The notes beneath the pieces were generated by a model that saw nothing but the letters and a program-made list of their open reading frames with translations, did no database searches and had not been told where the DNA came from. Shown in pieces: positions 1 through 64,000 of a stretch of 64,000 bases of DNA (the first letter of the stretch is position 1; each line of letters begins with the position of its first letter). The stretch is from Rhodoligotrophos sp. CJ14 (lineage in GTDB: Bacteria > Pseudomonadota > Alphaproteobacteria > Rhizobiales > Im1), in assembly GCF_038811545.1 (NCBI RefSeq), contig NZ_CP133319.1:4228001-4292000 (forward strand), written 5' to 3'. Made by a program: the position numbers and the translations under genes.

Positions 1-390
1 GCGATGACCTGCTCGCGCCAGGTGGTGCCTGGCATGCGTGAGCGGCGCTCCGGCAAGATCATCTCCATTGCCTCCGAGGCGGCCTATATGGGCTCGCAAG
101 GGGTCGCTGATTATGCAGCCGCCAAGGCCGGCATCATCGGCCTGACCCGGGCGCTTGCCCGTGAGCTCGCGCCCTTCCACGTGAATGTCAACGCGGTCTG
201 TCCTGGGCCGATCCGCACCGCTGCAGCCGACCGCCTGCCCATTTGGGAGCAATATCTCAAGGAGACGCCTATGGGCTTTGCCGGCGAGCCTCAGGACATT
301 GCCAATGTCGTGGTGTTCTTTGCGAGCGACCAGAGCCGCTACATCACCGGCCAGTCGCTGATCGTGAATGGCGGCCGCTGGTGGAGTTGA
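1..390 (+). CDS. Short-chain dehydrogenase/reductase, 3' part only
   Basis: This is the C-terminal part of an SDR oxidoreductase; the Rossmann glycine motif and the start lie before the window. What is visible is the serine strand (KIISIASEAAY), the catalytic YxxxK pair (YAAAK), the PG motif (AVCPGPIRT) and the C-terminal YITGQSLIVNGG, which is typical of classical SDRs. Such enzymes interconvert a secondary alcohol and a ketone with NAD(P)(H), often at the 3-hydroxyacyl-CoA step. The binding-protein gene follows after 25 bases, so it probably belongs to the same catabolic operon. The substrate cannot be read from the sequence. Confidence 0.9.
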   Translation, partial: AMTCSRQVVPGMRERRSGKIISIASEAAYMGSQGVADYAAAKAGIIGLTRALARELAPFHVNVNAVCPGPIRTAAADRLPIWEQYLKETPMGFAGEPQDIANVVVFFASDQSRYITGQSLIVNGGRWWS

Positions 391-415
391 GCGGCGGAAG
401 GGGAGGAGACGCGCC

Positions 416-1687
416 ATGATTTTCATGAGAACCACACGGCGCCAGCTGCTTGCCGGGATAGCAGGCTCGACGCTTCTGCTTGGAACCGGGTTTCGACCGA
501 TCGACGCAGCCGCTGAGGAAGGGCCGATCCGGCTGGGCTTCATCGGTCCCTTGAGCGGTGCCCAGGAGATCTTCGGCGCGCCGATGCTGACCGGCGCCCA
601 GATCGCGGCAGAGCAGATCAATGCGGCCGGCGGCATCAATGGCCGCAAGCTCGAAATTGTCGCCCGCGACGACAAGGCGGCCGGCCCCGAGGCGGTGAAG
701 CAGGCGCAAGGCCTGATCGGGGAGGGCGTGCACCTCATGTTCGGTGCGATCCAGACGGCTGTGGCCTTGGCCATCGGGCCCTTGCTGGGGCCCAATCATG
801 CGGTGCTGATTTCCTGCGCCGCCATTGCCGACAGCCTCACCCATGAAAGCTTCGTGCCCAATTATTTCCGGATCAGCGACAACTCCTACATGCGCTACCG
901 GGCGCTCGCCCGCGTGATGGCCGAGAAATTCCCGGACGTTACCAAATGGACCGGCATCTTCCCTGATGCCGCCTATGGTCACCAATCCTGGGATGGCTTC
1001 GTCGACGGCCTGAAGGAATACTACCCGGCGATCGCCAAGAAGGACGTCGAAATCTACGATCCCGTCCTCACCAAATTCGGCGCGACCGATTTCAAGCCGC
1101 AGATCACGGCATTGATGCGCTCGCCTGCCGATGGTCTCTTCAACAACACCAATGGCGCCGACGCCGTCACCCTGCTGGCTCAGGCCGCCAATTTCGGCCT
1201 CGACCGCAAGTTCAAGGTCATCGCCGATGGGGCCAATGAATTCAACGTGCCCAAGGCTTTGGGCAAGCGCATGATTCCCAATTTCTGGACCGCCATGCAC
1301 TGGTACTATGGTGGCTATCAGGACACTCCGATCGGCAGGAAGCTCTATGAGGATTACGTCGCCAAGACCGGCGATAAGCTGCCGATCGGCTATGTGGAGC
1401 AGGGTCATGCTGCCGTGCTTGCCTATGCCGAGGCGATCAAGAAGGCCGGCTCGACCGATGCCGCTGCCCTGGTCAACGCGCTGGAGGGCATGACCTTCGA
1501 CACCGCCAAGGGCAAGCGCACCTTCCGCAAGGAGGATCATCAGGCCATTCTGGATGTGAACTTCATCACCTTCGGCTCGGATGACACCGAGCAGGGCTGG
1601 GCGGTGACGGATTTCGTGCGCATCCCCGGCCAGGAGGTGATCGAGCCGGCAAACCCCGGCAAGCCCATCGAGTTCAAATTCAAATAA
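416..1687 (+). CDS. Branched-chain amino-acid-type ABC substrate-binding protein
   Basis: Periplasmic type I binding protein of the LivJ family (423 aa). I chose the ATG at 416 because GGGAGGAG precedes it at good spacing and it opens a signal sequence; an in-frame start at 368 would overlap the SDR. The N-terminus TTRRQLLAG followed by a hydrophobic stretch and an Ala-rich cleavage region looks like a Tat signal. The mature part begins IRLGFIGPLSGAQE, the usual first strand of this fold. The matching permease and ATPase genes lie 6.5 kb downstream in the same operon (8211-11557), with CoA-metabolism genes between. The cargo is therefore more likely an organic acid than an amino acid; that is inference. 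Confidence 0.9.
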   Translation: MIFMRTTRRQLLAGIAGSTLLLGTGFRPIDAAAEEGPIRLGFIGPLSGAQEIFGAPMLTGAQIAAEQINAAGGINGRKLEIVARDDKAAGPEAVKQAQGLIGEGVHLMFGAIQTAVALAIGPLLGPNHAVLISCAAIADSLTHESFVPNYFRISDNSYMRYRALARVMAEKFPDVTKWTGIFPDAAYGHQSWDGFVDGLKEYYPAIAKKDVEIYDPVLTKFGATDFKPQITALMRSPADGLFNNTNGADAVTLLAQAANFGLDRKFKVIADGANEFNVPKALGKRMIPNFWTAMHWYYGGYQDTPIGRKLYEDYVAKTGDKLPIGYVEQGHAAVLAYAEAIKKAGSTDAAALVNALEGMTFDTAKGKRTFRKEDHQAILDVNFITFGSDDTEQGWAVTDFVRIPGQEVIEPANPGKPIEFKFK

Positions 1688-1697
1688 TCTGCGGGAG

Positions 1698-3350
1698 ATG
1701 TGGATGCGTCAGGACGTGAGCGGCTGGACGGTGCTCTGGGACGAGCAGCGGGCCCGTCGACTCAAGGCGGAAGGGGCCTGGGCCGATAAGACCATCGCGG
1801 ATTATGCCGGGGAGATGCTGGCCAAGACGCCGGACAAGGTCCTGGTGGTCGACCGCGAGCAGAACTATACAGTACGCCAGCTGCACGCCGAGGCGGAGCG
1901 ACTGGCGCGTGCGCTGATCCAGCGTGGGCTCAAGCCCGGCGATACCATCTCCTTCCAGCTCCCCAACTGGTACGAGACGGTGGTGATCAATCTCGCAGCC
2001 AGCATGGCCGGCCTCGTGGTGCATCCGCTGGTGCCGATCTATCGCGACATGGAGGTGGGCTTCATGCTGGGCGACAGCCGCAGCAAGCTCATCTTCGTGC
2101 CCGGCACTTTCCGCAACTACGACTATCTCGCCATGATGCGCCGGGTGATGCCGAGCCTCGAGAAGCCCATCGATGTGGTGGCGGTGCGCGCTGATCAGCA
2201 GGAGTTCATTGGCTACCAGACGTTGCTGGACGAGGCCGAGGACGCAACCCCCTTGCCGGGTGCTGATCCCGATGCGGTCAAGATGATCATGTACACGTCC
2301 GGCACCACCGGGCGTGCCAAGGGCGTGCTCCACAGCCACAACAGCCTGCAGGCTGAGAACCGCGCCCGGCTCACCCATCTCGGCCTGACACCGGCGGATG
2401 TGATGTTCAATCCCTCGCCGGTCACCCACGTCACCGGAGCGCTCTATTCGCTCTGTCTGCCCTTCACCGTGGGCATCAAGACCGTGATGCTCGACATCTG
2501 GGAGCCGCGGCTCGGGCTCGAGATGATGCGGCGCCATAAGGTAAACGGCATTGTCGCGGCCACCATCTTCCTTCAGGGGCTGGTCGAGGAAGCAAAGAAG
2601 ACCGGCGAGACGCTGCCCGATTTGCGCTTCTTCCTCTGCGGCGGCGCGCAAGTGCCGCCCGACCTGATCCGCGAGGCGGCGCGCGTATTCCCCAACTGCG
2701 CCCCGTCCCGGATCTATGGCTCAACCGAAGTGCCTTGCATCACCGCTGGTGTGAACAGCCGCGGTCTCCTGGAGATGGGTGCGAGCACCGACGGCCAGAT
2801 ATGGCAGGGCGAGGCCCGCATCGTCCACCCGCAGACCGGTGCACCCGTTCCAAATGGCGAGGAGGGTGAGATCATCGCCCGCGCGCCGCAGATGTTCCTT
2901 GGCTATGCGCGCGCCGAAGACAATGCGGATGCCTTTGCCGAAGATGGCTTCTTCCGCATGGGCGACCTCGGCCGCATCGTCAATGACGAGTTCATCGTGG
3001 TGACCGGCCGCAAGAAGGACCTGATCATCCGCGCAGGCGAGAATATCAGCCCGAAGGAGATCGAGGACATCCTCTTCAACCATCCGGCCATTGCCGATAT
3101 TGCCATCGTCGCCATGCCCCATCCACGTACCGGTGAGGCTGCCTGCGCCTTCGTCATTCCGCGCGAGGGCCAGACGATCGATCTCCCCGAAATCAAGCGT
3201 TATCTCATGGAGGTCGGCACCGCCATGCAGAAGATCCCCGAGCGGCTGGAGGTCGTGCAGGAATTGCCGCGCACCAGCGTGGGCAAGGTGCGCAAGGACA
3301 TTCTTCGTCAGAAGGCGCGGGAGCTCGTCGAAGCGGAGGCCGCCCGGTGA
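1698..3350 (+). CDS. Acyl-CoA synthetase (AMP-binding, ANL superfamily)
   Basis: ATP-dependent CoA ligase (550 aa) that should activate the imported carboxylic acid as its acyl-AMP and then its CoA thioester. The P-loop-like A3 motif YTSGTTGRAKGV sits near residue 199, the A5 motif is YGSTEVPC, the hinge region reads GDLGRIVND...GRKKDLIIRAGENISPKEIE, and the C-terminal catalytic lysine motif is PRTSVGKVRKD. Length and motif order are normal for the medium/long-chain or cyclohexanecarboxylate-type ligases. The gene starts 10 bases after the binding-protein gene and its stop overlaps the next start (GTGA), so the two are translationally coupled. Substrate chain type is not determinable by eye. 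Confidence 0.93.
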   Translation: MWMRQDVSGWTVLWDEQRARRLKAEGAWADKTIADYAGEMLAKTPDKVLVVDREQNYTVRQLHAEAERLARALIQRGLKPGDTISFQLPNWYETVVINLAASMAGLVVHPLVPIYRDMEVGFMLGDSRSKLIFVPGTFRNYDYLAMMRRVMPSLEKPIDVVAVRADQQEFIGYQTLLDEAEDATPLPGADPDAVKMIMYTSGTTGRAKGVLHSHNSLQAENRARLTHLGLTPADVMFNPSPVTHVTGALYSLCLPFTVGIKTVMLDIWEPRLGLEMMRRHKVNGIVAATIFLQGLVEEAKKTGETLPDLRFFLCGGAQVPPDLIREAARVFPNCAPSRIYGSTEVPCITAGVNSRGLLEMGASTDGQIWQGEARIVHPQTGAPVPNGEEGEIIARAPQMFLGYARAEDNADAFAEDGFFRMGDLGRIVNDEFIVVTGRKKDLIIRAGENISPKEIEDILFNHPAIADIAIVAMPHPRTGEAACAFVIPREGQTIDLPEIKRYLMEVGTAMQKIPERLEVVQELPRTSVGKVRKDILRQKARELVEAEAAR

Positions 3351-4084
3351 GCACGCGCGAGGGAAAGCTTGTCGGCCGCCGGATTGTCATCACCGGTGCG
3401 GCCTCCGGGATTGGCAGGGCAACCGCCGAACTCTTTGCCGAGGAAGGCGCGAGCCTCGCTTTGCTCGATCGGAACGAGGCGGGACTTGCTGGCCTCCAGG
3501 GCACGCCGGTTGCGGTCGATGTCAGCAACGAGGTCTCCGTTGAGACAGCGATCGATAGGGCGGCCACAGCTCTCGGCGGCATCGAGGGTCTCGTCAATAT
3601 TGCCGGCATCTTTCCCGTGGCGAAACTGGCCGAGACCTCGCTTGAGCTTTGGAACGAGACGCTTGCGGTCAACCTTACCGGGCCCTTCTTGGTGACCCGT
3701 GCGGCCCTGCGTCACCTCATGAAGGCGGATGAGCCCACCATCGTCAATCTCGGCTCGGCATCCGCCATCGTGCCTTACCCCGAACTTTCGGCTTACGGCG
3801 CCACCAAGGGCGGCCTTGCTGTGCTCTCCAAAGTGTGGGCGGCCGAGCTTGGGCCGAAGATCAGGGTCAATGTGGTTTGCCCCGGCATGACCAGAACCCG
3901 CATGGTGTCGGACTGGCATCCCGATCCGGCCGCCTTGGCCGAACGCGCCAAGCAGCTTTATGCGCTGCAGCGCATTGCCGAGCCTGTCGAGGTGGCAAAA
4001 GCCATCCTGTTCCTCACCTCGTCCGACTCGAGCTTTATAACCGGCTCCACGCTCCTCGTGGATGGCGGTCGGACATTCCACTGA
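3347..4084 (+). CDS. Short-chain dehydrogenase/reductase (3-oxoacyl reductase-like)
   Basis: Complete classical SDR of 245 aa starting with GTG inside the ligase stop codon (GTGA overlap). It shows the cofactor motif TGAASGIG at residues 16-23, the NxAG-type motif NIAG, catalytic Ser at about 137, Tyr150 and Lys154 (YGATK) and the C-terminal ITGSTLLVDGG. The acidic DR at residues 41-42 after strand 2 suggests NAD preference. It may oxidise a hydroxyl group or a 3-hydroxyacyl-CoA generated by the downstream hydratase-fold protein. The 114-base gap after it contains a strong dyad and is the largest spacing inside this operon. Confidence 0.92.
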   Translation: MSTREGKLVGRRIVITGAASGIGRATAELFAEEGASLALLDRNEAGLAGLQGTPVAVDVSNEVSVETAIDRAATALGGIEGLVNIAGIFPVAKLAETSLELWNETLAVNLTGPFLVTRAALRHLMKADEPTIVNLGSASAIVPYPELSAYGATKGGLAVLSKVWAAELGPKIRVNVVCPGMTRTRMVSDWHPDPAALAERAKQLYALQRIAEPVEVAKAILFLTSSDSSFITGSTLLVDGGRTFH

Positions 4085-4086
4085 TT

Positions 4087-4112
4087 ATTCGAAATAGAAT
4101 TCCAATTCGAAA
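4087..4112 (+). repeat. Direct repeat ATTCGAAA in AT-rich spacer
   Basis: ATTCGAAA occurs at 4087-4094 and again at 4105-4112, 18 bases apart start to start, with GAATTC between. The copies lie in the only AT-rich stretch of the operon, just before a TTGACG hexamer at 4117-4122. Two sites on nearly the same helical face suggest a regulator or an internal promoter region, but no factor is assigned. Confidence 0.35.
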
Positions 4113-4132
4113 ATATTTGACGGACAGAGAAG

Positions 4133-4187
4133 GGTCAATTAGCCTCCGGTGAAGCAGCGCCTTCAAGGCGCCTCTTTCCAATTGACC
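4133..4187 (+). promoter_or_regulatory. Nested inverted repeats between SDR and dehydrogenase genes
   Basis: GGTCAATT (4133-4140) is matched exactly by AATTGACC (4180-4187), and inside lies a second perfect stem, GCGCCTT (4157-4163) with AAGGCGC (4165-4171). The structure ends 11 bases before the acyl-CoA dehydrogenase ATG at 4199, so the ribosome-binding site GAGGCGGA follows it directly. There is no T-run after either stem, so a rho-independent terminator is unlikely. An mRNA processing or stability hairpin, or an operator, are both possible. Confidence 0.5.
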
Positions 4188-4198
4188 GAGGCGGATCG

Positions 4199-5395
4199 AT
4201 GGATCTGAGCTTTTCGCGGGAGGACGAACTGTTCCGGCAGCAGGTGCGCAGCTTCGTGCGCGCCGCGGTTCCGCCGGACATGGCGCGCCGCACCCGCCAG
4301 GGTGTCCACCCCAGCAAGGCTGATCTCAAGCTGTGGAACCGCATTCTCTATGACAAGGGTTGGTCGGCCCCCCATTGGCCGAAGCAATATGGCGGCACCG
4401 GTTGGACGCCCTTGCAGATCTATATCTTCGAGGAGGAATGCGCTGCAGCCGATGCGCCCTTCCTCAGCTATTTCGGCCTGCGCCTGATCGGGCCGCTGAT
4501 CTACACCTTCGGCTCCGACGAGCACAAGCGCCGCTATCTCGACGACATTCTCAGCGGCGAGACCTTCTGGTGTCAGGGCTTTTCCGAGCCGACCTCAGGC
4601 TCTGATCTGGCATCGGTGAAGACCACCGCCATGCGTGACGGCGATCACTACGTGATCAACGGCCAGAAGCTGTGGACCACGGAAGCCCATTTCGCCGACA
4701 AGATGTTCTGTCTGGCGCGCACCAATCCGGACGTGAAGCCGCAAAAAGGCGGGCTGTCGATCCTCATGTTCGAAATGGATGCGCCCGGCGTGACCGTTCG
4801 GCCGATCATCACCATCGATGGAGGCCATAGCGTCAACGAGGTCTTCCTCGAAAATGTCCGCGTGCCCGCGAGCGAACTGCTGGGCAGGGAGGGCCAGGGC
4901 TGGGACCAGGCGAAATTCCTGCTCGGCAACGAGCGGGTGACCAATGCCCAGGTACCGCGCTCGAAGCGGGACCTGGCCTTGCTTAAGGAGATCGCAGCCC
5001 GCGAGCCGGCAGGCGAGGGCAGGATGATCGATCTTCCTGACATCCGTCAGCGCATCGCGCAGCTTGAGATCGATCTTTACGGCCTCGAATGGTCGGTTCT
5101 GAGGGAGCTCTTCAGCGGTCACGGCCAAAGCAGCCAGGCCAATGCCTCGGGCCTCAAGATCATCGGCAGCGAGATCCAGCAGCGCCTGGCCGAACTGGCG
5201 GCGGACCTGATCGGCGCCAAGGGGCTCGCCTATCACGATCCGGCCGCCGAGCAGGCCAACGATCTGCCGGCCGACGCGCCCGATTATGTGCCGGGCCTTG
5301 CCGCCCGTCAGCTCTTCCTGAGGGCGGCGACCATCTATGCCGGCACCAACGAGATACAGCGCGGCATCATCGCCAAGCAGGTTTTCGGAATGTGA
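4199..5395 (+). CDS. Acyl-CoA dehydrogenase, first subunit of an adjacent pair
   Basis: FAD-dependent acyl-CoA dehydrogenase (398 aa). It has the N-terminal helical domain, the FAD/substrate strand FSEPTSGSDLASVKT, the middle domain entry INGQKLWTTEAHFAD and the C-terminal AGTNEIQRGIIAKQ. The position that is glutamate in short- and medium-chain enzymes (YEGT) is alanine here (YAGT), so the base, if present, must come from another helix, as in isovaleryl/long-chain enzymes. The next gene encodes a second family member that lacks this C-terminal motif; such adjacent pairs form alpha2-beta2 enzymes for bulky substrates such as steroid side chains. Probable job: alpha,beta-desaturation of the acyl-CoA made by the ligase. 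Confidence 0.93.
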   Translation: MDLSFSREDELFRQQVRSFVRAAVPPDMARRTRQGVHPSKADLKLWNRILYDKGWSAPHWPKQYGGTGWTPLQIYIFEEECAAADAPFLSYFGLRLIGPLIYTFGSDEHKRRYLDDILSGETFWCQGFSEPTSGSDLASVKTTAMRDGDHYVINGQKLWTTEAHFADKMFCLARTNPDVKPQKGGLSILMFEMDAPGVTVRPIITIDGGHSVNEVFLENVRVPASELLGREGQGWDQAKFLLGNERVTNAQVPRSKRDLALLKEIAAREPAGEGRMIDLPDIRQRIAQLEIDLYGLEWSVLRELFSGHGQSSQANASGLKIIGSEIQQRLAELAADLIGAKGLAYHDPAAEQANDLPADAPDYVPGLAARQLFLRAATIYAGTNEIQRGIIAKQVFGM

Positions 5396-5440
5396 ACGGC
5401 CGAAGCGAAGCCGGCCGCAGCAGCGACGAGGGATTAGGGT

Positions 5441-6595
5441 TTGGAATTCGCGCTTTCAGAAGAGCAGAGCTTGCTGCGAGACAGCGTTCGCCGCTTCGTC
5501 GCGGACGCACACGGCCTCGAGCAGGCACGGGCGCTCGCCGAGACTGAGGCGGGTTTTTCGCGCGACCATTGGGCAAGCTTTGCCGAGCTGGGCTGGCTTG
5601 CCCTCATGGTGCCGGAGGCCGATGGCGGGCTTGGCGGATCACCCGAAGATGCCGCCATCGTCATGGAAGAGCTGGGCAGGGGGCTTGTTGCCGCGCCTTA
5701 TCTGTCGACCGCCGTACTTGGCGCTCGTCTCATCGCCGAAAGCGAACTGGGGCGTAAGGCAGAACTGCTGGAGCAGCTCATCGCTGGCGGGCTCCTTATC
5801 GCTTTGGCCTGCGAGGAGAGCCAGGCGCGCTACGACCCCGCCAGGATTAAGACGACGGCGCGCCGGGACCCGTCGGGCGATTATCTGATCTCTGGCCGCA
5901 AGATCATGGTGCTCGATGGTGCCTCGGCCGATGCCTTCGTCGTATCGGCAAGGCTCGTCCATGGCGATGGCTCGAGCGGCATCGGGCTGTTCTGGCTGCC
6001 GGCCGATATGCCGGGCCTGGAGATCCGCCGCTATCGCACCATCGACGGCCGCCGCGCCGCGGACCTGGGGTTCGATCAGCTTCGCCTGCCCGGTGATGCG
6101 GCTCTAGCCGACAGCACTCGTAGCCTGGCGCTCCTCGCCGAGGCGCTCGACCAAGCCCGGCTGATGCTGGCGGCCGAAGCGATTGGCGGCATGCAGGCGG
6201 CGATCGACCTGACCGCCGAATATCTCCGCACCCGCAGCCAGTTCGGTCGCACACTCTCGACATTCCAGGTCCTCACCCATCGGCTGTCCGACATGTTCGT
6301 GAAGCTCGAGAATTCCCGCTCCATGCTGTTCCGCGGCTTGGCCATGCTGAATGCACCCGAGCAGGCACGGGCGGCTGCGGTCTCCGCGAGCATGATCGCG
6401 ATCATCCAGGCGGGCGAATGGGTGACCGGCCAGGCGATCCAGCTTCATGGCGGCATCGGCATGGCGGATGAGACCGCCGTGGGCCATTACTACAAGCGAC
6501 TGCGCGCCATCGGCAAAACCTATGGCGATCTGAGCTGGCACATGAACCGCTATCTTCGCCTCGCCAATGAGAACAGCGCGCAGGGGGCTGCATGA
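5441..6595 (+). CDS. Acyl-CoA dehydrogenase, second subunit of an adjacent pair
   Basis: Second acyl-CoA dehydrogenase-fold protein (384 aa), starting at TTG (5441) with GAGGG just upstream; homologous proteins begin with a similar FALSEEQ segment, which supports this start. The helical domain and C-terminal LHGGIGMADETAVGHYYKRL are clear, whereas the FAD-binding middle-domain motif is weak (ESQARYDPARIKT in place of the usual EP..GSD). This is the usual look of the non-classical partner in heterotetrameric dehydrogenases. It ends in ATGA, overlapping the next start, so stoichiometric expression with its neighbours is likely. FAD occupancy is not predictable from the sequence alone. Confidence 0.9.
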   Translation: MEFALSEEQSLLRDSVRRFVADAHGLEQARALAETEAGFSRDHWASFAELGWLALMVPEADGGLGGSPEDAAIVMEELGRGLVAAPYLSTAVLGARLIAESELGRKAELLEQLIAGGLLIALACEESQARYDPARIKTTARRDPSGDYLISGRKIMVLDGASADAFVVSARLVHGDGSSGIGLFWLPADMPGLEIRRYRTIDGRRAADLGFDQLRLPGDAALADSTRSLALLAEALDQARLMLAAEAIGGMQAAIDLTAEYLRTRSQFGRTLSTFQVLTHRLSDMFVKLENSRSMLFRGLAMLNAPEQARAAAVSASMIAIIQAGEWVTGQAIQLHGGIGMADETAVGHYYKRLRAIGKTYGDLSWHMNRYLRLANENSAQGAA

Positions 6596-7386
6596 AACTC
6601 CAGGATTTCAAGTCGCTGAGCGTCTCGATCAAGGACCGCGTCGCCACCGTCACCCTTGAGCGCCCGGACATGCTCAATGCGGTGGGCCGCGAGATGCACA
6701 CCGAGCTCAAGCATATCTTCCGCGTAATCGCCGATGACCCGGATTCAGACGTGGTCGTGCTGACCGGAGCAGGGCGGGCCTTCTGCGCCGGCGGCGATCT
6801 CGAATGGTTGCAGTCGATGATCGACAATCCCGCCGAGTTCAACGGCATCATCGAGGAAGCCAAAGGCATCGTCTTCTCGATGCTGGAACTGCCCAAGCCC
6901 ATGATCTGCCGCATGAATGGTGATGCGATCGGCTTGGGTGCCACGCTCGCCTTGGGTTGCGACATCATCGTGGCCGTGGACACCGCCCGCTTTGGCGATC
7001 CGCATGTGCGCGTAGGTTTGGTGGCCGGCGATGGGGCGGCAGCGATCCTCCCCCACGTGGTCGGCTATATGCGCGCCAAGGAGCTTTTGCTCACGGGCGA
7101 CATGCTGACTGCGGATGAGGCACGGCAGATGGGCCTCATCAACCACGTGGTTCCCGCAGCCGAGCTCGATGCCAAGGTCGCGGCGCTCAGCAACAAGCTC
7201 GCGCGCGGTGCGACCCAGGCGATCCGCTACACCAAGATCGCCGTCAATATGGGCCTCCGCAAATTCGCTCAGGAGCGGATGGATGTGCTGATGGCCTATG
7301 AGGCCTTGTCCAATCGCTCTGCCGACCATGCCGAGGCGGTCGCAGCCTTCCGCGAAAAGCGCAAACCTCAATTCACCGGACGCTGA
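6592..7386 (+). CDS. Enoyl-CoA hydratase/isomerase-family protein lacking both catalytic Glu
   Basis: Crotonase-fold protein (264 aa) beginning in the ATGA overlap. The oxyanion-hole segments are present (AFCAGGDL at 64-70 and GLGATLALGCD at 114-124). The two acid/base glutamates of classical hydratases are not: the first site reads Thr118 (usually Glu) and the second reads His138 in FGDPHVRVGLVAGDG. That pattern is seen in crotonase members with other activities such as isomerase, hydrolase or retro-Claisen/retro-aldol. Its place between the dehydrogenases and the transporter implies it acts on the enoyl-CoA or a ring-derived CoA ester, but simple hydration should not be assumed. Confidence 0.88.
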   Translation: MKLQDFKSLSVSIKDRVATVTLERPDMLNAVGREMHTELKHIFRVIADDPDSDVVVLTGAGRAFCAGGDLEWLQSMIDNPAEFNGIIEEAKGIVFSMLELPKPMICRMNGDAIGLGATLALGCDIIVAVDTARFGDPHVRVGLVAGDGAAAILPHVVGYMRAKELLLTGDMLTADEARQMGLINHVVPAAELDAKVAALSNKLARGATQAIRYTKIAVNMGLRKFAQERMDVLMAYEALSNRSADHAEAVAAFREKRKPQFTGR

Positions 7387-7389
7387 GCC

Positions 7390-8214
7390 ATGAGTGAGCG
7401 CATACGCCTCAGGCAGATCTGTTTGATGACCGCGCAGCTCGAGCCGGTGATCGACACGCTCATTGCCGTATTCGGCCTGAAGGTGTGCCATGGCAAGGCC
7501 GATCTCTCAGCCTATGGCGTGCCCTACGTGCCACCACCGCCCCACCAGGCCGCCTTCTTTGCGAAACATGGATTGATCAGCGCCCAGCTCCCGATGGGTG
7601 ATACCTTCCTGGAGCTGGTCGCGCCCACCCGGGAGGACACGCCGGCCGGACGCTTCCTCAAGCGGCGTGGTCCGGGCGGCTATATGGTGATCACCGAGGT
7701 CGAAACGATTGACCCGTTTGCCGAGCGGGTTGAGCGCCAAGGCGTGCGTCTGGCCGGTACGGTGGACTATCCCACCTATCACGAATTGCAGCTCGACCCG
7801 CGCGATGTCGGCGCATCCATGCTGTCCTTTTCCATGCAGCGCGAAGGGAAACCCTTTGACGGTGGCTGGTATCCTGCAGGCCCCAACTGGCGCGAGAAGG
7901 TAGCGTCCGGCATCGGCCCGATCCGCGTGGTGGAGCTGAAGCTGCGCGACCCCAGCGCGACCTCGGCCAGATGGTCGGCCCTCATTGGGCATCCGGCCGA
8001 GCCTGACGGTGAAGGCTACCGCATTGCGCTCGAGCAATCCGAGATCCGCTTTCTGCCCGAACAAGGCCATGGTTCTGACCGGCTTGATGGCATCCAATTC
8101 GAGGCGGCCGATTTTGCCGGGGCAATCGCCCGGGCAAAACAGGCGGGTGTGCCCGTGATGGATGATGCGATTGTCATCAGTGGTTTGAAGTTCAGGCAGG
8201 CAGGTTCGCCATGA
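7390..8214 (+). CDS. VOC/glyoxalase-fold family protein
   Basis: A 274-aa protein starting three bases after the hydratase stop. The N-terminal part (IRLRQICLMTAQLEPVIDTLIAVFGL) is a vicinal-oxygen-chelate betaalpha unit, and a related unit recurs near residue 175 (GPIRVVELKLRDPSATSARW), so it looks like a glyoxalase-like two-module protein. Such proteins include extradiol dioxygenases, epimerases and lyases; a full metal triad is not obvious by eye, with H-rich stretches at about 53 and 124. It is tightly coupled to the transporter permease (ATGA overlap), which argues for a specific role in the pathway, possibly racemisation or cleavage of a CoA ester. Function unknown. Confidence 0.75.
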   Translation: MSERIRLRQICLMTAQLEPVIDTLIAVFGLKVCHGKADLSAYGVPYVPPPPHQAAFFAKHGLISAQLPMGDTFLELVAPTREDTPAGRFLKRRGPGGYMVITEVETIDPFAERVERQGVRLAGTVDYPTYHELQLDPRDVGASMLSFSMQREGKPFDGGWYPAGPNWREKVASGIGPIRVVELKLRDPSATSARWSALIGHPAEPDGEGYRIALEQSEIRFLPEQGHGSDRLDGIQFEAADFAGAIARAKQAGVPVMDDAIVISGLKFRQAGSP

Positions 8215-9092
8215 CGCTGCTCGATCTCGCCTTCACCTTGGTCAATGGCCTCGCCACCGGAATGGCGGTCTTCCTGGTGGCCGCAGGGCTTACGCTGATT
8301 TTCGGCATCCTCAAGATTCTGAACTTCGCTCATGGCGCCTTCTTCATGATTGGCGCCTATGTGGCCTACACGATTGTGGGCAGTAATCCCTCCTCGATCT
8401 GGCTGTTCATCCTGGCCGCAGTGGTGGCGGGCATAGTGGTGGCCGTTCTGGGCTTCATTGCCGACCGCATCGTGCTGCAGCGGCTGCGCAATGTGGATGA
8501 GGCCTATATGCTCATCGCGACCTTCGCGGTGCTGATGATCTGCTCCGGCATCGTCAAGCTGATCTGGGGTGTCAATTACGCGTCGATCAACCCGCCCCCT
8601 ATGCTGGATGGCGCGGTGATCATCGGCCAATTGTTCATCCCGAGCTATTCGCTCTTCGTGATCATCGCCGGCATTGTCGTCTTCCTCATCCTCGATTTTG
8701 CCATTCACAGAACCTGGCTCGGCAAGCTCTTGCAGTCCGTTGCCAATGACAGCTGGATGTCCGGCCTGCTCGGCATCAATGTTCCCGTCGCGCTCACCTC
8801 CACGGTGATTGCGAGCTTTCTCTTGGCAGGGTTGGCGGGCGGCCTGTTGCTCGCCAATCAGACCCTGTCTCCCATCCTTGGTGAGAGCTTCCTGTTATTG
8901 GCCTTCATGGCCGTGATCATCGGCGGTCTGGGCAATGTGCGCGGCGCCTTCATTGCCGCGATCCTGCTCGGTGTCATCGAAAGTGCAAGCTCTCTGCTGA
9001 TGCCGAACATGCCGGGTATGGCGACCTACATCTTCGTCATCCTGTTCCTCCTGGCCAAGCCGCAGGGCCTGCTTGGAGGGCAGCGCATATGA
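8211..9092 (+). CDS. LivH-type ABC transporter permease
   Basis: Inner-membrane permease (293 aa) of the hydrophobic amino-acid uptake (HAAT) family. It has about eight hydrophobic segments, the N-terminal GMAVFLVAAGLTLIFGILKILNFAHGAFFMIGAY that defines LivH proteins in split form, and the cytoplasmic coupling loop near GLGNVRGAF. It forms a heterodimer with the LivM-type protein encoded next (ATGA overlap). The binding protein at 416 and ATPases at 10090 and 10853 complete the importer. Confidence 0.95.
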   Translation: MTLLDLAFTLVNGLATGMAVFLVAAGLTLIFGILKILNFAHGAFFMIGAYVAYTIVGSNPSSIWLFILAAVVAGIVVAVLGFIADRIVLQRLRNVDEAYMLIATFAVLMICSGIVKLIWGVNYASINPPPMLDGAVIIGQLFIPSYSLFVIIAGIVVFLILDFAIHRTWLGKLLQSVANDSWMSGLLGINVPVALTSTVIASFLLAGLAGGLLLANQTLSPILGESFLLLAFMAVIIGGLGNVRGAFIAAILLGVIESASSLLMPNMPGMATYIFVILFLLAKPQGLLGGQRI

Positions 9093-10093
9093 GCAGCCTT
9101 AAAGTCACAGCGCTGGTCATCAGCGGCATTGCCTTCGCAAGCCTGCCCTTCTGGGCGGACCAGGGCATCATGTTCCTGGCTGGCCTCGTGTTGATCGAGG
9201 CCGTGTTCGCCCTCTCCTGGAACCTGCTCTTCGGCTTCACCGGCCTTGCAAGTTTCGGTCACGCCGCCTTTTTCGCGATCGGCGCCTATCTCACCGGCTA
9301 TGCCCTGCGCACCGGGATGGAGGCACCTTTCCTGCTGATGATTCTGGCCTCAGGTCTGCTTGGCGCGGCAGTGGCCGCCATCACCGGCCTTGTCCTCTTG
9401 CGCCGGACGACCGGCATCCACCTTGCGATCTTCACCCTCGCCCTGGCAGAGGTCTTGAGGATCATCATCGGCTACAGCACCACGCTTGGCCGCGAGGATG
9501 GTCTTGCCTCCATTCCAAGGCCCACCCTCGATTTTGGCGTGATCGCGATCGATCTGAGCTCGGGTCGCGCCTATTACTGGTTCCTCTGTGTTGCGGCAGC
9601 CCTGCTGGCCTGGCTGCTCTGGGTGGTCTGCCATGGACCCTTCGGCCGCACGCTGGTGAGCCTGAGGCAGGATCCTGAGCGGACCGCCTTCATGGGCGTG
9701 AATGTCCCCGGCTATCGCTTGGCCGCCTTCACCATCTCCGGAGGCATTGCCTCGATCTCCGGCGCGCTCTATGCCCCCTGGGCGCAGATCGTGACCCCGG
9801 AATCCGCCCACTGGATCCATTCCACGCAGCCCATGCTGGCATCGCTCCTTGGCGGCGTGCATTCCTTCTGGGGGCCGGTGCTGGGCACCGTGCTGTTCTC
9901 GCTCATCAACTATCTCACCCGCAACATGGTTGGGCTTGCCGAGCTGGTGATCGGCATCACCCTGCTGGTGATCGTGCTGGCAGCGCCCACCGGCGTGATG
10001 GGACTTCTCGAAAACCTGCGCAAAAGAGCAGAAAAGAGGCCCGCGGGCATTGCTGATCCCATCGAGATGCCAGCGGAAAGGCAGGCGTCATGA
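9089..10093 (+). CDS. LivM-type ABC transporter permease
   Basis: Second HAAT-family permease (334 aa). The segment LFGFTGLASFGHAAFFAIGAYL is the LivM counterpart of the LivH motif and the C-terminal coupling region reads SLLGGVHSFWGPVLG. About nine membrane segments are visible, followed by a short charged cytoplasmic tail (ENLRKRAEKRPAG). Start and stop both lie in ATGA overlaps with the flanking genes. Cargo is unknown; the operon context suggests an organic acid. Confidence 0.95.
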   Translation: MSSLKVTALVISGIAFASLPFWADQGIMFLAGLVLIEAVFALSWNLLFGFTGLASFGHAAFFAIGAYLTGYALRTGMEAPFLLMILASGLLGAAVAAITGLVLLRRTTGIHLAIFTLALAEVLRIIIGYSTTLGREDGLASIPRPTLDFGVIAIDLSSGRAYYWFLCVAAALLAWLLWVVCHGPFGRTLVSLRQDPERTAFMGVNVPGYRLAAFTISGGIASISGALYAPWAQIVTPESAHWIHSTQPMLASLLGGVHSFWGPVLGTVLFSLINYLTRNMVGLAELVIGITLLVIVLAAPTGVMGLLENLRKRAEKRPAGIADPIEMPAERQAS

Positions 10094-10860
10094 CGACGCT
10101 CCTCACCGTCACCGGCGTGCACAAGAGCTACGGCGCCCATCATGTCCTCAAAGGCATTGGGCTTGAGGTTCGGGAGAAGGAAACCTTTGCGATCATCGGC
10201 CCGAACGGCGCTGGCAAGACCACCTTGTTCCGGGTAATGACCGGCGAAGTGCGCTCCGAGCAGGGCAGCATTCGCTACGACAGCCGCGACATCACCGCGC
10301 TCGCCGCTCATGAGCGGGTGCGGCTCGGTATCGGCCGCACCTTCCAGGTCGCGCGCGTCCTGCCGGATGTGACCGTTCTCGAGAACATCATCGTGCCGAT
10401 CGAAGCCCGGCGGAAGGCCCGCGGGGAGGGGGCGCCGGCTTGGTATCGGGTGAAGCCATCGAAAGAGATCACCGACGAAGCGGAAGCCTATCTCGCCGAT
10501 CTGGGCCTGCTCGAGAAGCGTGCCATGGAGGCGAAGTTCTTATCCCACGGCGACAAGAAGCGGCTTGAACTCGGCATCGCGCTTGCCGGCAAGCCTCGTA
10601 TCCTGATGCTGGACGAACCCACCGCCGGCATGTCGCCGACCGACCGTGTGGCAACCACCGAGCTCATCCGGCGCTTGCGCGCGCAGACCGGCATGACCGT
10701 GGTGATGACCGAGCACGACATGGATGTGATCTTCGGCTTGGCGACACGCATCATGGTGATGAACCAAGGCGAGACGATCGCTGTCGGCACCATGGACGAG
10801 GTCCGCGAGAACCCGACCGTGCGCGAAGTTTATCTCGGCAAGGAAATCTACGGTGCTTAG
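10090..10860 (+). CDS. LivG-type ABC transporter ATPase
   Basis: Cytoplasmic ATPase (256 aa) that drives the importer. Walker A is GPNGAGKTT, Walker B LMLDEPTAGMSP, the H-loop is TEHDMD, and the signature reads LSHGDKKRLELGIAL, the LivG variant of LSGGQ. The insertion IEARRKARGEGAPAWYRVKP between Walker A and signature is typical of LivG and absent from LivF. The last eight bases overlap the LivF-type gene. Confidence 0.95.
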   Translation: MTTLLTVTGVHKSYGAHHVLKGIGLEVREKETFAIIGPNGAGKTTLFRVMTGEVRSEQGSIRYDSRDITALAAHERVRLGIGRTFQVARVLPDVTVLENIIVPIEARRKARGEGAPAWYRVKPSKEITDEAEAYLADLGLLEKRAMEAKFLSHGDKKRLELGIALAGKPRILMLDEPTAGMSPTDRVATTELIRRLRAQTGMTVVMTEHDMDVIFGLATRIMVMNQGETIAVGTMDEVRENPTVREVYLGKEIYGA

Positions 10861-11557
10861 GGTTGACAATCTCAGCGCCTATTATGGCGACAGCCAGATC
10901 TTGCACGGCGTATCGCTCGCGGTTCCAGATGGCGGCCGTATTGCTGTGGTGGGCCGCAACGGCGCGGGCAAGACGACCCTGTTCAAGAGCATCATGAATG
11001 CCGGCCCGCGGACGAAGGGGAACGTCAGCTGGCAGGGAACAGAGCTCGGGTCCATGCCGAGCTATAAGCGCGTGCGCCGGGGGCTCGCTCTCGTGCCGGA
11101 GGACCGTCGCATCTTCGGTCATGTCACTGTGCGAGAGAACATCGCCATGTCGCGCTATGGGGCAGCTCCGGGCCAGACACCGCTTGATCCAGACCAGGTC
11201 ATTGAACGCTTTCCCATGCTGGTGCCCATCCGCGACCGTCCGGGTGGCCAGCTCAGCGGCGGCCAGCAGCAGATGGTGGCCGTGGCCCGCGCGATTGCCG
11301 CCCGGCCCAAGCTCATGATGCTGGACGAGCCGACCGAGGGCCTAGCGCCCGTGATTGTCGAGCAACTTGCCCGTGATGTCGTATCGGCCTGCAAGGAAAC
11401 CGGCGCGGGTCTTCTGCTCAGCGAGCAGAACCTGTGGTTCGCGCGCCAATGCACCGACCGGCTCTATATCATCGACACCGGCCGCATCGTTTTCGAGGGT
11501 GATTGGCAGAGCCTCGATGCCAATGACGATATCAAGCATCGCTACCTCGCGGTGTGA
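10853..11557 (+). CDS. LivF-type ABC transporter ATPase
   Basis: Second ATPase of the importer (234 aa), starting at GTG within the end of the preceding gene. Walker A GRNGAGKTT, signature LSGGQQQMVAVARA and Walker B LMLDEPTEGLAP are all intact. The short length and the early arrangement DNLSAYYGDSQILHGVSL are usual for LivF. It is the last transporter gene; a 73-base gap separates it from the GMC oxidoreductase. Confidence 0.95.
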   Translation: MLRVDNLSAYYGDSQILHGVSLAVPDGGRIAVVGRNGAGKTTLFKSIMNAGPRTKGNVSWQGTELGSMPSYKRVRRGLALVPEDRRIFGHVTVRENIAMSRYGAAPGQTPLDPDQVIERFPMLVPIRDRPGGQLSGGQQQMVAVARAIAARPKLMMLDEPTEGLAPVIVEQLARDVVSACKETGAGLLLSEQNLWFARQCTDRLYIIDTGRIVFEGDWQSLDANDDIKHRYLAV

Positions 11558-11630
11558 GCGGTTGAGTGGTTGACGGATGGCGCCTCAGCGGTAACTGTCC
11601 GGCCGAGTGGGATTGGGGGAAGTCCAGCGC

Positions 11631-13250
11631 ATGGATGATGAGCTCCGCGATTTCGGAACCTATGATTATGTTGTGGTTGGCGCGGGCTCGGCTGGCTGCG
11701 TCCTCGCCAATCGTCTATCCGCTGACCCGCGCCATAAGGTGCTGGTGCTGGAGGCGGGTGGTCTTGACCGCTGGATCTGGTTCCACATCCCCGTCGGCTA
11801 TCTCTTCGCCATCGGCAATCCGCGCTCCGACTGGATGTTTGTGACCGACCCGGAACCTGGTCTCAATGGCCGCGCGCTGCCCTATCCCCGCGGCAAGGTC
11901 ATTGGCGGCTCATCCGCCATCAATGCCATGATCTATATGCGCGGGCAGGCCGCGGACTATGACGGCTGGCGCCAGCTCGGATTGGAAGGCTGGGGCTGGG
12001 ACGATGTTCTGCCCTATTTCCTGCGTCATGAGGATCATATCGACCCGCCCAATGAGTTTCACCGTTCGGGTGGTGAATGGCGTGTCGAGCATCCGCGCAT
12101 CCGCTGGCAGATTCTCGACGCGGTACGCGATGCCGCGGAAGTAATGGGCATAGCCAAGATCGACGATTTCAACACGGGCGATAACGAGGGCTCGTCTTAT
12201 TTCCAAGTGAACCAGAAACGCGGCCGGCGCTGGAGCGCGGCCCGGGCCTTCCTCAAGCCCGCGCTCTCACGGCCCAATCTCAGGCTCGAGACGGGCGTCG
12301 CGGTCGAGCAGGTGGTCATCGAGCAGGGCCGCGCGACGGGTGTCGTGTTCCTGCGCGACGGCATCAGGCATCTCGCCCGTATCTCGGGCGAGGTCGTGCT
12401 CTCGGCGGGCTCCGTTGCCTCGCCCGCCATTCTCGAGCGCAGCGGCATTGGTGATGGTGCGCGCCTGCAAGCCCTTGGCATCGAAGTGAAGCACCACGCG
12501 CCCGGTGTCGGCGAGAACCTGCAGGACCACTTGCAGATCAGACCCGTCTACAAGGTGACGGGGGTGCGCACGCTGAATACGGATTACGCAAATCTGTTCA
12601 GGCGCGGCCTCATGGGGCTCGATTATGTGTGCCGCAGGCGGGGGCCCCTGACCATGGCGCCCTCACAGCTCGGGATCTTCACCCGCTCCTCGCCGGAATA
12701 CGCAACCGCCAATCTGGAATTCCATATCCAGCCCCTGTCCCTCGACAAGTGGGGCGATGGCCTTCATCCCTTCGATGCCTTCACCGCGAGCGTCTGCAAC
12801 CTCCGTCCCACGAGCCGAGGCAGTATCCATATCAAAAGCAGGGATGCGCGCGAGGCCCCCTCGATACGCCCGAATTATCTGTCGACAGAAGAAGACAAGT
12901 GTGTTGCGGTCGACAGTATTCACCTGACCCGCAAGCTCGTCTCCCAGGCACCGCTTGCGCGCTTCCGGCCCGAGGAGTTCAAGCCTGGCCCGGCCGTGCA
13001 AACCGAGGATGAGCTGCTCAAGGCGGTTGGTGACCTCGCCACCACCATCTTCCATCCTGTAGGCACGGCCAAGATGGGCATCGATAGCGACCCCTCAGCC
13101 GTGCTGGATGCGCGCCTGCGCGTGCGCGGCGTGGCGGGTCTAAGAGTGGCCGATGCCTCCGCCATGCCACGCATCACCTCCGGCAATACCAATTCTCCAA
13201 GCGTCATGATCGGCGAGAAGGGGGCGGCCATGATCCTCGCGGACCGCTAG
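11631..13250 (+). CDS. GMC-family FAD oxidoreductase (choline/alcohol dehydrogenase-like)
   Basis: Glucose-methanol-choline family flavoenzyme (539 aa). I place the start at ATG 11631, after GGGGGAAG, rather than at the GTG 24 bases upstream. The ADP-binding motif VVVGAGSAGCVLANRLS is at residues 12-28, GMC signature 1 is around YPRGKVIGGSSAINAMIYMRGQ, signature 2 is AGSVASPAILERSGIG, and the C-terminal active-site region contains FHPVGTAKMG (catalytic His) and SGNTNSPSVMIGEKGA. It oxidises a primary or secondary alcohol on a small organic compound and passes electrons to a quinone or oxygen. Position after the importer suggests it prepares a hydroxylated substrate for the acyl-CoA pathway; this is inference. 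Confidence 0.92.
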   Translation: MDDELRDFGTYDYVVVGAGSAGCVLANRLSADPRHKVLVLEAGGLDRWIWFHIPVGYLFAIGNPRSDWMFVTDPEPGLNGRALPYPRGKVIGGSSAINAMIYMRGQAADYDGWRQLGLEGWGWDDVLPYFLRHEDHIDPPNEFHRSGGEWRVEHPRIRWQILDAVRDAAEVMGIAKIDDFNTGDNEGSSYFQVNQKRGRRWSAARAFLKPALSRPNLRLETGVAVEQVVIEQGRATGVVFLRDGIRHLARISGEVVLSAGSVASPAILERSGIGDGARLQALGIEVKHHAPGVGENLQDHLQIRPVYKVTGVRTLNTDYANLFRRGLMGLDYVCRRRGPLTMAPSQLGIFTRSSPEYATANLEFHIQPLSLDKWGDGLHPFDAFTASVCNLRPTSRGSIHIKSRDAREAPSIRPNYLSTEEDKCVAVDSIHLTRKLVSQAPLARFRPEEFKPGPAVQTEDELLKAVGDLATTIFHPVGTAKMGIDSDPSAVLDARLRVRGVAGLRVADASAMPRITSGNTNSPSVMIGEKGAAMILADR

Positions 13251-13291
13251 CGAGCACATTTTTGAGCGAAGTGATGTCGGTTCGCGTGCAT

Positions 13292-14113
13292 TCACCCGCG
13301 AATGAACGCGAGCAGATCTGGGTTGATCACGTCAGCATGGATGGTGAGCATGCCATGCGGATAGCCTGGATAGATCTTGAGACTCCCCTGCTTCAGGATC
13401 TTGACCGAGAGCAGCGCGGCATCTGCATAAGGCACGATCTGATCGTCATCCCCATGCATGACGAGCACCGGCACCTCGATTGCCGCAAGATCCTCGTTGA
13501 AGTCCGTTTCCGAGAACACCTTGATGCACTCGTAATGGGCATTGACAGCACCCATCATGCCCTGGCGCCACCAATTATCGACCACACCGTCCAACGTCTT
13601 TGCGCCCGGCCGGTTGAAGCCATAGAACGGCATCGGCACTTCCCTGTAGAACTGCGCGCGATTGGCCGCGAGCTGGTTGCGCAGGTCATCGAAGACTTCG
13701 ATAGGGAGGCCCCCGGGATTGTTCTCGGTTTTCACCATGATGGGTGGCACGGCGCTCACCAGCACCGCCTTGGCGACGCGCCCCATACCATGGCGGGCGA
13801 CATAGCGCGCAACCTCGCCGCCTCCGGTTGAATGGCCAATGTGAATGGCATCCCTGAGATCGAGCGCTTCCGCGAGCGCCCCCACGTCTGCCGCATAGGT
13901 ATCCATGTCATGTCCGTGCGTCGGCTGGCTCGACCGACCATGCCCCCGCCTGTCATGGGCGATGACCCGATAGCCGTGCTGGAGAAAGAACAGCATCTGG
14001 TTGTCCCAATCATCCGCGCTGAGCGGCCACCCGTGGTGGAACACGATGGGTTGGCCCTGTCCCCAATCCTTGTAGAAGAGCTGCGTGCCGTCTTTGGTGG
14101 TGATGTAGGGCAT
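13292..14113 (-). CDS. Alpha/beta hydrolase, non-heme chloroperoxidase-like
   Basis: Cytoplasmic alpha/beta-hydrolase of 273 aa, the exact size of bacterial cofactor-free haloperoxidase/esterases. Start at 14113 fits the family N-terminus ([17 protein letters not shown]) and has GGAG ten bases upstream. The triad is Ser95 in GHSTGGG, Asp224 in GDDDQIVP and His253 in YPHGML; the oxyanion region is HHGWP. In vivo these proteins act as esterases or perhydrolases; peracid-driven halogenation is a side reaction. It is read toward the GMC gene (convergent, 41-base gap) and away from the XRE regulator. The longer possible reading upstream of 14113 has no coding character and overlaps the regulator. 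Confidence 0.92.
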
Positions 14114-14267
14114 GTCCTTAACTCCATTCTGGGTCGGTGAGCCCCTTGAAGCGCCCAGCCGCGCGCCATTGTCCTGCCGGCCAGCGGCACAGTCCATAGG
14201 CGGAATTCCCCAAGCGTTAAGGGCGCGAAACCGACCACCGGTATGGAACAGCGATATTGATGCTTCA

Positions 14268-14301
14268 CACATCACAGTTGATTTGATAACTGTGGAATGT
14301 G
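14268..14301. promoter_or_regulatory. Inverted repeat upstream of the XRE regulator, candidate operator
   Basis: CACAGTT (14273-14279) and AACTGTG (14288-14294) form a perfect dyad with an 8-base spacer, and outer arms CACAT (14268-14272) and ATGTG (14297-14301) extend it. It ends 22 bases before the regulator ATG, within the 210-base divergent region shared with the hydrolase gene. Small XRE proteins usually bind such dyads at their own promoter. The rest of 14114-14323 shows no coding signal. Confidence 0.55.
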
Positions 14302-14323
14302 ATTTCCTTGATGGGAATTGGCC

Positions 14324-14584
14324 ATGATGACTGCTGCGCAGCTGCGGGCCGCGCGTGCTCTGCTTGGTATCGACCAGAAGGTGCTTGCCGAACTCGCCGG
14401 CGTCTCCGTGCCCACCATTCAGCGCATGGAAGCAAGCCAGGGCAATGTCAGGGGCGTTGTCGAAAGCCTCACGAAGGTGATCGAAGCCCTGGACAGGGCA
14501 GGGGTGGAGCTGATCGGCGAAAATGCCCAAAGCCTGAATGGTGGCCGCGGGGTGCGTCTCAAGGAAATTGCACCGAAGCTCTGA
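14324..14584 (+). CDS. Small XRE-family HTH regulator
   Basis: An 86-aa DNA-binding protein. The helix-turn-helix runs from about residue 4 to 60 ([31 protein letters not shown]), followed by a helix [11 protein letters not shown] and a short tail. No other domain is present. Homologous small regulators often precede SulP transporters in alphaproteobacteria, as here (80 bases to the next gene). The dyad at 14268-14301 is the likely binding site. An alternative start is the next ATG three bases on. Confidence 0.85.
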
Positions 14585-14663
14585 TTTGGAACCGACATTG
14601 TCGCGACGGCGACCGCCGACCCTGTAGCCGACGATCCCGCCGCCTTCACACAGGCCGCCGGAC

Positions 14664-16391
14664 ATGCCCTCGAGCACCATCTCCGCCCCGTCCCCAGGGA
14701 CGCCCAGTTTTGCTGAACTCTTCACGCCGAAGCTCGTCACCATTCTGCGCGAGGGGTACGGCCTGGCCAATCTCCGTGCCGACGCGATGGCCGGGCTCAC
14801 GGTGGCGATCGTCGCGCTGCCGCTGTCCATGGCTATCGCCATCGCATCGGGCGCATCCCCGGCCCAGGGCCTGTATACCGCGATTGTCGGAGGTTTCCTG
14901 GTTTCGGCCTTGGGCGGCAGCAGGTTTCAGATTGGCGGCCCGGCTGGTGCCTTCATCGTGCTTGTGGCGACAACCGTGCAGCAGCATGGGATGGGCGGCC
15001 TTATTCTCGCAACCATCCTCTCAGGCGTGCTGCTGGCGGCAATCGGCTTGCTGCGCCTGGGCACCTACATCAAATTCATTCCCTATCCGGTCACGGTGGG
15101 CTTCACGGCTGGCATTGCCACCATCATTTTCGCGAGCCAGATCAAGGAGCTGCTGGGCCTGACCTTGTCCGAGGCCGAACCCGGGCCGCTCCTCGACAAG
15201 CTGCCGGTTCTCTGGGCAAACCTTCCCACCGCCGATACCGGGACCATCATTCTTGCGCTCGTCACCATCATTGTGATCGTCGGCGTGAAGCGCCTGCGCC
15301 CGCACTGGCCAGGCATGCTGATCGCTGTGGCGATTGCTGGATTGGCAACCGCCCTATTGGATTTGCCGGTCACCACTATCGGTTCCCGGTTCGGCGGCAT
15401 ACCGGCGAGCCTGCCCATGCCGAGCCTCCCTGCATTCGATCTGCAGAAGGTCCAGGCCGTGCTGCCCAGCGCCATTGCCTTCACGCTGCTCGGCGCCATT
15501 GAATCGCTGCTTTCGGCAGTTGTCGCCGACGGCATGACCGGCCGTCGTCACCGCTCCAATTGCGAGCTTGTGGCCCAGGGCGCTGCCAACATGGCATCCG
15601 GCCTGTTCGGGGGCATCTGCGTGACGGGAACGATCGCCCGCACAGCGACAAACGTTCGCGCCGGAGCCCACGGGCCGGTTGCCGGCATGCTGCATTCGGT
15701 GTTTCTGCTGCTCTTCGTACTGGTCGCAGCGCCATTGGCGAGCTTCATACCTCTTGCGAGCCTCGCGGGCGTGCTTGCGGTGGTCGCCTGGAACATGGTT
15801 GAGAAACAAGCATTCGCAACGCTCATACGCGCCTCTTGGGGTGATGCGGCGGTCTTGCTCGCAACCTTCTTTCTGACGATCTTCCGCGATCTGACCGAGG
15901 CGATCATCGTAGGCTTTGCCCTTGGCTCGATCCTGTTCATCCATCGCATGTCTAAGGCCACCGTCATTGAAACGCACGTTCCCTTGGTGCCCGAAGACAA
16001 GCCCGATAGCGCAAATGGTGGCCGGACCCCTTATGACGAGGCAGCGGCCTCTGACCCGGAGGTGGTGGTCTATCGCATATCGGGCGCTTTCTTCTTCGGG
16101 GCAGCCGCCTCGATCGGCTCAGTCCTCGATCGCATCGCTGATACCCACCGGGCGCTCGTCATCGATCTCTCGGCCGTACCCTTCGTGGACTCGACCGCGG
16201 CTAACACCATTGAAGGCCTCGCCCATAAAGCCGCACGCCGGGACGTGAGCATCTATCTGACCGGGATCTCGCCGGCCATGCGCAAGGATCTCTTCGCCCA
16301 TGGAATAAGGCCGCCGCTTGTGCATTATGCCTCATCGGTTGAGGAGGCGGTCCGCCATGTGCATTCTGGCGGCGCGGCCAGAACGCTCTGA
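14664..16391 (+). CDS. SulP-family anion transporter with STAS domain
   Basis: Inner-membrane anion transporter (575 aa). The transmembrane domain (residues about 35-430) contains the SulP signature region [24 protein letters not shown] and [10 protein letters not shown] in the ion-binding helices; a C-terminal STAS domain (about 460-565) ends in [18 protein letters not shown]. SulP proteins carry sulfate, bicarbonate, or dicarboxylates. No carbonic anhydrase is fused or adjacent, so bicarbonate is not specially indicated. Probably co-transcribed with the XRE gene. The linker between domains ([17 protein letters not shown]) is polar and disordered-looking. Confidence 0.93.
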
Positions 16392-16417
16392 GACCATGGT
16401 GGCCGACGGAGAGAGTA

Positions 16418-17155
16418 ATGGCGCAGAACATCTATGACGATCCCGGATTTTTCGCAGGCTACAGCGAACTGCCCCGCTCGGTCCACGGGCTCAAAGGCGC
16501 GCCGGAATGGCCGACCATTGAGACGCTTCTGCCGGAAATGCGGGGCCTGCGGGTCTTGGACCTCGGCTGCGGCTTTGGCTGGTTCTGCCGCTGGGCCCGT
16601 GCCAACGGAGCGGCCCATGTGCTCGGGCTTGATCTCTCCGAGAACATGCTCGCGCGGGCGAAGACCGAAACACCCGATGGCGCGATAACTTACCAGCGGG
16701 CGGACCTTGATCATCTCGAGCTGCCCAAAGCTGCCTTCGAGCTAGCCTACAGCTCGCTCGCGCTGCACTATGTGGAGAACCTGGGGCGGCTCTTCGCAAC
16801 CGTCCACCAGGCGCTTGTACCAGGTGGACAATTTGTCTTTTCGATCGAGCATCCGATCTATATGGCCCCGCGCGAACCGCGCTGGCTCGTGGACGGGCAG
16901 GGGCGTATGACTTGGCCCTTGGACAGCTATCAGATTGAGGGTCCACGCCGCACCAATTGGCTTGCCGAAGGAGTGCTGAAGCAGCACCGCACCATGGGCA
17001 CGACCCTGAACCTTCTCATTCAGCATGGTTTTTCGATCAGCCATGTGAACGAGTGGGGCCCGACGGACGAGCAGATTGCGGCTGAGCCGGAACTGGCCGA
17101 GGAGCGCGAGCGCCCCACATTCCTCATCATCGCCGCCGAGCGCCGGGAGCGCTAG
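16418..17155 (+). CDS. Class I SAM-dependent methyltransferase
   Basis: Soluble methyltransferase (245 aa). Motif I is VLDLGCGFGWFCRWA at about residues 46-60, the acidic ribose contact is in LGLDLSEN, and post-motif segments SSLALHYVENL and VFSIEHPIY follow, as in the UbiE/methyltransferase type 11 group. It starts 27 bases after the SulP stop with GGAGAG upstream. The target is not evident: no biosynthetic genes lie beside it. It faces the phosphotransferase gene tail to tail with a six-base gap. Confidence 0.88.
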   Translation: MAQNIYDDPGFFAGYSELPRSVHGLKGAPEWPTIETLLPEMRGLRVLDLGCGFGWFCRWARANGAAHVLGLDLSENMLARAKTETPDGAITYQRADLDHLELPKAAFELAYSSLALHYVENLGRLFATVHQALVPGGQFVFSIEHPIYMAPREPRWLVDGQGRMTWPLDSYQIEGPRRTNWLAEGVLKQHRTMGTTLNLLIQHGFSISHVNEWGPTDEQIAAEPELAEERERPTFLIIAAERRER

Positions 17156-17161
17156 CCAGTC

Positions 17162-17992
17162 TCAGCCATCGAGCGCTGCGATGGCCAGTTCGGCAATCCT
17201 GAAATCCACCTCTGGGCTATCCCCATCTTCCATGAACCAGGCAGCGGAAAGGCCCGTCCACGCGATGATCCAGCGCAGGAGCCGTTCGCGTGCAATGCCT
17301 GAGCGCTCGATCACGATCGCAAGCCGCCGCGCGAAAACCTCAGGCACAACGGCGAGCTTGCAGGTGTGATCGCCCACATCGGGGTTGCAGAAGAGATTGG
17401 CATAGTCGAAAGCGCGATCGCCATAGATCCGCTTCGGGTCGATGGCGAGAAAGCCGCGCTCGCCGAAGTCCAGCACATTATCGTGATGGATGTCCCCATG
17501 CAGCGCAACAATCTCCTGCGGATCAGCCAACAGGGCACGAGCCTCTTGAGCGGCACGGGCAAGCAGGCCGTTTTGAGTTGAGGCCGCGGCTGGCCACAGA
17601 TCTCGAAACCAGACATCGAGCGAGACCAGGCCCTGCGGCAGCGGTTTTGCGCGTGGGGCATGCAGCGCGGCAATTACATCGCAGAGAATATGGCTGGCCT
17701 CGTGGTCTCGGCCATTGCGGGCAAGTTCCGAAAGCGAGCGATGGCCCAGAGCGCGCTCCATCAGGATGGCATTATCATCCCAGGCATAGAGCAGCGCGGC
17801 GCCGCGGCCCTCCCACCAGTCAAGCAGGACGCCACCGAAACGCTCTTCCTGATTGAGCGCCACCTTGAGCATGGCCGGCCGCTCGCGCCACAGCACCGGC
17901 AGGAGCTGCGCCCCCCAGGTGACGATTGGCTCGCCATCGGGGGTCAGGCCCCAGCGCTCGAGAGACTGAGCAAACACGCCGATTCCGCTCAT
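17162..17992 (-). CDS. Aminoglycoside/hydroxyurea phosphotransferase-family protein, streptomycin 6-kinase-like
   Basis: A 276-aa APH-fold kinase. The catalytic loop is HGDIHHDN (residues 165-172) and the metal-binding aspartate is Asp185 in FLAIDPKRIYGDRAFDYANLF; this HGD-IHHDNVLDF...AIDPK arrangement with FCNP is characteristic of the APH(6)/streptomycin 6-phosphotransferase group. Characterised members inactivate streptomycin or phosphorylate hydroxyurea. The chromosomal setting, lack of mobile elements and normal base composition argue for a resident gene; whether it confers resistance is unknown. It lies 39 bases downstream of the MaoC gene on the same strand and may be co-transcribed with it. 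Confidence 0.82.
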   Translation of the reverse strand: MSGIGVFAQSLERWGLTPDGEPIVTWGAQLLPVLWRERPAMLKVALNQEERFGGVLLDWWEGRGAALLYAWDDNAILMERALGHRSLSELARNGRDHEASHILCDVIAALHAPRAKPLPQGLVSLDVWFRDLWPAAASTQNGLLARAAQEARALLADPQEIVALHGDIHHDNVLDFGERGFLAIDPKRIYGDRAFDYANLFCNPDVGDHTCKLAVVPEVFARRLAIVIERSGIARERLLRWIIAWTGLSAAWFMEDGDSPEVDFRIAELAIAALDG

Positions 17993-18031
17993 TTGCTGGC
18001 TTTACTCTCGCCATGAAAAGCAGGGCGGCGT

Positions 18032-18496
18032 CTAATCCGCGCGCTCGAACCGCCGCACGATCCATTCCGCGATCAAGGCAGGCTTCTCCGTGCCTTCCCG
18101 CTCGATCGTAGCAGTCCATGTGAGCTGGACGCCTGGGGAAAGCTCCTGAACTTCCTTGAGCGTGAAACGGCCGCGGATCCTGCTGCCCGCCGGCACTGGA
18201 GCTGTGAAGCGCACCTTGTTGAGGCCGTAATTGAGCCCGAGCTCGCTTGCTTCGAACGCGATTGCCGATTCAAACAGTGGAACCAGCAGCCCGAGGGTCA
18301 GGAAGCCATGGGCGATGGTGCTGCCGAACGGCGACTGGGCTGCCCGCTCCTGATCCACATGGATCCACTGAAAATCATCCGTTGCCCGCGCGAAGAGATC
18401 GATCCTGTCTTGGCTCACTGTGAACCAGTCGCTGACGGCGACCTCTTCACCCACCAAGCTCCCAAAGGCTGCCAGTGCAATGATGCGCTGTTGCAT
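18032..18496 (-). CDS. MaoC-like (R)-specific enoyl-CoA hydratase
   Basis: Hot-dog-fold hydratase of 154 aa, the usual size of single-domain MaoC proteins. Start at 18496 has GGGGGAT upstream; a longer in-frame reading to 18706 adds 70 residues of non-conserved sequence and is rejected. The hydratase motif reads RATDDFQWIHVD, giving the catalytic Asp41 and His46, and the second conserved block is FGSTIAHGFLTL. It should hydrate trans-2-enoyl-CoA to (R)-3-hydroxyacyl-CoA in lipid metabolism. No PHA or beta-oxidation gene is adjacent. Confidence 0.9.
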   Translation of the reverse strand: MQQRIIALAAFGSLVGEEVAVSDWFTVSQDRIDLFARATDDFQWIHVDQERAAQSPFGSTIAHGFLTLGLLVPLFESAIAFEASELGLNYGLNKVRFTAPVPAGSRIRGRFTLKEVQELSPGVQLTWTATIEREGTEKPALIAEWIVRRFERAD

Positions 18497-18824
18497 TCCG
18501 ATCCCCCAATTCGCAGTCGTCCGCCGACTGCCTCGCCGTCCACCGCCCGCTTCACCCGCGAGGCTGGCCCAAAGGCGGGGTGCAACGCAAGGGTTAAGAA
18601 GGGGGCAGCGGGCTTGGATCATGTGCTGCCCGATCGGCAACGATTTTCCGCCGAGCCAATTTAGCTCAGATACAAGGCTGAAATCCTCTCCGGCGGCAGG
18701 CTGCACCTTTGTCGTGGCGACGAGATCTTGCGAATTCTGAAGCAGAAACGAGGTTAAATATTGGTGAAATATATCTGAAATTCTTCCGTTATTATAGAAG
18801 AACTCGTTTTCAGTGAGAGACGCT
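18497..18824. other. Divergent intergenic region without a gene
   Basis: This 328-base spacer separates the MaoC gene (-) from the glycosyltransferase gene (+). The left half is GC-rich and shows no family-like protein in any frame. The right part (about 18730-18810) is markedly AT-rich compared with the surroundings and holds TTCTTC (18781-18786) opposite GAAGAA (18797-18802). It should carry the glycosyltransferase promoter, but I cannot find hexamers at good spacing. Confidence 0.6.
18781..18802. promoter_or_regulatory. Inverted repeat TTCTTC-N10-GAAGAA
   Basis: A six-base dyad with a ten-base AT-rich spacer (CGTTATTATA), 22 bases before the glycosyltransferase start codon. The spacer contains TATTAT, which could be a -10 element, so the dyad could be an operator over the promoter. 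No regulator gene is adjacent. Confidence 0.3.
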
Positions 18825-19964
18825 ATGAGAATAGCTCAGATTTCTCCGCTCTGTGAGAGCGTACCGCCCTCGCTCTATGGTGGAACCGAGCGCATCGTCG
18901 CCCATCTCTGTGACGCGCTCGTAGAGCTTGGTCACGACGTGACGCTGTTTGCCTGCGCCGATTCTGTCACAAGGGCCCGACTGATTCCTGTGCGCGAAAG
19001 GCCGATCAGGCTTGATCCTTCGCCCCTCAAATCGGAGCTCGCGGCACATCTTTCGATGCTCGCGGAAGTGCGCGAGCGGGTGGAGGACTTTGGCATCCTC
19101 CATTTCCATATCGATCTCCTCCATATGCCCTGGTTTACCGATGTCGCGCAGCGGAGCCTGACCACTCTCCATGGCAGGCTTGACATGACCGATCTCGCGC
19201 GCGCCTATCGCCTGTGGCCGCATTATCCCTTGGTGTCGATCTCGGATCAGCAGCGCAAGCCTGTACCCTTCGCGAATTGGCTCGGCACGGTCCATCACGG
19301 CCTCTCGCCCAAGTCCTACACTTTCAATCCCAACCAGGGCGGATACTTGGCCTTCCTAGGCAGGCTCTCCCCGGAGAAGCGGCCCGACCGCGCGATCGCC
19401 ATTGCCAAAAAGTCAGGTATTCCTCTGAAGATAGCCGCAAAAATTGATGCTGCTGATAAGGAATACTTCGAAGCCTCGATACGCCCTCTGCTGGATCATC
19501 CACTTGTGGAGTTTATCGGCGAGATTGGCGATCATGAGAAATCCGACTTCTTGGGCAATGCGGCAGCGCTGCTCTTTCCGATTGACTGGCCCGAGCCCTT
19601 CGGCTTGGTGATGATCGAGGCGATGGCCTGCGGAACACCGGTGATCGCATTTCGGTGCGGCTCAGTTCCCGAGGTCGTGGACGATGAGGTCACCGGCTTC
19701 ATCGTTGAGACGGTCGATGATGCAGTCGCTGCAGTCGATCATCTCGATATCCTCGACCGGCGGCGCATACGTGCGATCTTCGAACGAAGATTCTCGGCAA
19801 CCGCCATGGCGAAGAATTATGTCGAGCTGTACCACCGCCTGCTGCAGGGCGACGCCGGCAGGACGCCATATGCGCCAGATCGCTTAGAGTCCGAGACGCA
19901 ATATACCGAGCTTGCCCGTGCCCGCCGGCATCGGCTGGAACCCCTGCGGGGCATGGGGACTTGA
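18825..19964 (+). CDS. Glycosyltransferase family 4
   Basis: GT-B-fold retaining glycosyltransferase (379 aa) starting at ATG 18825 after GAGAGA. The N-terminal domain begins MRIAQISPLCESVPPSLYGGTERIV, with the GGxE motif of the acceptor side. The C-terminal domain has the nucleotide-sugar region FLGRLSPEKRPDRAI and the E-x7-E block PEPFGLVMIEAMACGTPVI. It is soluble or peripheral. No polysaccharide cluster surrounds it, so it may glycosylate a lipid, glycogen-like polymer or small molecule. The end carries a short basic extension (ARARRHRLEPLR). Confidence 0.88.
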   Translation: MRIAQISPLCESVPPSLYGGTERIVAHLCDALVELGHDVTLFACADSVTRARLIPVRERPIRLDPSPLKSELAAHLSMLAEVRERVEDFGILHFHIDLLHMPWFTDVAQRSLTTLHGRLDMTDLARAYRLWPHYPLVSISDQQRKPVPFANWLGTVHHGLSPKSYTFNPNQGGYLAFLGRLSPEKRPDRAIAIAKKSGIPLKIAAKIDAADKEYFEASIRPLLDHPLVEFIGEIGDHEKSDFLGNAAALLFPIDWPEPFGLVMIEAMACGTPVIAFRCGSVPEVVDDEVTGFIVETVDDAVAAVDHLDILDRRRIRAIFERRFSATAMAKNYVELYHRLLQGDAGRTPYAPDRLESETQYTELARARRHRLEPLRGMGT

Positions 19965-20021
19965 CCTATATCCACCGCATCCAAGCGACGCGACCGGAAG
20001 CAGGATCTCTGGGAGAGACCG

Positions 20022-20489
20022 ATGCCTTTCGAACTCACGAGCCCCTCGATCGAGAATGGTCAACCCATCCCGGACAAGCACACGCGGGATGATGCAAATC
20101 TCTCGCCCCAGCTCGATTGGACGGATCCGCCGGAAGGGACGCAGAGCTATGTTCTGGTGATGGAAGACGTCGATGCGCCGGGGCGTACGTTCCGGCATTG
20201 GGGCATTTTCGAGATCCCGCGTGACCGTAGGCATCTGGCGCCGGGGCGAAGCTCGGGCGCACGCACCGAGGATCTGCCGCATGCGGTAAACGATTTCGGC
20301 AATCTCCACTATGACGGGCCGCAGCCGCCGCCAGGCGATCCGCCACACACCTACAGGCTCAGGCTTGCCGCCCTGCGTGTTCCCAATCTGCCCCTGGAGC
20401 CAAGGCCGTCGGCGGCTGAGATGTGGGATATGGCAAGGGGCTATATCCTGGCCGAAGCTGAGCTGACGGGCACATACGCTAAACCCTAA
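20022..20489 (+). CDS. YbhB/YbcL family PEBP-like protein
   Basis: A 155-aa member of the phosphatidylethanolamine-binding/Raf-kinase-inhibitor-like family, start supported by GGGAGAGA. The conserved ligand-pocket segments are present: LSPQLDWTDPPEGTQSYVLVMEDVDAPG, FRHWGIFEIP and GNLHYDGPQPPPGDPPHTYRL. No signal peptide is visible, so it is cytoplasmic like YbhB. The biochemical role of these proteins in bacteria is poorly known. It sits between two lipid- or sugar-modifying genes. Confidence 0.9.
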   Translation: MPFELTSPSIENGQPIPDKHTRDDANLSPQLDWTDPPEGTQSYVLVMEDVDAPGRTFRHWGIFEIPRDRRHLAPGRSSGARTEDLPHAVNDFGNLHYDGPQPPPGDPPHTYRLRLAALRVPNLPLEPRPSAAEMWDMARGYILAEAELTGTYAKP

Positions 20490-20591
20490 GGGCGCCGCTT
20501 GAAGCAGGAAAGATTGTCGCGACTGCAGGCTTGCGATATCAGCGGCGGGTCTCTCGCACAACCGAGCATGCCTCCCCATATCCGCCCCTAA

Positions 20592-21491
20592 ATGCAGCTC
20601 GATCTCGATAACCAGACCCGCTTCCGCCTGCAGCGCGCGCTTCTCCTCGTCAACCAGAGGGCGCGGCGCGGCTCGCGCCCGATTGATGGTGCGCGGGCTG
20701 TCTTCAGCGCCCATGGCTTCGAGCTGGTGGAGCCTCAAAACCCGGGCTTGACCTTGGCTGACCAGGTCCGTGCGGTAGGCGGCATCGATCTCGTCATCGT
20801 TGGGGGTGGTGACGGCTCGCTGAACGCGGTGGCACCCGCCCTCATTGAGCGCCGCTTGTCCCTTGGGATTCTACCGCTGGGAACGGCGAACGATCTCGCG
20901 CGCACGCTGAGCCTCCCGCTTGATCCCGCCGCCGCGGCCCGGGTGATCACGGCCGGCCACAGGCGCCGGCTTGATCTGGGCGAGGTGAATGGCCATCCCT
21001 TTTTCAATGTGGCGAGCGTTGGCTTCAGCGCCGATCTGGCGCGTGGGCTGACCGCCGAAGCAAAGCGTCGCTGGGGTGTGCTGGGTTATGCCATCGCCGC
21101 GCTCCGCATCCTGTCGCAGAGCCGGCCCTTCACCCTCTATATCGAGCATGATGGCCAGGTGGAGGAGGTGCGCACCATCCAGCTTTCCGTCGGCAATGGC
21201 CGCTTCTATGGCGGCGGCATGACCGTCGAGGTGAACGCCCAGCCTGATGATGGCAGGCTCGATGTCTATAGTCTCGAAGTGCCGCATTGGTGGCATCTGA
21301 TCGCGCTGATGCCCGCCCTGCGCCGCGGCACCCATGGTCGCTGGAAACATGTGCGCGCCTTCGGCACGACCGCGCTCAAACTGACCACGCGCCGGCCTCA
21401 TGACATCAATGCCGATGGCGAGCTGGTCTCCACCACCCCTGCCGAGTTCCGGATCATTCCGCAGGCGGTGGAGGTATTTGCACCTCGCTAG
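20592..21491 (+). CDS. Diacylglycerol/lipid kinase family protein (YegS-like)
   Basis: Lipid kinase of 299 aa. The DAGK catalytic motif GGGDGSLNAVAPAL is at about residues 75-88, preceded by LLVNQRARRGS at the N-terminus and followed by LGILPLGTANDLART, both family hallmarks. The C-terminal lobe contains VGNGRFYGGGM and ends with DINADGE. It would phosphorylate diacylglycerol, phosphatidylglycerol or a sphingoid base at the membrane. The ribosome-binding site is weak. The 115 bases after it lead to the SOS-boxed operon. Confidence 0.92.
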   Translation: MQLDLDNQTRFRLQRALLLVNQRARRGSRPIDGARAVFSAHGFELVEPQNPGLTLADQVRAVGGIDLVIVGGGDGSLNAVAPALIERRLSLGILPLGTANDLARTLSLPLDPAAAARVITAGHRRRLDLGEVNGHPFFNVASVGFSADLARGLTAEAKRRWGVLGYAIAALRILSQSRPFTLYIEHDGQVEEVRTIQLSVGNGRFYGGGMTVEVNAQPDDGRLDVYSLEVPHWWHLIALMPALRRGTHGRWKHVRAFGTTALKLTTRRPHDINADGELVSTTPAEFRIIPQAVEVFAPR

Positions 21492-21574
21492 ACCGTTTGG
21501 ACGTGGAGCTTGTTCGTTCTGCATCTCATTTATCAGTGCACGGCCCTTGCACGACGCCCCATGAGGAGTTATGT

Positions 21575-21589
21575 GAACAAAACAAGAAC
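21575..21589 (+). promoter_or_regulatory. Candidate LexA (SOS) box GAAC-N7-GAAC
   Basis: GAAC at 21575-21578, spacer AAAACAA, GAAC at 21586-21589; read on the other strand this is GTTC-N7-GTTC, the LexA site established in Rhizobium, Rhodobacter and other alphaproteobacteria. It ends 17 bases before the ATG of the radical SAM gene. A weak promoter can be drawn with TTGCAC (21547-21552) and TATGTG (21570-21575), which the box would overlap, as expected for repression. Both downstream genes are DNA-repair related, which supports the call. Confidence 0.7.
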
Positions 21590-21606
21590 AGTCCACGGAC
21601 TTGGCT

Positions 21607-22842
21607 ATGCCACGCACCCTTTTGCAGAAGCTGGAAATCCTGGCCGACGCCGCGAAATACGATGCCTCCTGTGTGTCTTCTGGAGGTGTTAAGCGTAACG
21701 CAGGCAAGGGGCTCGGGTCGGTAACGGGAGAAGGAATTTGTCACGCTTTCACCCCTGATGGCCGTTGCGTGTCTCTGCTGAAAATCCTCCTCACCAACTT
21801 CTGCAGATATGATTGCGTCTATTGTGTCAGCCGCCGCTCGAGCAACGTGCCGCGCGCGCGCTTCACGGTTGAGGAGGTGGTGGCCCTCACGCTCGATCTC
21901 TACCGGCGCAATTGCATCGAAGGCTTGTTCCTGTCCTCCGGCATCGCCCGTTCGGCCGACGAGACCATGGCCGATCTGGTCAGGGTGGCAAGAGTGCTGC
22001 GGGAAGAGCATGACTTCCATGGTTATATCCATCTGAAGACGATACCTGGCGCCGGCGCCGAACTTCTGGCTGAGGCCGGACGCCACGCCGATCGTCTGTC
22101 CATGAATGTCGAACTGCCCGCTGAAGCCTCTCTTGCAGAGCTCGCCCCGGAAAAATCGATCCGCGACATCAAGCGAGGCCTCGCCCGCACCCGAACCAAT
22201 ATTGAGGCTGCGGCAGAGAAATCCCTGACAGGAAGGACCAAGACCCAGCCCTATGCCCCTGCTGGCCAGAGCACTCAAATGGTGATTGGCGCTGATCAGT
22301 CATCGGACTTCGAGATCCTGCAGAAGAGCGCCGAGCTTTACGGGGCCTACGCGCTTCAGCGCGTCTATTATTCGGCCTTCAGCCCCACCGGCCATGTTTC
22401 ACAGCACCTGCCGCCAAAGCCTGTCCCGCTGATGCGGGAGCACCGGCTCTATCAGGCTGATTGGCTGCTGCGCTTCTATGGCTTTTCACTGGCAGAGCTC
22501 GAAAGCGCCTTGCCAGCCGGCATGCTCGATCTTTCCATAGACCCTAAGCTTGCCTGGGCGCTCGCCCACCGTGGCGGCTTCCCGGTGGATGTGAACAAGG
22601 CGAGCCGCGAAATGCTCCTGCGTGTGCCAGGGCTTGGGACCCGCGCGGTGGACCGTATCATCACGGCTCGCCGGCATGGGGCGCTGCGTCTTGCCGATCT
22701 CGGGCGCCTCACCAGCTCGGTTGCACGTATCAGGCCGTTCATAGTCACGCCCGACTGGCAGCCTAGCCGGCTCTTGGACGATGGACATCTGCGCCGGCGG
22801 CTCACGCGCAAGCCCGAGCAGTTGGCGTTGGCGCTGGGCTAA
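21607..22842 (+). CDS. Putative DNA modification/repair radical SAM protein
   Basis: Radical SAM enzyme (411 aa) of the family that co-occurs with UdgX. The [4Fe-4S]/SAM motif CxxxCxxC is Cys66, Cys70, Cys73 in NFCRYDCVYC. A GEGICHAFTPDGRC segment precedes it, and a helix-hairpin-helix-like DNA-binding element lies at about 328-355 (VDVNKASREMLLRVPGLG). The TTG six bases upstream is an alternative start; neither has a strong Shine-Dalgarno sequence. The downstream gene begins within its stop codon (TAATG). The reaction is unknown in the literature I know; a role in processing damaged or modified bases is inferred from the partner, the HhH and the SOS box. Confidence 0.9.
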   Translation: MPRTLLQKLEILADAAKYDASCVSSGGVKRNAGKGLGSVTGEGICHAFTPDGRCVSLLKILLTNFCRYDCVYCVSRRSSNVPRARFTVEEVVALTLDLYRRNCIEGLFLSSGIARSADETMADLVRVARVLREEHDFHGYIHLKTIPGAGAELLAEAGRHADRLSMNVELPAEASLAELAPEKSIRDIKRGLARTRTNIEAAAEKSLTGRTKTQPYAPAGQSTQMVIGADQSSDFEILQKSAELYGAYALQRVYYSAFSPTGHVSQHLPPKPVPLMREHRLYQADWLLRFYGFSLAELESALPAGMLDLSIDPKLAWALAHRGGFPVDVNKASREMLLRVPGLGTRAVDRIITARRHGALRLADLGRLTSSVARIRPFIVTPDWQPSRLLDDGHLRRRLTRKPEQLALALG

Positions 22843-24266
22843 TGATGCAGACGGTTTATCTTCCCGGGGATTGTAGCCAGGAGCAGTTCCGCGAGGTAGC
22901 CCGGCAATGCCTCGCCCAGGAGCTCTGCCCTGATCGGGTGCTCTTCGTGGAGGGGAAAACCGGGTCTCTGTTCGAGATGACGAACAGCGTGGAGGCTCCC
23001 AGGATCACCGTTCCTCGTCTCTATCAGGAGCTTTTGTCGAAAATCCTCTGCCACACCGCCGAAGATCGCTTTGCGCTCCTCTATCGCTTGCTTTGGCGGA
23101 TCGCCCATGGGGAACGACAGGTGCTGGAGCGCTTTTCAGACCCTGATGTCAGACAAGCCATGCTCTATGCCCGGGCGGTGCAGCGCGATGCCTATCGCAT
23201 GCGCGCCTTCGTGCGCTTCAGCGAGAAAGAGATTGATGACCGCACGCTGTTCGTTGCCTGGTTTGAACCGCAATTCCGCGTGCTGTCTTTATCCGCGCCC
23301 TTCTTCATCGACCGGTTCACCAATATGGACTGGCTGATTGCCACACCGCACGGCACCATGGCCTGGCGAGACGGTGAACTGAGCTTTGGCCCTCCCGGAC
23401 CCCGGCCGCGCGAGGATGGCGACCCAGTTTTGGACGAGCTGTGGACCACCTATTATCGGGTGACCTTCAACCCGGCCCGTCTCAGGGTAAAGGCCATGGT
23501 GGCGCAAATGCCCAAACGCCATTGGCCAACTTTGCCGGAGACAGCGCAAATGCCTGATCTCGTGCGTATGGCCAAGCCTCTGGCAGAGGCAATGGCTGCC
23601 CGACCGCCCGATACACCTCCCAAATTCGCCGACAGTCTGGCGCGGCGCCCTCAACCGAGCAGACCCGAACCGGGTGAACCGCTGGAAATCCTGCGCAGCC
23701 AGGCAGAGGCCTGCACCCTTTGTCCTCTTCACGGGCCCGCAACCCAGACGGTCTTCGGGGAGGGCCCGGCCAATGCCGAGATCATGTTCGTGGGCGAGCA
23801 GCCGGGTGACCAGGAGGATCTCGCGGGCAGGCCCTTCGTCGGACCGGCAGGTCAGGTCTTCAACCGCGCTTTGGCGGAGGTGGGGATCGATCGCAGCAGC
23901 GTCTATGTCACCAATGCCGTGAAGCATTTCAAGTTTGAGCCGCGGGGGAAGCGTCGGCTGCATAGCAAGCCGGCGGCGGCCGAAGTGCATGCTTGCCGCT
24001 TCTGGCTGGATCGGGAGCTTGCCCTTATTCAACCGAAGCTGATCGTGGCTTTGGGGGCAACCGCAGCGCTGGGGGTGATGGGCCGCGCAGTCGCGGTCAC
24101 AAAGGAGCGCGGGCGTATTCTTGAGATCGGCAGCCTGCGGGTTCTGGTGACGGTACACCCGTCATATCTGCTGCGGTTGCCAGATCCCGAACGGGCGAAG
24201 CTTGAATATGAGGCCTTCGTTCAAGACCTCCGCCTGGTCTCGTCCTGGTGCCAGAAAGCGGCGTGA
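22842..24266 (+). CDS. udgX: DUF4130 domain fused to UdgX uracil-DNA glycosylase/cross-linking protein
   Basis: A 474-aa two-domain protein. Residues 1 to about 255 form the DUF4130 domain (unknown function), and about 275-474 form a UDG-superfamily domain. The UDG part has motif 1 GEQPGDQED (318-326), Cys291 and Cys294 of the Fe-S site (CTLCPL), Cys385, the UdgX-specific loop KRRLH (370-374) and motif HPSYLLR near 439. In mycobacterial UdgX the histidine of the KRRIH loop forms a covalent bond to the AP site after uracil removal; His374 corresponds to it. It is coupled to the radical SAM gene, so both should be expressed together. It probably marks or repairs uracil in DNA under SOS conditions. 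Confidence 0.92.
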   Translation: MMQTVYLPGDCSQEQFREVARQCLAQELCPDRVLFVEGKTGSLFEMTNSVEAPRITVPRLYQELLSKILCHTAEDRFALLYRLLWRIAHGERQVLERFSDPDVRQAMLYARAVQRDAYRMRAFVRFSEKEIDDRTLFVAWFEPQFRVLSLSAPFFIDRFTNMDWLIATPHGTMAWRDGELSFGPPGPRPREDGDPVLDELWTTYYRVTFNPARLRVKAMVAQMPKRHWPTLPETAQMPDLVRMAKPLAEAMAARPPDTPPKFADSLARRPQPSRPEPGEPLEILRSQAEACTLCPLHGPATQTVFGEGPANAEIMFVGEQPGDQEDLAGRPFVGPAGQVFNRALAEVGIDRSSVYVTNAVKHFKFEPRGKRRLHSKPAAAEVHACRFWLDRELALIQPKLIVALGATAALGVMGRAVAVTKERGRILEIGSLRVLVTVHPSYLLRLPDPERAKLEYEAFVQDLRLVSSWCQKAA

Positions 24267-24296
24267 TCGGGGGTATGCGCCGTCGCCGCAACGCAG

Positions 24297-24638
24297 TTAC
24301 AGCCGCCGCCGTGGGTTATAGGGGCTTTCGGGATTGACATCGAGATCCACGTCCTCGACGCAGGTCTGCCTGGTGCGGTGACGTGACCCTGCATGCCAGG
24401 GCCCGTCCCGAAGCTGGATCTCGGTCACGTCAGCAAGATGGATACAGCGCCAGTCGCCCCCAGGCGGCAGCGTGGTTGTGCTCTCGCCGGCAAACTGATA
24501 GGCGAGCGCGCGCTCTTGGCCCCTGGTATGGCCCAGCACGATCGGGCAAAGCTCCCGCTTAAACCCCTTCGCTACGCAAACGACCTGCTTTCGCTCAGCC
24601 ATGGCCTTGGCAAACAGCTTGTAAGTGGAACTCGGCAT
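24297..24638 (-). CDS. Conserved hypothetical protein
   Basis: A 113-aa basic protein. It begins with a helix (KLFAKAMAERKQVVCVAKGF) followed by strand-like segments, and has conserved-looking patches YQFAGES, GDWRCIHLADVTEIQLRDGPWH and QTCVEDVDLDVN. The layout (helix, then residues resembling a substrate or ligand barrel with L-x2-I near the end) faintly recalls a WYL-type domain, but this is a weak impression. It converges on the UdgX gene with a 30-base gap. I do not recognise a function. Confidence 0.7.
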   Translation of the reverse strand: MPSSTYKLFAKAMAERKQVVCVAKGFKRELCPIVLGHTRGQERALAYQFAGESTTTLPPGGDWRCIHLADVTEIQLRDGPWHAGSRHRTRQTCVEDVDLDVNPESPYNPRRRL

Positions 24639-24715
24639 GGATCCATGTCCGTTGAAGCCTGATCCCAGGATATAAGGCTAAGCAGCGGTAGAGTTCCGGG
24701 GAATCAGGCATACGC

Positions 24716-25183
24716 CTATCCGCGATGCCCGGCAGCCTCCTCTCGCCCAGCGAGTTCCTCGCCCTGCCGCTCGAGAATTTTCGCAACCCGTTCGGCCGGA
24801 AATCCGGTGCGCAGCAAGGCGGGTCCCGTATTGGCAACCTCGCGATAATCGGCGATGAGCCCGTCTCTGAGCCGCATGATGGCGACCCCCTCGAACATCA
24901 CGCGCCGTCCCTGGGCTTCGAGAAAGGTGGAGATGTAGCTGAAGACATAGCGTGTATAGAGCATGCGCCCGTCAGTGACCGGATCATGCATGTCCCAGCG
25001 AAATTCCTTGGCGTCCCGGTGGAACCAGTCGTCGATCAGCTCGGCGATCCGGGCACGGCCCTGAAACGAGCCATAGAACGCATCATGATAGATCCCATCC
25101 TCGGTGAAGAGCTGCGCGAATGATCGTCCATCCCGCCGTTCGACCGCATCGGTGAAGGCGCTGAGCAAGGCATCAGGTGTCAT
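24716..25183 (-). CDS. SnoaL/NTF2-like nuclear transport factor 2 fold protein
   Basis: A 155-aa protein of the SnoaL-like cone fold: LLSAFTDAVERRDGRSFAQLFTEDGIYHDAFYG at the start, a GRARIAELIDDWFH helix and MFEGVAIMRLRDGLIADYREVANTGPAL at the end. The first 25 residues plus DGIYHD line the ligand pocket in relatives. These are usually small-molecule isomerases, hydrolases or ligand binders. GGGAGGAAGC precedes the start. It lies 84 bases downstream of selO on the same strand; a functional link is not shown. Confidence 0.85.
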   Translation of the reverse strand: MTPDALLSAFTDAVERRDGRSFAQLFTEDGIYHDAFYGSFQGRARIAELIDDWFHRDAKEFRWDMHDPVTDGRMLYTRYVFSYISTFLEAQGRRVMFEGVAIMRLRDGLIADYREVANTGPALLRTGFPAERVAKILERQGEELAGREEAAGHRG

Positions 25184-25267
25184 ATTGCTTCCTCCCGGGC
25201 AAACCCTTGTCCAGGAGAACGCGTGCCCTGTCAGCCGTCAATGGGAAGCGTGTTTGCGAGCATCCCG

Positions 25268-26740
25268 TCAGGTACCGCAGAATGTCTTGAGCACCCGCTG
25301 ATGCGGCTCGGGCGGGTTTGCGTACTGCGCAAATTCCGGCTGATCTTCGAAGGGCTTCGTCAGCACCTGGAGCAGCTCTTCGAACGGCGCGTAATCCTTG
25401 CGGTCGACCGCCGCCGCAAGCGCCGCCTCCACCCGATGATTGCGCGGAATGAACATGGGATTGACCGCCCGCATCGCCTTGCGGCGGGTCTCTGCATCCT
25501 GCGGCTCGGCAGCGAGGCGCTCTCGCCAGCGCTTGGCCCACTCATCGAAGACGGCGGGATCGGCAAACAGGGCTCGGGCGCGCTCATCCTGTGCCAGGTC
25601 GGCGGATGCATCGCTGAGCGCCCGGAAGGTCAGGGTGAAGTCGGCCCCGTTCTTCGCCATGGCTGTGAGCAGATCCTGGGCGAGCGTAAGGTCATCCTCC
25701 TGTGCGGTAAACAGGCCGAGCTTGCGCCGAAGCCCTGCCTCATAGGCGGATTTGAACTGCTCGGGATAGGCATCGATCGCCTCCTGTGCCATGGCCACCG
25801 CCTTGTCCTGATCATCGGAGAACAGGGGTAACAGGCACTCTGCCAGCCTCACCAGGTTCCAATGCACGATCTGCGGCTGGTTTCCGTAAGAATAGCGTCC
25901 GTGATAATCGATTGAGCTGAACACCGTTTCGGGGTCATAGGCGTCCATGAACGCACATGGGCCATAATCGATCGTCTCGCCAGCGATCGAGGTATTATCC
26001 GTATTCAACACCCCATGGATGAAGCCGACGAGCAGCCATTGCGGCACGAGTTCGGCCTGCGCCTTGACCACCGCATCGAGCAGCGCGCGATAGGGCTGTT
26101 CCGCCTCCGCTGCTTTCGGGTAGTGCCGCGCGATCACGTAATCCGCAAGCCTGCGCAGCCCCTCACCATCCCGGCGTACGGCGAAATATTGGAACGTGCC
26201 GATCCGCACATGGCTGGCCGCCACACGGGTGAGCACCGCGCCTGGCAGGAAGCGCTCGCGGATGACGGTTTCCCCCGTGGTGACTGCCGCGAGTGAGCGC
26301 GTTGTGGGAATGCCGAATGCGGCCATGGCTTCGCTGATCAGATATTCGCGCAAAACCGGCCCCAAGGCTGCCCGGCCATCCCCTCGCCGCGAGAAGGGCG
26401 TGGGCCCGGAGCCCTTGAGCTGGATGTCGCGGCGCACGCCATCGCGGGCCACGACCTCGCCGAGAAGGATCGCGCGGCCATCACCGAGTTGTGGCACGAA
26501 CTGCCCGAACTGATGCCCCGCATAGGCCATGGCGATCGGCTCGGATCCGCTTGGAATGCGATTTCCTGCCAGCACCTCGACCCCTTCTGGGCTGCTCAGC
26601 CAATCCGGATCGAGGTTGAGCTGGCGGGCAAGTTCGCGATTCAGCCGCACGAGTTTGGGTGCGGTGACCGGCGTGGGTGCCACGCGGGCATAGAAGTGAT
26701 CCGGCAGGCGTGCATAGCTGTTATCGAAATTGAAGGTCAC
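25268..26740 (-). CDS. selO: SelO/YdiU protein adenylyltransferase (AMPylase)
   Basis: Pseudokinase-fold AMPylase of 490 aa, the normal bacterial length. Recognisable blocks are FYARVAPTPVTAPKLVRLN, MAYAGHQFGQFVPQLGDGRAILLGE, DIQLKGSGPTPFSRRGDGRAALGPVLREYLISEAM, and the active-site segment GFIHGVLNTDNTSIAGETIDYGPCAFMDAYD. The C-terminus ends VLKTFCGT, matching the conserved terminal cysteine region. SelO transfers AMP to protein hydroxyls and protects against oxidative stress in E. coli. A match to the EcfG stress-promoter consensus lies 76 bases upstream of the start. Confidence 0.95.
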   Translation of the reverse strand: MTFNFDNSYARLPDHFYARVAPTPVTAPKLVRLNRELARQLNLDPDWLSSPEGVEVLAGNRIPSGSEPIAMAYAGHQFGQFVPQLGDGRAILLGEVVARDGVRRDIQLKGSGPTPFSRRGDGRAALGPVLREYLISEAMAAFGIPTTRSLAAVTTGETVIRERFLPGAVLTRVAASHVRIGTFQYFAVRRDGEGLRRLADYVIARHYPKAAEAEQPYRALLDAVVKAQAELVPQWLLVGFIHGVLNTDNTSIAGETIDYGPCAFMDAYDPETVFSSIDYHGRYSYGNQPQIVHWNLVRLAECLLPLFSDDQDKAVAMAQEAIDAYPEQFKSAYEAGLRRKLGLFTAQEDDLTLAQDLLTAMAKNGADFTLTFRALSDASADLAQDERARALFADPAVFDEWAKRWRERLAAEPQDAETRRKAMRAVNPMFIPRNHRVEAALAAAVDRKDYAPFEELLQVLTKPFEDQPEFAQYANPPEPHQRVLKTFCGT

Positions 26741-26815
26741 GGGCTCTCGCAGATATCATCCAAAAGGGTCAGCCCGATCGGCCATGCCGCCGATGGGCGC
26801 AAGGGCTGCCAGCGG

Positions 26816-26841
26816 AACGCCAGCCTCTCAGAGATTGTTCC
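26816..26841 (-). promoter_or_regulatory. Candidate EcfG-type stress promoter for selO
   Basis: Read on the minus strand: GGAAC (26841-26837), a 17-base spacer and CGTT (26819-26816). This agrees with the alphaproteobacterial EcfG consensus GGAAC-N16/17-CGTT. The expected transcript start is about 65-70 bases before the selO ATG at 26740. A chance match cannot be excluded, but gene function (redox stress) and orientation fit. Confidence 0.5.
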
Positions 26842-26911
26842 TATATTGCGGGAAAGCAAGGCAGACCTGCTCTGCAAGGAGCACAAACCGGCTGCGGAAC
26901 CGAGGCATGCA

Positions 26912-27502
26912 ATGAATGCTGAGCAACTTCGTCTTTTGAGCGACGAGCCCGCCTGGCCTGAGGGCTTCGCCTATCAGCCGGATCTGATCTCCCCTGAGGA
27001 GGAAGCAGCCCTCATCGAGAATTTCCGCGCCTTACCGTTTAAGGCCTTCGAGTTTCAGGGCTATCGCGGCAACCGGCACGTGGTCTCTTTCGGCTTGCAT
27101 TATGACTTCAACACCAGCACCGTCCGGCCGGCAGAAGAAATTCCGGATATCCTGCTGCCGCTTCGCGCCGCCGCCGCGCGATTTGCCGAGGTCCCCGTCG
27201 AGACGATCAAGCATGTTCTCGTGACCGAATATTCGCCCGGCGCAGGCATTGGCTGGCATCGGGATCGGGCCATTTTCGAGGATGTAATAGGCATCTCGCT
27301 CGTCTCTCCTTGCCGCTTCAGGCTGAGGCGCAAGAGTGGCAACGGCTGGGAGCGAGCGGCCGTCACGCTCGCCCCGTGCTCGGCCTATTTGCTGCGAGGA
27401 CCGGTTCGCACCGCTTGGGAGCACAGCATTCCACCCATGGAGCAGCTGCGCTACTCCGTCACTTTCAGAACCCTGCGTGAGCGAGACGATCAGCCCGCAT
27501 AG
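26912..27502 (+). CDS. AlkB-like 2-oxoglutarate/Fe(II) dioxygenase
   Basis: Dioxygenase of 196 aa; the ATG at 26912 follows GAGG at good spacing and matches the length of compact AlkB homologues, while the upstream extension overlaps selO on the other strand. Fe(II) ligands are His116 and Asp118 (WHRDRA) and His171 (WEHSIPP); the 2-oxoglutarate contacts are in RYSVTFRTLR (Arg180, Arg186). AlkB proteins remove alkyl groups from DNA, RNA or protein. The N-terminal FEFQGYRGNRHVVSFG lid resembles the ALKBH group rather than E. coli AlkB itself. Its end overlaps the SGNH hydrolase tail by 13 bases (convergent). Confidence 0.9.
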   Translation: MNAEQLRLLSDEPAWPEGFAYQPDLISPEEEAALIENFRALPFKAFEFQGYRGNRHVVSFGLHYDFNTSTVRPAEEIPDILLPLRAAAARFAEVPVETIKHVLVTEYSPGAGIGWHRDRAIFEDVIGISLVSPCRFRLRRKSGNGWERAAVTLAPCSAYLLRGPVRTAWEHSIPPMEQLRYSVTFRTLRERDDQPA

Positions 27503-28230
27503 ATGGCGGTCCGTCTTCGGCCGAAATCGTGCTCCGCGACCAGGGAGACAATGGCCCGAGCGATCTTGCGGCCGCCCTGATCCGAAGGCTCGATGGCATT
27601 CGCGAAGTCCTGATCCTCATTGCATATGGTCCGAAGATCGAGCACGGGCACGCCGCGGATCCCGGCCTCCCGGATGATGCAGTCATTGAGCACCATCAGC
27701 GCCGTGGTTCCTACGGTGCGCTCGACCTGATCGGGATAGCGCGGATCATAGATCGTACAAACCGCTGCCGGTCGGTTCATCTGCCCGATCCCATCCAGCA
27801 TGGCTTGGTAATCCCGGCAGAACTGTGCGCGAATACTGGCAAGCTTGAGCAGGCTTTCAGCAATGCTGCGCGAAGGCTCATCCAGCACTGATGCATAGGC
27901 GAGGGCGTCATTGCCACCGATACTGATGATCAGATGGGTCGCATCTTGAGAAAGACCGGCCATCTGCCGGGGAAGATCTGCCATGCGGCCGCCATCGACA
28001 GCGAGCAGACTTGCCTGCCAGCCGCTCGGCATTTGCTGGCGCAAGTGACCGATCACGTCGATGCCGCCGCCCACATAGGCCCCATTGTCGAAGACCGAAT
28101 CACCCAATAATGCAATGTGGTCCATCGAGATGTTAACCTCTGCTCTGAGCTGACCACCGAGCGCCGTCGCCGTTAGAGACCCGGCGATGAACGACCGGCG
28201 CGACGGCCGATATCCGCCAGCAGAGCTCAT
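27490..28230 (-). CDS. SGNH/GDSL-family hydrolase, exported
   Basis: A 246-aa SGNH hydrolase. Block I is HIALLGDSVFDNGAYVGGG, giving the catalytic serine; the Gly and Asn of blocks II and III are in DGGRMADLP and SIGGNDAL. The C-terminal Asp/His block is not clear by eye. The start at 28230 (GAGGG upstream) gives an N-terminus PSRRSFIAGSLTATALGG, a good Tat signal, so the enzyme is probably periplasmic or lipid-anchored; a start at 28125 would give a cytosolic form. Substrate ester unknown. Confidence 0.85.
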   Translation of the reverse strand: MSSAGGYRPSRRSFIAGSLTATALGGQLRAEVNISMDHIALLGDSVFDNGAYVGGGIDVIGHLRQQMPSGWQASLLAVDGGRMADLPRQMAGLSQDATHLIISIGGNDALAYASVLDEPSRSIAESLLKLASIRAQFCRDYQAMLDGIGQMNRPAAVCTIYDPRYPDQVERTVGTTALMVLNDCIIREAGIRGVPVLDLRTICNEDQDFANAIEPSDQGGRKIARAIVSLVAEHDFGRRRTAIYAG

Positions 28231-28336
28231 GAACGCCCTCAAAGACGCAGCTTGCCAGGAGAATGCTGGCGGCTGCCGAGGGATCCCGTTGCGCGACAGT
28301 GTTTCGGGCGCTGGGCCACAGCCGTGGCGAGAGCCA

Positions 28337-29281
28337 TCAGACAAATGCTTTCTCGAGGAACTCGCCTGCTCGGTCGAGGGCCCGTCGGGCGCTGACCAAT
28401 TCCGCGCTGTTGAGCTGGAACACGTGATGCAGACGCTCCCAAATCTCCAGCTTTACCGGGACGCCTGCATTGGCCGCCAATCGGGCAAAGCGGAAGGAAT
28501 CATCGAGCAGGATCTCGTCTGATCCGACTTGGATGAGCAGTGGCGGCAAGCCGGCGAAGCGGCCGAACAGCGGCGAAGCGCCGGGATGGCGCGGAAGGGC
28601 CGACCCGAGATAGGTTCTGGCAGCACCCACGATCATGTCCCGGTTGAGAAGCGGCTCGGTCACTCTTGGATCGCCCATCGAGGAGCCGCTCTGCGATAGA
28701 TCGGTCCACGGTGAGAACATAACCCCCGCAACGGCCTGTGTCAGGGCCTTGTCGGCAGCGATTTGAGCCAGCGTCACCAATGCGAGACCACCGCCAGCGG
28801 AATCACCGACAAGAGCGATCTTGCTGAAGCCGCTTTCGGTCAACCAACGATAGGCCACGAGCGCGGTCTTCGGGGCTGCGGGAAAGGGCTGTTCAGGGGC
28901 GAGCGGATACTGGAGGGCGAAGGTCGCAGCCCGCGCCCGTGTGGCGATCTGGCTGGCAAAGCCGCGATAGGCGCGGGGGCTTCCCTGAATATAGGCGCCG
29001 CCATGCAAAAACAGGATGGCGCGATCCTGCACCGCGTTTTCCGGATGGCACCACCAGCCCTGAACCGGGCCACTGTCCACCTCTTCGAAGCGAACACCAT
29101 CTGCCGCTGGCGACCTGCCTATGAAGCGGTCATAGATCTCGCGAGGCTCTCCCTGAGCTGTGCCCCAGAAACGGGCGAATGCCGCGCGCAATGCGGATTC
29201 CGCGTCAACATCCTGCTCCGCAAGAGCAACAATCTCCTGACGCAGGACATCGCGCTTGGATACAGTATTATCTTGTCTCAT
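28337..29281 (-). CDS. Alpha/beta hydrolase, hormone-sensitive-lipase family
   Basis: Esterase of 314 aa. The HSL oxyanion motif is LFLHGGAYIQGS, the nucleophile is in GDSAGGGLAL, the acid is in VGSDEILLDD and the histidine is in RLHHVFQ. Family IV esterases hydrolyse short acyl esters. An N-terminal helical cap (SKRDVLRQEIVALAEQ) precedes the core. The AT-rich 130 bases upstream are unlike the GC-rich surroundings and presumably carry its promoter. The gap of 106 bases to the SGNH gene has no recognisable feature. Confidence 0.92.
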   Translation of the reverse strand: MRQDNTVSKRDVLRQEIVALAEQDVDAESALRAAFARFWGTAQGEPREIYDRFIGRSPAADGVRFEEVDSGPVQGWWCHPENAVQDRAILFLHGGAYIQGSPRAYRGFASQIATRARAATFALQYPLAPEQPFPAAPKTALVAYRWLTESGFSKIALVGDSAGGGLALVTLAQIAADKALTQAVAGVMFSPWTDLSQSGSSMGDPRVTEPLLNRDMIVGAARTYLGSALPRHPGASPLFGRFAGLPPLLIQVGSDEILLDDSFRFARLAANAGVPVKLEIWERLHHVFQLNSAELVSARRALDRAGEFLEKAFV

Positions 29282-29344
29282 CGAGTAATATCCAAGAAAA
29301 TTTCATGTGAATACAATACTGAACTCGTATTTATATTTGATGTG

Positions 29345-29379
29345 CCATGTCCCGTCCAGCGGCTCTGCCGATGACATGG
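29345..29379. promoter_or_regulatory. Inverted repeat CCATGTC-N21-GACATGG
   Basis: Seven-base arms at 29345-29351 and 29373-29379, with a small GGC/GCC stem inside the loop. It lies in the spacer between the esterase start and the efflux gene end. It could be part of the esterase 5' region or of the transcript end of the efflux gene. No T-run follows. Confidence 0.3.
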
Positions 29380-29386
29380 GTACGAC

Positions 29387-29411
29387 AAAATTGCCTGCGA
29401 ATGGCAGGCAG
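29387..29411 (-). terminator. Rho-independent terminator after the efflux gene
   Basis: On the minus strand, just after the efflux-pump stop codon, TGCCTGC (29410-29404) pairs with GCAGGCA (29398-29392) across a five-base loop and is followed by ATTTTG. The stem is perfect and GC-rich; the T-tract is short, so efficiency is uncertain. Confidence 0.5.
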
Positions 29412-29412
29412 G

Positions 29413-30987
29413 CTACTGAACGCTGGCCCTTCGCAGCTTCCGCAGCAGGATGCCTGCCGCCAGCGCGCCAGCGACGGCGAGGATGGCGCAGAGGCCGGTT
29501 GCCACCGCCATGGCCTCTGTGAAGGCAGCCTTGGCCATGGTGAGCAATCCGCTTGCAGCTCCGCTGAGTTCCTGTGCAACGGCCGCAGCACCGCCGAGAC
29601 TGCCGCGTGCGGCCTCGAGCGATTGGGGCGGAAGGCCCGGCGCCAGCACCTCGCTCATGAGGCTCCGATAGACAGCCACGCCGATGCTGCCCAGGATGGC
29701 GATGCCAAGCACGCCGCCAAACTCGGCGCCGGTCTCGGAGATGGCGCTGGCGGCTCCCGCCCGTTCTGGCGGGGCTGAGCTCACGATGATGTCGGTGGTG
29801 AGCACGAAGGTCGGACCGAGGCCGATCGACAGGATCACCGTGCCGGCAATCAGCACCGGCAACCCGCCATGGCTGAGCTGGGTGAGCAGGGCCATGCCGA
29901 TCGCCAAAAGGCCCATGCCGCTTGCAATCACAGTGGCGGGCGGAAAGCGCTGCACCACGAATGGTGCGAGCAGCGAGCCGGCTGTGATGGTGGCGGCCGA
30001 AGGCAGGCTCCACAAGGCGGCGGCCAGCGGGCTCAGGCCCAGCACCAGCTGCATATATTGCGCAATGAACAGGAACGTCCCGAACATCACCAGGCAGCCC
30101 AGGAGGTTGATCGTGAGCGCGGTGGAGAAGGCGCGCGTACGGAACAGCCGGAGATCGATCAGCGGATCAGCCAATTGCCCTTGGCGGCGGATGAAGGCAA
30201 AACCAAGCCCGATCCCCGCAACAACGAACAGGCCTGCCATGGCTGAGGGGCCATGCTCGGCGATCTGCTTCAGGCCGTACACCACCGACAGAACCGCCGC
30301 CAGCGAGAGGGCAGCGCTCAGGAGGTCGGCTCGTCCCGCATCGGGGTCGCGGTATTCGGGCAAGAGCCATGGCGCCGTGGCAAGCACCAGTACCATCACC
30401 GGCAAGGCCAGCAGAAACACAGATCCCCAGGGGAAGAATTCCAGGAGGATGCCACCGAGAATGGGGCCTATAAGCCCTCCCGCCGCATAGCTCGTGCCCC
30501 AGACGCTGATCGCCAAGGTGCGTTGCCGCTCATCCCGGAACATGTTGCGAATGAGCGAAAGCGTGGAGGGTGCGATTGTCGCCCCGGCAATGCCGAGCAG
30601 GGCGCGAGCGAAAATGAGCATCTCCGCCGTCGTGGAGATCGCGGCCAGGATCGAGGCGAGCCCGAAGGCTGCCGCCCCGGTCATCAGCAAAAGGCGTCGG
30701 CCGATGCGATCACCGAGGCTGCCCATGATGATCAGCCATCCCGCCACCATGAACCCGTAGATATCGACGATCCACAGAAGCTGGGTGGCGCTGGGCTTGA
30801 GATCGGCGCTGAGCGCGGGCACGGCCAGATTGAGGACGGTGAGGTCCATGGAATAGAGCAGGCACGGCAATGCAATGACCGCAAGCCCCATCCACTCCCG
30901 CGCCGTGGCTTTAGGCGGCACCTTATTGGGTGCCACGCCGTCGGGCGACACCTCTGCTATGCTCGCCCCGGACACTCCGGTCGACAT
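29413..30987 (-). CDS. MFS multidrug efflux transporter (DHA2, QacA/SmvA-like)
   Basis: Inner-membrane drug:proton antiporter of 524 aa, with about 14 hydrophobic segments as in the DHA2 family. Start at 30987 has GGAG upstream. Motif D1-like LNLAVPALSADL is in helix 1, motif A is GSLGDRIGRRLLLMTG, motif C is GIAGATIAPSTLSLIRNMF, and the C-terminal half carries GPTFVLTTDIIVSSAPPERAGAASAISET. Such pumps export quaternary ammonium compounds and dyes. No regulator is adjacent. The 79-base upstream spacer to the DUF2161 gene is the only place for a local promoter. Confidence 0.93.
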   Translation of the reverse strand: MSTGVSGASIAEVSPDGVAPNKVPPKATAREWMGLAVIALPCLLYSMDLTVLNLAVPALSADLKPSATQLLWIVDIYGFMVAGWLIIMGSLGDRIGRRLLLMTGAAAFGLASILAAISTTAEMLIFARALLGIAGATIAPSTLSLIRNMFRDERQRTLAISVWGTSYAAGGLIGPILGGILLEFFPWGSVFLLALPVMVLVLATAPWLLPEYRDPDAGRADLLSAALSLAAVLSVVYGLKQIAEHGPSAMAGLFVVAGIGLGFAFIRRQGQLADPLIDLRLFRTRAFSTALTINLLGCLVMFGTFLFIAQYMQLVLGLSPLAAALWSLPSAATITAGSLLAPFVVQRFPPATVIASGMGLLAIGMALLTQLSHGGLPVLIAGTVILSIGLGPTFVLTTDIIVSSAPPERAGAASAISETGAEFGGVLGIAILGSIGVAVYRSLMSEVLAPGLPPQSLEAARGSLGGAAAVAQELSGAASGLLTMAKAAFTEAMAVATGLCAILAVAGALAAGILLRKLRRASVQ

Positions 30988-31066
30988 GATCACTCCAATC
31001 AAGTAATGCCCCACTGGGGCCCAAGGCGCGGGTTCGCGCGGGCTCACAGCAGATCGCGCAACTTTG

Positions 31067-31771
31067 CTAGGCTTTCAAGGGGCTGCTATCTGCCATTGTT
31101 TCGTGAAGAGGACATGTCGCCTCTGCTTGCGGCCACCGGGTGATCGCCATCCGGCCGGCATCCGTGAGATCATAGACGCCGCGCTCGATGCGGACGAACC
31201 ACCCATAGACATTGCGAAACAGGATCTTGGGCGCATCCGGGATTTCCGCCTTGAGATCCCTCGGCCGCTTGGGACCCTTGGCCAGCGCCGCCGCGCAGGC
31301 AAGCGCCTGTTGGCGATAAGCCGTCATGATCGGGCTGCGCGAGCCGCCGCCCACCATGGGGTCGCCTTGCCGACGGCGATGCTCGTCGACCAGTCGCGAG
31401 CGGCGTCGCGGGTCTTTGCGCGGCATGGCGGCGGCCGGGCTCACGATCACCTGAACTTGGCCATTGCCCGAAACCCCGAGCAGGCCGAAGCCGAGCCTGC
31501 GGCAGAGATTGCGGAACCGCGGATCACTCTCCCGTCCTCGCCCGCGGGTCGAGAGCTTTGCCGCAAGCCAGATCTCATCGCAAGCTGTGGCGCGATCAAC
31601 GCCCTGCAGCACGAGCTCGAGATTGAAAGTAAGCTTCAACTCACCGATGACCACGATGGGCGGATCATCGCGCTTGAGCGCCACGAGATCGCATCCGCCC
31701 ACCTCACCCTTGACGGTATAGCCGAGCTCTTCGAGAAAGCGCTTGACCGGGCGATAGAGGGCGGTTTCCAG
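31067..31771 (-). CDS. DUF2161 family protein (PD-(D/E)xK nuclease-like), apparent CTG start
   Basis: A protein of about 234 aa. Family members begin with a segment like ETALYRPVKRFLEELGYTVKGEV, and here that segment is encoded only if translation starts at CTG 31771; GGAG lies seven bases before it, an in-frame TAA eight codons earlier closes the frame, and the first ATG/GTG/TTG (GTG, 31702) would remove 23 conserved residues. The nuclease-like core is GCDLVAL...VVIGELKL (D-x-n-ExK). A wHTH-like C-terminus (RDLKAEIPDAPKILFRNVYG...RGVYDLTDAG) follows. Annotated elsewhere as a phosphodiesterase, with no demonstrated function known to me. Confidence 0.8.
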   Translation of the reverse strand: METALYRPVKRFLEELGYTVKGEVGGCDLVALKRDDPPIVVIGELKLTFNLELVLQGVDRATACDEIWLAAKLSTRGRGRESDPRFRNLCRRLGFGLLGVSGNGQVQVIVSPAAAMPRKDPRRRSRLVDEHRRRQGDPMVGGGSRSPIMTAYRQQALACAAALAKGPKRPRDLKAEIPDAPKILFRNVYGWFVRIERGVYDLTDAGRMAITRWPQAEATCPLHETMADSSPLKA

Positions 31772-31884
31772 AGCAGGTCTCCGTTCAGGGCGTCTTTACA
31801 GCTTGCTCTGGGCGTAACCAGGATTTGCCGCGAGCGCAACCGCCCTGCCTCTTGGAGGCGCACTCCCTGACCGGGCTTGTTCCC

Positions 31885-32790
31885 CTACGACAAGCCGGCC
31901 AGCCGGTTATGAATGGTGGTGGCGGCGATCGCCGCGTGCCCAAAGGCGACCGCGATCTGATTGAGCTCGTTCACGATGTCACCTGCCGCAAACAGACCTG
32001 GAACCGATGTCTCCTGATGCGGATCGGTGATGAGGCAGCCGGCCTCGTTTGCCTCCGCCCCGAGCGCCAGCGCAAGGTCGGTTCTGATCTCGGCGCCAAG
32101 GGCGGGATAAAGCACATCCACCCGATGCTTATGGCCATCTGACATGATCGCGGTGATGTCGTCGCCCTCAACCATCAGATCCCTGACCGGGTGGAAATGG
32201 CAGGCAATACCCGCTTCCAGCATCCGCCGGCATTCCTCTGCCGTGGCCTCCGTATCGGGACCCAGCGGAAGCACCGTCAGCCTGTCCGTGAAAGTGCGCA
32301 GGAATAGGGCCTTCTTCATTGCCTGGCGCATCGGTCCGAGCACGGCCACTGTTTTCCCGATGACCTCATAACCGTCACAGACCGGGCAAAGCCTCACATG
32401 CCCTTCCCGGAGGAGCCGCCCGAGGCTTGGCAGATCAGGCTGCCTGTCGAGAATGCCGGTGGCGAGAATGACTGTCCTGGCGATCACGTCCGAGCCATCG
32501 ATTTCGGCCCGGAAGCAGTTCTCCGTGCGGGAAAGCTGGGCAACGGTGCCGGTCTTCAACTCGACCCCGTAGCACCGCGCCTGATCGCGTAGCCTGCGGA
32601 GCAGTTCCGTGCCGCCAATCCCGTCGGGAAACCCTGGAACATTATGCGAGAGCGGGATGAGGCTCGCCCGGCTCGCGCCCGCATCGATCACAAGAAATCG
32701 GCAGCGATAGCGCGCGAGGTAAATGGCCGCGGTAAGCCCCGCAGGACCCGCACCGATCACCAGACAGTCCAGCGCATTTGGGCTCATCAT
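31885..32790 (-). CDS. Thioredoxin reductase-like NAD(P)/FAD oxidoreductase
   Basis: Flavoprotein of 301 aa with the TrxR layout: FAD motif [18 protein letters not shown] at the N-terminus, central [11 protein letters not shown], a CxxC pair in [10 protein letters not shown], and C-terminal [14 protein letters not shown]. The NAD(P) motif, usually GGGxxA, is degenerate here ([12 protein letters not shown]), so the electron donor is unclear. With no thioredoxin gene nearby it may reduce another disulfide protein or be an oxidase-type relative. The MBL gene follows upstream on the same strand after a 27-base gap. Confidence 0.88.
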
Positions 32791-32817
32791 CGATTCTCTT
32801 GGGCCTGTCGCCGCCGA

Positions 32818-33720
32818 TCACGCCGGGCTGCAATAGGCGCTGCCATCCTCCGCCCGGGCCGGCCGGTCGAGATACTTGCCGCGCGACGGTACGGCGACCC
32901 GGGGAAACTCGCGCGCAAGCTGGTCTAAAGCGCTGCGCATTTCGGCACCCTGCATCGGCTCCCCATGCCCCGTAATCACGAGCTCGGGTTTGAGCGTGGC
33001 AAGCTTTGCAACCGATTGGCCTGCCTTGTCCCATTCGGTGGTGAAATACATCGGCGGACCGTGCATCTCCGCGCGTTGGACAGCAACGGCATAGGCAGAC
33101 TCCTGGTCCGTGGTGACAAACGCATCGCCCGCGATGAGCGCGCGGTCGCTTTCCCGCCACAGCGAGACGTGACCGACACTATGGCCGGGCGTGTGGATCC
33201 AGCGCCAGCCCGGCATATGCGGCACGGATCCATCCTCCGGTAAGGTGTGCAACCTATCCCCGAGCTGGATCGGCCCCTGCGGATAGAGCTTGGCAAGTGC
33301 CGCCATGGCACCACCCCCGACGCTTGGATCACCCGGCGGATAGGCGGCCTTGCCCTCGAGATAAGGCCGCTCGAGCGGGTGTGCATAGACTGGCACGTCC
33401 CATTCGGCCGCGAGATCTTCAAGCACCCCGACATGGTCGAAGTGCCCATGGGTGAGGATGATCGCAGCCGGCCGTCCCTCACCCCCGAAACGCTCGGCAG
33501 CCGCATCTTTGATCAAACCTTTGGTGCCGAAGAGGCCAGCATCAATGAGAACCCAGCGCCTGTCACCGGCTGCCGGCATCCCGGAGAAGATCACATTGAC
33601 AATGCCGAGGCGCCGATAGGCGAGATCGGGGGCGATCTCATGGGTCTTGTCCCTGCGCGCTGCATCCAGTGCCGGATCGAGAGCACTCGCCTCTGGGGAG
33701 AGTGGAATTTGCTGTGCCAT
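32818..33720 (-). CDS. Metallo-beta-lactamase-fold hydrolase
   Basis: MBL-fold protein of 300 aa, start at 33720. The metal motif is THGHFDHVG, the second histidine is in TPGHSVGHVSLW, the bridging Asp is in LIAGDAFVTT and the last His is in VITGHGEPM. The N-terminal DLAYRRLGIVNVIF strand is shared with a group annotated as Zn-dependent hydrolases including glyoxalase II. It lies 27 bases upstream of the flavoprotein gene and may be co-transcribed with it. The 151 bases between it and the helicase gene contain two dyads. Confidence 0.92.
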   Translation of the reverse strand: MAQQIPLSPEASALDPALDAARRDKTHEIAPDLAYRRLGIVNVIFSGMPAAGDRRWVLIDAGLFGTKGLIKDAAAERFGGEGRPAAIILTHGHFDHVGVLEDLAAEWDVPVYAHPLERPYLEGKAAYPPGDPSVGGGAMAALAKLYPQGPIQLGDRLHTLPEDGSVPHMPGWRWIHTPGHSVGHVSLWRESDRALIAGDAFVTTDQESAYAVAVQRAEMHGPPMYFTTEWDKAGQSVAKLATLKPELVITGHGEPMQGAEMRSALDQLAREFPRVAVPSRGKYLDRPARAEDGSAYCSPA

Positions 33721-33771
33721 GGCTGACCCATATCTTCCGAACTCTGGACGAAACCTCCAGGCTCGCAAGCC

Positions 33772-33797
33772 GGTTCCCGCTTGGCGAGTCGGGAACC
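33772..33797. promoter_or_regulatory. Inverted repeat GGTTCCCG-N10-CGGGAACC
   Basis: Perfect eight-base arms (33772-33779 and 33790-33797) in the divergent region between the MBL gene (-) and the Mfd-like gene (+). Both arms contain GGAAC on one strand, and each is followed at EcfG-like distance by a near match to CGTT (CGGT at 33813 on +, GGTT near 33752 on -), so either a bidirectional stress promoter or a repressor operator is possible. A fold-back RNA in the 5' leader is a third option. Confidence 0.4.
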
Positions 33798-33822
33798 CGC
33801 CGGCACGTCCAGCGGTTCTCAG

Positions 33823-33838
33823 CGGGTCAATTGTCCCG
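33823..33838. promoter_or_regulatory. Second dyad near the Mfd-like gene start
   Basis: CGGG-T-CAATTG-T-CCCG is a 16-base palindrome with one mismatched pair. It ends 34 bases before ATG 33872 and lies downstream of the first dyad in the same divergent region. Its centre CAATTG is itself palindromic. The purpose is unknown; it could be a binding site that sits over the transcript start. Confidence 0.3.
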
Positions 33839-33871
33839 ATGAATGTTTGGCATCGCCGTGCGTAGACCGAA

Positions 33872-36800
33872 ATGCCCCGAGAGCCCCGGCGGTCGGCGAT
33901 GAAGCATCAGCCGGCACCGTCGCGCCTTGGCCTTCTGCCTGAGATTTCGCAAAGATCACCCTTGGGCGCGATCGCTGTCTCCGTGCTGACAGCCTGGCAG
34001 CAGGCTGGACCTGGTGGAGTTCTGTTCCTCTCTGCGGATGAGCGCCGCACCGAGCATTTGGGCGCTATGCTCTATGCCCTTGATCCTGAGTGTAACCCGC
34101 TGGTTTTGCCGCGATGGGATGCCTTGCCTTATGACGGAGGCCTGCCGGCGCGCGAGATCATGGGACGGCGCTCATCCGTCCTGCGCCGTCTGGCGGAGGG
34201 GTTGCCAAAGCCGCTGGTGATCACCACGGTCGACGCGGCGCTGCAGCGAGTACCCTACCGTGCGATCTGGCCCGATGCCACCCTGAGGCTCACGTCTGGG
34301 TTTGCCATCACCACAGAGGAGCTCCGCAGCTTCTTCCTTCGCACCGGCTACGAGGTCGATGCCCTGGTCGACGAGCCAGGGGAAGTTGCGATCCAGAGGC
34401 AGATGGTCGATGTCTATCCCGCGGGCGCTCTCGGACCGGTGCGGATCGGCTTGGCCAATGGCGAGATCGCCAGCCTGCAGAGCTATGACCCCACGACCCA
34501 GCGGACCACGGACGATCTGCCTGAGGTGGTGCTCGATGCTGCATCCGAACTTGCGGTCCTGAATCGGCCTCAATCTTCCTCCACGTCCGAAGTGGATGAG
34601 GATGCGCGGTCGGCCAACCTCGAGACCCTGTTCGATTACCTGCCCGGTGCCGTAATCATCCGGGATCACGACATCGATCGGCGCATGACCGCATGGCTCG
34701 AACAGGTTCGCGAGGCCTATGAGGGTCACAAGATCTTGCCCCTTGGGAACCGTCCTGTGGCAAGCGGGATCGCCATCCCACCGCAGGACCTTTATCTGGG
34801 CGAGGCGGAATGGCATGCCGCCTTCGCCAGGTCCGAGGTCCTGGATATTCCGAAAGCGCGCACCGAGCCCGGCGAAAGCACTCCCAAGTTTATCGCCGAG
34901 CGCAGCCCACGCAAGGCTCTGCAGACCTTCATTGAAAGCCAGCGAGCAAATGCCCGGCGCATCCTGCTGGCCGCGATCGATGAGCGCGATCTGAGGCGGC
35001 TTGAGCAGCGCGCTCGCCAGGCGGCGGGCAGTCCGATCGAGCGCTGCCCTGACTGGCATTCGGCCTTGGCGAGCTCTGCGGAAGTCGTGAGCCTCCAGGT
35101 TGATTTCGATGCGGGCTTTGTCATGCCGTCCCTGGGCGTTGCAGTCATTGCCGCGTCCGATGTGCTCGGCAGCAGGACGTCCCATGAAACACCTCTCGGT
35201 TGGCGCGAACGGGATCTCGCTGAAACCGAGGAAGTGCTGCGGCCGGGCGATGTGGTTATCCATCTCGACCGCGGCGCGGCGGTTCTGCGTGGCCTCGAGA
35301 GCGTCACCGCGCTAGACGTGGCGGAACAGGAGGTCATCCGGCTCGAATTCGCCAATGAGGCGAGCGTCATGGTGCCTGTTGAGGAGCTTGCGCTCATCTG
35401 GCGCTATGGCGCGGACGCGGAGATTACGCTTGATCGGGCCGACGGCGCCTCTTGGGTGAAGCGCCGGAACGCCCTCCAGGAGGAAATCCGGGAAACAGCG
35501 CAAAAGCTTGTCGCCCTGGCCAGCGAGCGTGAGGCCAAGTCAGCCCCGAAGCTCGTGCCACCCGTCGCCGAATACGAGCGCTTCGTTGCCCGCTTTCCCT
35601 ATTTCCCGACCCCTGACCAGGCGCGTGCTGCCGAGGAGGTCCTGGCGGATCTCGCGAGAGGGCGGCCCATGGACCGGCTGGTCTGCGGCGATGTCGGCTT
35701 TGGCAAGACGGAGATTGCCCTGCGCGCGGCAGCGGCCGCTATCTTGAGCGGCAAGCAGGTTGCCGTGGCGGTTCCTACCACCGTGCTCGCGCGCCAGCAT
35801 TACGAGACCTTCCGGCGCCGTTTCTCGGGCTTCAACGTCAAGATTGGTCAGCTGTCGCGCCTCACCCCCGCCGCGGAGAAGCGCGCCGTGAAGAAGAGCT
35901 TGCGCGATGGCACGCTCAATCTGGTGATCGGCACCCACGCTCTTGCGCAGAAGGATATTCGCTTTCACGATCTCGCTCTGGTCGTCATCGACGAGGAGCA
36001 GCGTTTCGGCGCGCGCCACAAGGCGACGCTCCGAGAGCTGGGTCAAGACGCGCATCGCCTTACCCTGACCGCGACGCCCATCCCGCGCACATTGCAGGCC
36101 GCGATCACGGGTCTGCAGAGCGTCAGCGTCATCGCAACGCCGCCCACCCGCAGATTGCCGGTTCGCACTCTACAAGCAGACCTCAGCGATGAGACGGTTC
36201 GCTCGGCCTTGATCTATGAGTGGCGCCGGGGAGGGCAGAGCTTCATCGTCTGCCCCCGGATCGAAGACCTCGAGCCGTGGCAGCAGCGTCTGGTGCAAGC
36301 AACACCTGAGCTTACCGCCTTCACGATCCACGGCAAGATGCCCGCATCTGACGTTGATGACGTCATGATGAGGTTTGCCGCCGGCGAGGGCGATGTCCTG
36401 CTGGCCACGAACATCATCGAAAGCGGGCTTGATCTGCCCCGCGCCAACACGATCCTCATCTGGCGCCCTGATCGGTTCGGGCTTGCGCAGCTCCACCAGC
36501 TTCGTGGGCGGGTCGGGCGTGGCGGCAGGCGCGGCTATGCGTATTTGATGCGGGACCCCCAGGCATCAGCATCCCCCCTATCTGAAAAGCGGCTTCGGGT
36601 CTTGCAGGAGCTGAACCAGCTGGGGGCGGGCTTCGACATCAGCGCCCGTGATCTTGATTTGCGCGGTGCTGGTGACCTGTTCGGGGCTGAACAGGCCGGC
36701 CATTTGAAGCTGGTGGGCCCCGCGCTTTACCGCCACCTTCTCGACGGGGCGCTCAGCGTGGCGCGCGGTGAGCCCTTGCCCGATGAGACTGTACCAGAGC

Positions 36801-37204
36801 TCAATATCGGGCTGAGCGGGCGGATTCCTCCAAAGTACATTGCCGACGAGGCTGTGCGTCTTGAGCTTTATGACCGGCTCGCAAAGGTCCAGCTGGATGG
36901 CGATATCGACACGATGGGCGAAGAGATCGCGGACCGCTTCGGGCCGCCCCCGCCGGAGATAGACCAGCTTCTTGGCCTGGCCAAGCTGAGGCTCGCCTGT
37001 CGCCGCTTCGGGATCAGCCGCCTTGATGTCGGGCCGCAGGGCATTGCGATCACCATCGCCGACGGCGCGCAGGCGCGCAGACACATCGAAAAGAGCAGCA
37101 TTCCTGTCCGCTGGCGTGAGGGAAGGCTCATCGCCAAGGTCGGCAGCACCGCTGACGACCGTATCATCGTCGTGACCAAGGTCATCGAGCGCCTCTTGGG
37201 TTGA
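33872..37204 (+). CDS. Mfd-like transcription-repair helicase (divergent)
   Basis: A helicase of up to 1110 aa (an alternative ATG is 27 bases on) with the Mfd order: UvrB-like N-terminus, RNA-polymerase-interaction domain near residue 458, RecG-like motor and C-terminal TRCF domain. Walker A is CGDVGFGKTE (about 604-613), box II is VVIDEEQRFG (about 705), and QLRGRVGRGGRRGYAY is motif VI. The usual HGIGR block at the start of the interaction domain reads IHLDRGAAVLRGL. The N-terminal region (LPRWDALPYDGGLPAREIMGRRSSVLRRL) is clear. No uvr gene is adjacent. It could be the only Mfd or a second copy; the window cannot decide. Confidence 0.85.
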   Translation: MPREPRRSAMKHQPAPSRLGLLPEISQRSPLGAIAVSVLTAWQQAGPGGVLFLSADERRTEHLGAMLYALDPECNPLVLPRWDALPYDGGLPAREIMGRRSSVLRRLAEGLPKPLVITTVDAALQRVPYRAIWPDATLRLTSGFAITTEELRSFFLRTGYEVDALVDEPGEVAIQRQMVDVYPAGALGPVRIGLANGEIASLQSYDPTTQRTTDDLPEVVLDAASELAVLNRPQSSSTSEVDEDARSANLETLFDYLPGAVIIRDHDIDRRMTAWLEQVREAYEGHKILPLGNRPVASGIAIPPQDLYLGEAEWHAAFARSEVLDIPKARTEPGESTPKFIAERSPRKALQTFIESQRANARRILLAAIDERDLRRLEQRARQAAGSPIERCPDWHSALASSAEVVSLQVDFDAGFVMPSLGVAVIAASDVLGSRTSHETPLGWRERDLAETEEVLRPGDVVIHLDRGAAVLRGLESVTALDVAEQEVIRLEFANEASVMVPVEELALIWRYGADAEITLDRADGASWVKRRNALQEEIRETAQKLVALASEREAKSAPKLVPPVAEYERFVARFPYFPTPDQARAAEEVLADLARGRPMDRLVCGDVGFGKTEIALRAAAAAILSGKQVAVAVPTTVLARQHYETFRRRFSGFNVKIGQLSRLTPAAEKRAVKKSLRDGTLNLVIGTHALAQKDIRFHDLALVVIDEEQRFGARHKATLRELGQDAHRLTLTATPIPRTLQAAITGLQSVSVIATPPTRRLPVRTLQADLSDETVRSALIYEWRRGGQSFIVCPRIEDLEPWQQRLVQATPELTAFTIHGKMPASDVDDVMMRFAAGEGDVLLATNIIESGLDLPRANTILIWRPDRFGLAQLHQLRGRVGRGGRRGYAYLMRDPQASASPLSEKRLRVLQELNQLGAGFDISARDLDLRGAGDLFGAEQAGHLKLVGPALYRHLLDGALSVARGEPLPDETVPELNIGLSGRIPPKYIADEAVRLELYDRLAKVQLDGDIDTMGEEIADRFGPPPPEIDQLLGLAKLRLACRRFGISRLDVGPQGIAITIADGAQARRHIEKSSIPVRWREGRLIAKVGSTADDRIIVVTKVIERLLG

Positions 37205-37223
37205 GCAGCCCGGGAAGCGACCT

Positions 37224-37248
37224 GGAACCTTTTTTTAGGCAGCCCGTT
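37224..37248 (+). promoter_or_regulatory. Candidate EcfG-type promoter for the HWE kinase operon
   Basis: GGAAC (37224-37228), a 16-base spacer and CGTT (37245-37248) match the alphaproteobacterial general-stress sigma-factor consensus exactly. It ends 109 bases before the kinase ATG. The spacer contains a run of seven T bases. Control of a sensor kinase by the stress sigma factor would be a feedback arrangement. A second GGAAC at 37273 has no CGTT partner. Confidence 0.6.
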
Positions 37249-37357
37249 GAGCAAGGTTATGCCCGTGAGGTGGGAACCCCTGACTTTTCTTCACCTCCGA
37301 GCTATCCTCTGCAGCTTCGTCGTGATCTTCGGGTGCGGCTTCTTTCGATAGGCTTTC

Positions 37358-39562
37358 ATGAACAGGGTTGATCAGGTCTCACGCGGCAGCCAGGTGCTTA
37401 CCGAGTACGAAGCCCTTATTGCGGCATCGCCTACGACGCTCGATGCCATTCCGGGCGCGGTCTATATTTGTGCGGCCGATGGTATGCTCGTGCGCTTCAA
37501 CCGGGAGGCCGTGGAGCTTTGGGGCAGGGAGCCCATCTGCGATGATCCGGACGAGCGGTTCTGCGGTGCCTGCCGGCTCTACTATCGCGATGGTCGTGCG
37601 CTTCCCAAGCATGAGACCCCAATGGCCCATGCTCTGTTTACGGGCGAGCCTACCCGGAATGCTGAAGTGGTGATAGAGAGGCCTGATGGCTCCCGCATTA
37701 CCGCTCTGGTGAACATCCGTGCGTTGAAGAATTTCGACGGCGAGATTGAGGGTGCGATCAACTGCTTCCAGGACATTTCGGCCCGCAAGGCTCTGGAAGA
37801 CGAGGTTGAACGCGGTCGCAAGGACCTGGAGGACTTCTTCGAGAACAGTGCCATCGCCCTGCACATTGTTGGCGCCGACGGGACAATTTTGCGGGCCAAT
37901 AAGGCGGAGCTCGATTTGCTCGGCTACTCGGCCGAGGAGTATCTGGGGCGTCATATTGCCGAGTTTCACGATGATGCACCCACCATCGCGGATATTCTGC
38001 AGTGCTTGGGCCGCGGGGAAAAGCTTGTCCGCTATCCAGCGCGCCTCCGCGCGAAGGACGGCTCGATCAAACATGTTCTCATCACGTCTAACAGTCGCTT
38101 CCAGGACGGAAAATTCGCAAACACCCGATGCTTCACCACCGACGTGACGGGACTGTACGAGGCGGAGCGCGCGCGCCGCGAAAGCGAGGAACGCCTCGCC
38201 GCCACATACAACGCGGCAACCGTGGGCATTGCGGAAACCGACGAAGACGGAAGCTTTGTCCGCGTCAACGACACCCTCTGTAAGATCACGGGCTATTCCG
38301 AAGCTGAGCTGCTTTCACGCCGCTTCCGCGATGTATCCCATCCGGAGGATGTGGAGCAGGATATAAGCCTATATGCCCGGCAGGTGGCTGGTGAACTGGA
38401 CAATTACTCCATACAGAAGCGTTATCTCCGCCGCGATGGCAGCGAGATACACGTGGACGTGTTTTCATCCTCGGTACGCGATAGCGAAGGGCGTTTCCGC
38501 TATGGCGTGCGAGTCGTTCAGGACGTCACCGAGCGTCGTCTGGCGAACGAGCGGCTGAGGGAGAGCGAGCGACACACCCGGGAGCTGCTCGAGGCGCTGC
38601 CGGCGGCGGTCTATACGACCGATGCCGAAGGGCGAGTGACCTTCTTCAACCAGGCTGCCATCGATCTATCGGGGCGCGTGCCCGAACTGGGCAGTGATAA
38701 GTGGTGCGTCACCTGGCGACTCTACTCGCCGGATGGTACACCCATGCCCCATGAGGAATGCCCGATGGCCATGGCCTTGAAAGAGGGAAGGGCGATCAGG
38801 GGTATGGAGGCGATTGCAGAACGGCCCGACGGAACCCGCTTGCCGTTCATCCCGTACCCGACACCCCTCCATGGGGCGGATGGTCGTGTGGTGGGCGCGA
38901 TCAACATGCTGGTTGATATCAGTGAGCGCAAGGCGGCTGAGATGCGCCAGAAGGTGCTGATCGATGAGCTAAACCATCGGGTGAAGAACACGCTGGCGAC
39001 AGTCCAGGCCCTGGTCAGGCAGACGGCTCGGCATGCCTTGAGCACCGAGGCCTTCGTGGACACGTTCGAAGCACGCATCATGGCTCTTGCTCGCACCCAT
39101 GACCTGCTGACGCGGCGGCATTGGGAAGGCGCCAATCTGGCGGATTTGCTGCAGGAGGTGCTTGCCCCCTACGCGGGCGCATCGGATCGCTTGAAGATCG
39201 ATGGACCGCTCGTCAATTTGAGCCCGCGCATGGCGGTGGCCATGACAATGGCACTCAATGAGCTTGCCACCAACACGGCCAAATACGGGGCGCTCTCCGC
39301 TCAATCCGGCATACTCGACATAAAATGGGAGGTCGAGCCAGCTGATCAGCCCGACTGCGCAGCCCTGGTCCTGGAATGGATCGAAACCGGCGGTCCCGTC
39401 GTTTCACCACCCAAGCGCCGTGGCTTCGGCACCCGGCTCATGGAACGGTGTATCGAGACAGATCTCGACGGCAGGCTTGCGCTGACTTTCGATCCCGCTG
39501 GCGTACGCTGCCACCTGACGGTGCCACTGGATGCGGGCTCCCATATGGGCACGAATGACTGA
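37358..39562 (+). CDS. Multi-PAS sensor histidine kinase, HWE family
   Basis: Cytosolic kinase of 734 aa, no transmembrane segment. Four PAS domains lie at roughly 22-142, 152-268, 275-395 and 405-525; domains 1 and 4 resemble each other (each with a MP/LPKHE-like C-x-P segment), suggesting duplication. The kinase core has His540 in DELNHRVKNTLATVQ, the N box ALNELATNTAKYGALS, and the HWE-type WxE residues in LEWIETGGPV. These kinases phosphorylate receiver proteins in general stress and light or redox responses. The receiver gene overlaps its end by eight bases. An EcfG-type promoter precedes it. Confidence 0.92.
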   Translation: MNRVDQVSRGSQVLTEYEALIAASPTTLDAIPGAVYICAADGMLVRFNREAVELWGREPICDDPDERFCGACRLYYRDGRALPKHETPMAHALFTGEPTRNAEVVIERPDGSRITALVNIRALKNFDGEIEGAINCFQDISARKALEDEVERGRKDLEDFFENSAIALHIVGADGTILRANKAELDLLGYSAEEYLGRHIAEFHDDAPTIADILQCLGRGEKLVRYPARLRAKDGSIKHVLITSNSRFQDGKFANTRCFTTDVTGLYEAERARRESEERLAATYNAATVGIAETDEDGSFVRVNDTLCKITGYSEAELLSRRFRDVSHPEDVEQDISLYARQVAGELDNYSIQKRYLRRDGSEIHVDVFSSSVRDSEGRFRYGVRVVQDVTERRLANERLRESERHTRELLEALPAAVYTTDAEGRVTFFNQAAIDLSGRVPELGSDKWCVTWRLYSPDGTPMPHEECPMAMALKEGRAIRGMEAIAERPDGTRLPFIPYPTPLHGADGRVVGAINMLVDISERKAAEMRQKVLIDELNHRVKNTLATVQALVRQTARHALSTEAFVDTFEARIMALARTHDLLTRRHWEGANLADLLQEVLAPYAGASDRLKIDGPLVNLSPRMAVAMTMALNELATNTAKYGALSAQSGILDIKWEVEPADQPDCAALVLEWIETGGPVVSPPKRRGFGTRLMERCIETDLDGRLALTFDPAGVRCHLTVPLDAGSHMGTND

Positions 39563-39920
39563 GCTTGCGGGAAAGCGCGTATTTCTGGTCGAGGACGAGG
39601 GCAGCGTGGCTTTGCTCATCGAAGCCATGCTGGAGGACCTGGGCTGCATCGTTGTTGCCTCCGCCGCCCATCTCAGCAAAGCCCAGCGTCTTGCCGGCGA
39701 AATCGCAGCCGATCTCGCCGTGCTCGATGTCAATATCGGCGGCCAGCTGGTCTTCCCGGTTTGCGACATTCTCGCCGAACGTGGCATTCCGTTTATCTTC
39801 AGCAGCGGCTATGGCGCCGACGGGCTGCGGCCGAACCTCCGTACGTGGCCGGTTCTCAAGAAGCCTTTCACCGATGCCGATCTGCACGCCGCCCTGGCCG
39901 CTGCCCTCAGCAGGGATTGA
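39555..39920 (+). CDS. Single-domain response regulator
   Basis: A 121-aa CheY-like receiver. Acidic residues VEDEGS, the phosphoacceptor Asp in AVLDVNI, a Ser in FSSGYG and the Lys in LKKPF are all present. There is no output domain, so it relays phosphate to another protein or acts by protein binding. The start (ATGACTGA) overlaps the kinase stop, so the two are translationally coupled. It ends three bases from the convergent TetR gene. Confidence 0.93.
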   Translation: MTELAGKRVFLVEDEGSVALLIEAMLEDLGCIVVASAAHLSKAQRLAGEIAADLAVLDVNIGGQLVFPVCDILAERGIPFIFSSGYGADGLRPNLRTWPVLKKPFTDADLHAALAAALSRD

Positions 39921-39923
39921 GCA

Positions 39924-40562
39924 TCAGACTTCCCGTCGTCGTCTCTCACCAATCTTGCTCAGTCGGTCATCGAGATGAGCCTCCATCAGGCTCTGCGGAG
40001 CCGCACCGAACAGGCGGATACGTCTCGTATGGGCGAGCAGCAACAGCCCGACCGCATGGGCGAAGATGTCGGCGGTGAGCATATTCGCCTCGGTCACCGA
40101 TGTCCCAAGCGCCTCCGCCGCCTCCGTGATCGGGCTAAGCGCCGCGGTGAGCGCGGCATTCAGCACCTCGTCATAGTCGGGGCCGAGCCCCGCCGGCCGC
40201 ATTCCCCCGTGAAACAGGTAAAAGCCAAGATCGAGATCGCGCGGCCTCGCGAAATAGAAGGAAAAGAAACCCATCGCTGCGGCGCGCAGCTGCTCTTGTG
40301 GGGCCGCAAGTCCCGACGCCGCCTGACGGATGGCGTCACCCAGAGCGCTTAGCGAGATCAGCAGCAATTCCGCATAGATCGCCTCCTTGGAGGGAAAGTG
40401 GAAGTAAAGAGCTGCCGGTGTGTAGCCCGCCCGCGCAGCGATCGCCCTGAGACTTGCGCCCTCCAGCCCCTCCGCCTCGAAAATTTCCCGTGCGGCCGCG
40501 AGAATGAGCTCCCTTTTGTGCTCGCTCACCAGTCGCCGCCGTCCCTGCCTGCGCTGTTCCAA
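39924..40562 (-). CDS. TetR-family transcriptional regulator
   Basis: A 212-aa repressor beginning at TTG (40562), or at GTG (40529) giving 201 aa. The HTH is at about 18-62: ILAAAREIFEAEGLEGASLRAIAARAGYTPAALYFHFPSKEAIYAEL. The C-terminal helices form the usual ligand pocket. It is divergent from the HpaB/AbfD-family gene with a 98-base gap that contains a dyad at 40624-40639, so it probably regulates that gene and itself. The inducer is unknown. Confidence 0.9.
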   Translation of the reverse strand: MEQRRQGRRRLVSEHKRELILAAAREIFEAEGLEGASLRAIAARAGYTPAALYFHFPSKEAIYAELLLISLSALGDAIRQAASGLAAPQEQLRAAAMGFFSFYFARPRDLDLGFYLFHGGMRPAGLGPDYDEVLNAALTAALSPITEAAEALGTSVTEANMLTADIFAHAVGLLLLAHTRRIRLFGAAPQSLMEAHLDDRLSKIGERRRREV

Positions 40563-40603
40563 CTGACCCCCGCCCCAACCATTTCGCTCGCCCCGGACTG
40601 GGC

Positions 40604-40639
40604 TTGACGCGAATTCTAACAGCGTTCAAATTTATGAAC
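40604..40639 (+). promoter_or_regulatory. TTGACG hexamer and TetR-type dyad GTTCA-N6-TGAAC
   Basis: A consensus-like -35 TTGACG at 40604-40609 is followed by the dyad GTTCA (40624-40628) and TGAAC (40635-40639) with spacer AATTTA, at the expected -10 position. A repressor on the dyad would block the polymerase. The -10 hexamer itself is not clear. The strong Shine-Dalgarno GAGGAGG (40646-40652) comes next. Confidence 0.5.
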
Positions 40640-40660
40640 AACACTGAGGAGGATTGCCCG

Positions 40661-42214
40661 ATGCTGATGACGGCGAGTGATTATCGCGAATCCCTGCGTG
40701 CCTATGCACCGCGAGTCTTCGTGAACGGTCGGGCGGTCGAGAGCGTGGCCGACGAGCCGCTGCTTGCGCCGGGCATCAACGCCGTCGGCATCACCTATGA
40801 TCTTGCCCATCAGTCCGACCACGAGCTGCTGATGACCGCACGCCAGGGCACATCGGACAAGACCGTCAATCGTATGGTCCATATCGATGAGACCTCGACC
40901 GACCTTCTTTACAAGCTCGAAGCGGTGCGCCTCGTCTGCAAGCTCTCGGGCTGTGCCCAGCGCTATCTCAGCCATGATGCCCTGAATGCCATTTTCCAGG
41001 CGACGAAGCGCACGGATGACGCGCACGGCACGGATTATCATCAGCGTTTCCTGGCCTATCTTCACGACATTCAGGACCGCGACCTAACCCTGGGAGTTGC
41101 CATGACCGACGCCAAGGGCGATCGCTCCAAGCGTCCTGGCGCGCAGGCCAACCCGGACGTCTATGTTCACATCACCGAACGCCGGCCGGATGGGATCATC
41201 ATTCGTGGCACCAAGGCGATCGTGACCGGCGCGCCCTACATGCACGAATTCCTGGTCATGCCCTGTCGCACCCACACGAAGGAGGACGCACCCTTCGCCC
41301 TATGCTGCGCTGTGCCGGTGGATGCGCCGGGCGTGACCATTATCGCGCGACCAGCCGGCCGCCCAGGCGAAGCTGCCGCCAAATTCTCCGCGAAATATGG
41401 CCAGTCGACCGGCGTGGTGGTCTTCGAGGATGTCTTCGTGCCGCATGAGCGCGTTTTCCTCGCTGGCGAATATGAGAAAGGCGGCTTCCTCACCACGTCC
41501 TATGCCACCCATCACCGCCATTCCTGCATCGGTGCGCGCGCTGGATTTGGCGATCTACTGATGGGGGCAGGGGCCTTGATGGTCGAGGCCAACGGCCTTG
41601 ACCCCGACCGCCATGGCCATATCCGTGAGGCCATGGTCGAGCTGATCACCATCACCGAGAGCTTCTTTGCTTGCGGGGTGGCGGCCTCGGTCTATTGCGC
41701 GAAGGATCCCGCGGGCTCGGTAATGCCCGACCCCGTTTTTTCCAACATTGGCAAGCTTTTGCTGGCCACCAAGATCTATGACATGCACCGGATCGCCCAT
41801 TACGTCTCGGGTGGATTGATCGTGGCGCTCCCCGGACCCGATGAGGACCACAACCCCGAGACCAGGGCCTCCCTTTCGGCAGTCTTGGCAGGCAGGCCCG
41901 ACATTCCCGCTGAAAGCCGCCTCGAGGTGTCACGGCTGATCGAGGATCTGACCGCCTCTTATCAAGGCGGCTGGTATTCGGTGATTTCCCTCCATGGTGG
42001 CGGCTCGCCCGAGGCCATGAAGCGCGAGATCTGGCGCAACTATCCCATCATGGAAAAGGCCGAGCTGGTGGAAAGCCTGCTCGACCGTGGCCTGCTGAAC
42101 GAGAACCAGCGCGTGAGCAAGCAGCCGGGGCGCTGCTGTGTCACCGGCTGCGAGGTGCCTGCCATCGAGACCACCTCTGCAGGCGCCAAGGCCTTCCCAC
42201 CGGCAGCGGAGTAA
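40661..42214 (+). CDS. 4-hydroxybutyryl-CoA dehydratase / HpaB-family protein with incomplete Fe-S ligands
   Basis: A 517-aa member of the family that includes 4-hydroxyphenylacetate 3-hydroxylase and clostridial 4-hydroxybutyryl-CoA dehydratase (AbfD). The start at 40661 begins MLMTASDYRESLR as AbfD does, after a strong GAGGAGG. By my recalled alignment, AbfD ligands Cys99 and His292 correspond to Cys98 and His285, but Cys103 and Cys299 are Tyr102 and Ala292; the [4Fe-4S] site is therefore incomplete. FAD-fold segments (FEDVFVPHERVFL, AGARAGFGDLL-like) are intact. Flavin-dependent oxygenation or another dehydration mechanism is possible; no flavin reductase is adjacent. A TetR gene is divergent from it. 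Confidence 0.82.
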   Translation: MLMTASDYRESLRAYAPRVFVNGRAVESVADEPLLAPGINAVGITYDLAHQSDHELLMTARQGTSDKTVNRMVHIDETSTDLLYKLEAVRLVCKLSGCAQRYLSHDALNAIFQATKRTDDAHGTDYHQRFLAYLHDIQDRDLTLGVAMTDAKGDRSKRPGAQANPDVYVHITERRPDGIIIRGTKAIVTGAPYMHEFLVMPCRTHTKEDAPFALCCAVPVDAPGVTIIARPAGRPGEAAAKFSAKYGQSTGVVVFEDVFVPHERVFLAGEYEKGGFLTTSYATHHRHSCIGARAGFGDLLMGAGALMVEANGLDPDRHGHIREAMVELITITESFFACGVAASVYCAKDPAGSVMPDPVFSNIGKLLLATKIYDMHRIAHYVSGGLIVALPGPDEDHNPETRASLSAVLAGRPDIPAESRLEVSRLIEDLTASYQGGWYSVISLHGGGSPEAMKREIWRNYPIMEKAELVESLLDRGLLNENQRVSKQPGRCCVTGCEVPAIETTSAGAKAFPPAAE

Positions 42215-42229
42215 GCGAAGGCGGGTGCT

Positions 42230-43555
42230 TCAGAGCCCCGCCTGTGGCCTCAAGCTGGTGCCGTCGGAAAAGCGCGAGAAGCGGAAGGGTGTGGGATCAA
42301 CGATGGGCGTCTTGCCCGCCGCCAGATCAGCCGTCAGCCGCCCTGCGCCCGGCCCGATGCCGAAGCCATGGCCTGAATAGCCGGTCGAGATGATGAGCCC
42401 CGGCAGGCTCTCGACCTCCGAAATGACCGGCACGAGATCCGGGGTTGCATCAATCATGCCGCCCCATGAACCAGCCGTTGCAACGCCTTTGAACGCAGGA
42501 AATGCCTCTTCGAGATTGGCGCGTGCCCGCCTGAGGTCATCCTGCGAAGGCGGGGGATCAAGCGTGCGCACCCGCTCGAAAGGAGACGTCTCATCCGGGG
42601 TCCAGCGCTTGGTCAGCCGCCATTCCTCGAAGAACGGACGGCCGATATTGAGCGAAATGCCGGCCCATTCCATCCTGAGCACCGGCAGGAACTCTCGCAG
42701 ATACCGGAAGCTGTCCGGCACCACATCCGCGATCACGCTGCCATGCGACACCGTATAACCGCCATCGAGGCGCTTTCGAATGGAAAGACCAGGGCCCCAG
42801 GCTGCTGTGCTTGGCCCCTGATCCGTGGGCGCGGTACGCATCACCGAGGCGAGCACCTTGAGCTGGGGCAGGCGCAGGCCGAGCGTTCGGCATATGAGGC
42901 TCGACCAGACCCCGCCGGCAATCACCACGCGATCGCTGGCAATGCGCCCCTGCTCGGTGATCACCCCGGCCACCCGCCCGCCGGCTGTATCGATGGCCCG
43001 CGCTGCGCAATTGGTCATGATTATGGCGCCCAGCGCGCGCGCCTTGCGGGCAATGGCCGGCACCGCCATGCTCGGCTCGGCAACCCCATCGCCCGGCGTA
43101 TAGAGCGCCCCGGTCCAGGTGCGCGCTGATCCCGCGAGCACCTCGTTCACTTCGCGCCCGCGCAGAAGACGGGAATCCACCCCATGCTCGCGCGCATAGG
43201 GCAGCCAGGCCTCCCGTTTGGCGAGCGCCTTCTCGTCGGGGCAAATATAAAGGGTGCCGGTCTGCCGAAATCCGGTTTCAGCGCCGATCCGCTCATTCAT
43301 GCCGCGCCACAGCTTGATGCTCTCGAGCATCAACGGCAACTCTCGGGGATCCCGGCCCATCGTCCGACACCAGCCCCAATTGCGGCTGGATTGCTCCCCG
43401 GCGATCACGCCCTTTTCGCAAAGTACGGTATGAATGCCCTGTTCCGCGAGAAACAGGGCTGTGGTGACCCCGGCAATGCCGCCGCCCACCACCACCACAT
43501 CCGCGCGGGCGGGCAGCGGATGATCCGAGCCGACGCTGTCGACATCGACGGGCAT
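42230..43555 (-). CDS. DAO-family FAD-dependent oxidoreductase
   Basis: A 441-aa FAD enzyme of the D-amino acid oxidase/sarcosine oxidase family. The N-terminal VVVVGGGIAGVTTALFLAEQG is the dinucleotide motif, SSRNWGWCRTMGRD is near the FAD cover, and the C-terminal GLIISTGYSGHGFGIGPGAGRLTADL closes the FAD site. The start is two codons from the M24 gene stop, so it ends the importer operon. Likely it oxidises an N-alkylated or amino acid compound released by the M24 protein; this follows from gene order. It converges on the HpaB-family gene. Confidence 0.9.
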   Translation of the reverse strand: MPVDVDSVGSDHPLPARADVVVVGGGIAGVTTALFLAEQGIHTVLCEKGVIAGEQSSRNWGWCRTMGRDPRELPLMLESIKLWRGMNERIGAETGFRQTGTLYICPDEKALAKREAWLPYAREHGVDSRLLRGREVNEVLAGSARTWTGALYTPGDGVAEPSMAVPAIARKARALGAIIMTNCAARAIDTAGGRVAGVITEQGRIASDRVVIAGGVWSSLICRTLGLRLPQLKVLASVMRTAPTDQGPSTAAWGPGLSIRKRLDGGYTVSHGSVIADVVPDSFRYLREFLPVLRMEWAGISLNIGRPFFEEWRLTKRWTPDETSPFERVRTLDPPPSQDDLRRARANLEEAFPAFKGVATAGSWGGMIDATPDLVPVISEVESLPGLIISTGYSGHGFGIGPGAGRLTADLAAGKTPIVDPTPFRFSRFSDGTSLRPQAGL

Positions 43556-43556
43556 C

Positions 43557-44720
43557 TCAGACCACCTCGAGCGCGACGTCGCCACCACCGATCAGCATCT
43601 CGACCCCATTCTCGGTGAGCGCATAGGTGCCTCCCTGAATGATGCCGAGCTGCTCGTCCACCAGTTGCAGATAGGCATGCAGCACAAAGACCATGCCGAC
43701 TTCCATGATCTGGTTTGAGCCGCGGCTGATCTGGAGCGGCTCGAGCCAGATTGGCGGATAGGCAACGCCGATGCCATAGCCGAACCGCATGACGGCCGCA
43801 TCTCCGAGACCGGCAGCCCGTACGGGTTCGAGCGAAGCCTCCTCGATATCGGTGACATTGGCGCCTGGGTGGATGGCCTTGATGCCGGCGGCCAGCGACT
43901 GCCGCCCCACCTCATAGACCTCGCGCGCCCGCTTGCTCGGCTCGCCTGCCGCCATGGTATGGATGGCGGTCGCATGATAGCGCGCAGCAACACCGGCGAA
44001 TTCGAAGTGAACCAGATCGCCCCGTTCGATGATGCGATCGCGCGGCGTGCCATGTCCGCCGGCGGAACGCTCACCACCCGCAAGCTCGGTCGGAATGGAC
44101 CAGTAATCGCTGCCCGCGCGGCGCATCGCATTCTCGATTTCCGCCGCCAAAGCGATCTCCGAAATGCCCGGCTTCAGAGCTTGCCGCGCCGCATCGAGCC
44201 CCGCTTGGGCGTAAGTGGCGGCCTTGCGCAGATACGCCATTTCCGCCGGCGATTTGATGAGCCTTGGCATGCCCATGAGCACCGTGGCATCGACGATCTC
44301 CGCCGGCTCGAGTGCCCGCGCGAGTGCAAGCCCGAAAGCATGCGGCACCGCATAGGACTGCGTTTCGATCGCAACCTTGCCCCCGCGCAATCCCTTCTCC
44401 CGGGCAATGCCTGCGAATATGCCCGGAATATCATCGAACATCAGCCGATAGCTGCGGATATCCTTCACCCACGAGCTTTCATAGGCAAGCGACAGATCGG
44501 TATCCCTGAGGATGATGGTCGGCTCGCCCTCGTCTGCTGAAAAGATCAGCGCCTGTGGGCTGTTGACGCTCACCCAGGAGTCATAGCCGCCATAGTAGAA
44601 GAGAGATTCCGGCGCCATGCTGATGCAGTGATCGATGCCTTGCTCTTTCAGCAGACGGCGCGCCTGCTGAAGGCGTGCTCTGTGCTCTTCCTCGCTGAAT
44701 GCTGCGAATTTTCCCCTCAT
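43557..44720 (-). CDS. M24-family creatinase-like hydrolase
   Basis: Pita-bread-fold protein of 387 aa, the size of creatinase and ectoine hydrolase. The N-terminal domain covers residues 1-150. The metal-ligand Asp residues of aminopeptidases are replaced (VHFEFAGVAARYHATAIHT), as in creatinase, so it is a non-canonical member; His223 in SAGGHGTPRD corresponds to the creatinase catalytic histidine by position. The creatinase Glu near the C-terminus appears as His here (VFVLHAYLQL), so creatine itself is not assured. The importer and DAO genes imply cleavage of a guanidino or amide compound followed by amine oxidation. Confidence 0.85.
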   Translation of the reverse strand: MRGKFAAFSEEEHRARLQQARRLLKEQGIDHCISMAPESLFYYGGYDSWVSVNSPQALIFSADEGEPTIILRDTDLSLAYESSWVKDIRSYRLMFDDIPGIFAGIAREKGLRGGKVAIETQSYAVPHAFGLALARALEPAEIVDATVLMGMPRLIKSPAEMAYLRKAATYAQAGLDAARQALKPGISEIALAAEIENAMRRAGSDYWSIPTELAGGERSAGGHGTPRDRIIERGDLVHFEFAGVAARYHATAIHTMAAGEPSKRAREVYEVGRQSLAAGIKAIHPGANVTDIEEASLEPVRAAGLGDAAVMRFGYGIGVAYPPIWLEPLQISRGSNQIMEVGMVFVLHAYLQLVDEQLGIIQGGTYALTENGVEMLIGGGDVALEVV

Positions 44721-44741
44721 GACCCGTTCCTCTCTAGCGCG

Positions 44742-45863
44742 TTAGGTTTCGTTGAAAATCATGATCCGTTCGGGATCGATGCCGATATCGACCTCGTCCC
44801 CTTCATTGACCCCATCGGGCTCGCCCCGTCCCTCGGCCCGCACACTCATGCCCGAAGGGAGCTCATAATCGATCCGATGCCAGCTCCCGCCAAAGATGAC
44901 CGTCCTGACGCGGGCATTGATGACATTGATGCTCGCCTGCCGCTCATTCTGCCTTGGGCGCAGGATCACATGTTCCGGCCGGACTGCCCAGGTGACGGCC
45001 GTGCCCGGCAGCCAATGCGGGTTGTGCGCAGTGAGCGTGCCCATGGCGCTGTCGATCACCGTGTGCTGGGCGTCGCTGCAGCGGATTGTGCCGGCGAAGG
45101 CATTGAGCTCGCCCACGAAGCGCGCGACCATGAGATCGACCGGCTGGCGATAGAGCAGGGCCGGCGGTGCCATCTGCCTGATCGTGCCATTATGCATGAT
45201 CGCGACCTGGGTCGACATGGTGAATGCCTCCTCCTGGTCATGCGTGACATAGATCATGGTGATGCCACTGCGCCGTTGCAGATTGCGCAGCTCGACCGCC
45301 AACTGTTGCCGAAGCTGTCGGTCGAGGGCGCCCAGGGGCTCGTCCAAAAGCAGCATGGCGGGCCGGAACACGATGGCGCGGGCGAGCGCCACCCTCTGCT
45401 GCTGGCCACCTGAAAGCTGGCCGGGATAGCGGCCCCCAAGATCCCCGAGCCCGACGAGCTCCAGGACCTCGCGCACCCGGCTTGCGACCTCCCCCTGCCT
45501 CACTTTCCGGACCGAAAGTGCGAAGCCGACGTTTTCAGCCACTGTAAGGTGTGGAAACAGCGCGTAATTCTGGAACACGAAGCCGATATCGCGCCGCTCC
45601 GGCGGGAAATGGGTGATGTCGCGCTCGCCCAGATAGATCCGGCCATGTTTCGGTGTGATGAGCCCGCCAATGATCCGCAACAGGGTCGTCTTGCCCGAGC
45701 CACTGGCGCCGAGCAGGGTGAGAAACTCACCGCTCGCGATTTCGGTGGAGATATCGTTTAGCACGCGCATGCCGCCGAAATCATGCGCCACCCGCTCGAT
45801 CCTCAGCGAACTGCCCGAGAGGGCCTCGCGAATGTCAACACTCCTGCTCACGGGCGCATTCAT
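44742..45863 (-). CDS. ABC importer ATPase, polyamine/spermidine type
   Basis: PotA-type ATPase of 373 aa. Walker [12 protein letters not shown], signature [14 protein letters not shown], Walker [12 protein letters not shown] and switch THDQEEAF are present, followed by a TOBE domain ([13 protein letters not shown]). I chose ATG 45863, four bases after the permease stop; GAGGAG lies directly against it, which is short, so an upstream start at 45911 is possible. It is the fourth position in the operon order binding protein, permease, ATPase, M24, DAO. Confidence 0.93.
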
Positions 45864-45867
45864 CTCC

Positions 45868-47550
45868 TCACGCTTCAAGCGAAAGCCGCTGCTTGCGGGC
45901 TTTCGAGGCAAGGCCGAAGCCGAGCGCCCCGATCAGCACCGCGGCCATCAGCAGCGTCGAAACCGCGGCAACGGTGGGTGTGACCTCGGTCTGGATGTGA
46001 TTGAAGATGTGGACGGGCAGGGTGGTGCGCCCGGTCGACATGAACAACGCGATCACCGGCTCGTCCCACGAGGTGACGAACGCGAAGATCGCGGCAACCG
46101 CAAGGCTGGGCGCGATCAGCCGGGCGGTGACGGCCGAGAACGCGTAGGCCGGCTTTGCCCCCAGCGTGCGCGCTGCCTGTTCGAGCTCCGTGCCGATCGA
46201 GCGCAGCGCATTGCTGGCGATCATGACCGTGATTGGCAGCGCAAGCAGCGTATGTCCGATCACATATCCGGTGATCGTCCCCGCAAGCCCGAACCGATTG
46301 GCAAAATCGAACAGTCCGACCGCGATGAGAATCACTGGCACGATCAACGGCGCTAGGAACAGGGCCGAGATCAGGGTCTTGCCTGGAACGCGGCCCCGCA
46401 CCAGCCCGATTGCGGTGAGGAGACCGAGCGCCGTAGCGGCGATCGAGGTTAGAGCCGCGATCTGAAAGCTGAGCCAGGCCGATTGCAGCCAGTCCCGGTC
46501 GTTGAAGAACTGCCCATACCAGCGGGTGGAAAACCCTGATGGAGGAAAGCGGAGATAGGTCGTCGGCGTGAATGAGACGAACACGACCACCAGCAGCGGG
46601 ATCAACAGAAACAGAAAGCAGGCGATCGCGAACAGAAGTCCGATGATCACCGGCCAGGTGAAGCGAAGACCCTCATTCCGCGATACGCCCTTCTGGCTGC
46701 CGATCCCGATGATCGCCAGATCGTTGCTCGCAAACAGCCGATTGGCGCCGAAGAACAGGATGAGCGTCAGAGCCAGCAGCACCGTGCCCATGGCGCTGGC
46801 CGCACCCCAACGGGCGATGTTCACCTGCTGCTGGATATAGGTGGCAACCGTCAGGTCCGATCCGCCGCCCAGAATGGCGGGCGTGAGGAAGAAGCCGAGG
46901 CTGATCACGAAGATCATGACCGTGCCCACGAACACGCCGGGCTTGCTGAGCGGCAGAAACACCCGGCGCAGCGCCTGGGCCATGGTGGCGCCCAATGTTC
47001 GCGCCGCATTCAGGAGCTCGTTGTCGATCGACAGCATGCTCGCATAGAGGATCGCGATCATATAGGGCAGGAGATAGTAGACCATGCCGATGACCGTGGC
47101 CGTGGTCGTGTACATCACCCCGAAAGGCGGCAGGATCTGCGTGAACGCATAGAGGCGGACCAGAATCGACGTCCAGAACGGGAAGAGCGCGAGCACCAGG
47201 AGCCTGCCGCCCCATTTGCCCGAGAGCCGTGACAGGAAGAAGCACACGGGATAGGCGATCAGCACCGTGACCACGGTGGCGACGGCCGCAACCACGAAGG
47301 TGTTCTTGAGAATGATCTGGTAAGCGGGGTCGTGAAGCAGCCCCACATAATTCGTGAGGCTGAACCGCGGCTCCGCATAGGACAGCCGGCCGTCCGGATC
47401 GAAGCTCCGCAACACCACGCCGGCCAGTGGCAAGATGAAGGTGATGGCCAGGAAGGCAAGTCCCGGCAGCACCAGCAACAGGCTCTTGTTGGAAGGATGG
47501 CGCATGGGCAGGCGGAAACTCACGAGGCGCAAAATCGCCTTTTCGGGCAT
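45868..47550 (-). CDS. ABC importer permease, two permease domains fused
   Basis: One 560-aa protein carrying both permease halves that are separate genes (PotB, PotC) in most polyamine importers. Two EAA loops are visible, NAARTLGATMAQALRRVFLP and QAARTLGAKPAYAFSAVTARL, with about 12 membrane segments. A linker near residue 275-300 (LFASNDLAIIGIGSQKGVSRNEG) joins the halves. The fused arrangement is known in some proteobacteria. Start may also be at 47505. Confidence 0.92.
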   Translation of the reverse strand: MPEKAILRLVSFRLPMRHPSNKSLLLVLPGLAFLAITFILPLAGVVLRSFDPDGRLSYAEPRFSLTNYVGLLHDPAYQIILKNTFVVAAVATVVTVLIAYPVCFFLSRLSGKWGGRLLVLALFPFWTSILVRLYAFTQILPPFGVMYTTTATVIGMVYYLLPYMIAILYASMLSIDNELLNAARTLGATMAQALRRVFLPLSKPGVFVGTVMIFVISLGFFLTPAILGGGSDLTVATYIQQQVNIARWGAASAMGTVLLALTLILFFGANRLFASNDLAIIGIGSQKGVSRNEGLRFTWPVIIGLLFAIACFLFLLIPLLVVVFVSFTPTTYLRFPPSGFSTRWYGQFFNDRDWLQSAWLSFQIAALTSIAATALGLLTAIGLVRGRVPGKTLISALFLAPLIVPVILIAVGLFDFANRFGLAGTITGYVIGHTLLALPITVMIASNALRSIGTELEQAARTLGAKPAYAFSAVTARLIAPSLAVAAIFAFVTSWDEPVIALFMSTGRTTLPVHIFNHIQTEVTPTVAAVSTLLMAAVLIGALGFGLASKARKQRLSLEA

Positions 47551-47605
47551 CTGGCTTGCACGTGGAGGAAGAGTTGGGGGCCCTCCTGGCCCCAGGACAC
47601 CAGCG

Positions 47606-48730
47606 CTATTCCGGAATGGTGCCGCTCACCACCCAGCTGTTGAACTTCGGGAGCAGGCTTTCGATGTTGTCGGTGTAATATTCGTCATTCTCGCGAATGG
47701 CGGTGGCCATGTTTTCCCCACCGAGCACCCACATCTTGATATCGTCGGGGATCGGCACCTGTTCTTTCATCGGCATCATCACATAGGCGGTTTGCGCGAC
47801 GAACTTCTCTTGTGCCGCCCTGTTTTCGACCATCATTTTGAGGAAGGCCTGGGCTGCCTTCTCGTTTTTCACACCCTTGGGGATACTGACCGGCGTGTAA
47901 TCCCATACCGCATGCCCCCACGCGATGGCGAAGGGACCGCCATCGGCGCGGATGGCTTCGGAAATCGGACCGTTCCACACCAGCGCCAGGTCACAGGCGC
48001 CGGAGGTGAGCTGCTGAATGGCTTGTGAGCCGCTGCTCCACCAGACGATATCATCCCGGATCTTGTTGAGCGATCCGAAGGCCCGCTTCAGATCCAGCGG
48101 GTAGAGCTTGTCTGCTTCCACCCCATCGGCAAGCAGAGCCGCCTCCATGGTGCCGCCGAACTGCGGATATTTGTAAAGGCAGCGTTTGCCGGGAAAGCTC
48201 TGCGTGTCGAAAATGTCCTCGATTGCCTCGGGATGCTTGGCCGACAGCGGCCATTTATCCGTGTTCCACGCGATCACCGCCGCATAGGGATAGGCATAGA
48301 TCGCATAATCGTCATATCCGGCCGGATCGAGCTTATCGAGGGGCACGATTTTCGGATCGATCTTGAGCAGGAGATCGGCACGCTTGGCGAGGATCAGGTC
48401 GGTCATGGTCGAGAATGACACGATCGTCCACGGCACATTGCCGCTCTGCTGGCTTGCTTGCAGCTTGGCAATGCCGCAGCAGAAGGCATCGAAGATCATG
48501 TTGACGCCGGTCTTTTCGGCGAAGTCGGCGCCGACCGTATCCATGATGCCGGCCTTCAGCGTCCCGCTATAGCTGGCGCCATTGAAAACGAAATCCTCGC
48601 CCGAATAGCCGCTATAGACATCCTCCTCCGCCCTTGTTCCTGTGACGCTTGGAACCGCAGCCGACATGAACAGGCTGCAGCCTAAGAGCAATGCGCCGGC
48701 AAAGGAATTCCATCCTCGTCTGCTCATCAT
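47606..48730 (-). CDS. ABC importer periplasmic binding protein, PotD-like
   Basis: Periplasmic binding protein of 374 aa, start at 48730 after GGGGGAGATC. It has a signal peptide (SFAGALLLGCSLFMSAAVPSV, cleavage around residue 33), and mature features YSGYSGEDFVFNGASYSG, SSGSQAIQQLTSGACDLALVWNGP. The fold is the polyamine/thiamine/iron class. Substrate determinants cannot be read directly; the M24 and DAO genes suggest an amine or guanidino compound. It is divergent from the IclR gene. Confidence 0.9.
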   Translation of the reverse strand: MMSRRGWNSFAGALLLGCSLFMSAAVPSVTGTRAEEDVYSGYSGEDFVFNGASYSGTLKAGIMDTVGADFAEKTGVNMIFDAFCCGIAKLQASQQSGNVPWTIVSFSTMTDLILAKRADLLLKIDPKIVPLDKLDPAGYDDYAIYAYPYAAVIAWNTDKWPLSAKHPEAIEDIFDTQSFPGKRCLYKYPQFGGTMEAALLADGVEADKLYPLDLKRAFGSLNKIRDDIVWWSSGSQAIQQLTSGACDLALVWNGPISEAIRADGGPFAIAWGHAVWDYTPVSIPKGVKNEKAAQAFLKMMVENRAAQEKFVAQTAYVMMPMKEQVPIPDDIKMWVLGGENMATAIRENDEYYTDNIESLLPKFNSWVVSGTIPE

Positions 48731-48864
48731 GATCTCCCCCTCGCTCGTGCCGGCGCACTTGTTCTCTGCTGCTCGACACAATTCCGCGGGCCTCCTACCT
48801 CACGGCAATCAGGCCTCACGCCAGATCATGTGTGATATTCATCTACCGCGCAAGATGATTGTTG

Positions 48865-48879
48865 TATCGCATTGCGATA
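48865..48879. promoter_or_regulatory. Perfect 15-base palindrome in the IclR/importer divergent region
   Basis: TATCGCA-T-TGCGATA at 48865-48879 is an exact palindrome with one central base, in the 221-base region between the importer operon (-) and the IclR gene (+). IclR proteins bind short palindromes of this length at divergent promoters. TTGACA at 48901-48906 may be a -35 for the regulator gene, with no convincing -10. The rest of the spacer is not coding. Confidence 0.5.
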
Positions 48880-48951
48880 TGCGGAAGCCGAAAAATCCGT
48901 TTGACAAGCCGGACGGGCTCGTGGCGTGAATGCGCCAACAATCCAAGGGCG

Positions 48952-49788
48952 ATGATGCTGGAAAAGACCGACAGAGAAGAGCTGCTGGAGGGGGAGGGCA
49001 AGGACGCATCCTCCAGGCTGTTCAACAATTCGCTCGCGAAGGCGTTCTCGCTTCTCGAAGCCTTCGGCCGCGACCGCCGCGCCATGAACTTGCCCGAGAT
49101 GGCCATGGCGGCCGGCATAACCAAGAGCGCAGCCCAGCGCCTGGCCCATACGCTCGTATCCCTCGGTTATCTCCGCAAGGATCTCTATTCCCGCAAATAT
49201 ACCCTGACTGCCCGCGTGGTTGAGCTGGGTATGCGCTATACGACCACCAGCCCGCTGATCGAGAGTGCCAATCCCTATCTGCTCGATCTCAGCATCAAAT
49301 GTGGGGAGACGGTGAACCTGTCAGTGCCCGACGGCACCGATATGGTGTTTGTGGTGAGTTTCCCGGGCCATAAGCAGATCTCGGTGCAGCTGCCGGTGGG
49401 TGGCCGTTATCCCATCTATTGCACCGCCGCCGGCCGCGCCTATCTCTCCGGCCTGCCGAAAGAGCAGGCGGACCTGCTTCTCCGCAGATATGAAACACAT
49501 AGCTACACCCCGGCGACCATCACCGATCCCGATGAGTTGATCGAACGGGTGGATGAGGCCCGCAATGCCGGCTTCGCCTATGTGAACAGCGAATATTTTC
49601 GCGGCGACATCAATATCGCCGCACCTATCCTGGGCGTCGAAGGTGTGGCAGTGGCGGCGGTCGGCGTTTCTGTGCCCCTGACGCGCTGGTCATTTCCAGA
49701 GGCCTACGAGCGGCTGGCACCGCTGGTGACCGAACTCGCTCAGACAGTTTCCTCTCTGTTCGCGCCCAAGCGGCCCACGGGTCTCTAG
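48952..49788 (+). CDS. IclR-family transcriptional regulator
   Basis: A 278-aa regulator. The winged HTH runs from about 20 to 80 (LFNNSLAKAFSLLEAFGRDRRAMNLPEMAMAAGITKSAAQRLAHTL) and the effector domain follows (ELGMRYTTTSPLIESANPYLLDL..CTAAGRAYLSGL..). It is divergent from the PotD-like gene and is the likely regulator of that importer operon. The ATG at 48952 was chosen over longer readings because the extra residues are not family-like. Confidence 0.92.
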   Translation: MMLEKTDREELLEGEGKDASSRLFNNSLAKAFSLLEAFGRDRRAMNLPEMAMAAGITKSAAQRLAHTLVSLGYLRKDLYSRKYTLTARVVELGMRYTTTSPLIESANPYLLDLSIKCGETVNLSVPDGTDMVFVVSFPGHKQISVQLPVGGRYPIYCTAAGRAYLSGLPKEQADLLLRRYETHSYTPATITDPDELIERVDEARNAGFAYVNSEYFRGDINIAAPILGVEGVAVAAVGVSVPLTRWSFPEAYERLAPLVTELAQTVSSLFAPKRPTGL

Positions 49789-49818
49789 CGTATTTTCTAT
49801 TGGAGGGCTTTAGACGAG

Positions 49819-50820
49819 CTAGAGCGGATAGCCTGCAAGCTTATCACCCTCGATGCGCTCGATATATTCGGTCATCCCATAGCCCTCGCGCTCACCCCAG
49901 CGGAACCGGGTAAAGCCCTCGGCGATCCGCGACACCAGGACTTCGCCGTCAGCCTTCCGGCGGTTGCGCAGGGGCGCAAGCGTCAGGATCTCGCCCTCGA
50001 TGAGTGCCATACGTTTGGCCGTGCGCACCCCGAGCCGCACTCGTGCCGGATCCCGCGCCTCCGTCCAGTCGGTCATCACGTCGAGATCGGTAATTTCCTC
50101 ATACTGGCCGTCCACCAGCAAGACCCCGATCCGCCGGGAATAGCCTTCCCGATCGGCGATCTTGAGCAGCATGAAACCATCACCATTGCTGAAATTGCCC
50201 ATGAACAGCCGGTAGAAATAGATGACCTGCCAATAACGCGGCCCCCAGGAATGATCCCGCCAGCCGCGGCCGTCGATCGGCCATTCCTCATCGCCAACCC
50301 TGATCCGGCCGCGCACCCGGCCATGCTGGTTGAAATGGCCCCGCGAGAAGTCACGGCCATACATCGTCGGAATGTCGTCGCGGACCGGCTCACCGCCGTG
50401 GATCGGGGAAGAGGCCTCATGGGTCCAGCTCACAGAGCCGGGCTTGCGAGGCCCATTGGCAAAGAGCGATTGCGGATCGCGCAGGGCATCGGGATTATCG
50501 ACGATGAGCAAATCGCCCTCATAAGCCATCGAGACTTTCTTGAAGGCCTCGATCACCCGATAGGAGAGCCCGCCCGCGTCGAACTTGTCATTGGACGTGA
50601 TATGTGGCCGCTGGAACTGGCAGGCAATGCGCCCATCGGGCAGATAGAGACAGACCGAAAGCTCCGCATAGCCTTCATTGACGCGGTTGCCGAGCCGCAT
50701 CCAGCCGCCAACGCCGGTCTTTTCATCAAAGCCGTTCGAATAGACGCTCTCGTTGAAATTCTCGCAAGGATCGGGCTGATGCATCAGCTCGTCCTCGGGC
50801 CGCATGATGAACTTGTCCAT
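49819..50820 (-). CDS. Conserved CrtC/AttH-like domain protein
   Basis: A 333-aa protein with AAGGAG upstream. It has two beta-rich halves; the central segment DGRGWRDHSWGPRYWQVIYFYRLF is characteristic of a group of proteins resembling hydroxyneurosporene synthase/AttH, lipocalin-like. No catalytic function is established for the group as far as I know. It lies 32 bases downstream of the acyl-CoA dehydrogenase, so it belongs to the catabolic operon and may act on a hydrophobic hydroxy acid or its CoA ester. Confidence 0.75.
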   Translation of the reverse strand: MDKFIMRPEDELMHQPDPCENFNESVYSNGFDEKTGVGGWMRLGNRVNEGYAELSVCLYLPDGRIACQFQRPHITSNDKFDAGGLSYRVIEAFKKVSMAYEGDLLIVDNPDALRDPQSLFANGPRKPGSVSWTHEASSPIHGGEPVRDDIPTMYGRDFSRGHFNQHGRVRGRIRVGDEEWPIDGRGWRDHSWGPRYWQVIYFYRLFMGNFSNGDGFMLLKIADREGYSRRIGVLLVDGQYEEITDLDVMTDWTEARDPARVRLGVRTAKRMALIEGEILTLAPLRNRRKADGEVLVSRIAEGFTRFRWGEREGYGMTEYIERIEGDKLAGYPL

Positions 50821-50852
50821 GTAAAGTGCTCCTTGGAAAACGCGAAGAGGGC

Positions 50853-52055
50853 TCAGCCGAACCGGGAGAGCTCGTGACGCGCGAGTGCCTCGCGATGGAC
50901 CTCGTCGGGCCCATCGCCGATACGCAGATAGCGCGCCTCCGCATAGGCCTCTGCAAGGAACACATCCTGTGAGACCCCCGCTGCCCCATGCACCTGGATT
51001 GCGCGGTCGATCACCCGGGCCGCCATGTCGGGCACCATGATCTTGGCCATGGCGATCTCATGGCGCGCGGCCTTGTTGCCCGCCTTGTCCATCATCCACG
51101 CCGCCTTGAGTGTGAGCAGCCGCGCCTGCTCGATCTCGCAGCGCGATTGACCGATGGCCTGGCGCACGGCCCCCTTCTCGGCGAGCGTCGATCCGAAGGC
51201 GACCCGCGATTTGGCCCGCTGGCACATGACATCGAGCGCGCGCTCGGCCAATCCGATGAGCCGCATGCAATGATGGATGCGGCCAGGCCCGAGCCTGCCC
51301 TGCGCGATCTCGAAGCCGCGCCCTTCGCCCAGCAGCATGTTCTCAGCCGGCACCCGCACATTCTCGAACACGAGCTCTGCATGGCCCAGCGGCGCGTGCT
51401 CATAGCCGAACACCGTGAGCGGCCGCACGATGGTCAGCCCTTTCGTGTCCATCGGCACGATGATCATCGATTGCTGCTTGTGTTTGGGCGCTGTCGGATC
51501 GTTCTTGCCCATGACGATGGCGAAGGCGCAGCGCTTGGCCATCGCACCCGTGATCCACCACTTGCGGCCGTTGATGACATAATGCTCGCCATCCCGCCGG
51601 ATTTCCGTTTCGACATTCGTTGCATCCGATGAGGCAACGCGCGGCTCGGTCATCGCAAAGCATGAGCGGATCTCTGCATCAAGCAGCGGTTTGAGCCAGC
51701 GCTCCTTCTGGGCGGGCGTCCCATAGATCGCGAGGATCTCCATATTGCCCACATCTGGCGCGCTGCAATTGAAGATCTCGGGTGCCACCAGCGACCGGCC
51801 GAACACCTCGCAGATTTGACCATATTCGAAATTCGAGAGCCCGGCTCCCTCGGGCCCGTGATTATAGAACAGGTTCCACAGACCTTGGGTGCGCGCCTTC
51901 TCCTGGAGGCTCCGCATGAGCGGCTTCTGTGTCCAGCGGCTATCCTCCGGTGCAGCTTCGAGCAGCGCTTGCTCATTGGGATAGACATGCTCATCCATGA
52001 AGGCCTGCATGCGCTCGAGCAGGTCGCGGGCTTTGTCTGAGAGCTCTCCGAACAT
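50853..52055 (-). CDS. Acyl-CoA dehydrogenase, ACAD10/11-like
   Basis: A 400-aa acyl-CoA dehydrogenase-fold enzyme, start at 52055 after AAGGAG. The FAD region is [20 protein letters not shown], then [11 protein letters not shown] and the C-terminal [40 protein letters not shown]. This form, with IGDGPDEVH, is that of LvaC and human ACAD10/11, which eliminate phosphate from a phosphohydroxyacyl-CoA rather than simply desaturating. The neighbouring kinase and ligase agree with that. Whether the substrate is a 3-, 4- or 5-hydroxyacyl-CoA is not known. Confidence 0.92.
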
Positions 52056-52087
52056 GGCAACTCCTTGGGCATGCGTTGGACGGCCGC

Positions 52088-53707
52088 TCACGTGGCCGCG
52101 GCGCCGATCTTTTCCCGTTTGATGATGATGCCGGCCGTCTCCCGATCCCAGGTATCGGGGGTTATGCCCGCTTCCCGCAGGCTGGCCTTCTGGATCTTTG
52201 ATGTCGGCGTGCGCGGCAACGCATCGACCACCCGGACATAGCGGGGGATCATGAAATGGGCGAGCCGCGGCTTCAGGAACGCGATCAGCTCAACCGGATC
52301 GAGCGACATGCCGGCATTGAGCGCGACCACAGCCAGCACCTCATCCTCGGCGATCTCGCTTTTGACGGCCACAACCGCAGCTTCGCGAATGGCGGGATGC
52401 GCAACGAGCTCGGATTCGACCTCGAACGAGGAGATATTCTCTCCACGCCGGCGGATCGCATCCTTGAGCCTGTCGACGAAATAGTAATTGCCGTCCTGAT
52501 CGCGCCGGAAGCCGTCTCCGGTATGAAACCATCCATTGCGCCAGGCGCGGGCCGTGGCCTCGGGAGCGCCTGCATAGCCGTGATTCATGGCCCAGGGACA
52601 ATCGGTGCGCACCACCAGCTCGCCCACCGCACCGACTGGCACCTCGCAATCATTCTCATCCACGATGCGCACCTCGACCCCGGCGCGCGGCCGGCCGGCG
52701 CTGCCGAGCGCGGTGGGATTGGCGCCCGAGACGATCGGCATGCAAAGCTCGGTCATGTTGAAATGGGTGTAGATATCCGTGCCGAACCGCGCGTGGAATT
52801 GCGGGGCGGTATCGTTCAGCGGCACATAGGTGCAGCTGCGCAGCGTATGGTTCTTGTCATCCGGCGATGGAGGCCGCTTCAGCAGAAAGCCGCCCATCAC
52901 CCCGAGCAGGATCACGGTCGTGACCTTCGCCCTGCGCACCGTCGGCCAGAAACTCTCGGTGTCGAATGCATCCACCATGGCAATCGAGCCGCCATGGGCC
53001 AGCATCGCCGTGACCGGCATCACCCCGCCGGAATGAAACAGCGGCAGGTTGATCATGTAGCGATCATCAGGCCCGAGGAAGGGGGCTGAGACTGCCATCT
53101 GATGCAGATGCAGATAGGAGGACAACACGCCCTTGGAGGGGCCGGTGGTACCAGAGGTGAAGATGATTGACTGGAGATCCCAGGGCGCGATCGGGCGCTC
53201 GAGCGCCGGCGGGGTGGCATCAGTGCTGGATAGGGCATCAGAGCTATGGACCGTAAGGCCTGCGATTTGCGCCGGCGCACCGCCAAGCACCACGGCCTCT
53301 CGTAGAGTCTTACGATCAACCGTCTCGAGCCGCGGCACGAGATCGGCGTGAACCACCGCGAGCCGCGCTTCCGAGAGCCCGATCACATGTTCCAGCAGCC
53401 CGCCGCGATAGGCGAGATTGATGGGCACGAACACGGCGCCGAGATAGTTGAGGCCGAACCAGACCCGCAGGCAATCAGCGCTATTGGGCAGCCAGACCAG
53501 CACCCTCTCGCCCTGGGCGACGCCGAGCCGGCGGAAGGCATTCGCCGTCTCGATGGTAATCTTGAGCGTTTCCCCATAGGTCCATTCGCTGCCATCAGCG
53601 AAGACCGCGAAAATCTTATCCGGCTGCTGCCGCGCCCAGTGTTCCAGCATATAACGCTGCACACAGGCCTCCCGCGGCGGCATCCGCGGATCCAAATGCT
53701 CGACCAT
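52088..53707 (-). CDS. Acyl-CoA synthetase (AMP-binding)
   Basis: A 539-aa CoA ligase with A3 motif [13 protein letters not shown]5 region [12 protein letters not shown], hinge [22 protein letters not shown] and A10-like [13 protein letters not shown]. The last motif carries Ser where Gly is usual (PTSK for PTGK), a small change. It should make the acyl-CoA of the imported hydroxy acid. Downstream of the kinase pair and upstream of the dehydrogenase in the same operon (gap of 28 bases to the next gene). Confidence 0.92.
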
Positions 53708-53735
53708 GGCCCATCCTCCCGCCCTTTGCCGATGA

Positions 53736-54230
53736 TCAGCTTGTCCGGTCTTTATCGTGTTGGCCGCCGCGCGAGATCTCGGCGAATAGCGGCTTCTTCG
53801 TCAGTTTCATTTCGGCGGCCACATCATCATGGATGAACTGCCGGAGCTTGGCGGCCGCGGCTGCGGCATCGGCGTCATCCTTTCGCCTCGTCGCCCAGAT
53901 GAGGAGATCGGCGATCTCTCCATCGAGCCGGTCGCGCTCTGCCGCAAGCGCCGCTGATGTCGTAAGCGACGCGAGGTCGGGCCGAGCTGGTTGCGCGGCC
54001 TTTGGTGCAGCGGGCACCATCCGCAGGACCTCCTCGATGATCGCGCGCCGCCCTTCCACGCCCGCAAGCAGCGGCGCTCGCGCCCATTCGATCCGCGACG
54101 CGATATTGTTCAGAATATCGATGACGCCGATTGCCTGCCCGCGCGCATAAGAATCACTCACATGCGGGATCACGTCTTGCCGGAGCGTTGCCATCATCCC
54201 GGCGAGCAGTCTCTCAAGGGAATTGGTCAT
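53736..54230 (-). CDS. Small helical protein, possible kinase partner
   Basis: A 164-aa acid-tolerant helical protein with no known motif: NSLERLLAGMMATLRQDVIPHV at the start, then SARGQAIGVIDILNNIASRIEW-like helices and a C-terminal LRQFIHDDVAAEMKL. Its start overlaps the kinase stop (ATGA). In the levulinate operon a small protein, LvaB, is needed by the kinase LvaA and sits in the same place; by position and coupling this protein is a candidate counterpart. I cannot prove homology. Confidence 0.65.
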   Translation of the reverse strand: MTNSLERLLAGMMATLRQDVIPHVSDSYARGQAIGVIDILNNIASRIEWARAPLLAGVEGRRAIIEEVLRMVPAAPKAAQPARPDLASLTTSAALAAERDRLDGEIADLLIWATRRKDDADAAAAAAKLRQFIHDDVAAEMKLTKKPLFAEISRGGQHDKDRTS

Positions 54231-55303
54231 GAGCACCGCTCCACTGCGGCTTCGACCTGCAGCAGCATGCGCGGGATTTGCAGGCCCATCCCAGCCATGC
54301 GCATGTCGTCATAATCGCGCGTCTCGAAGCAATGGCTCGCGCCAAGATGCATGACCGCGAGCTTGAACGTGCCGAACGCCTCCCAATAGCGCACCGCAGC
54401 AGGATCAACGGCGATCCCGGTCAGCCTCGCATAGCGCTCGAGCAGCTCCTCGCGCGTGAGCAGATGACACATATAGGGCGAGCGCCCCCGCCAGGCCTGC
54501 AGACAGACCCAGCCGAGATCCTCGACCGGATCACCGAGATGGACGAGTTCCCAGTCGAGAATGGCGGTAATCTGGCGGTTTTGCTCGAGAAAATTGCCGA
54601 TCCGGTAATCCCCGTGCACGACGCTGATCCGCGGCGCTTTGGGCGCATTGTCTCGGAACCACAGCAAGGCCCATTCGAGGATCGGGTAGCGCCGCTGCGA
54701 CCACTGCCGCATGAGCCTCTCCCAAAAACCGATCTGGGCGGCGGCTGTTTCGTTGGGATCGCTCGCACCCCCGATAGCTGCAACCGGCGTTCCCGGCCAG
54801 TCGAAATTATGGAGGCTCCCCAAAGCGCCCACGAACTGCTCGGCAAGCGCGCGCCTGGTCTCTTCATCAAAGGCCGGCCCGCCATCGGCGGTCCACGGAA
54901 TGGGTGCTTCCCCATCGATCCGTTCACAGATGAAGAACGGGGCACCGAACGTGTCGCCGTCATCCGAATACCAATAGACCTTTGGCACCGGCACGGCACT
55001 GTCGGCGAGGCACTTGAGCGTCAGGAACTCGGGCGAGGCCTTATAGGGGGTGAACAGCCCATTGGGTGGACCAATCCGGAGGATGAGATCGCGGGATTGC
55101 GCGCGCCCGTTCTCTCGCCACTTGGCTGAAAAGCCATAGGTGATCCAGGAGAATCCAACCGTATAGCGATGCAGGGCCCCGAGCTCGACCTCGGCGCTCA
55201 GAGACATCTGCAGGAAGGACAGAAGACGCTGCCGCAGGCCGTCGAGATCGAACGGATCGAACCGAGGGGCGGGAGAGCTGGCAGGCAAAGCATTATGAGG
55301 CAT
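54227..55303 (-). CDS. Phosphotransferase, LvaA/ACAD10-kinase-like
   Basis: An APH-fold kinase of 358 aa, start at 55303 (the longer reading covers the preceding gene). The catalytic loop is VVHGDYRIGNFL (His230, Asp232, Asn237) and the metal site is ILDWELVHLGDP (Asp250), typical of the ACAD10/LvaA type. LvaA phosphorylates the hydroxyl of 4-hydroxyvaleryl-CoA. The operon here also has a ligase and an ACAD10/11-like dehydrogenase, so hydroxyacyl-CoA phosphorylation is the best guess. It overlaps the TRAP small permease by 11 bases. Confidence 0.85.
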   Translation of the reverse strand: MPHNALPASSPAPRFDPFDLDGLRQRLLSFLQMSLSAEVELGALHRYTVGFSWITYGFSAKWRENGRAQSRDLILRIGPPNGLFTPYKASPEFLTLKCLADSAVPVPKVYWYSDDGDTFGAPFFICERIDGEAPIPWTADGGPAFDEETRRALAEQFVGALGSLHNFDWPGTPVAAIGGASDPNETAAAQIGFWERLMRQWSQRRYPILEWALLWFRDNAPKAPRISVVHGDYRIGNFLEQNRQITAILDWELVHLGDPVEDLGWVCLQAWRGRSPYMCHLLTREELLERYARLTGIAVDPAAVRYWEAFGTFKLAVMHLGASHCFETRDYDDMRMAGMGLQIPRMLLQVEAAVERCS

Positions 55304-55844
55304 CGCGAGCCCTAGCGTCTGGTGCCGCTCCTGCCCCGCTGGTTGCGAGGCTGAACAGCATCCGCAGATCCGCGGCAAACAGGCGGATCATCTCGAGCAG
55401 CATCAGCGCGAAAGCCAGGGGCATCATGATGATGATGGGCCAGAGCGGCCAGAAATCCGTACCGACCTGCATGGTGCGATGGGTTTTTATGCTGCTCCAG
55501 ACGAAGCCTGTGACGTACCAGAGCACGATCGCGTAGATCCCGATTTCAACGGCCAGCACCAGGGCTGAGACAGCGGCCCGCCGTCGGGGCGGTGCCGACT
55601 CGGAAAAGGTTTCGAGCCGCGGGAACGTGCCCTCCCGGTGCGCCATGGGCAGTGCCCAGAAAACGAGGAGCGGAAAGATGACGCGTTCGACGATGTTATA
55701 GGCACCGGGGATCAGATCCGCATGCAGAACATATCGCCCGAACACGCTGATTACCGTGATCAGCATCATGAGGAATAGGCACAGCCCGGCGCCGATCGAG
55801 GCCATGCCCCACTCGAAGTCCCAAATGGCTTTCCAGAAGCGCAT
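55293..55844 (-). CDS. TRAP transporter small permease (DctQ family)
   Basis: A 183-aa membrane protein with four hydrophobic segments, the DctQ layout. The N-terminal segment ends FGRYVLHADLIPGAYNIVERVIFPLLVF. Start at 55844 after GAGG. It overlaps the kinase gene and lies nine bases downstream of the large permease, so the operon order is binding protein, DctM, DctQ, kinase. Confidence 0.9.
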   Translation of the reverse strand: MRFWKAIWDFEWGMASIGAGLCLFLMMLITVISVFGRYVLHADLIPGAYNIVERVIFPLLVFWALPMAHREGTFPRLETFSESAPPRRRAAVSALVLAVEIGIYAIVLWYVTGFVWSSIKTHRTMQVGTDFWPLWPIIIMMPLAFALMLLEMIRLFAADLRMLFSLATSGAGAAPDARARDAS

Positions 55845-55852
55845 GCGACACC

Positions 55853-57163
55853 TCAATTGAGATGGCTGGGGAGCCAAGTGGCGAGCCCCGGAAAGATCAT
55901 CATCGCGAGGGTGACCACAATGGCGGCGGCGGTGGAGAAGACCATCGCCGGCTTGAACACGGGGCCGACAGGCACTCGCGCCGCACTTGCCGCTGAAAAA
56001 GCCACAAGTCCCACCGGTGGCGTGAGCAGCCCGAGAGAGATCATGAAGCAGGCCATGACCCCGAACCAGATGAGATCAATCTGCGCTGCTTCGACCATCG
56101 GCAGAATGATCGGCACCGCAAGCACGATGACGGTCACTTCTTCAAGGAACATGCCCGCCGCGAAAATGCCGACCATCAGCACCACGACCAGCAGGTTCGG
56201 CTGCTCGACCAGTGGCGCGGCAAGGGCGAGCAGTTCCGTAGGCAATCGCGAGAAGGACAGGAAGCGTGAAAAGATCTGCGCCCCGATCAATAGGATCAGC
56301 AGCATCGCGGTCACTTTGACGGAGTCCGTGAGCGCGTCCATGATCTCGCGCATGCCGACGCGCCGCATGGCAACCATACCGACAAAGGCGGCGAAGGCGC
56401 CAAGCGCCCCAGCCTCGCCCACAGTGACGATGCCGCCATAGATGCCGCCGAAGACGACGAACATCAGTCCAATGACAAAGATGAACGCGTTGATTGACCG
56501 TCGCGTCGATGCGGGATCTTGCTCAACCTCGCCGGCGATGCCGTCGACCGCGCCGGGCTCGACTTCGCCAAAGAGGCGCAGGCAAACGATATAGATAAGG
56601 ATGCACAGAATGCCTGGTCCGATCGAGCCGATGAAGAGATGGCCGATGGGAATGGTGGTGAGCGAGCCATAGATCATGATCAGCAGGCTCGGCGGGATGA
56701 TCACTGATAATGAGCCTGAGATCGCCGCGAGCCCGATCGAGAACCGTCGGGTATAGCCGACCCGTTCGAGCTCCGGGCCCGCCAGCGTTGCAAGCGCCGC
56801 GGCACTGGCCGTGCCTGACCCCGAGACCGCGCCGAGAAGTCCGCCAGTGATCAGCGTCGCCACGCCAAGAGGAAAGCGGCGATAGCCGGCGATCCGGTGC
56901 CCGACCCGGAAGAGGTCGACGATGACGCCCCCTTTGAGCAGAAGCTGCGCCATGAGCAGATATAGCGGAATGATGGAGAGCGTGTAGGTCGAGGCCGTAT
57001 AGAACACGTCCTGGCCGATAATGCCGGTCAGAACCCTCGGTCCCGCCCAGAGCACGATCCCGACGATGCCTGCGCCGAGAAGAACGGTGGCAACCGCCTG
57101 GCCCAGAACGAGGAATATGACGAACCAGAATGCGACGAGCCAAATCGTCAAGCTCTGTGACAT
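55853..57163 (-). CDS. TRAP transporter large permease (DctM family)
   Basis: A 436-aa permease with about 12 membrane segments and the DctM signature GGLLGAVSGSGTASAAALATLAGPELERVGY. The C-terminal part carries MVEAAQIDLIWFGVMACFMISLGLLTPPVG. With DctQ and the binding protein it imports a carboxylate, driven by a sodium or proton gradient. Start at 57163; the ribosome-binding site is weak. Confidence 0.94.
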   Translation of the reverse strand: MSQSLTIWLVAFWFVIFLVLGQAVATVLLGAGIVGIVLWAGPRVLTGIIGQDVFYTASTYTLSIIPLYLLMAQLLLKGGVIVDLFRVGHRIAGYRRFPLGVATLITGGLLGAVSGSGTASAAALATLAGPELERVGYTRRFSIGLAAISGSLSVIIPPSLLIMIYGSLTTIPIGHLFIGSIGPGILCILIYIVCLRLFGEVEPGAVDGIAGEVEQDPASTRRSINAFIFVIGLMFVVFGGIYGGIVTVGEAGALGAFAAFVGMVAMRRVGMREIMDALTDSVKVTAMLLILLIGAQIFSRFLSFSRLPTELLALAAPLVEQPNLLVVVLMVGIFAAGMFLEEVTVIVLAVPIILPMVEAAQIDLIWFGVMACFMISLGLLTPPVGLVAFSAASAARVPVGPVFKPAMVFSTAAAIVVTLAMMIFPGLATWLPSHLN

Positions 57164-57232
57164 GACAGGTAAGGCCTAAGCTGGAAGCGACAGGTCAGTA
57201 GACAAGGCGGAGGCCGACCTCCGCCTTCTGGT

Positions 57233-58333
57233 TCAGAGCCCGAGATATTCGGCAACGCCCTCGGGCAGCTTGCCGCCCTGCTCGACAATGAACTGGGCAT
57301 AGAGCTTCGCGGTATCCCGTGCCGGATGGCCCGCAGCTTCCGTCTTCTCGATCCAGGCCCGCCAGGTTTCCGCCGAGGCTTTCGCGATATGGTCCTGCAT
57401 CGCTTTCGACAGTTGCGAAATCGGCGTGAACTGGCCGCCATGCTCGGCGGTGGACTTCTTCTTCACGACCTCCACATTGTCTTCCCACGCCTTGGCATTC
57501 TCCAGGGCGATTCGCCGCGCGGTCTCGTCGAACAGCTTCTTCTGCTCGTCCGTCAACCTGTCCCAGGCATCATTGCTGACGGCGAGATAGCTCTCCCAAT
57601 GACCGATCGACACATCGGTGATGCTATGCCGGAGAAGCTGGTCGATCGAATAGGACGGCCAGTCAGAAATCGCGATGATGACGCCCTCGATCGTGCCGCG
57701 CGACAGCGCCTCATAGGCTTGCGGTCCCGGCAGCGTCACTGGGGTTGCGCCGAGCTTCTCAAGAACGATCGTGTGCAGCGCCGCGCCGGCCCTGAGCGGC
57801 ACGCCCTTGAAATCCTCCGGCTCCTTCAGAACCTTTGAAACGGTCGAGATGGAATAGGGCGCAGTGGCGCCGAGCGCCCAGGCGCGGATGCCCTTATCCC
57901 CAATCTCATACTCGTAGAAGGTCTTGCCATTGCTGAGCTTGACGTCGGAATCGAGCAGCTTTTGGAAAGCCTTGGTCACCATGGGCGAGTTGGTCCCATA
58001 GACCGGGAGCTGCGTGACGTCGGACAAGGGAAAGCGTCCCTCGTGATAGGGCGCGAGCAGCGGTGCGGCAATGTCGATCGTGCCACTGGTCAGCCCGTCA
58101 AGCTCGCGGCCGGCCGAGGTGAGCTCGCCGGAATAGAAGCGGGTGAGGGTGATCTCACCCTTGGAATCGCGCTCGATCGCATCTGCAAAGGGATTCATAT
58201 GATAGGCCACCCACGCATGGGGCTGGCCGAGACCTGTGGAAATGATGAGTGTTTCCGCGGCGGCGGCAAGCGGTGCAAGGGCGATGACCCCTGCCGCGGC
58301 GCCCGCGAGCAGGTTACGCAATTTGGCAAGCAT
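57233..58333 (-). CDS. TRAP transporter solute-binding protein (DctP family)
   Basis: A 366-aa periplasmic binding protein, start at 58333 after GGGAGGAAG. Signal peptide LAKLRNLLAGAAAGVIALAPLAAAA. Mature conserved parts are SIGTIDIAAPLLAPYHEGRFP-like and GVPLRAGAALHTIVLEKLGATPVTLPGPQAYEALSRGTIEGVI; the arginine that holds the carboxylate in such proteins is in VPLRAG. Ligand unknown, likely an organic acid. The 69-base gap to the large permease is normal. Confidence 0.92.
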   Translation of the reverse strand: MLAKLRNLLAGAAAGVIALAPLAAAAETLIISTGLGQPHAWVAYHMNPFADAIERDSKGEITLTRFYSGELTSAGRELDGLTSGTIDIAAPLLAPYHEGRFPLSDVTQLPVYGTNSPMVTKAFQKLLDSDVKLSNGKTFYEYEIGDKGIRAWALGATAPYSISTVSKVLKEPEDFKGVPLRAGAALHTIVLEKLGATPVTLPGPQAYEALSRGTIEGVIIAISDWPSYSIDQLLRHSITDVSIGHWESYLAVSNDAWDRLTDEQKKLFDETARRIALENAKAWEDNVEVVKKKSTAEHGGQFTPISQLSKAMQDHIAKASAETWRAWIEKTEAAGHPARDTAKLYAQFIVEQGGKLPEGVAEYLGL

Positions 58334-58485
58334 CAATTCTTCCTCCCATCCGATGCCGGCGGAGGCTTGCTTTGCCCGCTGTCTCGCGGTGAAGGCCGTT
58401 GACGGCCTCGCATTCTAACGCACCCCCGGGTGGGCCGGCATCATGGCCATCACGCTAAGTGGAATCGACGATGATGTAAATGAAA

Positions 58486-58501
58486 ATGAACCATGGCTCA
58501 T
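58486..58501. promoter_or_regulatory. Imperfect palindrome ATGAACCATGGCTCAT, candidate TetR operator
   Basis: A 16-base palindrome with a single mismatched pair, in the 234-base divergent region between the TRAP operon (-) and the TetR gene (+). It lies 12 bases upstream of the -35 hexamer of the regulator. TetR proteins usually bind such sites. The rest of the divergent region (58334-58567) is non-coding. Confidence 0.45.
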
Positions 58502-58513
58502 AATTCAATTTTA

Positions 58514-58542
58514 TTGACAGGATCAGGCACCTTCACTAGCGT
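58514..58542 (+). promoter_or_regulatory. Sigma70-type promoter of the TetR gene
   Basis: TTGACA at 58514-58519, exact consensus, 17-base spacer and TAGCGT at 58537-58542. It lies inside the longest reading frame of the TetR gene (from 58493), so the true start must be downstream, at 58553 or 58568. The -10 is weak (first two and last bases match). Confidence 0.55.
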
Positions 58543-58567
58543 GCGCGGCGAAATGGAGAGAAGGCAG

Positions 58568-59242
58568 ATGGCAGCGGCCGCTATCCCCGGCGCGACAGGG
58601 GAGGTGGTTTCGGAAACCCCGCGGCGCAGTCGGCGTGCCGAGAAGGCGGAGGCCACGAGAGCCCGCCTATTTGCGGCCGCAATCGAAGTGGTCGGCGAGC
58701 ACGGTTATGCCGGCACCTCCGTCGCCCTGATAACCCAGCGCGCCAAGGTCGCCCAGGGCACCTTCTATAACTATTTCACCTCGCGCCAGGACTTGCTGGA
58801 TCAGCTGCTACCCTCGATCAGCGTGAAACTGCTGGAGCATGTCCGCAAGAAGGTGCTCGCCGCCGAGGACAGCCCCGTTGCCCGCGAATACGCGCGCATC
58901 ACCGGCTTTTTTGAGTTTCTCGAGCAGACACCGCACCTCTTCAAGATGCTGCACGAAGGCGCGATCCAGGCACCCGAAGGGTTCCGCCGCCATGTCAGCC
59001 TGCAGATCGAGAATTATAAGCGGGCGCTCGAATATGAGCGACGACGGGGCTTCCTCAAGGTTTCCGGCCGCGAGGAGATCGACGCCCTGACCCAGATGCT
59101 GATGGGCGCGCGCGATTATCTGAGCGCCCGGTTCTGCGTTCGCGACGGCGAGATCGTCCAGCCGCCGTCCCATGTCATCGAAACCTATATGCGTTTCGTC
59201 GTGAGCGGCATGTTCGTGGAGCCGGAAGCCACGGCGGATTAG
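58568..59242 (+). CDS. TetR-family transcriptional regulator
   Basis: A regulator of 224 aa from ATG 58568 (GGAGAGAAGG upstream); upstream in-frame ATGs lie before or at the promoter. The HTH is at ARLFAAAIEVVGEHGYAGTSVALITQRAKVAQGTFYNYFTSRQDLLDQLL. The N-terminal tail is basic (PRRSRRAEKAEATRARL). Divergent from the TRAP operon; the likely regulator of it and of itself. The end overlaps the CoA ligase by four bases, convergent. Confidence 0.9.
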   Translation: MAAAAIPGATGEVVSETPRRSRRAEKAEATRARLFAAAIEVVGEHGYAGTSVALITQRAKVAQGTFYNYFTSRQDLLDQLLPSISVKLLEHVRKKVLAAEDSPVAREYARITGFFEFLEQTPHLFKMLHEGAIQAPEGFRRHVSLQIENYKRALEYERRRGFLKVSGREEIDALTQMLMGARDYLSARFCVRDGEIVQPPSHVIETYMRFVVSGMFVEPEATAD

Positions 59243-60654
59243 CCGGTTATGGCATCATGGGCGATGGTGAGCTCGGCAACGCCGGCTCGAAGCGCCTTGC
59301 CCGTTGCCCCGACCGGCAGCGCTTCCACGATGCGGATGACATCCGGCACCTTGAAGCGCTCGATCCGGGCCGCCAGCCATTCGCGCAAGACCTGCTCATT
59401 GGCCTCACAGCCCTCTCGCAGCACCACTACCGCATGCAGGGCTTCACCAAGTCTTGCATCTGCGACACCCGCACACAGCGCCGCAGCGACAGACGGGTGC
59501 CGCATCAGCCAGCCATCGATCTCGGCCGGGGCGATCTTGTTGCCGGCGCGCGAGACGATGTCTTTCGAGCGGCCGACGATCTCAACCAGGCCATCGGGCC
59601 TGACCCGGGCAAGGTCGCCCGTGCGGAAATACCCATCGTCGAAGGACTTGGCGGTGAGCACGGGATCATCCAGATAGCCGGCCATGCCGAATGGCGTGCG
59701 GATCAACAATTCACCGACACCATCGGGCAGACTGTCATCATAGCGATCGATGCGGAAGCTGACCGAGCCCGTCGGCCGCCCGATCGAGCCAAGACCTGCC
59801 ACGCGCTCTTCCGGCCTCAGGCAGAAATCGCACGATCCCGTCTCGGTGAGCCCATAGAGGTCGAACACACCCGCATTCGGAAAGGCCGCAACGAGCTTGT
59901 CGGAAAGGCCGGCCCCCAGCATTTCGCCACCCGTGAGCACCATGCGCAGCCCGGCCGCAGGTTGAAATATGTCCGCAGAAAACAGCGTGCGGAACATGGC
60001 AGGCACCCCGGCAAACACGCTGAGATCGCCAAGAACCGGCCTTAGGGTCTCGGGGGCGAACTTGCTGATGAGAATGAGGCGCGATTGGTTCATGAGGGCC
60101 AGCAGCGCGACCCAGATCCCGAAGATGAAGGTGAGCTGCAGGGGCAGCAACACCGTGTCCCGTGGTGAAAGCCCGAGAAGCTCATTGAGCACCGCGAGTT
60201 TCTTCGCAAAGGGCTCATGTCCGATCACCACCCCCTTGGGCTGTCCCGTCGAGCCCGAGGTGAAGATGATCAGCGCCGCATCGCGAAGCAGGGGCCGAAC
60301 GGGCGGCACCGCATCCGAAAGAATTGTGAGCTTGCCGTCATCGATCGCGAACCGGCAGCCGGTGCGCGAGAACACGGTGTGAACCGTTGCCTCAGCCGCA
60401 TTGCGATGCACGGGCACGGCCACGGCACCCGCACGCCAGACCGCAAGCAGTCCTGCGAGATCCGCCGGCCGATTGCCGATCCTGACCGCGACAGGCTCAT
60501 CTGCGACAACACCGGCCTCACCGAGCTGACCGGCCATTGTCTCCGCCATCCCAAGCAGGCTTGCCGCTGCGGTTGAGCCACCAGCCCCATCGGCGATCCC
60601 ATGGGGATAGGTCGCGAGCGCATCCCCGAGGAGCTTGGCGAGCGCCCGTGTCAC
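59239..60654 (-). CDS. Class I adenylate-forming CoA ligase
   Basis: A 471-aa AMP-binding ligase, shorter than usual, with the N-terminal domain reduced. A3 motif FTSGSTGQPKGV, A5 FDLYGLTETGSCDF, hinge EIVGRSKDIVSRAGNKIAPAEID, and C-terminal VGATGKALRAG. Start codon GTG in the overlap with the hydratase stop (GTGA). The final lysine motif GATGK is intact. It may activate an aromatic or short acid; the hydratase gene is its neighbour. Not obviously tied to the TRAP operon. Confidence 0.9.
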   Translation of the reverse strand: MTRALAKLLGDALATYPHGIADGAGGSTAAASLLGMAETMAGQLGEAGVVADEPVAVRIGNRPADLAGLLAVWRAGAVAVPVHRNAAEATVHTVFSRTGCRFAIDDGKLTILSDAVPPVRPLLRDAALIIFTSGSTGQPKGVVIGHEPFAKKLAVLNELLGLSPRDTVLLPLQLTFIFGIWVALLALMNQSRLILISKFAPETLRPVLGDLSVFAGVPAMFRTLFSADIFQPAAGLRMVLTGGEMLGAGLSDKLVAAFPNAGVFDLYGLTETGSCDFCLRPEERVAGLGSIGRPTGSVSFRIDRYDDSLPDGVGELLIRTPFGMAGYLDDPVLTAKSFDDGYFRTGDLARVRPDGLVEIVGRSKDIVSRAGNKIAPAEIDGWLMRHPSVAAALCAGVADARLGEALHAVVVLREGCEANEQVLREWLAARIERFKVPDVIRIVEALPVGATGKALRAGVAELTIAHDAITG

Positions 60655-61472
60655 GGCATCCGCTCCGGGAAGCGCGCATCCCGCCAGGCAAGCGCCGCCT
60701 TGAGACCCTTCTCCCGCGCAATGTCCATGAAGGCGATCTTGTCCGGCGAGCCGCCCCCCTCAATGGCGAGATCGATGTCGAGCGCGCTTTCCAGGGCTTC
60801 GAGCATGCCCTGGGCCTCGATTGCCCGGTTGAGCGCGCGCTTGGTCTGCTTCACCAGCTCCGGATCGATCGCCGCGAGATGGCGGCCCATCCGCGTGACG
60901 GTCTCATCCAGCGCGTCATCGGCGGTCACACGATTGATCATCCCTATGGCGAGCGCTCGCTCGGCGCTCACCCGATCTTCCCCGAGAAGGATGATCTCTT
61001 TGGCAATCTTTGGCCCCACGATCCAGGGCAGCAGCATCACCACGATCCCGGCGCCGAACCGCAGCTCCGGCTCACCGAAAAACGCATCGGGCGTGGCAAC
61101 CGTCATGTCGCAGGCGAGCGCAAGCTCGCACGCCCCGGCAAGGCAAGGACCCCGCACCGCCGCAATGGTCGGCTTCGGGCAGTGCCAGAATCGCATCACC
61201 GTGTCGAAATCCTTGCGCAAGAGCGGCCGCCACTGCGCGACCCCGGTCGGGCGCCGCTCCATCTGCTCCTTGAGATCAAAGCCGGAGGAGAAGGCCTTGC
61301 CCGCGCCCTGAACCACGATCGCCCGCACACCCTCGTCGACTTCGGCCTCGTCCATCGCCGCGCAGATCTCGCTCAGCATCGTCTGATTGAGCGCATTCGT
61401 GCGCTCCGGGCGATTGAGTGTGATCCGCGCGACCCCGTCGACGGTCTCATAGAGGATGGTCGAAAACGCCAT
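60651..61472 (-). CDS. Enoyl-CoA hydratase/isomerase
   Basis: A crotonase-fold enzyme of 273 aa, start at 61472 after GGGAG. The oxyanion motifs are AFSSGFDL and GPCLAGACELALACD, and both catalytic glutamates are present: ACEL and FGEPELRFG. It is therefore a more classical hydratase than the one at 6592. It may hydrate the enoyl-CoA made after the ligase at 59239. The MFS gene lies 31 bases upstream. Confidence 0.92.
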   Translation of the reverse strand: MAFSTILYETVDGVARITLNRPERTNALNQTMLSEICAAMDEAEVDEGVRAIVVQGAGKAFSSGFDLKEQMERRPTGVAQWRPLLRKDFDTVMRFWHCPKPTIAAVRGPCLAGACELALACDMTVATPDAFFGEPELRFGAGIVVMLLPWIVGPKIAKEIILLGEDRVSAERALAIGMINRVTADDALDETVTRMGRHLAAIDPELVKQTKRALNRAIEAQGMLEALESALDIDLAIEGGGSPDKIAFMDIAREKGLKAALAWRDARFPERMP

Positions 61473-61503
61473 GCTTGTTCTCCCAGGTGTTCTCATCGCG
61501 ACT

Positions 61504-62727
61504 TTACCGACGTCCTCCGGCCATGACATAGGCCTCAGGCGACCGCCGCAGGCCGGCCATGGCCGCGGCGCCGAGAAACGGGCCGACCGCCAGCACCGAA
61601 AATGCGAAATGCCAGCCGATCGCGTCAACCACATAGGGCATCAGGTGAATGCTGGCGAGCGTGATGAGATAGCCGATACAAGTCTGAACCGTGAGCATGG
61701 TGCCCACGAAGCATTTATTACTGAGCTCGGCAACAGCAGCGGAGAATTGCGCCGAATCGGAGACGATGGTGACGCCCCATAGAAGGGCGACGGCGAGAGT
61801 CAACGCAGCCGGGCCACCATAGGTGAAGCCGATGAGCATGGCGCAGCTGCCGCTGACGAGCATGGAGGCGATTGTCACGAATGTCCGGCCCATGCGGTCG
61901 GCAAGCAAGCCGCCCCCCAAGGCGCCAAGCGCACCGACGCCCACCACGAGAAAGGCTGCAAATCGCGCATCCAGCGGCGGAGTGCTGCCATAGCGCTCCG
62001 TGAAGCTTGCCGCCAGAAACACCCCGATCCAGGCCCACATGGCATAGAGTTCCCACATATGCCCGAAATAGCCGAGATTGGCGCAGCGCAGAGACCGGTC
62101 GCGCAAGGCGGTGAGTGCCACATCGAACTGGAAATGCTGGGTTGGAGCGACATTCGGCCCGGTCTTCGCAAACAGGATCAAAATGCTCGCGGCAAGACAG
62201 CCAAACGCGGCGGCCGCGATCGGCCATTGCCATCCGACGCCGCCGAATACCGCAATCGCATGCGGTGAGGCTGAACCGATCGTGAGCGCGGCAACGAGCA
62301 GGCCGATGAGCAGTCCGAGATCACCCTTGGCCCAGCTGCTCGCGAGCTTCATGCCCACGGGATAAACGCCGGCCATGCACATGCCGGTGATGAAGCGCAG
62401 GAAGGGGACGGCAAGCGAGGCGGGCTCGAAGGCGAGCATCGCGAGATTGGCGAGAGCGGCCGTGAATGCCGAGATTGAGAAGAGCCGCCGCGTATCGAAC
62501 CGGTCGGCGAGCACGAGCAGCGCGCTGGCGAGCGTTCCCGCCACGAAGCCCGCCTGAACCGAGCTTGTGAGCAGGGCCTGCTGGAAATGCGAGAGTGCTG
62601 CGCGTGCGGTAAGGTCGGCTAGCGATGCGGTCGTGGCGAACCAGGCCGACATCGCAGCCACTTCGCTGATGAGGAGAAGTGTGAGCGAGGCCCGCTTGCT
62701 CCGGCCGGTGTGGAGGGGAGTGTCCAT
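61504..62727 (-). CDS. MFS transporter
   Basis: A 407-aa major facilitator with about 12 hydrophobic segments. Motif A equivalents are DRFDTRRLFSISAF in the N-half and GLLADRMGRTFVTI in the C-half; the central MWELYAMWAWIGVFL segment is shared with CynX/NarK-like nitrate and sugar relatives. Substrate unknown, probably the organic acid of this gene group. It lies 27 bases downstream of the binding protein. Confidence 0.88.
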   Translation of the reverse strand: MDTPLHTGRSKRASLTLLLISEVAAMSAWFATTASLADLTARAALSHFQQALLTSSVQAGFVAGTLASALLVLADRFDTRRLFSISAFTAALANLAMLAFEPASLAVPFLRFITGMCMAGVYPVGMKLASSWAKGDLGLLIGLLVAALTIGSASPHAIAVFGGVGWQWPIAAAAFGCLAASILILFAKTGPNVAPTQHFQFDVALTALRDRSLRCANLGYFGHMWELYAMWAWIGVFLAASFTERYGSTPPLDARFAAFLVVGVGALGALGGGLLADRMGRTFVTIASMLVSGSCAMLIGFTYGGPAALTLAVALLWGVTIVSDSAQFSAAVAELSNKCFVGTMLTVQTCIGYLITLASIHLMPYVVDAIGWHFAFSVLAVGPFLGAAAMAGLRRSPEAYVMAGGRR

Positions 62728-62754
62728 GGCAGTCGGCCGGTGCTGATCGTCTGT

Positions 62755-63975
62755 TTACTGAGACGATGCCTTTTTCAGCAGCGGGCAGGGGCTCTGGTCG
62801 AGCGGCCGGAAGGCCTCGTCACCCGGAATGGTCGCGACCACCTTGTAATAGTCGTAAGGCGCTTTCGATTCGGCCGGTGACTTGACCTGGACCAGATACA
62901 TGTCGTGGATCGTCCGGCCATCCTCGCGGATCGAGCCTTTGCCGAACAGGGCATCTTCCGTCGGCATCGACTTCATCTGGGCAACCACCGCTGCACCGTC
63001 CCGCGCCTTCTCCTTGTCCATGGCCGCAATCGCCTTCATCCAGTGCAGCATGGAGGCATAGGTGCCGGCCTGGTTCATGGTCGGAAACTTGCCGTCATTC
63101 TGCGCGGCGAAAGCCTTGCCGAACGCCCGCGTCCCGTCATTCAGGTCCCAGTAGAAGGCGGTGGTCAGCATCAGACCCTGGGCGATATCGAGCCCGAGCG
63201 CATGAATGTCCGAGATGAAGGACAAGAGGCTCACGAGCTTCTGGCCGCCCGTGGTGATGCCGAATTCCGACGCTTGCTTGACGGAGTTGATTGTATCGCC
63301 GCCCGAATTGGCGAGCGCGATCACCTGTGCGCCGCTGCCCTGCGCCTGCAGCAGGAAGGACGAGAAGTCCTGAGTCTGGAACGGCGCGAGCGTATGCCCG
63401 ACCACCTCGCCCCCATTGGCTTTCACCACTTCGGCCGCATCGCGCTCGAGCGCATGGCCGAAGGCATAGTCGGCAGTCAGGAAATACCAGCTCTTCTGCC
63501 CCTGATTAATCATCGCGCGCGCCGTGCCATTGGCGAGCGCCCAGGTGTCATAGGTCCAATGCACGGTATTCGGCGTGCAGGCCTTGCCGGTGAGATCCGA
63601 GGTACCGGCGCTCGCCACCAGGAAGACCTTGTTCTTCTCGCGCGTGATTTCGGCAACGGCGAGCGCGACCGACGAGGTCGGCACGTCCACGACCGCATCC
63701 ACATGCTCGATATCGTACCAGCGGCGCACGATACCAGAGCCGATATCCGGCTTGTTCTGATGGTCCGCGGCAACCACCTCGACCTTGAACCCGTGCTTTT
63801 CCGGTTGGAAGTCCTTGACTGCCATATTGGCGGCGACCACCGCCCCTGGCCCGGCGATATCGGCATAAAGGCCGGATTGGTCGTTCAATACCCCGATACG
63901 GAAGACCGGCAGCTCCTCGGCCATGGCACTCGTCATGCCACCGAGCAGGATGGCTGCAATCAGGCCCAATCTCAT
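62755..63975 (-). CDS. Branched-chain amino-acid-type ABC substrate-binding protein
   Basis: A 406-aa LivJ-type periplasmic binding protein with signal peptide MRLGLIAAILLGGMTSAMA and GGGAGAGAGATC upstream. The mature start is FRIGVLNDQSGLYADIAGPGAVVA. The conserved SYFLTADYAFGHALERDA-like segment and VASAGTSDLTG are present. No permease or ATPase for it is in the window; they may lie further upstream of its start, or it may share the importer encoded elsewhere. It is the first gene of the MFS-hydratase-ligase group by orientation. Confidence 0.92.
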   Translation of the reverse strand: MRLGLIAAILLGGMTSAMAEELPVFRIGVLNDQSGLYADIAGPGAVVAANMAVKDFQPEKHGFKVEVVAADHQNKPDIGSGIVRRWYDIEHVDAVVDVPTSSVALAVAEITREKNKVFLVASAGTSDLTGKACTPNTVHWTYDTWALANGTARAMINQGQKSWYFLTADYAFGHALERDAAEVVKANGGEVVGHTLAPFQTQDFSSFLLQAQGSGAQVIALANSGGDTINSVKQASEFGITTGGQKLVSLLSFISDIHALGLDIAQGLMLTTAFYWDLNDGTRAFGKAFAAQNDGKFPTMNQAGTYASMLHWMKAIAAMDKEKARDGAAVVAQMKSMPTEDALFGKGSIREDGRTIHDMYLVQVKSPAESKAPYDYYKVVATIPGDEAFRPLDQSPCPLLKKASSQ

Positions 63976-64000
63976 GATCTCTCTCCCTAAGGAGTTTCCC

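Follow-up and report, generated by a model that had tools for sequence, protein, structure and literature searches.

A gene pair of Rhodoligotrophos sp. CJ14, encoding a radical SAM protein and a DUF4130-UdgX fusion protein, is very likely under SOS (LexA) control in this organism, judging from the conservation of an upstream LexA-type box across orthologues. The pair lies within the stretch of 64,000 nucleotides that was analysed (the window). Taken as a whole, the chances are about even that the locus is a LexA-repressed, translationally coupled damage-response operon for the radical repair of damaged DNA. The SOS link of the pair is already known from other bacteria and is not new; what is new here is an invariant Cys/His set in the radical SAM protein, DUF4130 as its constant companion, UdgX as an apparent add-on, and the placement of the fold.

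Layout of the operon

The operon and its operator comprise the following features:

21575-21589, + strand: LexA-type operator GAACAAAACAAGAAC, alphaproteobacterial SOS box GAAC-N7-GAAC (exact motif match)
21607-22842, + strand: radical SAM gene, TIGR03916 (likely ATG 21607, TAA 22840-22842)
22842-24266, + strand: DUF4130-UdgX fusion gene (TIGR03915 residues 12-234, TIGR03914 residues 237-466)
23949-23963, + strand: UdgX R-loop KRRLH, residues 370-374 (presumed cross-linking His374)

The original prediction placed a GAAC-N7-GAAC box 17 bases before a coupled gene pair, and both parts of it hold. Seventeen bases separate the box from ATG 21607, and the radical SAM stop codon shares one base, at 22842, with the start codon of the fusion gene (TAATG). 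TTG 21601 is an alternative start of the radical SAM gene. A scan for sigma-70 promoters found none overlapping the box, and terminator-like sites were at chance level in the corresponding scan.

Conservation of the box and the SOS regulon

The box by itself was dropped as evidence of SOS control because the motif is not enriched in the window or in the genome. Two exact boxes occur in the 64 kb window (1.09 expected) and 81 genome-wide, compared with 134 for the reversed control pattern, which places the motif at or below chance. The evidence for SOS control is instead the retention of the box in front of orthologous operons, its absence there being the outcome that would have counted against the prediction. 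An exact box lies upstream in 77 of 80 alphaproteobacterial homologous loci, where 0.69 would be expected. The phylum sample consisted of 299 Pseudomonadota genomes, and quantitative claims are confined to this phylum. All 36 alphaproteobacterial operons of the sample, that of Rhodoligotrophos included, carry the exact GAAC-N7-GAAC box and none carries CTGT-N8-ACAG. The 17 operons from other Pseudomonadota have no exact alphaproteobacterial box (0/17); the E. coli-type CTGT-N8-ACAG box is exact in 12 of them and present with at most one mismatch in 15, and neither box type was seen in the remaining two (L112 and L117). The chance level for a box in these operons, from first-order Markov resampling, has means of 0.03-0.10. 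That a LexA-type box is kept though its sequence differs completely between lineages is strong evidence of genuine participation in the response to DNA damage. CGAAC-N4-GTTCG sites with two mismatches in an Acetoanaerobium locus (L134) and with one mismatch in a fecal clone (L137) are at most suggestive, and a search of a Phocaeicola locus (L133) for known LexA-type motifs found none that was exact.

Boxes of the GAAC-N7-GAAC type also stand ahead of lexA, SRAP and two imuA-like genes in the same genome; nine of the 12 other AT-rich boxes stand without an SOS gene recognisable by eye. At 8 of 135 loci an imuA-like gene lies opposite the operon or opposite a DUF4130 gene that has no radical SAM gene with it; the three loci of the latter kind each retain a single exact box between the facing genes. 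Published work predicts the gene pair to be SOS-regulated in Bacteroidetes (PMC8565304) and in Clostridium acetobutylicum (PMC3828012), and PMC8565304 cites earlier SOS reports on the pair from Verrucomicrobia and Alphaproteobacteria (Caulobacter). The suggestion that the pair is induced by damage as one unit is thus supported by lineage-matched box conservation together with published SOS placement in other species.

DUF4130 and UdgX

The radical SAM gene exceeds the TIGR03916 cut-off in 53 of the 299 sampled genomes; 66 genomes have matches at E <= 0.001, of which 13 below the cut-off were left out. DUF4130 is present in all 53. Both TIGR03916 and TIGR03915 have matches in Caulobacter vibrioides. 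Genome G071, where a DUF4130 fragment falls below the cut-off and contains an internal stop, was left out. In two loci (L102 and L105, genomes G229 and G241) DUF4130 lies about 3 kb away from the radical SAM gene, and at L058 it is present with an ambiguous base in the sequence. UdgX stands beside the radical SAM gene and DUF4130 in 39 of the 53 genomes (40 if a contig break is counted) and was not found there, at E <= 1e-40, in 13; the Acinetobacter, Phocaeicola and Acetoanaerobium loci likewise yielded none. Because DUF4130 occurs in every one of the 53 genomes but adjacent UdgX in only 39, UdgX is, on gene content, an add-on and not an essential part of the radical SAM-DUF4130 system. DUF4130 may also act without the radical SAM enzyme, because it persists in three genomes that have no radical SAM gene; in two of these (G200 and G217) UdgX is present as well.

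A DUF4130-UdgX fusion with the KRRLH loop had been read from the sequence, and family models confirm it. The protein matches TIGR03915 with 178 bits (cut-off 112.25) and TIGR03914 with 313 bits (cut-off 189.95), and Pfam recovers DUF4130 (125.3, cut-off 27) as well as a UDG domain. The UdgX part has the GEQPG motif A, the KRRLH R-loop and the HPS...R motif B, following the definitions in PMC10359453 (GEQPG, a KRRxH R-loop with a nucleophilic His, HPS...R). Across 59 aligned fused proteins, that of the window included, E319, R372 and H374 are present in 59/59 and Q320 in 58/59.

In the DUF4130 part the window protein has Y118-R119, where aligned relatives have H118 (58/58) and K119 (57/58). A catalytic His/Lys in DUF4130 is therefore unlikely, since the window protein has Y-R there and distant members, compared by eye, differ as well. 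Across 11 diverse members the columns that never vary are occupied by Arg, Pro, Ile and Phe, whereas acidic residues, His and Cys are missing from them, a pattern that suggests binding rather than catalysis; E233, nearly invariant (at least 90% over the same members), leaves some room for catalysis by DUF4130. A sequence search for a solved structure of DUF4130 gave nothing convincing (best E 0.15). In a Foldseek search with the fusion, the named proteins among the best 50 matches listed are of UDG type, except for a phage DNA polymerase entry (9qhs_A).

These data bear on a reading of the operon as a base-excision-repair accessory, in which UdgX does the work, clearing uracil that was introduced or has remained after SOS mutagenesis, with the radical SAM protein in no more than a helping role. 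Such a reading is near the published view of the COG1573-COG4277 operon. The retention of the UdgX residues and the persistence of DUF4130-UdgX in G200 and G217 agree with it, but it is rather unlikely given the 13 genomes and the other loci in which no adjacent UdgX was found, and given that conservation is higher in the radical SAM protein (58-64% identity to that of the window) than in DUF4130-UdgX (39-48%). Radical repair, with the radical SAM enzyme as its agent, is preferred.

The radical SAM protein

The radical SAM protein matches TIGR03916, which we take to be COG4277, with 531.6 bits (cut-off 343.5), and no described reaction for this family was found. The HhH-like element that had been ascribed to it corresponds to a C-terminal helix-hairpin-helix at residues 329-361 (counted from TTG 21601), which matches Pfam HHH_3 with E 4.3e-5 and 24 bits, below the gathering score of 27. 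The CX3CX2C motif (C66/C70/C73, counted from ATG 21607) is present in 131/131 aligned homologues. Ahead of it lie C22, C45, H46 and C54, all of which are found in 130/131; for the sole homologue lacking this set, the 9 kb of its locus contain no DUF4130. The three Cys and the His in this position suggest a second metal site; structural Zn would account for the C-C-H-C set equally well. Residues 22-48 of the predicted model, the region of C22, C45 and H46, have pLDDT < 50. The set provides a specific, testable handle on the radical SAM chemistry.

The best 50 of 1481 Foldseek matches listed include HydE, ThiH, HydG, MiaB, RimO, BioB, LIAS, viperin and PylB, with a modest TM of at most 0.44 by query length. 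Among the matches listed, the fold of the model is nearest to HydE/ThiH/MiaB-type enzymes. HydE, HydG, MiaB, RimO, LIAS and BioB carry auxiliary clusters, and ThiH, PylB and viperin are not known to have one. A sequence-profile search of the PDB with the radical SAM protein gave no match at E 0.01.

A dedicated role of the pair in repair or nucleotide modification, as originally proposed, is plausible. Modification would take the form of a LipA/MiaB-like auxiliary cluster serving as sulfur donor, so that sulfur or another group is put into a base under damage. DNA modification is compatible with the observations that also suit repair. The three Cys before CX3CX2C point in this direction, as do MiaB, RimO and LIAS, which the listed Foldseek matches include, but modification is unlikely: LexA control favours repair over constitutive marking, and the Cys spacing (X22, X8) is unlike that of LipA and MiaB. 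To our knowledge no modification has been detected.

Proposed mechanism

For the favoured reading of radical repair, it is proposed that LexA, bound to the box shortly before the start codon, represses both genes and that damage, through RecA-stimulated LexA cleavage, would release them together; both steps are strongly indicated. The radical SAM enzyme, going by its family, would cleave SAM reductively at a [4Fe-4S] cluster on CX3CX2C, and the N-terminal three Cys and His would form the second metal site, for which an auxiliary Fe-S cluster is the simplest assumption. The HhH tail and DUF4130, with its invariant arginines, would hold damaged DNA in the barrel, where a 5'-deoxyadenosyl radical would initiate repair of a lesion in a base or sugar. 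Where it is fused, UdgX would remove uracil from the lesion site or its vicinity and trap the abasic site covalently, an activity known for other UdgX proteins, shielding it from breakage until repair. More tentatively, such operons may represent a class of SOS-induced repair in which a two-cluster radical SAM enzyme acts on a DNA lesion by radical chemistry, DUF4130 being the subunit that regularly handles the DNA. In mechanism the enzyme would be nearer to the HydE/LipA/MiaB type than to spore photoproduct lyase, and some of these systems would in addition have a covalent trap for abasic sites.

The coupling of the genes and the known DNA-cross-linking type of the fusion partner would also fit a radical SAM protein that resolves the covalent UdgX-DNA cross-link of its operon partner, a very improbable role given the 13 of 53 genomes that have radical SAM and DUF4130 without adjacent UdgX. 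A phage-defence or mobile-element system can practically be set aside: relatives of the radical SAM gene occur in 158 plasmid-collection records (142 non-mobilizable, 9 mobilizable, 7 conjugative) and 10 phage-collection records, but PADLOC gave no match, a viral-contig pattern scan reaching close relatives only found none, and a phage-labelled Acinetobacter record, with glyS, glyQ and aroE on it, appears chromosomal. Phage origin was rejected on the latter two observations. The phage-collection records include eight 'Bacteriophage sp.' fecal clones, of which L137 is the one examined.

Comparison with known systems

LipA/MiaB-type radical SAM enzymes have an N-terminal three-Cys auxiliary cluster. 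Three Cys N-terminal to CX3CX2C are thus common to these enzymes and the protein described here, in which the invariant His is additional. Spore photoproduct lyase is the main established case of direct DNA repair through radical SAM chemistry. This enzyme, SplB, is likewise a radical SAM protein tied to DNA repair, and the radical SAM partner is termed SplB-like in PMC3765255. However, SplB is absent from the best 50 of the 1481 Foldseek matches listed, and the radical SAM protein here differs from it in the extra Cys/His set and the HhH tail. UdgX of Mycobacterium smegmatis shares GEQPG, the KRRxH R-loop and HPS...R with the fusion protein, and its PDB entries match with Foldseek TM-scores of 0.84-0.93 by target length, whereas here UdgX is fused behind DUF4130 and makes up the C-terminal half of the protein. 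The closest counterpart is the COG4277-COG1573 operon (TIGR03916/TIGR03915/TIGR03914), which likewise consists of two adjacent genes of the same families under LexA-type control; the Rhodoligotrophos locus is a further instance of it, set apart by the Y118-R119 of its DUF4130.

The operon and its host genome

The operon is real and conserved. The original prediction had placed a GAAC-N7-GAAC box 17 bases before a coupled radical SAM and DUF4130-UdgX gene pair, and the box, the spacing, the stop/start overlap and the families were all found:

21575-21589: LexA-type box GAACAAAACAAGAAC, 17 b before the ATG at 21607
21607-22842, forward strand: gene 1, radical SAM protein (TIGR03916), ATG at 21607
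22842-24266, forward strand: gene 2, DUF4130 (TIGR03915) fused to UdgX (TIGR03914), its first base shared with the end of the gene 1 stop codon

The genome is a single contig of 4.81 Mb, rated 100% complete, in which the window occupies positions 4228001-4292000, and a genome scan finds its best homologues in alphaproteobacteria. About 2 kb downstream lies an ORF for a 2OG-Fe(II) oxygenase (window 26489-27502; Pfam PF13532, 64.9 bits), presumably AlkB-like, at which a search for exact GAAC-N7-GAAC found no SOS box.

A probable operator that follows the lineage

Taken alone, the box is no more than chance would supply. The exact motif occurs twice in the window, where 1.09 copies are expected, and 81 times in the whole genome, where the reversed control pattern occurs 134 times; the other window copy (60370-60384) has a GC-richer spacer and is probably fortuitous. 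Once homologues are compared, the box is beyond chance. It is present in exact form in 77 of 80 homologous loci (the best 80 of at least 589 relatives in a genome scan, biased to close alphaproteobacterial relatives), within a span from 300 b upstream to 30 b into the match, compared to 0.69 expected from mononucleotide shuffling. Control stretches of 330 b at the locus ends contain it in 0/80 and 1/80. The other three loci (L021, L042 and L052) have one-mismatch matches, that of L052 being of doubtful position. In the 69 loci aligned on a box in coding orientation the half-sites do not vary, since an exact motif was the condition for choosing a row; the spacer favours ATA at its start and the flanks hold less than 0.2 bits at most positions, with weak exceptions such as T at -18 and the bases directly after the box.

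In a sample of 299 evenly drawn Pseudomonadota genomes, 53 score above the cut-off for TIGR03916; 13 further genomes with weak sub-cut-off matches were left out. The upstream regions of all 53 were covered, the window serving for its own genome, and genomes tagged as own, same order or same class were counted as alpha, those tagged as same phylum as non-alpha. All 36 alpha operons carry exact GAAC-N7-GAAC and none carries exact CTGT-N8-ACAG. The 17 non-alpha operons have exact CTGT-N8-ACAG in 12 cases, a one-mismatch form in three more and the exact alpha box in none; in the upstream regions of L112 and L117 neither an exact nor a one-mismatch CTGT-N8-ACAG was found. First-order Markov resampling gives a mean of 0.03-0.10 exact boxes per set. 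The two motifs are the known LexA boxes of the alpha and non-alpha groups, respectively. The box varies with lineage as LexA boxes do and keeps its position, which matches the prediction of selection for LexA control, and on this comparative evidence the operon is very probably SOS-controlled. The box had been expected to be kept upstream of the pair in other alphaproteobacteria, as it is in both sets of loci. This lineage-matched operator switch is among the most useful additions of the analysis.

In the host genome, an exact box lies 86 b ahead of lexA. Twelve other AT-rich boxes were picked by eye among the 81 genomic matches and fetched. SOS-type genes follow three of them: two are imuA-like, scoring 63.4 and 36.2 bits against an NCBIfam cut-off of 150 that neither reaches, and one is SRAP (84.7 bits, cut-off 27.1); inspection by eye recognised no SOS gene behind the other nine. 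For recA, only a two-mismatch site was read by eye.

Core and accessory components

DUF4130 exceeds the cut-off in all 53 radical SAM genomes (56/299 overall), lying about 3 kb away from the radical SAM gene in two (G229 and G241). Judged from match positions, UdgX (E <= 1e-40) adjoins DUF4130 in 39 of the 53, in G155 as a separate frame, and is split over contigs in one (G194). It was not found beside DUF4130 in 13, comprising 11 of the 17 non-alpha and two of the 36 alpha genomes. Since DUF4130 is in all radical SAM genomes and UdgX is often absent, the core consists of radical SAM protein and DUF4130, and UdgX is accessory to it, a further useful addition. The 80-locus set comprises 68 DUF4130-UdgX fusions, ten loci with DUF4130 only, one frame-split and one lost to an ambiguous base.

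An imuA-like gene adjoins the operon in opposite orientation in at least 8 of 135 loci, a lower bound because many loci had only ~1.5 kb flanks; three of the eight (L215-L217) were chosen for their missing radical SAM gene. These three, from genomes of the same order (G200, G217 and G287), carry DUF4130 but lack the radical SAM gene, two of them with UdgX, and in each a single exact SOS box lies between DUF4130 and the opposing imuA-like gene.

Several individual loci deserve mention. In a Fulvimarina MAG the radical SAM gene is separated from DUF4130-UdgX by a cytidine/deoxycytidylate-deaminase-like gene (L067:4889-5488; PF00383, 43.3 bits). The 240 kb record CAKLQH020000003.1 (L136) is labelled Acinetobacter phage and looks like host chromosome, with glyS, glyQ and aroE around the pair. 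A Bacteroides phage record (PQ571268.1) has a short DUF4130 gene of 519 b at its end (L138:45-563); given that a Mor-type activator gene is present in the record as well, this may be host DNA at the end of a Mu-like genome. The host of the window operon encodes a second, stand-alone UdgX outside the window (G000:C1:261441-262109; 312.6 bits, GKRRLH), near which no exact SOS box was found in the 1.5 kb searched.

The encoded proteins

The radical SAM protein contains CX3CX2C at residues 66/70/73. C22, C45, H46 and C54 are kept without change in 130 of the 131 proteins aligned, the window's among them, extending to Phocaeicola, Acetoanaerobium and a fecal clone; five duplicate loci, L136 (a near copy of L132) and seven later-fetched loci were kept out of the alignment. 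The sole exception is a Gemmatirosa relative (L135:4001-5140; 37.6% identity) lacking the three N-terminal cysteines and the histidine, and a profile search found no DUF4130 within 9 kb of it. This invariant set, also among the most useful additions, suggests that the protein has a second metal site, for which an auxiliary Fe-S cluster is the simplest reading and Zn a possible one. The AlphaFold model has a mean pLDDT of 82.4, with residues 22-48 below 50. Foldseek gave 1481 matches, and among the 50 listed are HydE (the top match among those listed, E 3.4e-8), ThiH, HydG, MiaB, BioB, PylB, RimO, viperin, TsrM and LIAS, all with TM <= 0.44 by query length; these 50 do not include SplB. The alignment profile gave no match in the PDB at E 0.01.

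The DUF4130-UdgX model has a mean pLDDT of 90.1 and a pTM of 0.58, the relative domain placement being uncertain. Its UdgX half matches UdgX of M. smegmatis in structure comparison. In an alignment of 59 rows that includes the window protein, E319, R372 and H374 are kept in all, the last two lying in the KRRLH loop; Q320 is kept in 58, as are H439 and R445 with one gap each. Across 11 diverse members, DUF4130 has invariant F123, R125, F126, P143, F155, R158, I166, R213 and P224. None is an acid, His or Cys, although E233 is nearly invariant, so these residues make a binding role more likely than catalysis, though not certain. The window protein departs at Y118-R119, where all 58 aligned relatives have H at 118 and 57 have K at 119.

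Comparison with known SOS systems

TIGR03916 is taken here to be COG4277, consistent with the papers' description. A literature search, with few subscription journals covered, returned nothing on the reaction of the TIGR03916 enzyme or on its N-terminal cysteines, the latter not a named search subject. The main text of a Caulobacter SOS paper, whose 47-gene table sits in a supplement outside the search, lacks 'radical', 'uracil' and 'glycosylase' (PMC12700426), and PMC13384398 has none of the sought terms. The excerpted text of PMC1839093 describes four uracil-glycosylase-family genes in C. crescentus and gives no SOS box for them. PMC9380542 and PMC7739468 place a radical SAM protein of unspecified kind in SOS regulons. 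All five papers are neutral or of little help here. The sections consulted of PMC10359453 give the UdgX mechanism and call its precise physiological role largely unknown. In those of PMC3765255, DUF4130 is predicted to be an enzyme related to mutagenesis, and is associated with radical SAM proteins of SplB-like type and with uracil DNA glycosylases. A gene of the same annotation is up on desiccation in Acinetobacter Tol 5, according to the accessible part of PMC13130816.

SOS control is not new, the family being already described as such in print, including a predicted case in Clostridium acetobutylicum (PMC3828012, in part). PMC8565304, in the portion available, assigns the two-gene COG1573-COG4277 operon to the SOS network that it predicts for Bacteroidetes. 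According to that paper, SOS regulation of this uracil-glycosylase-based system was reported earlier in Verrucomicrobia and Alphaproteobacteria (citing Erill 2016; da Rocha 2008).
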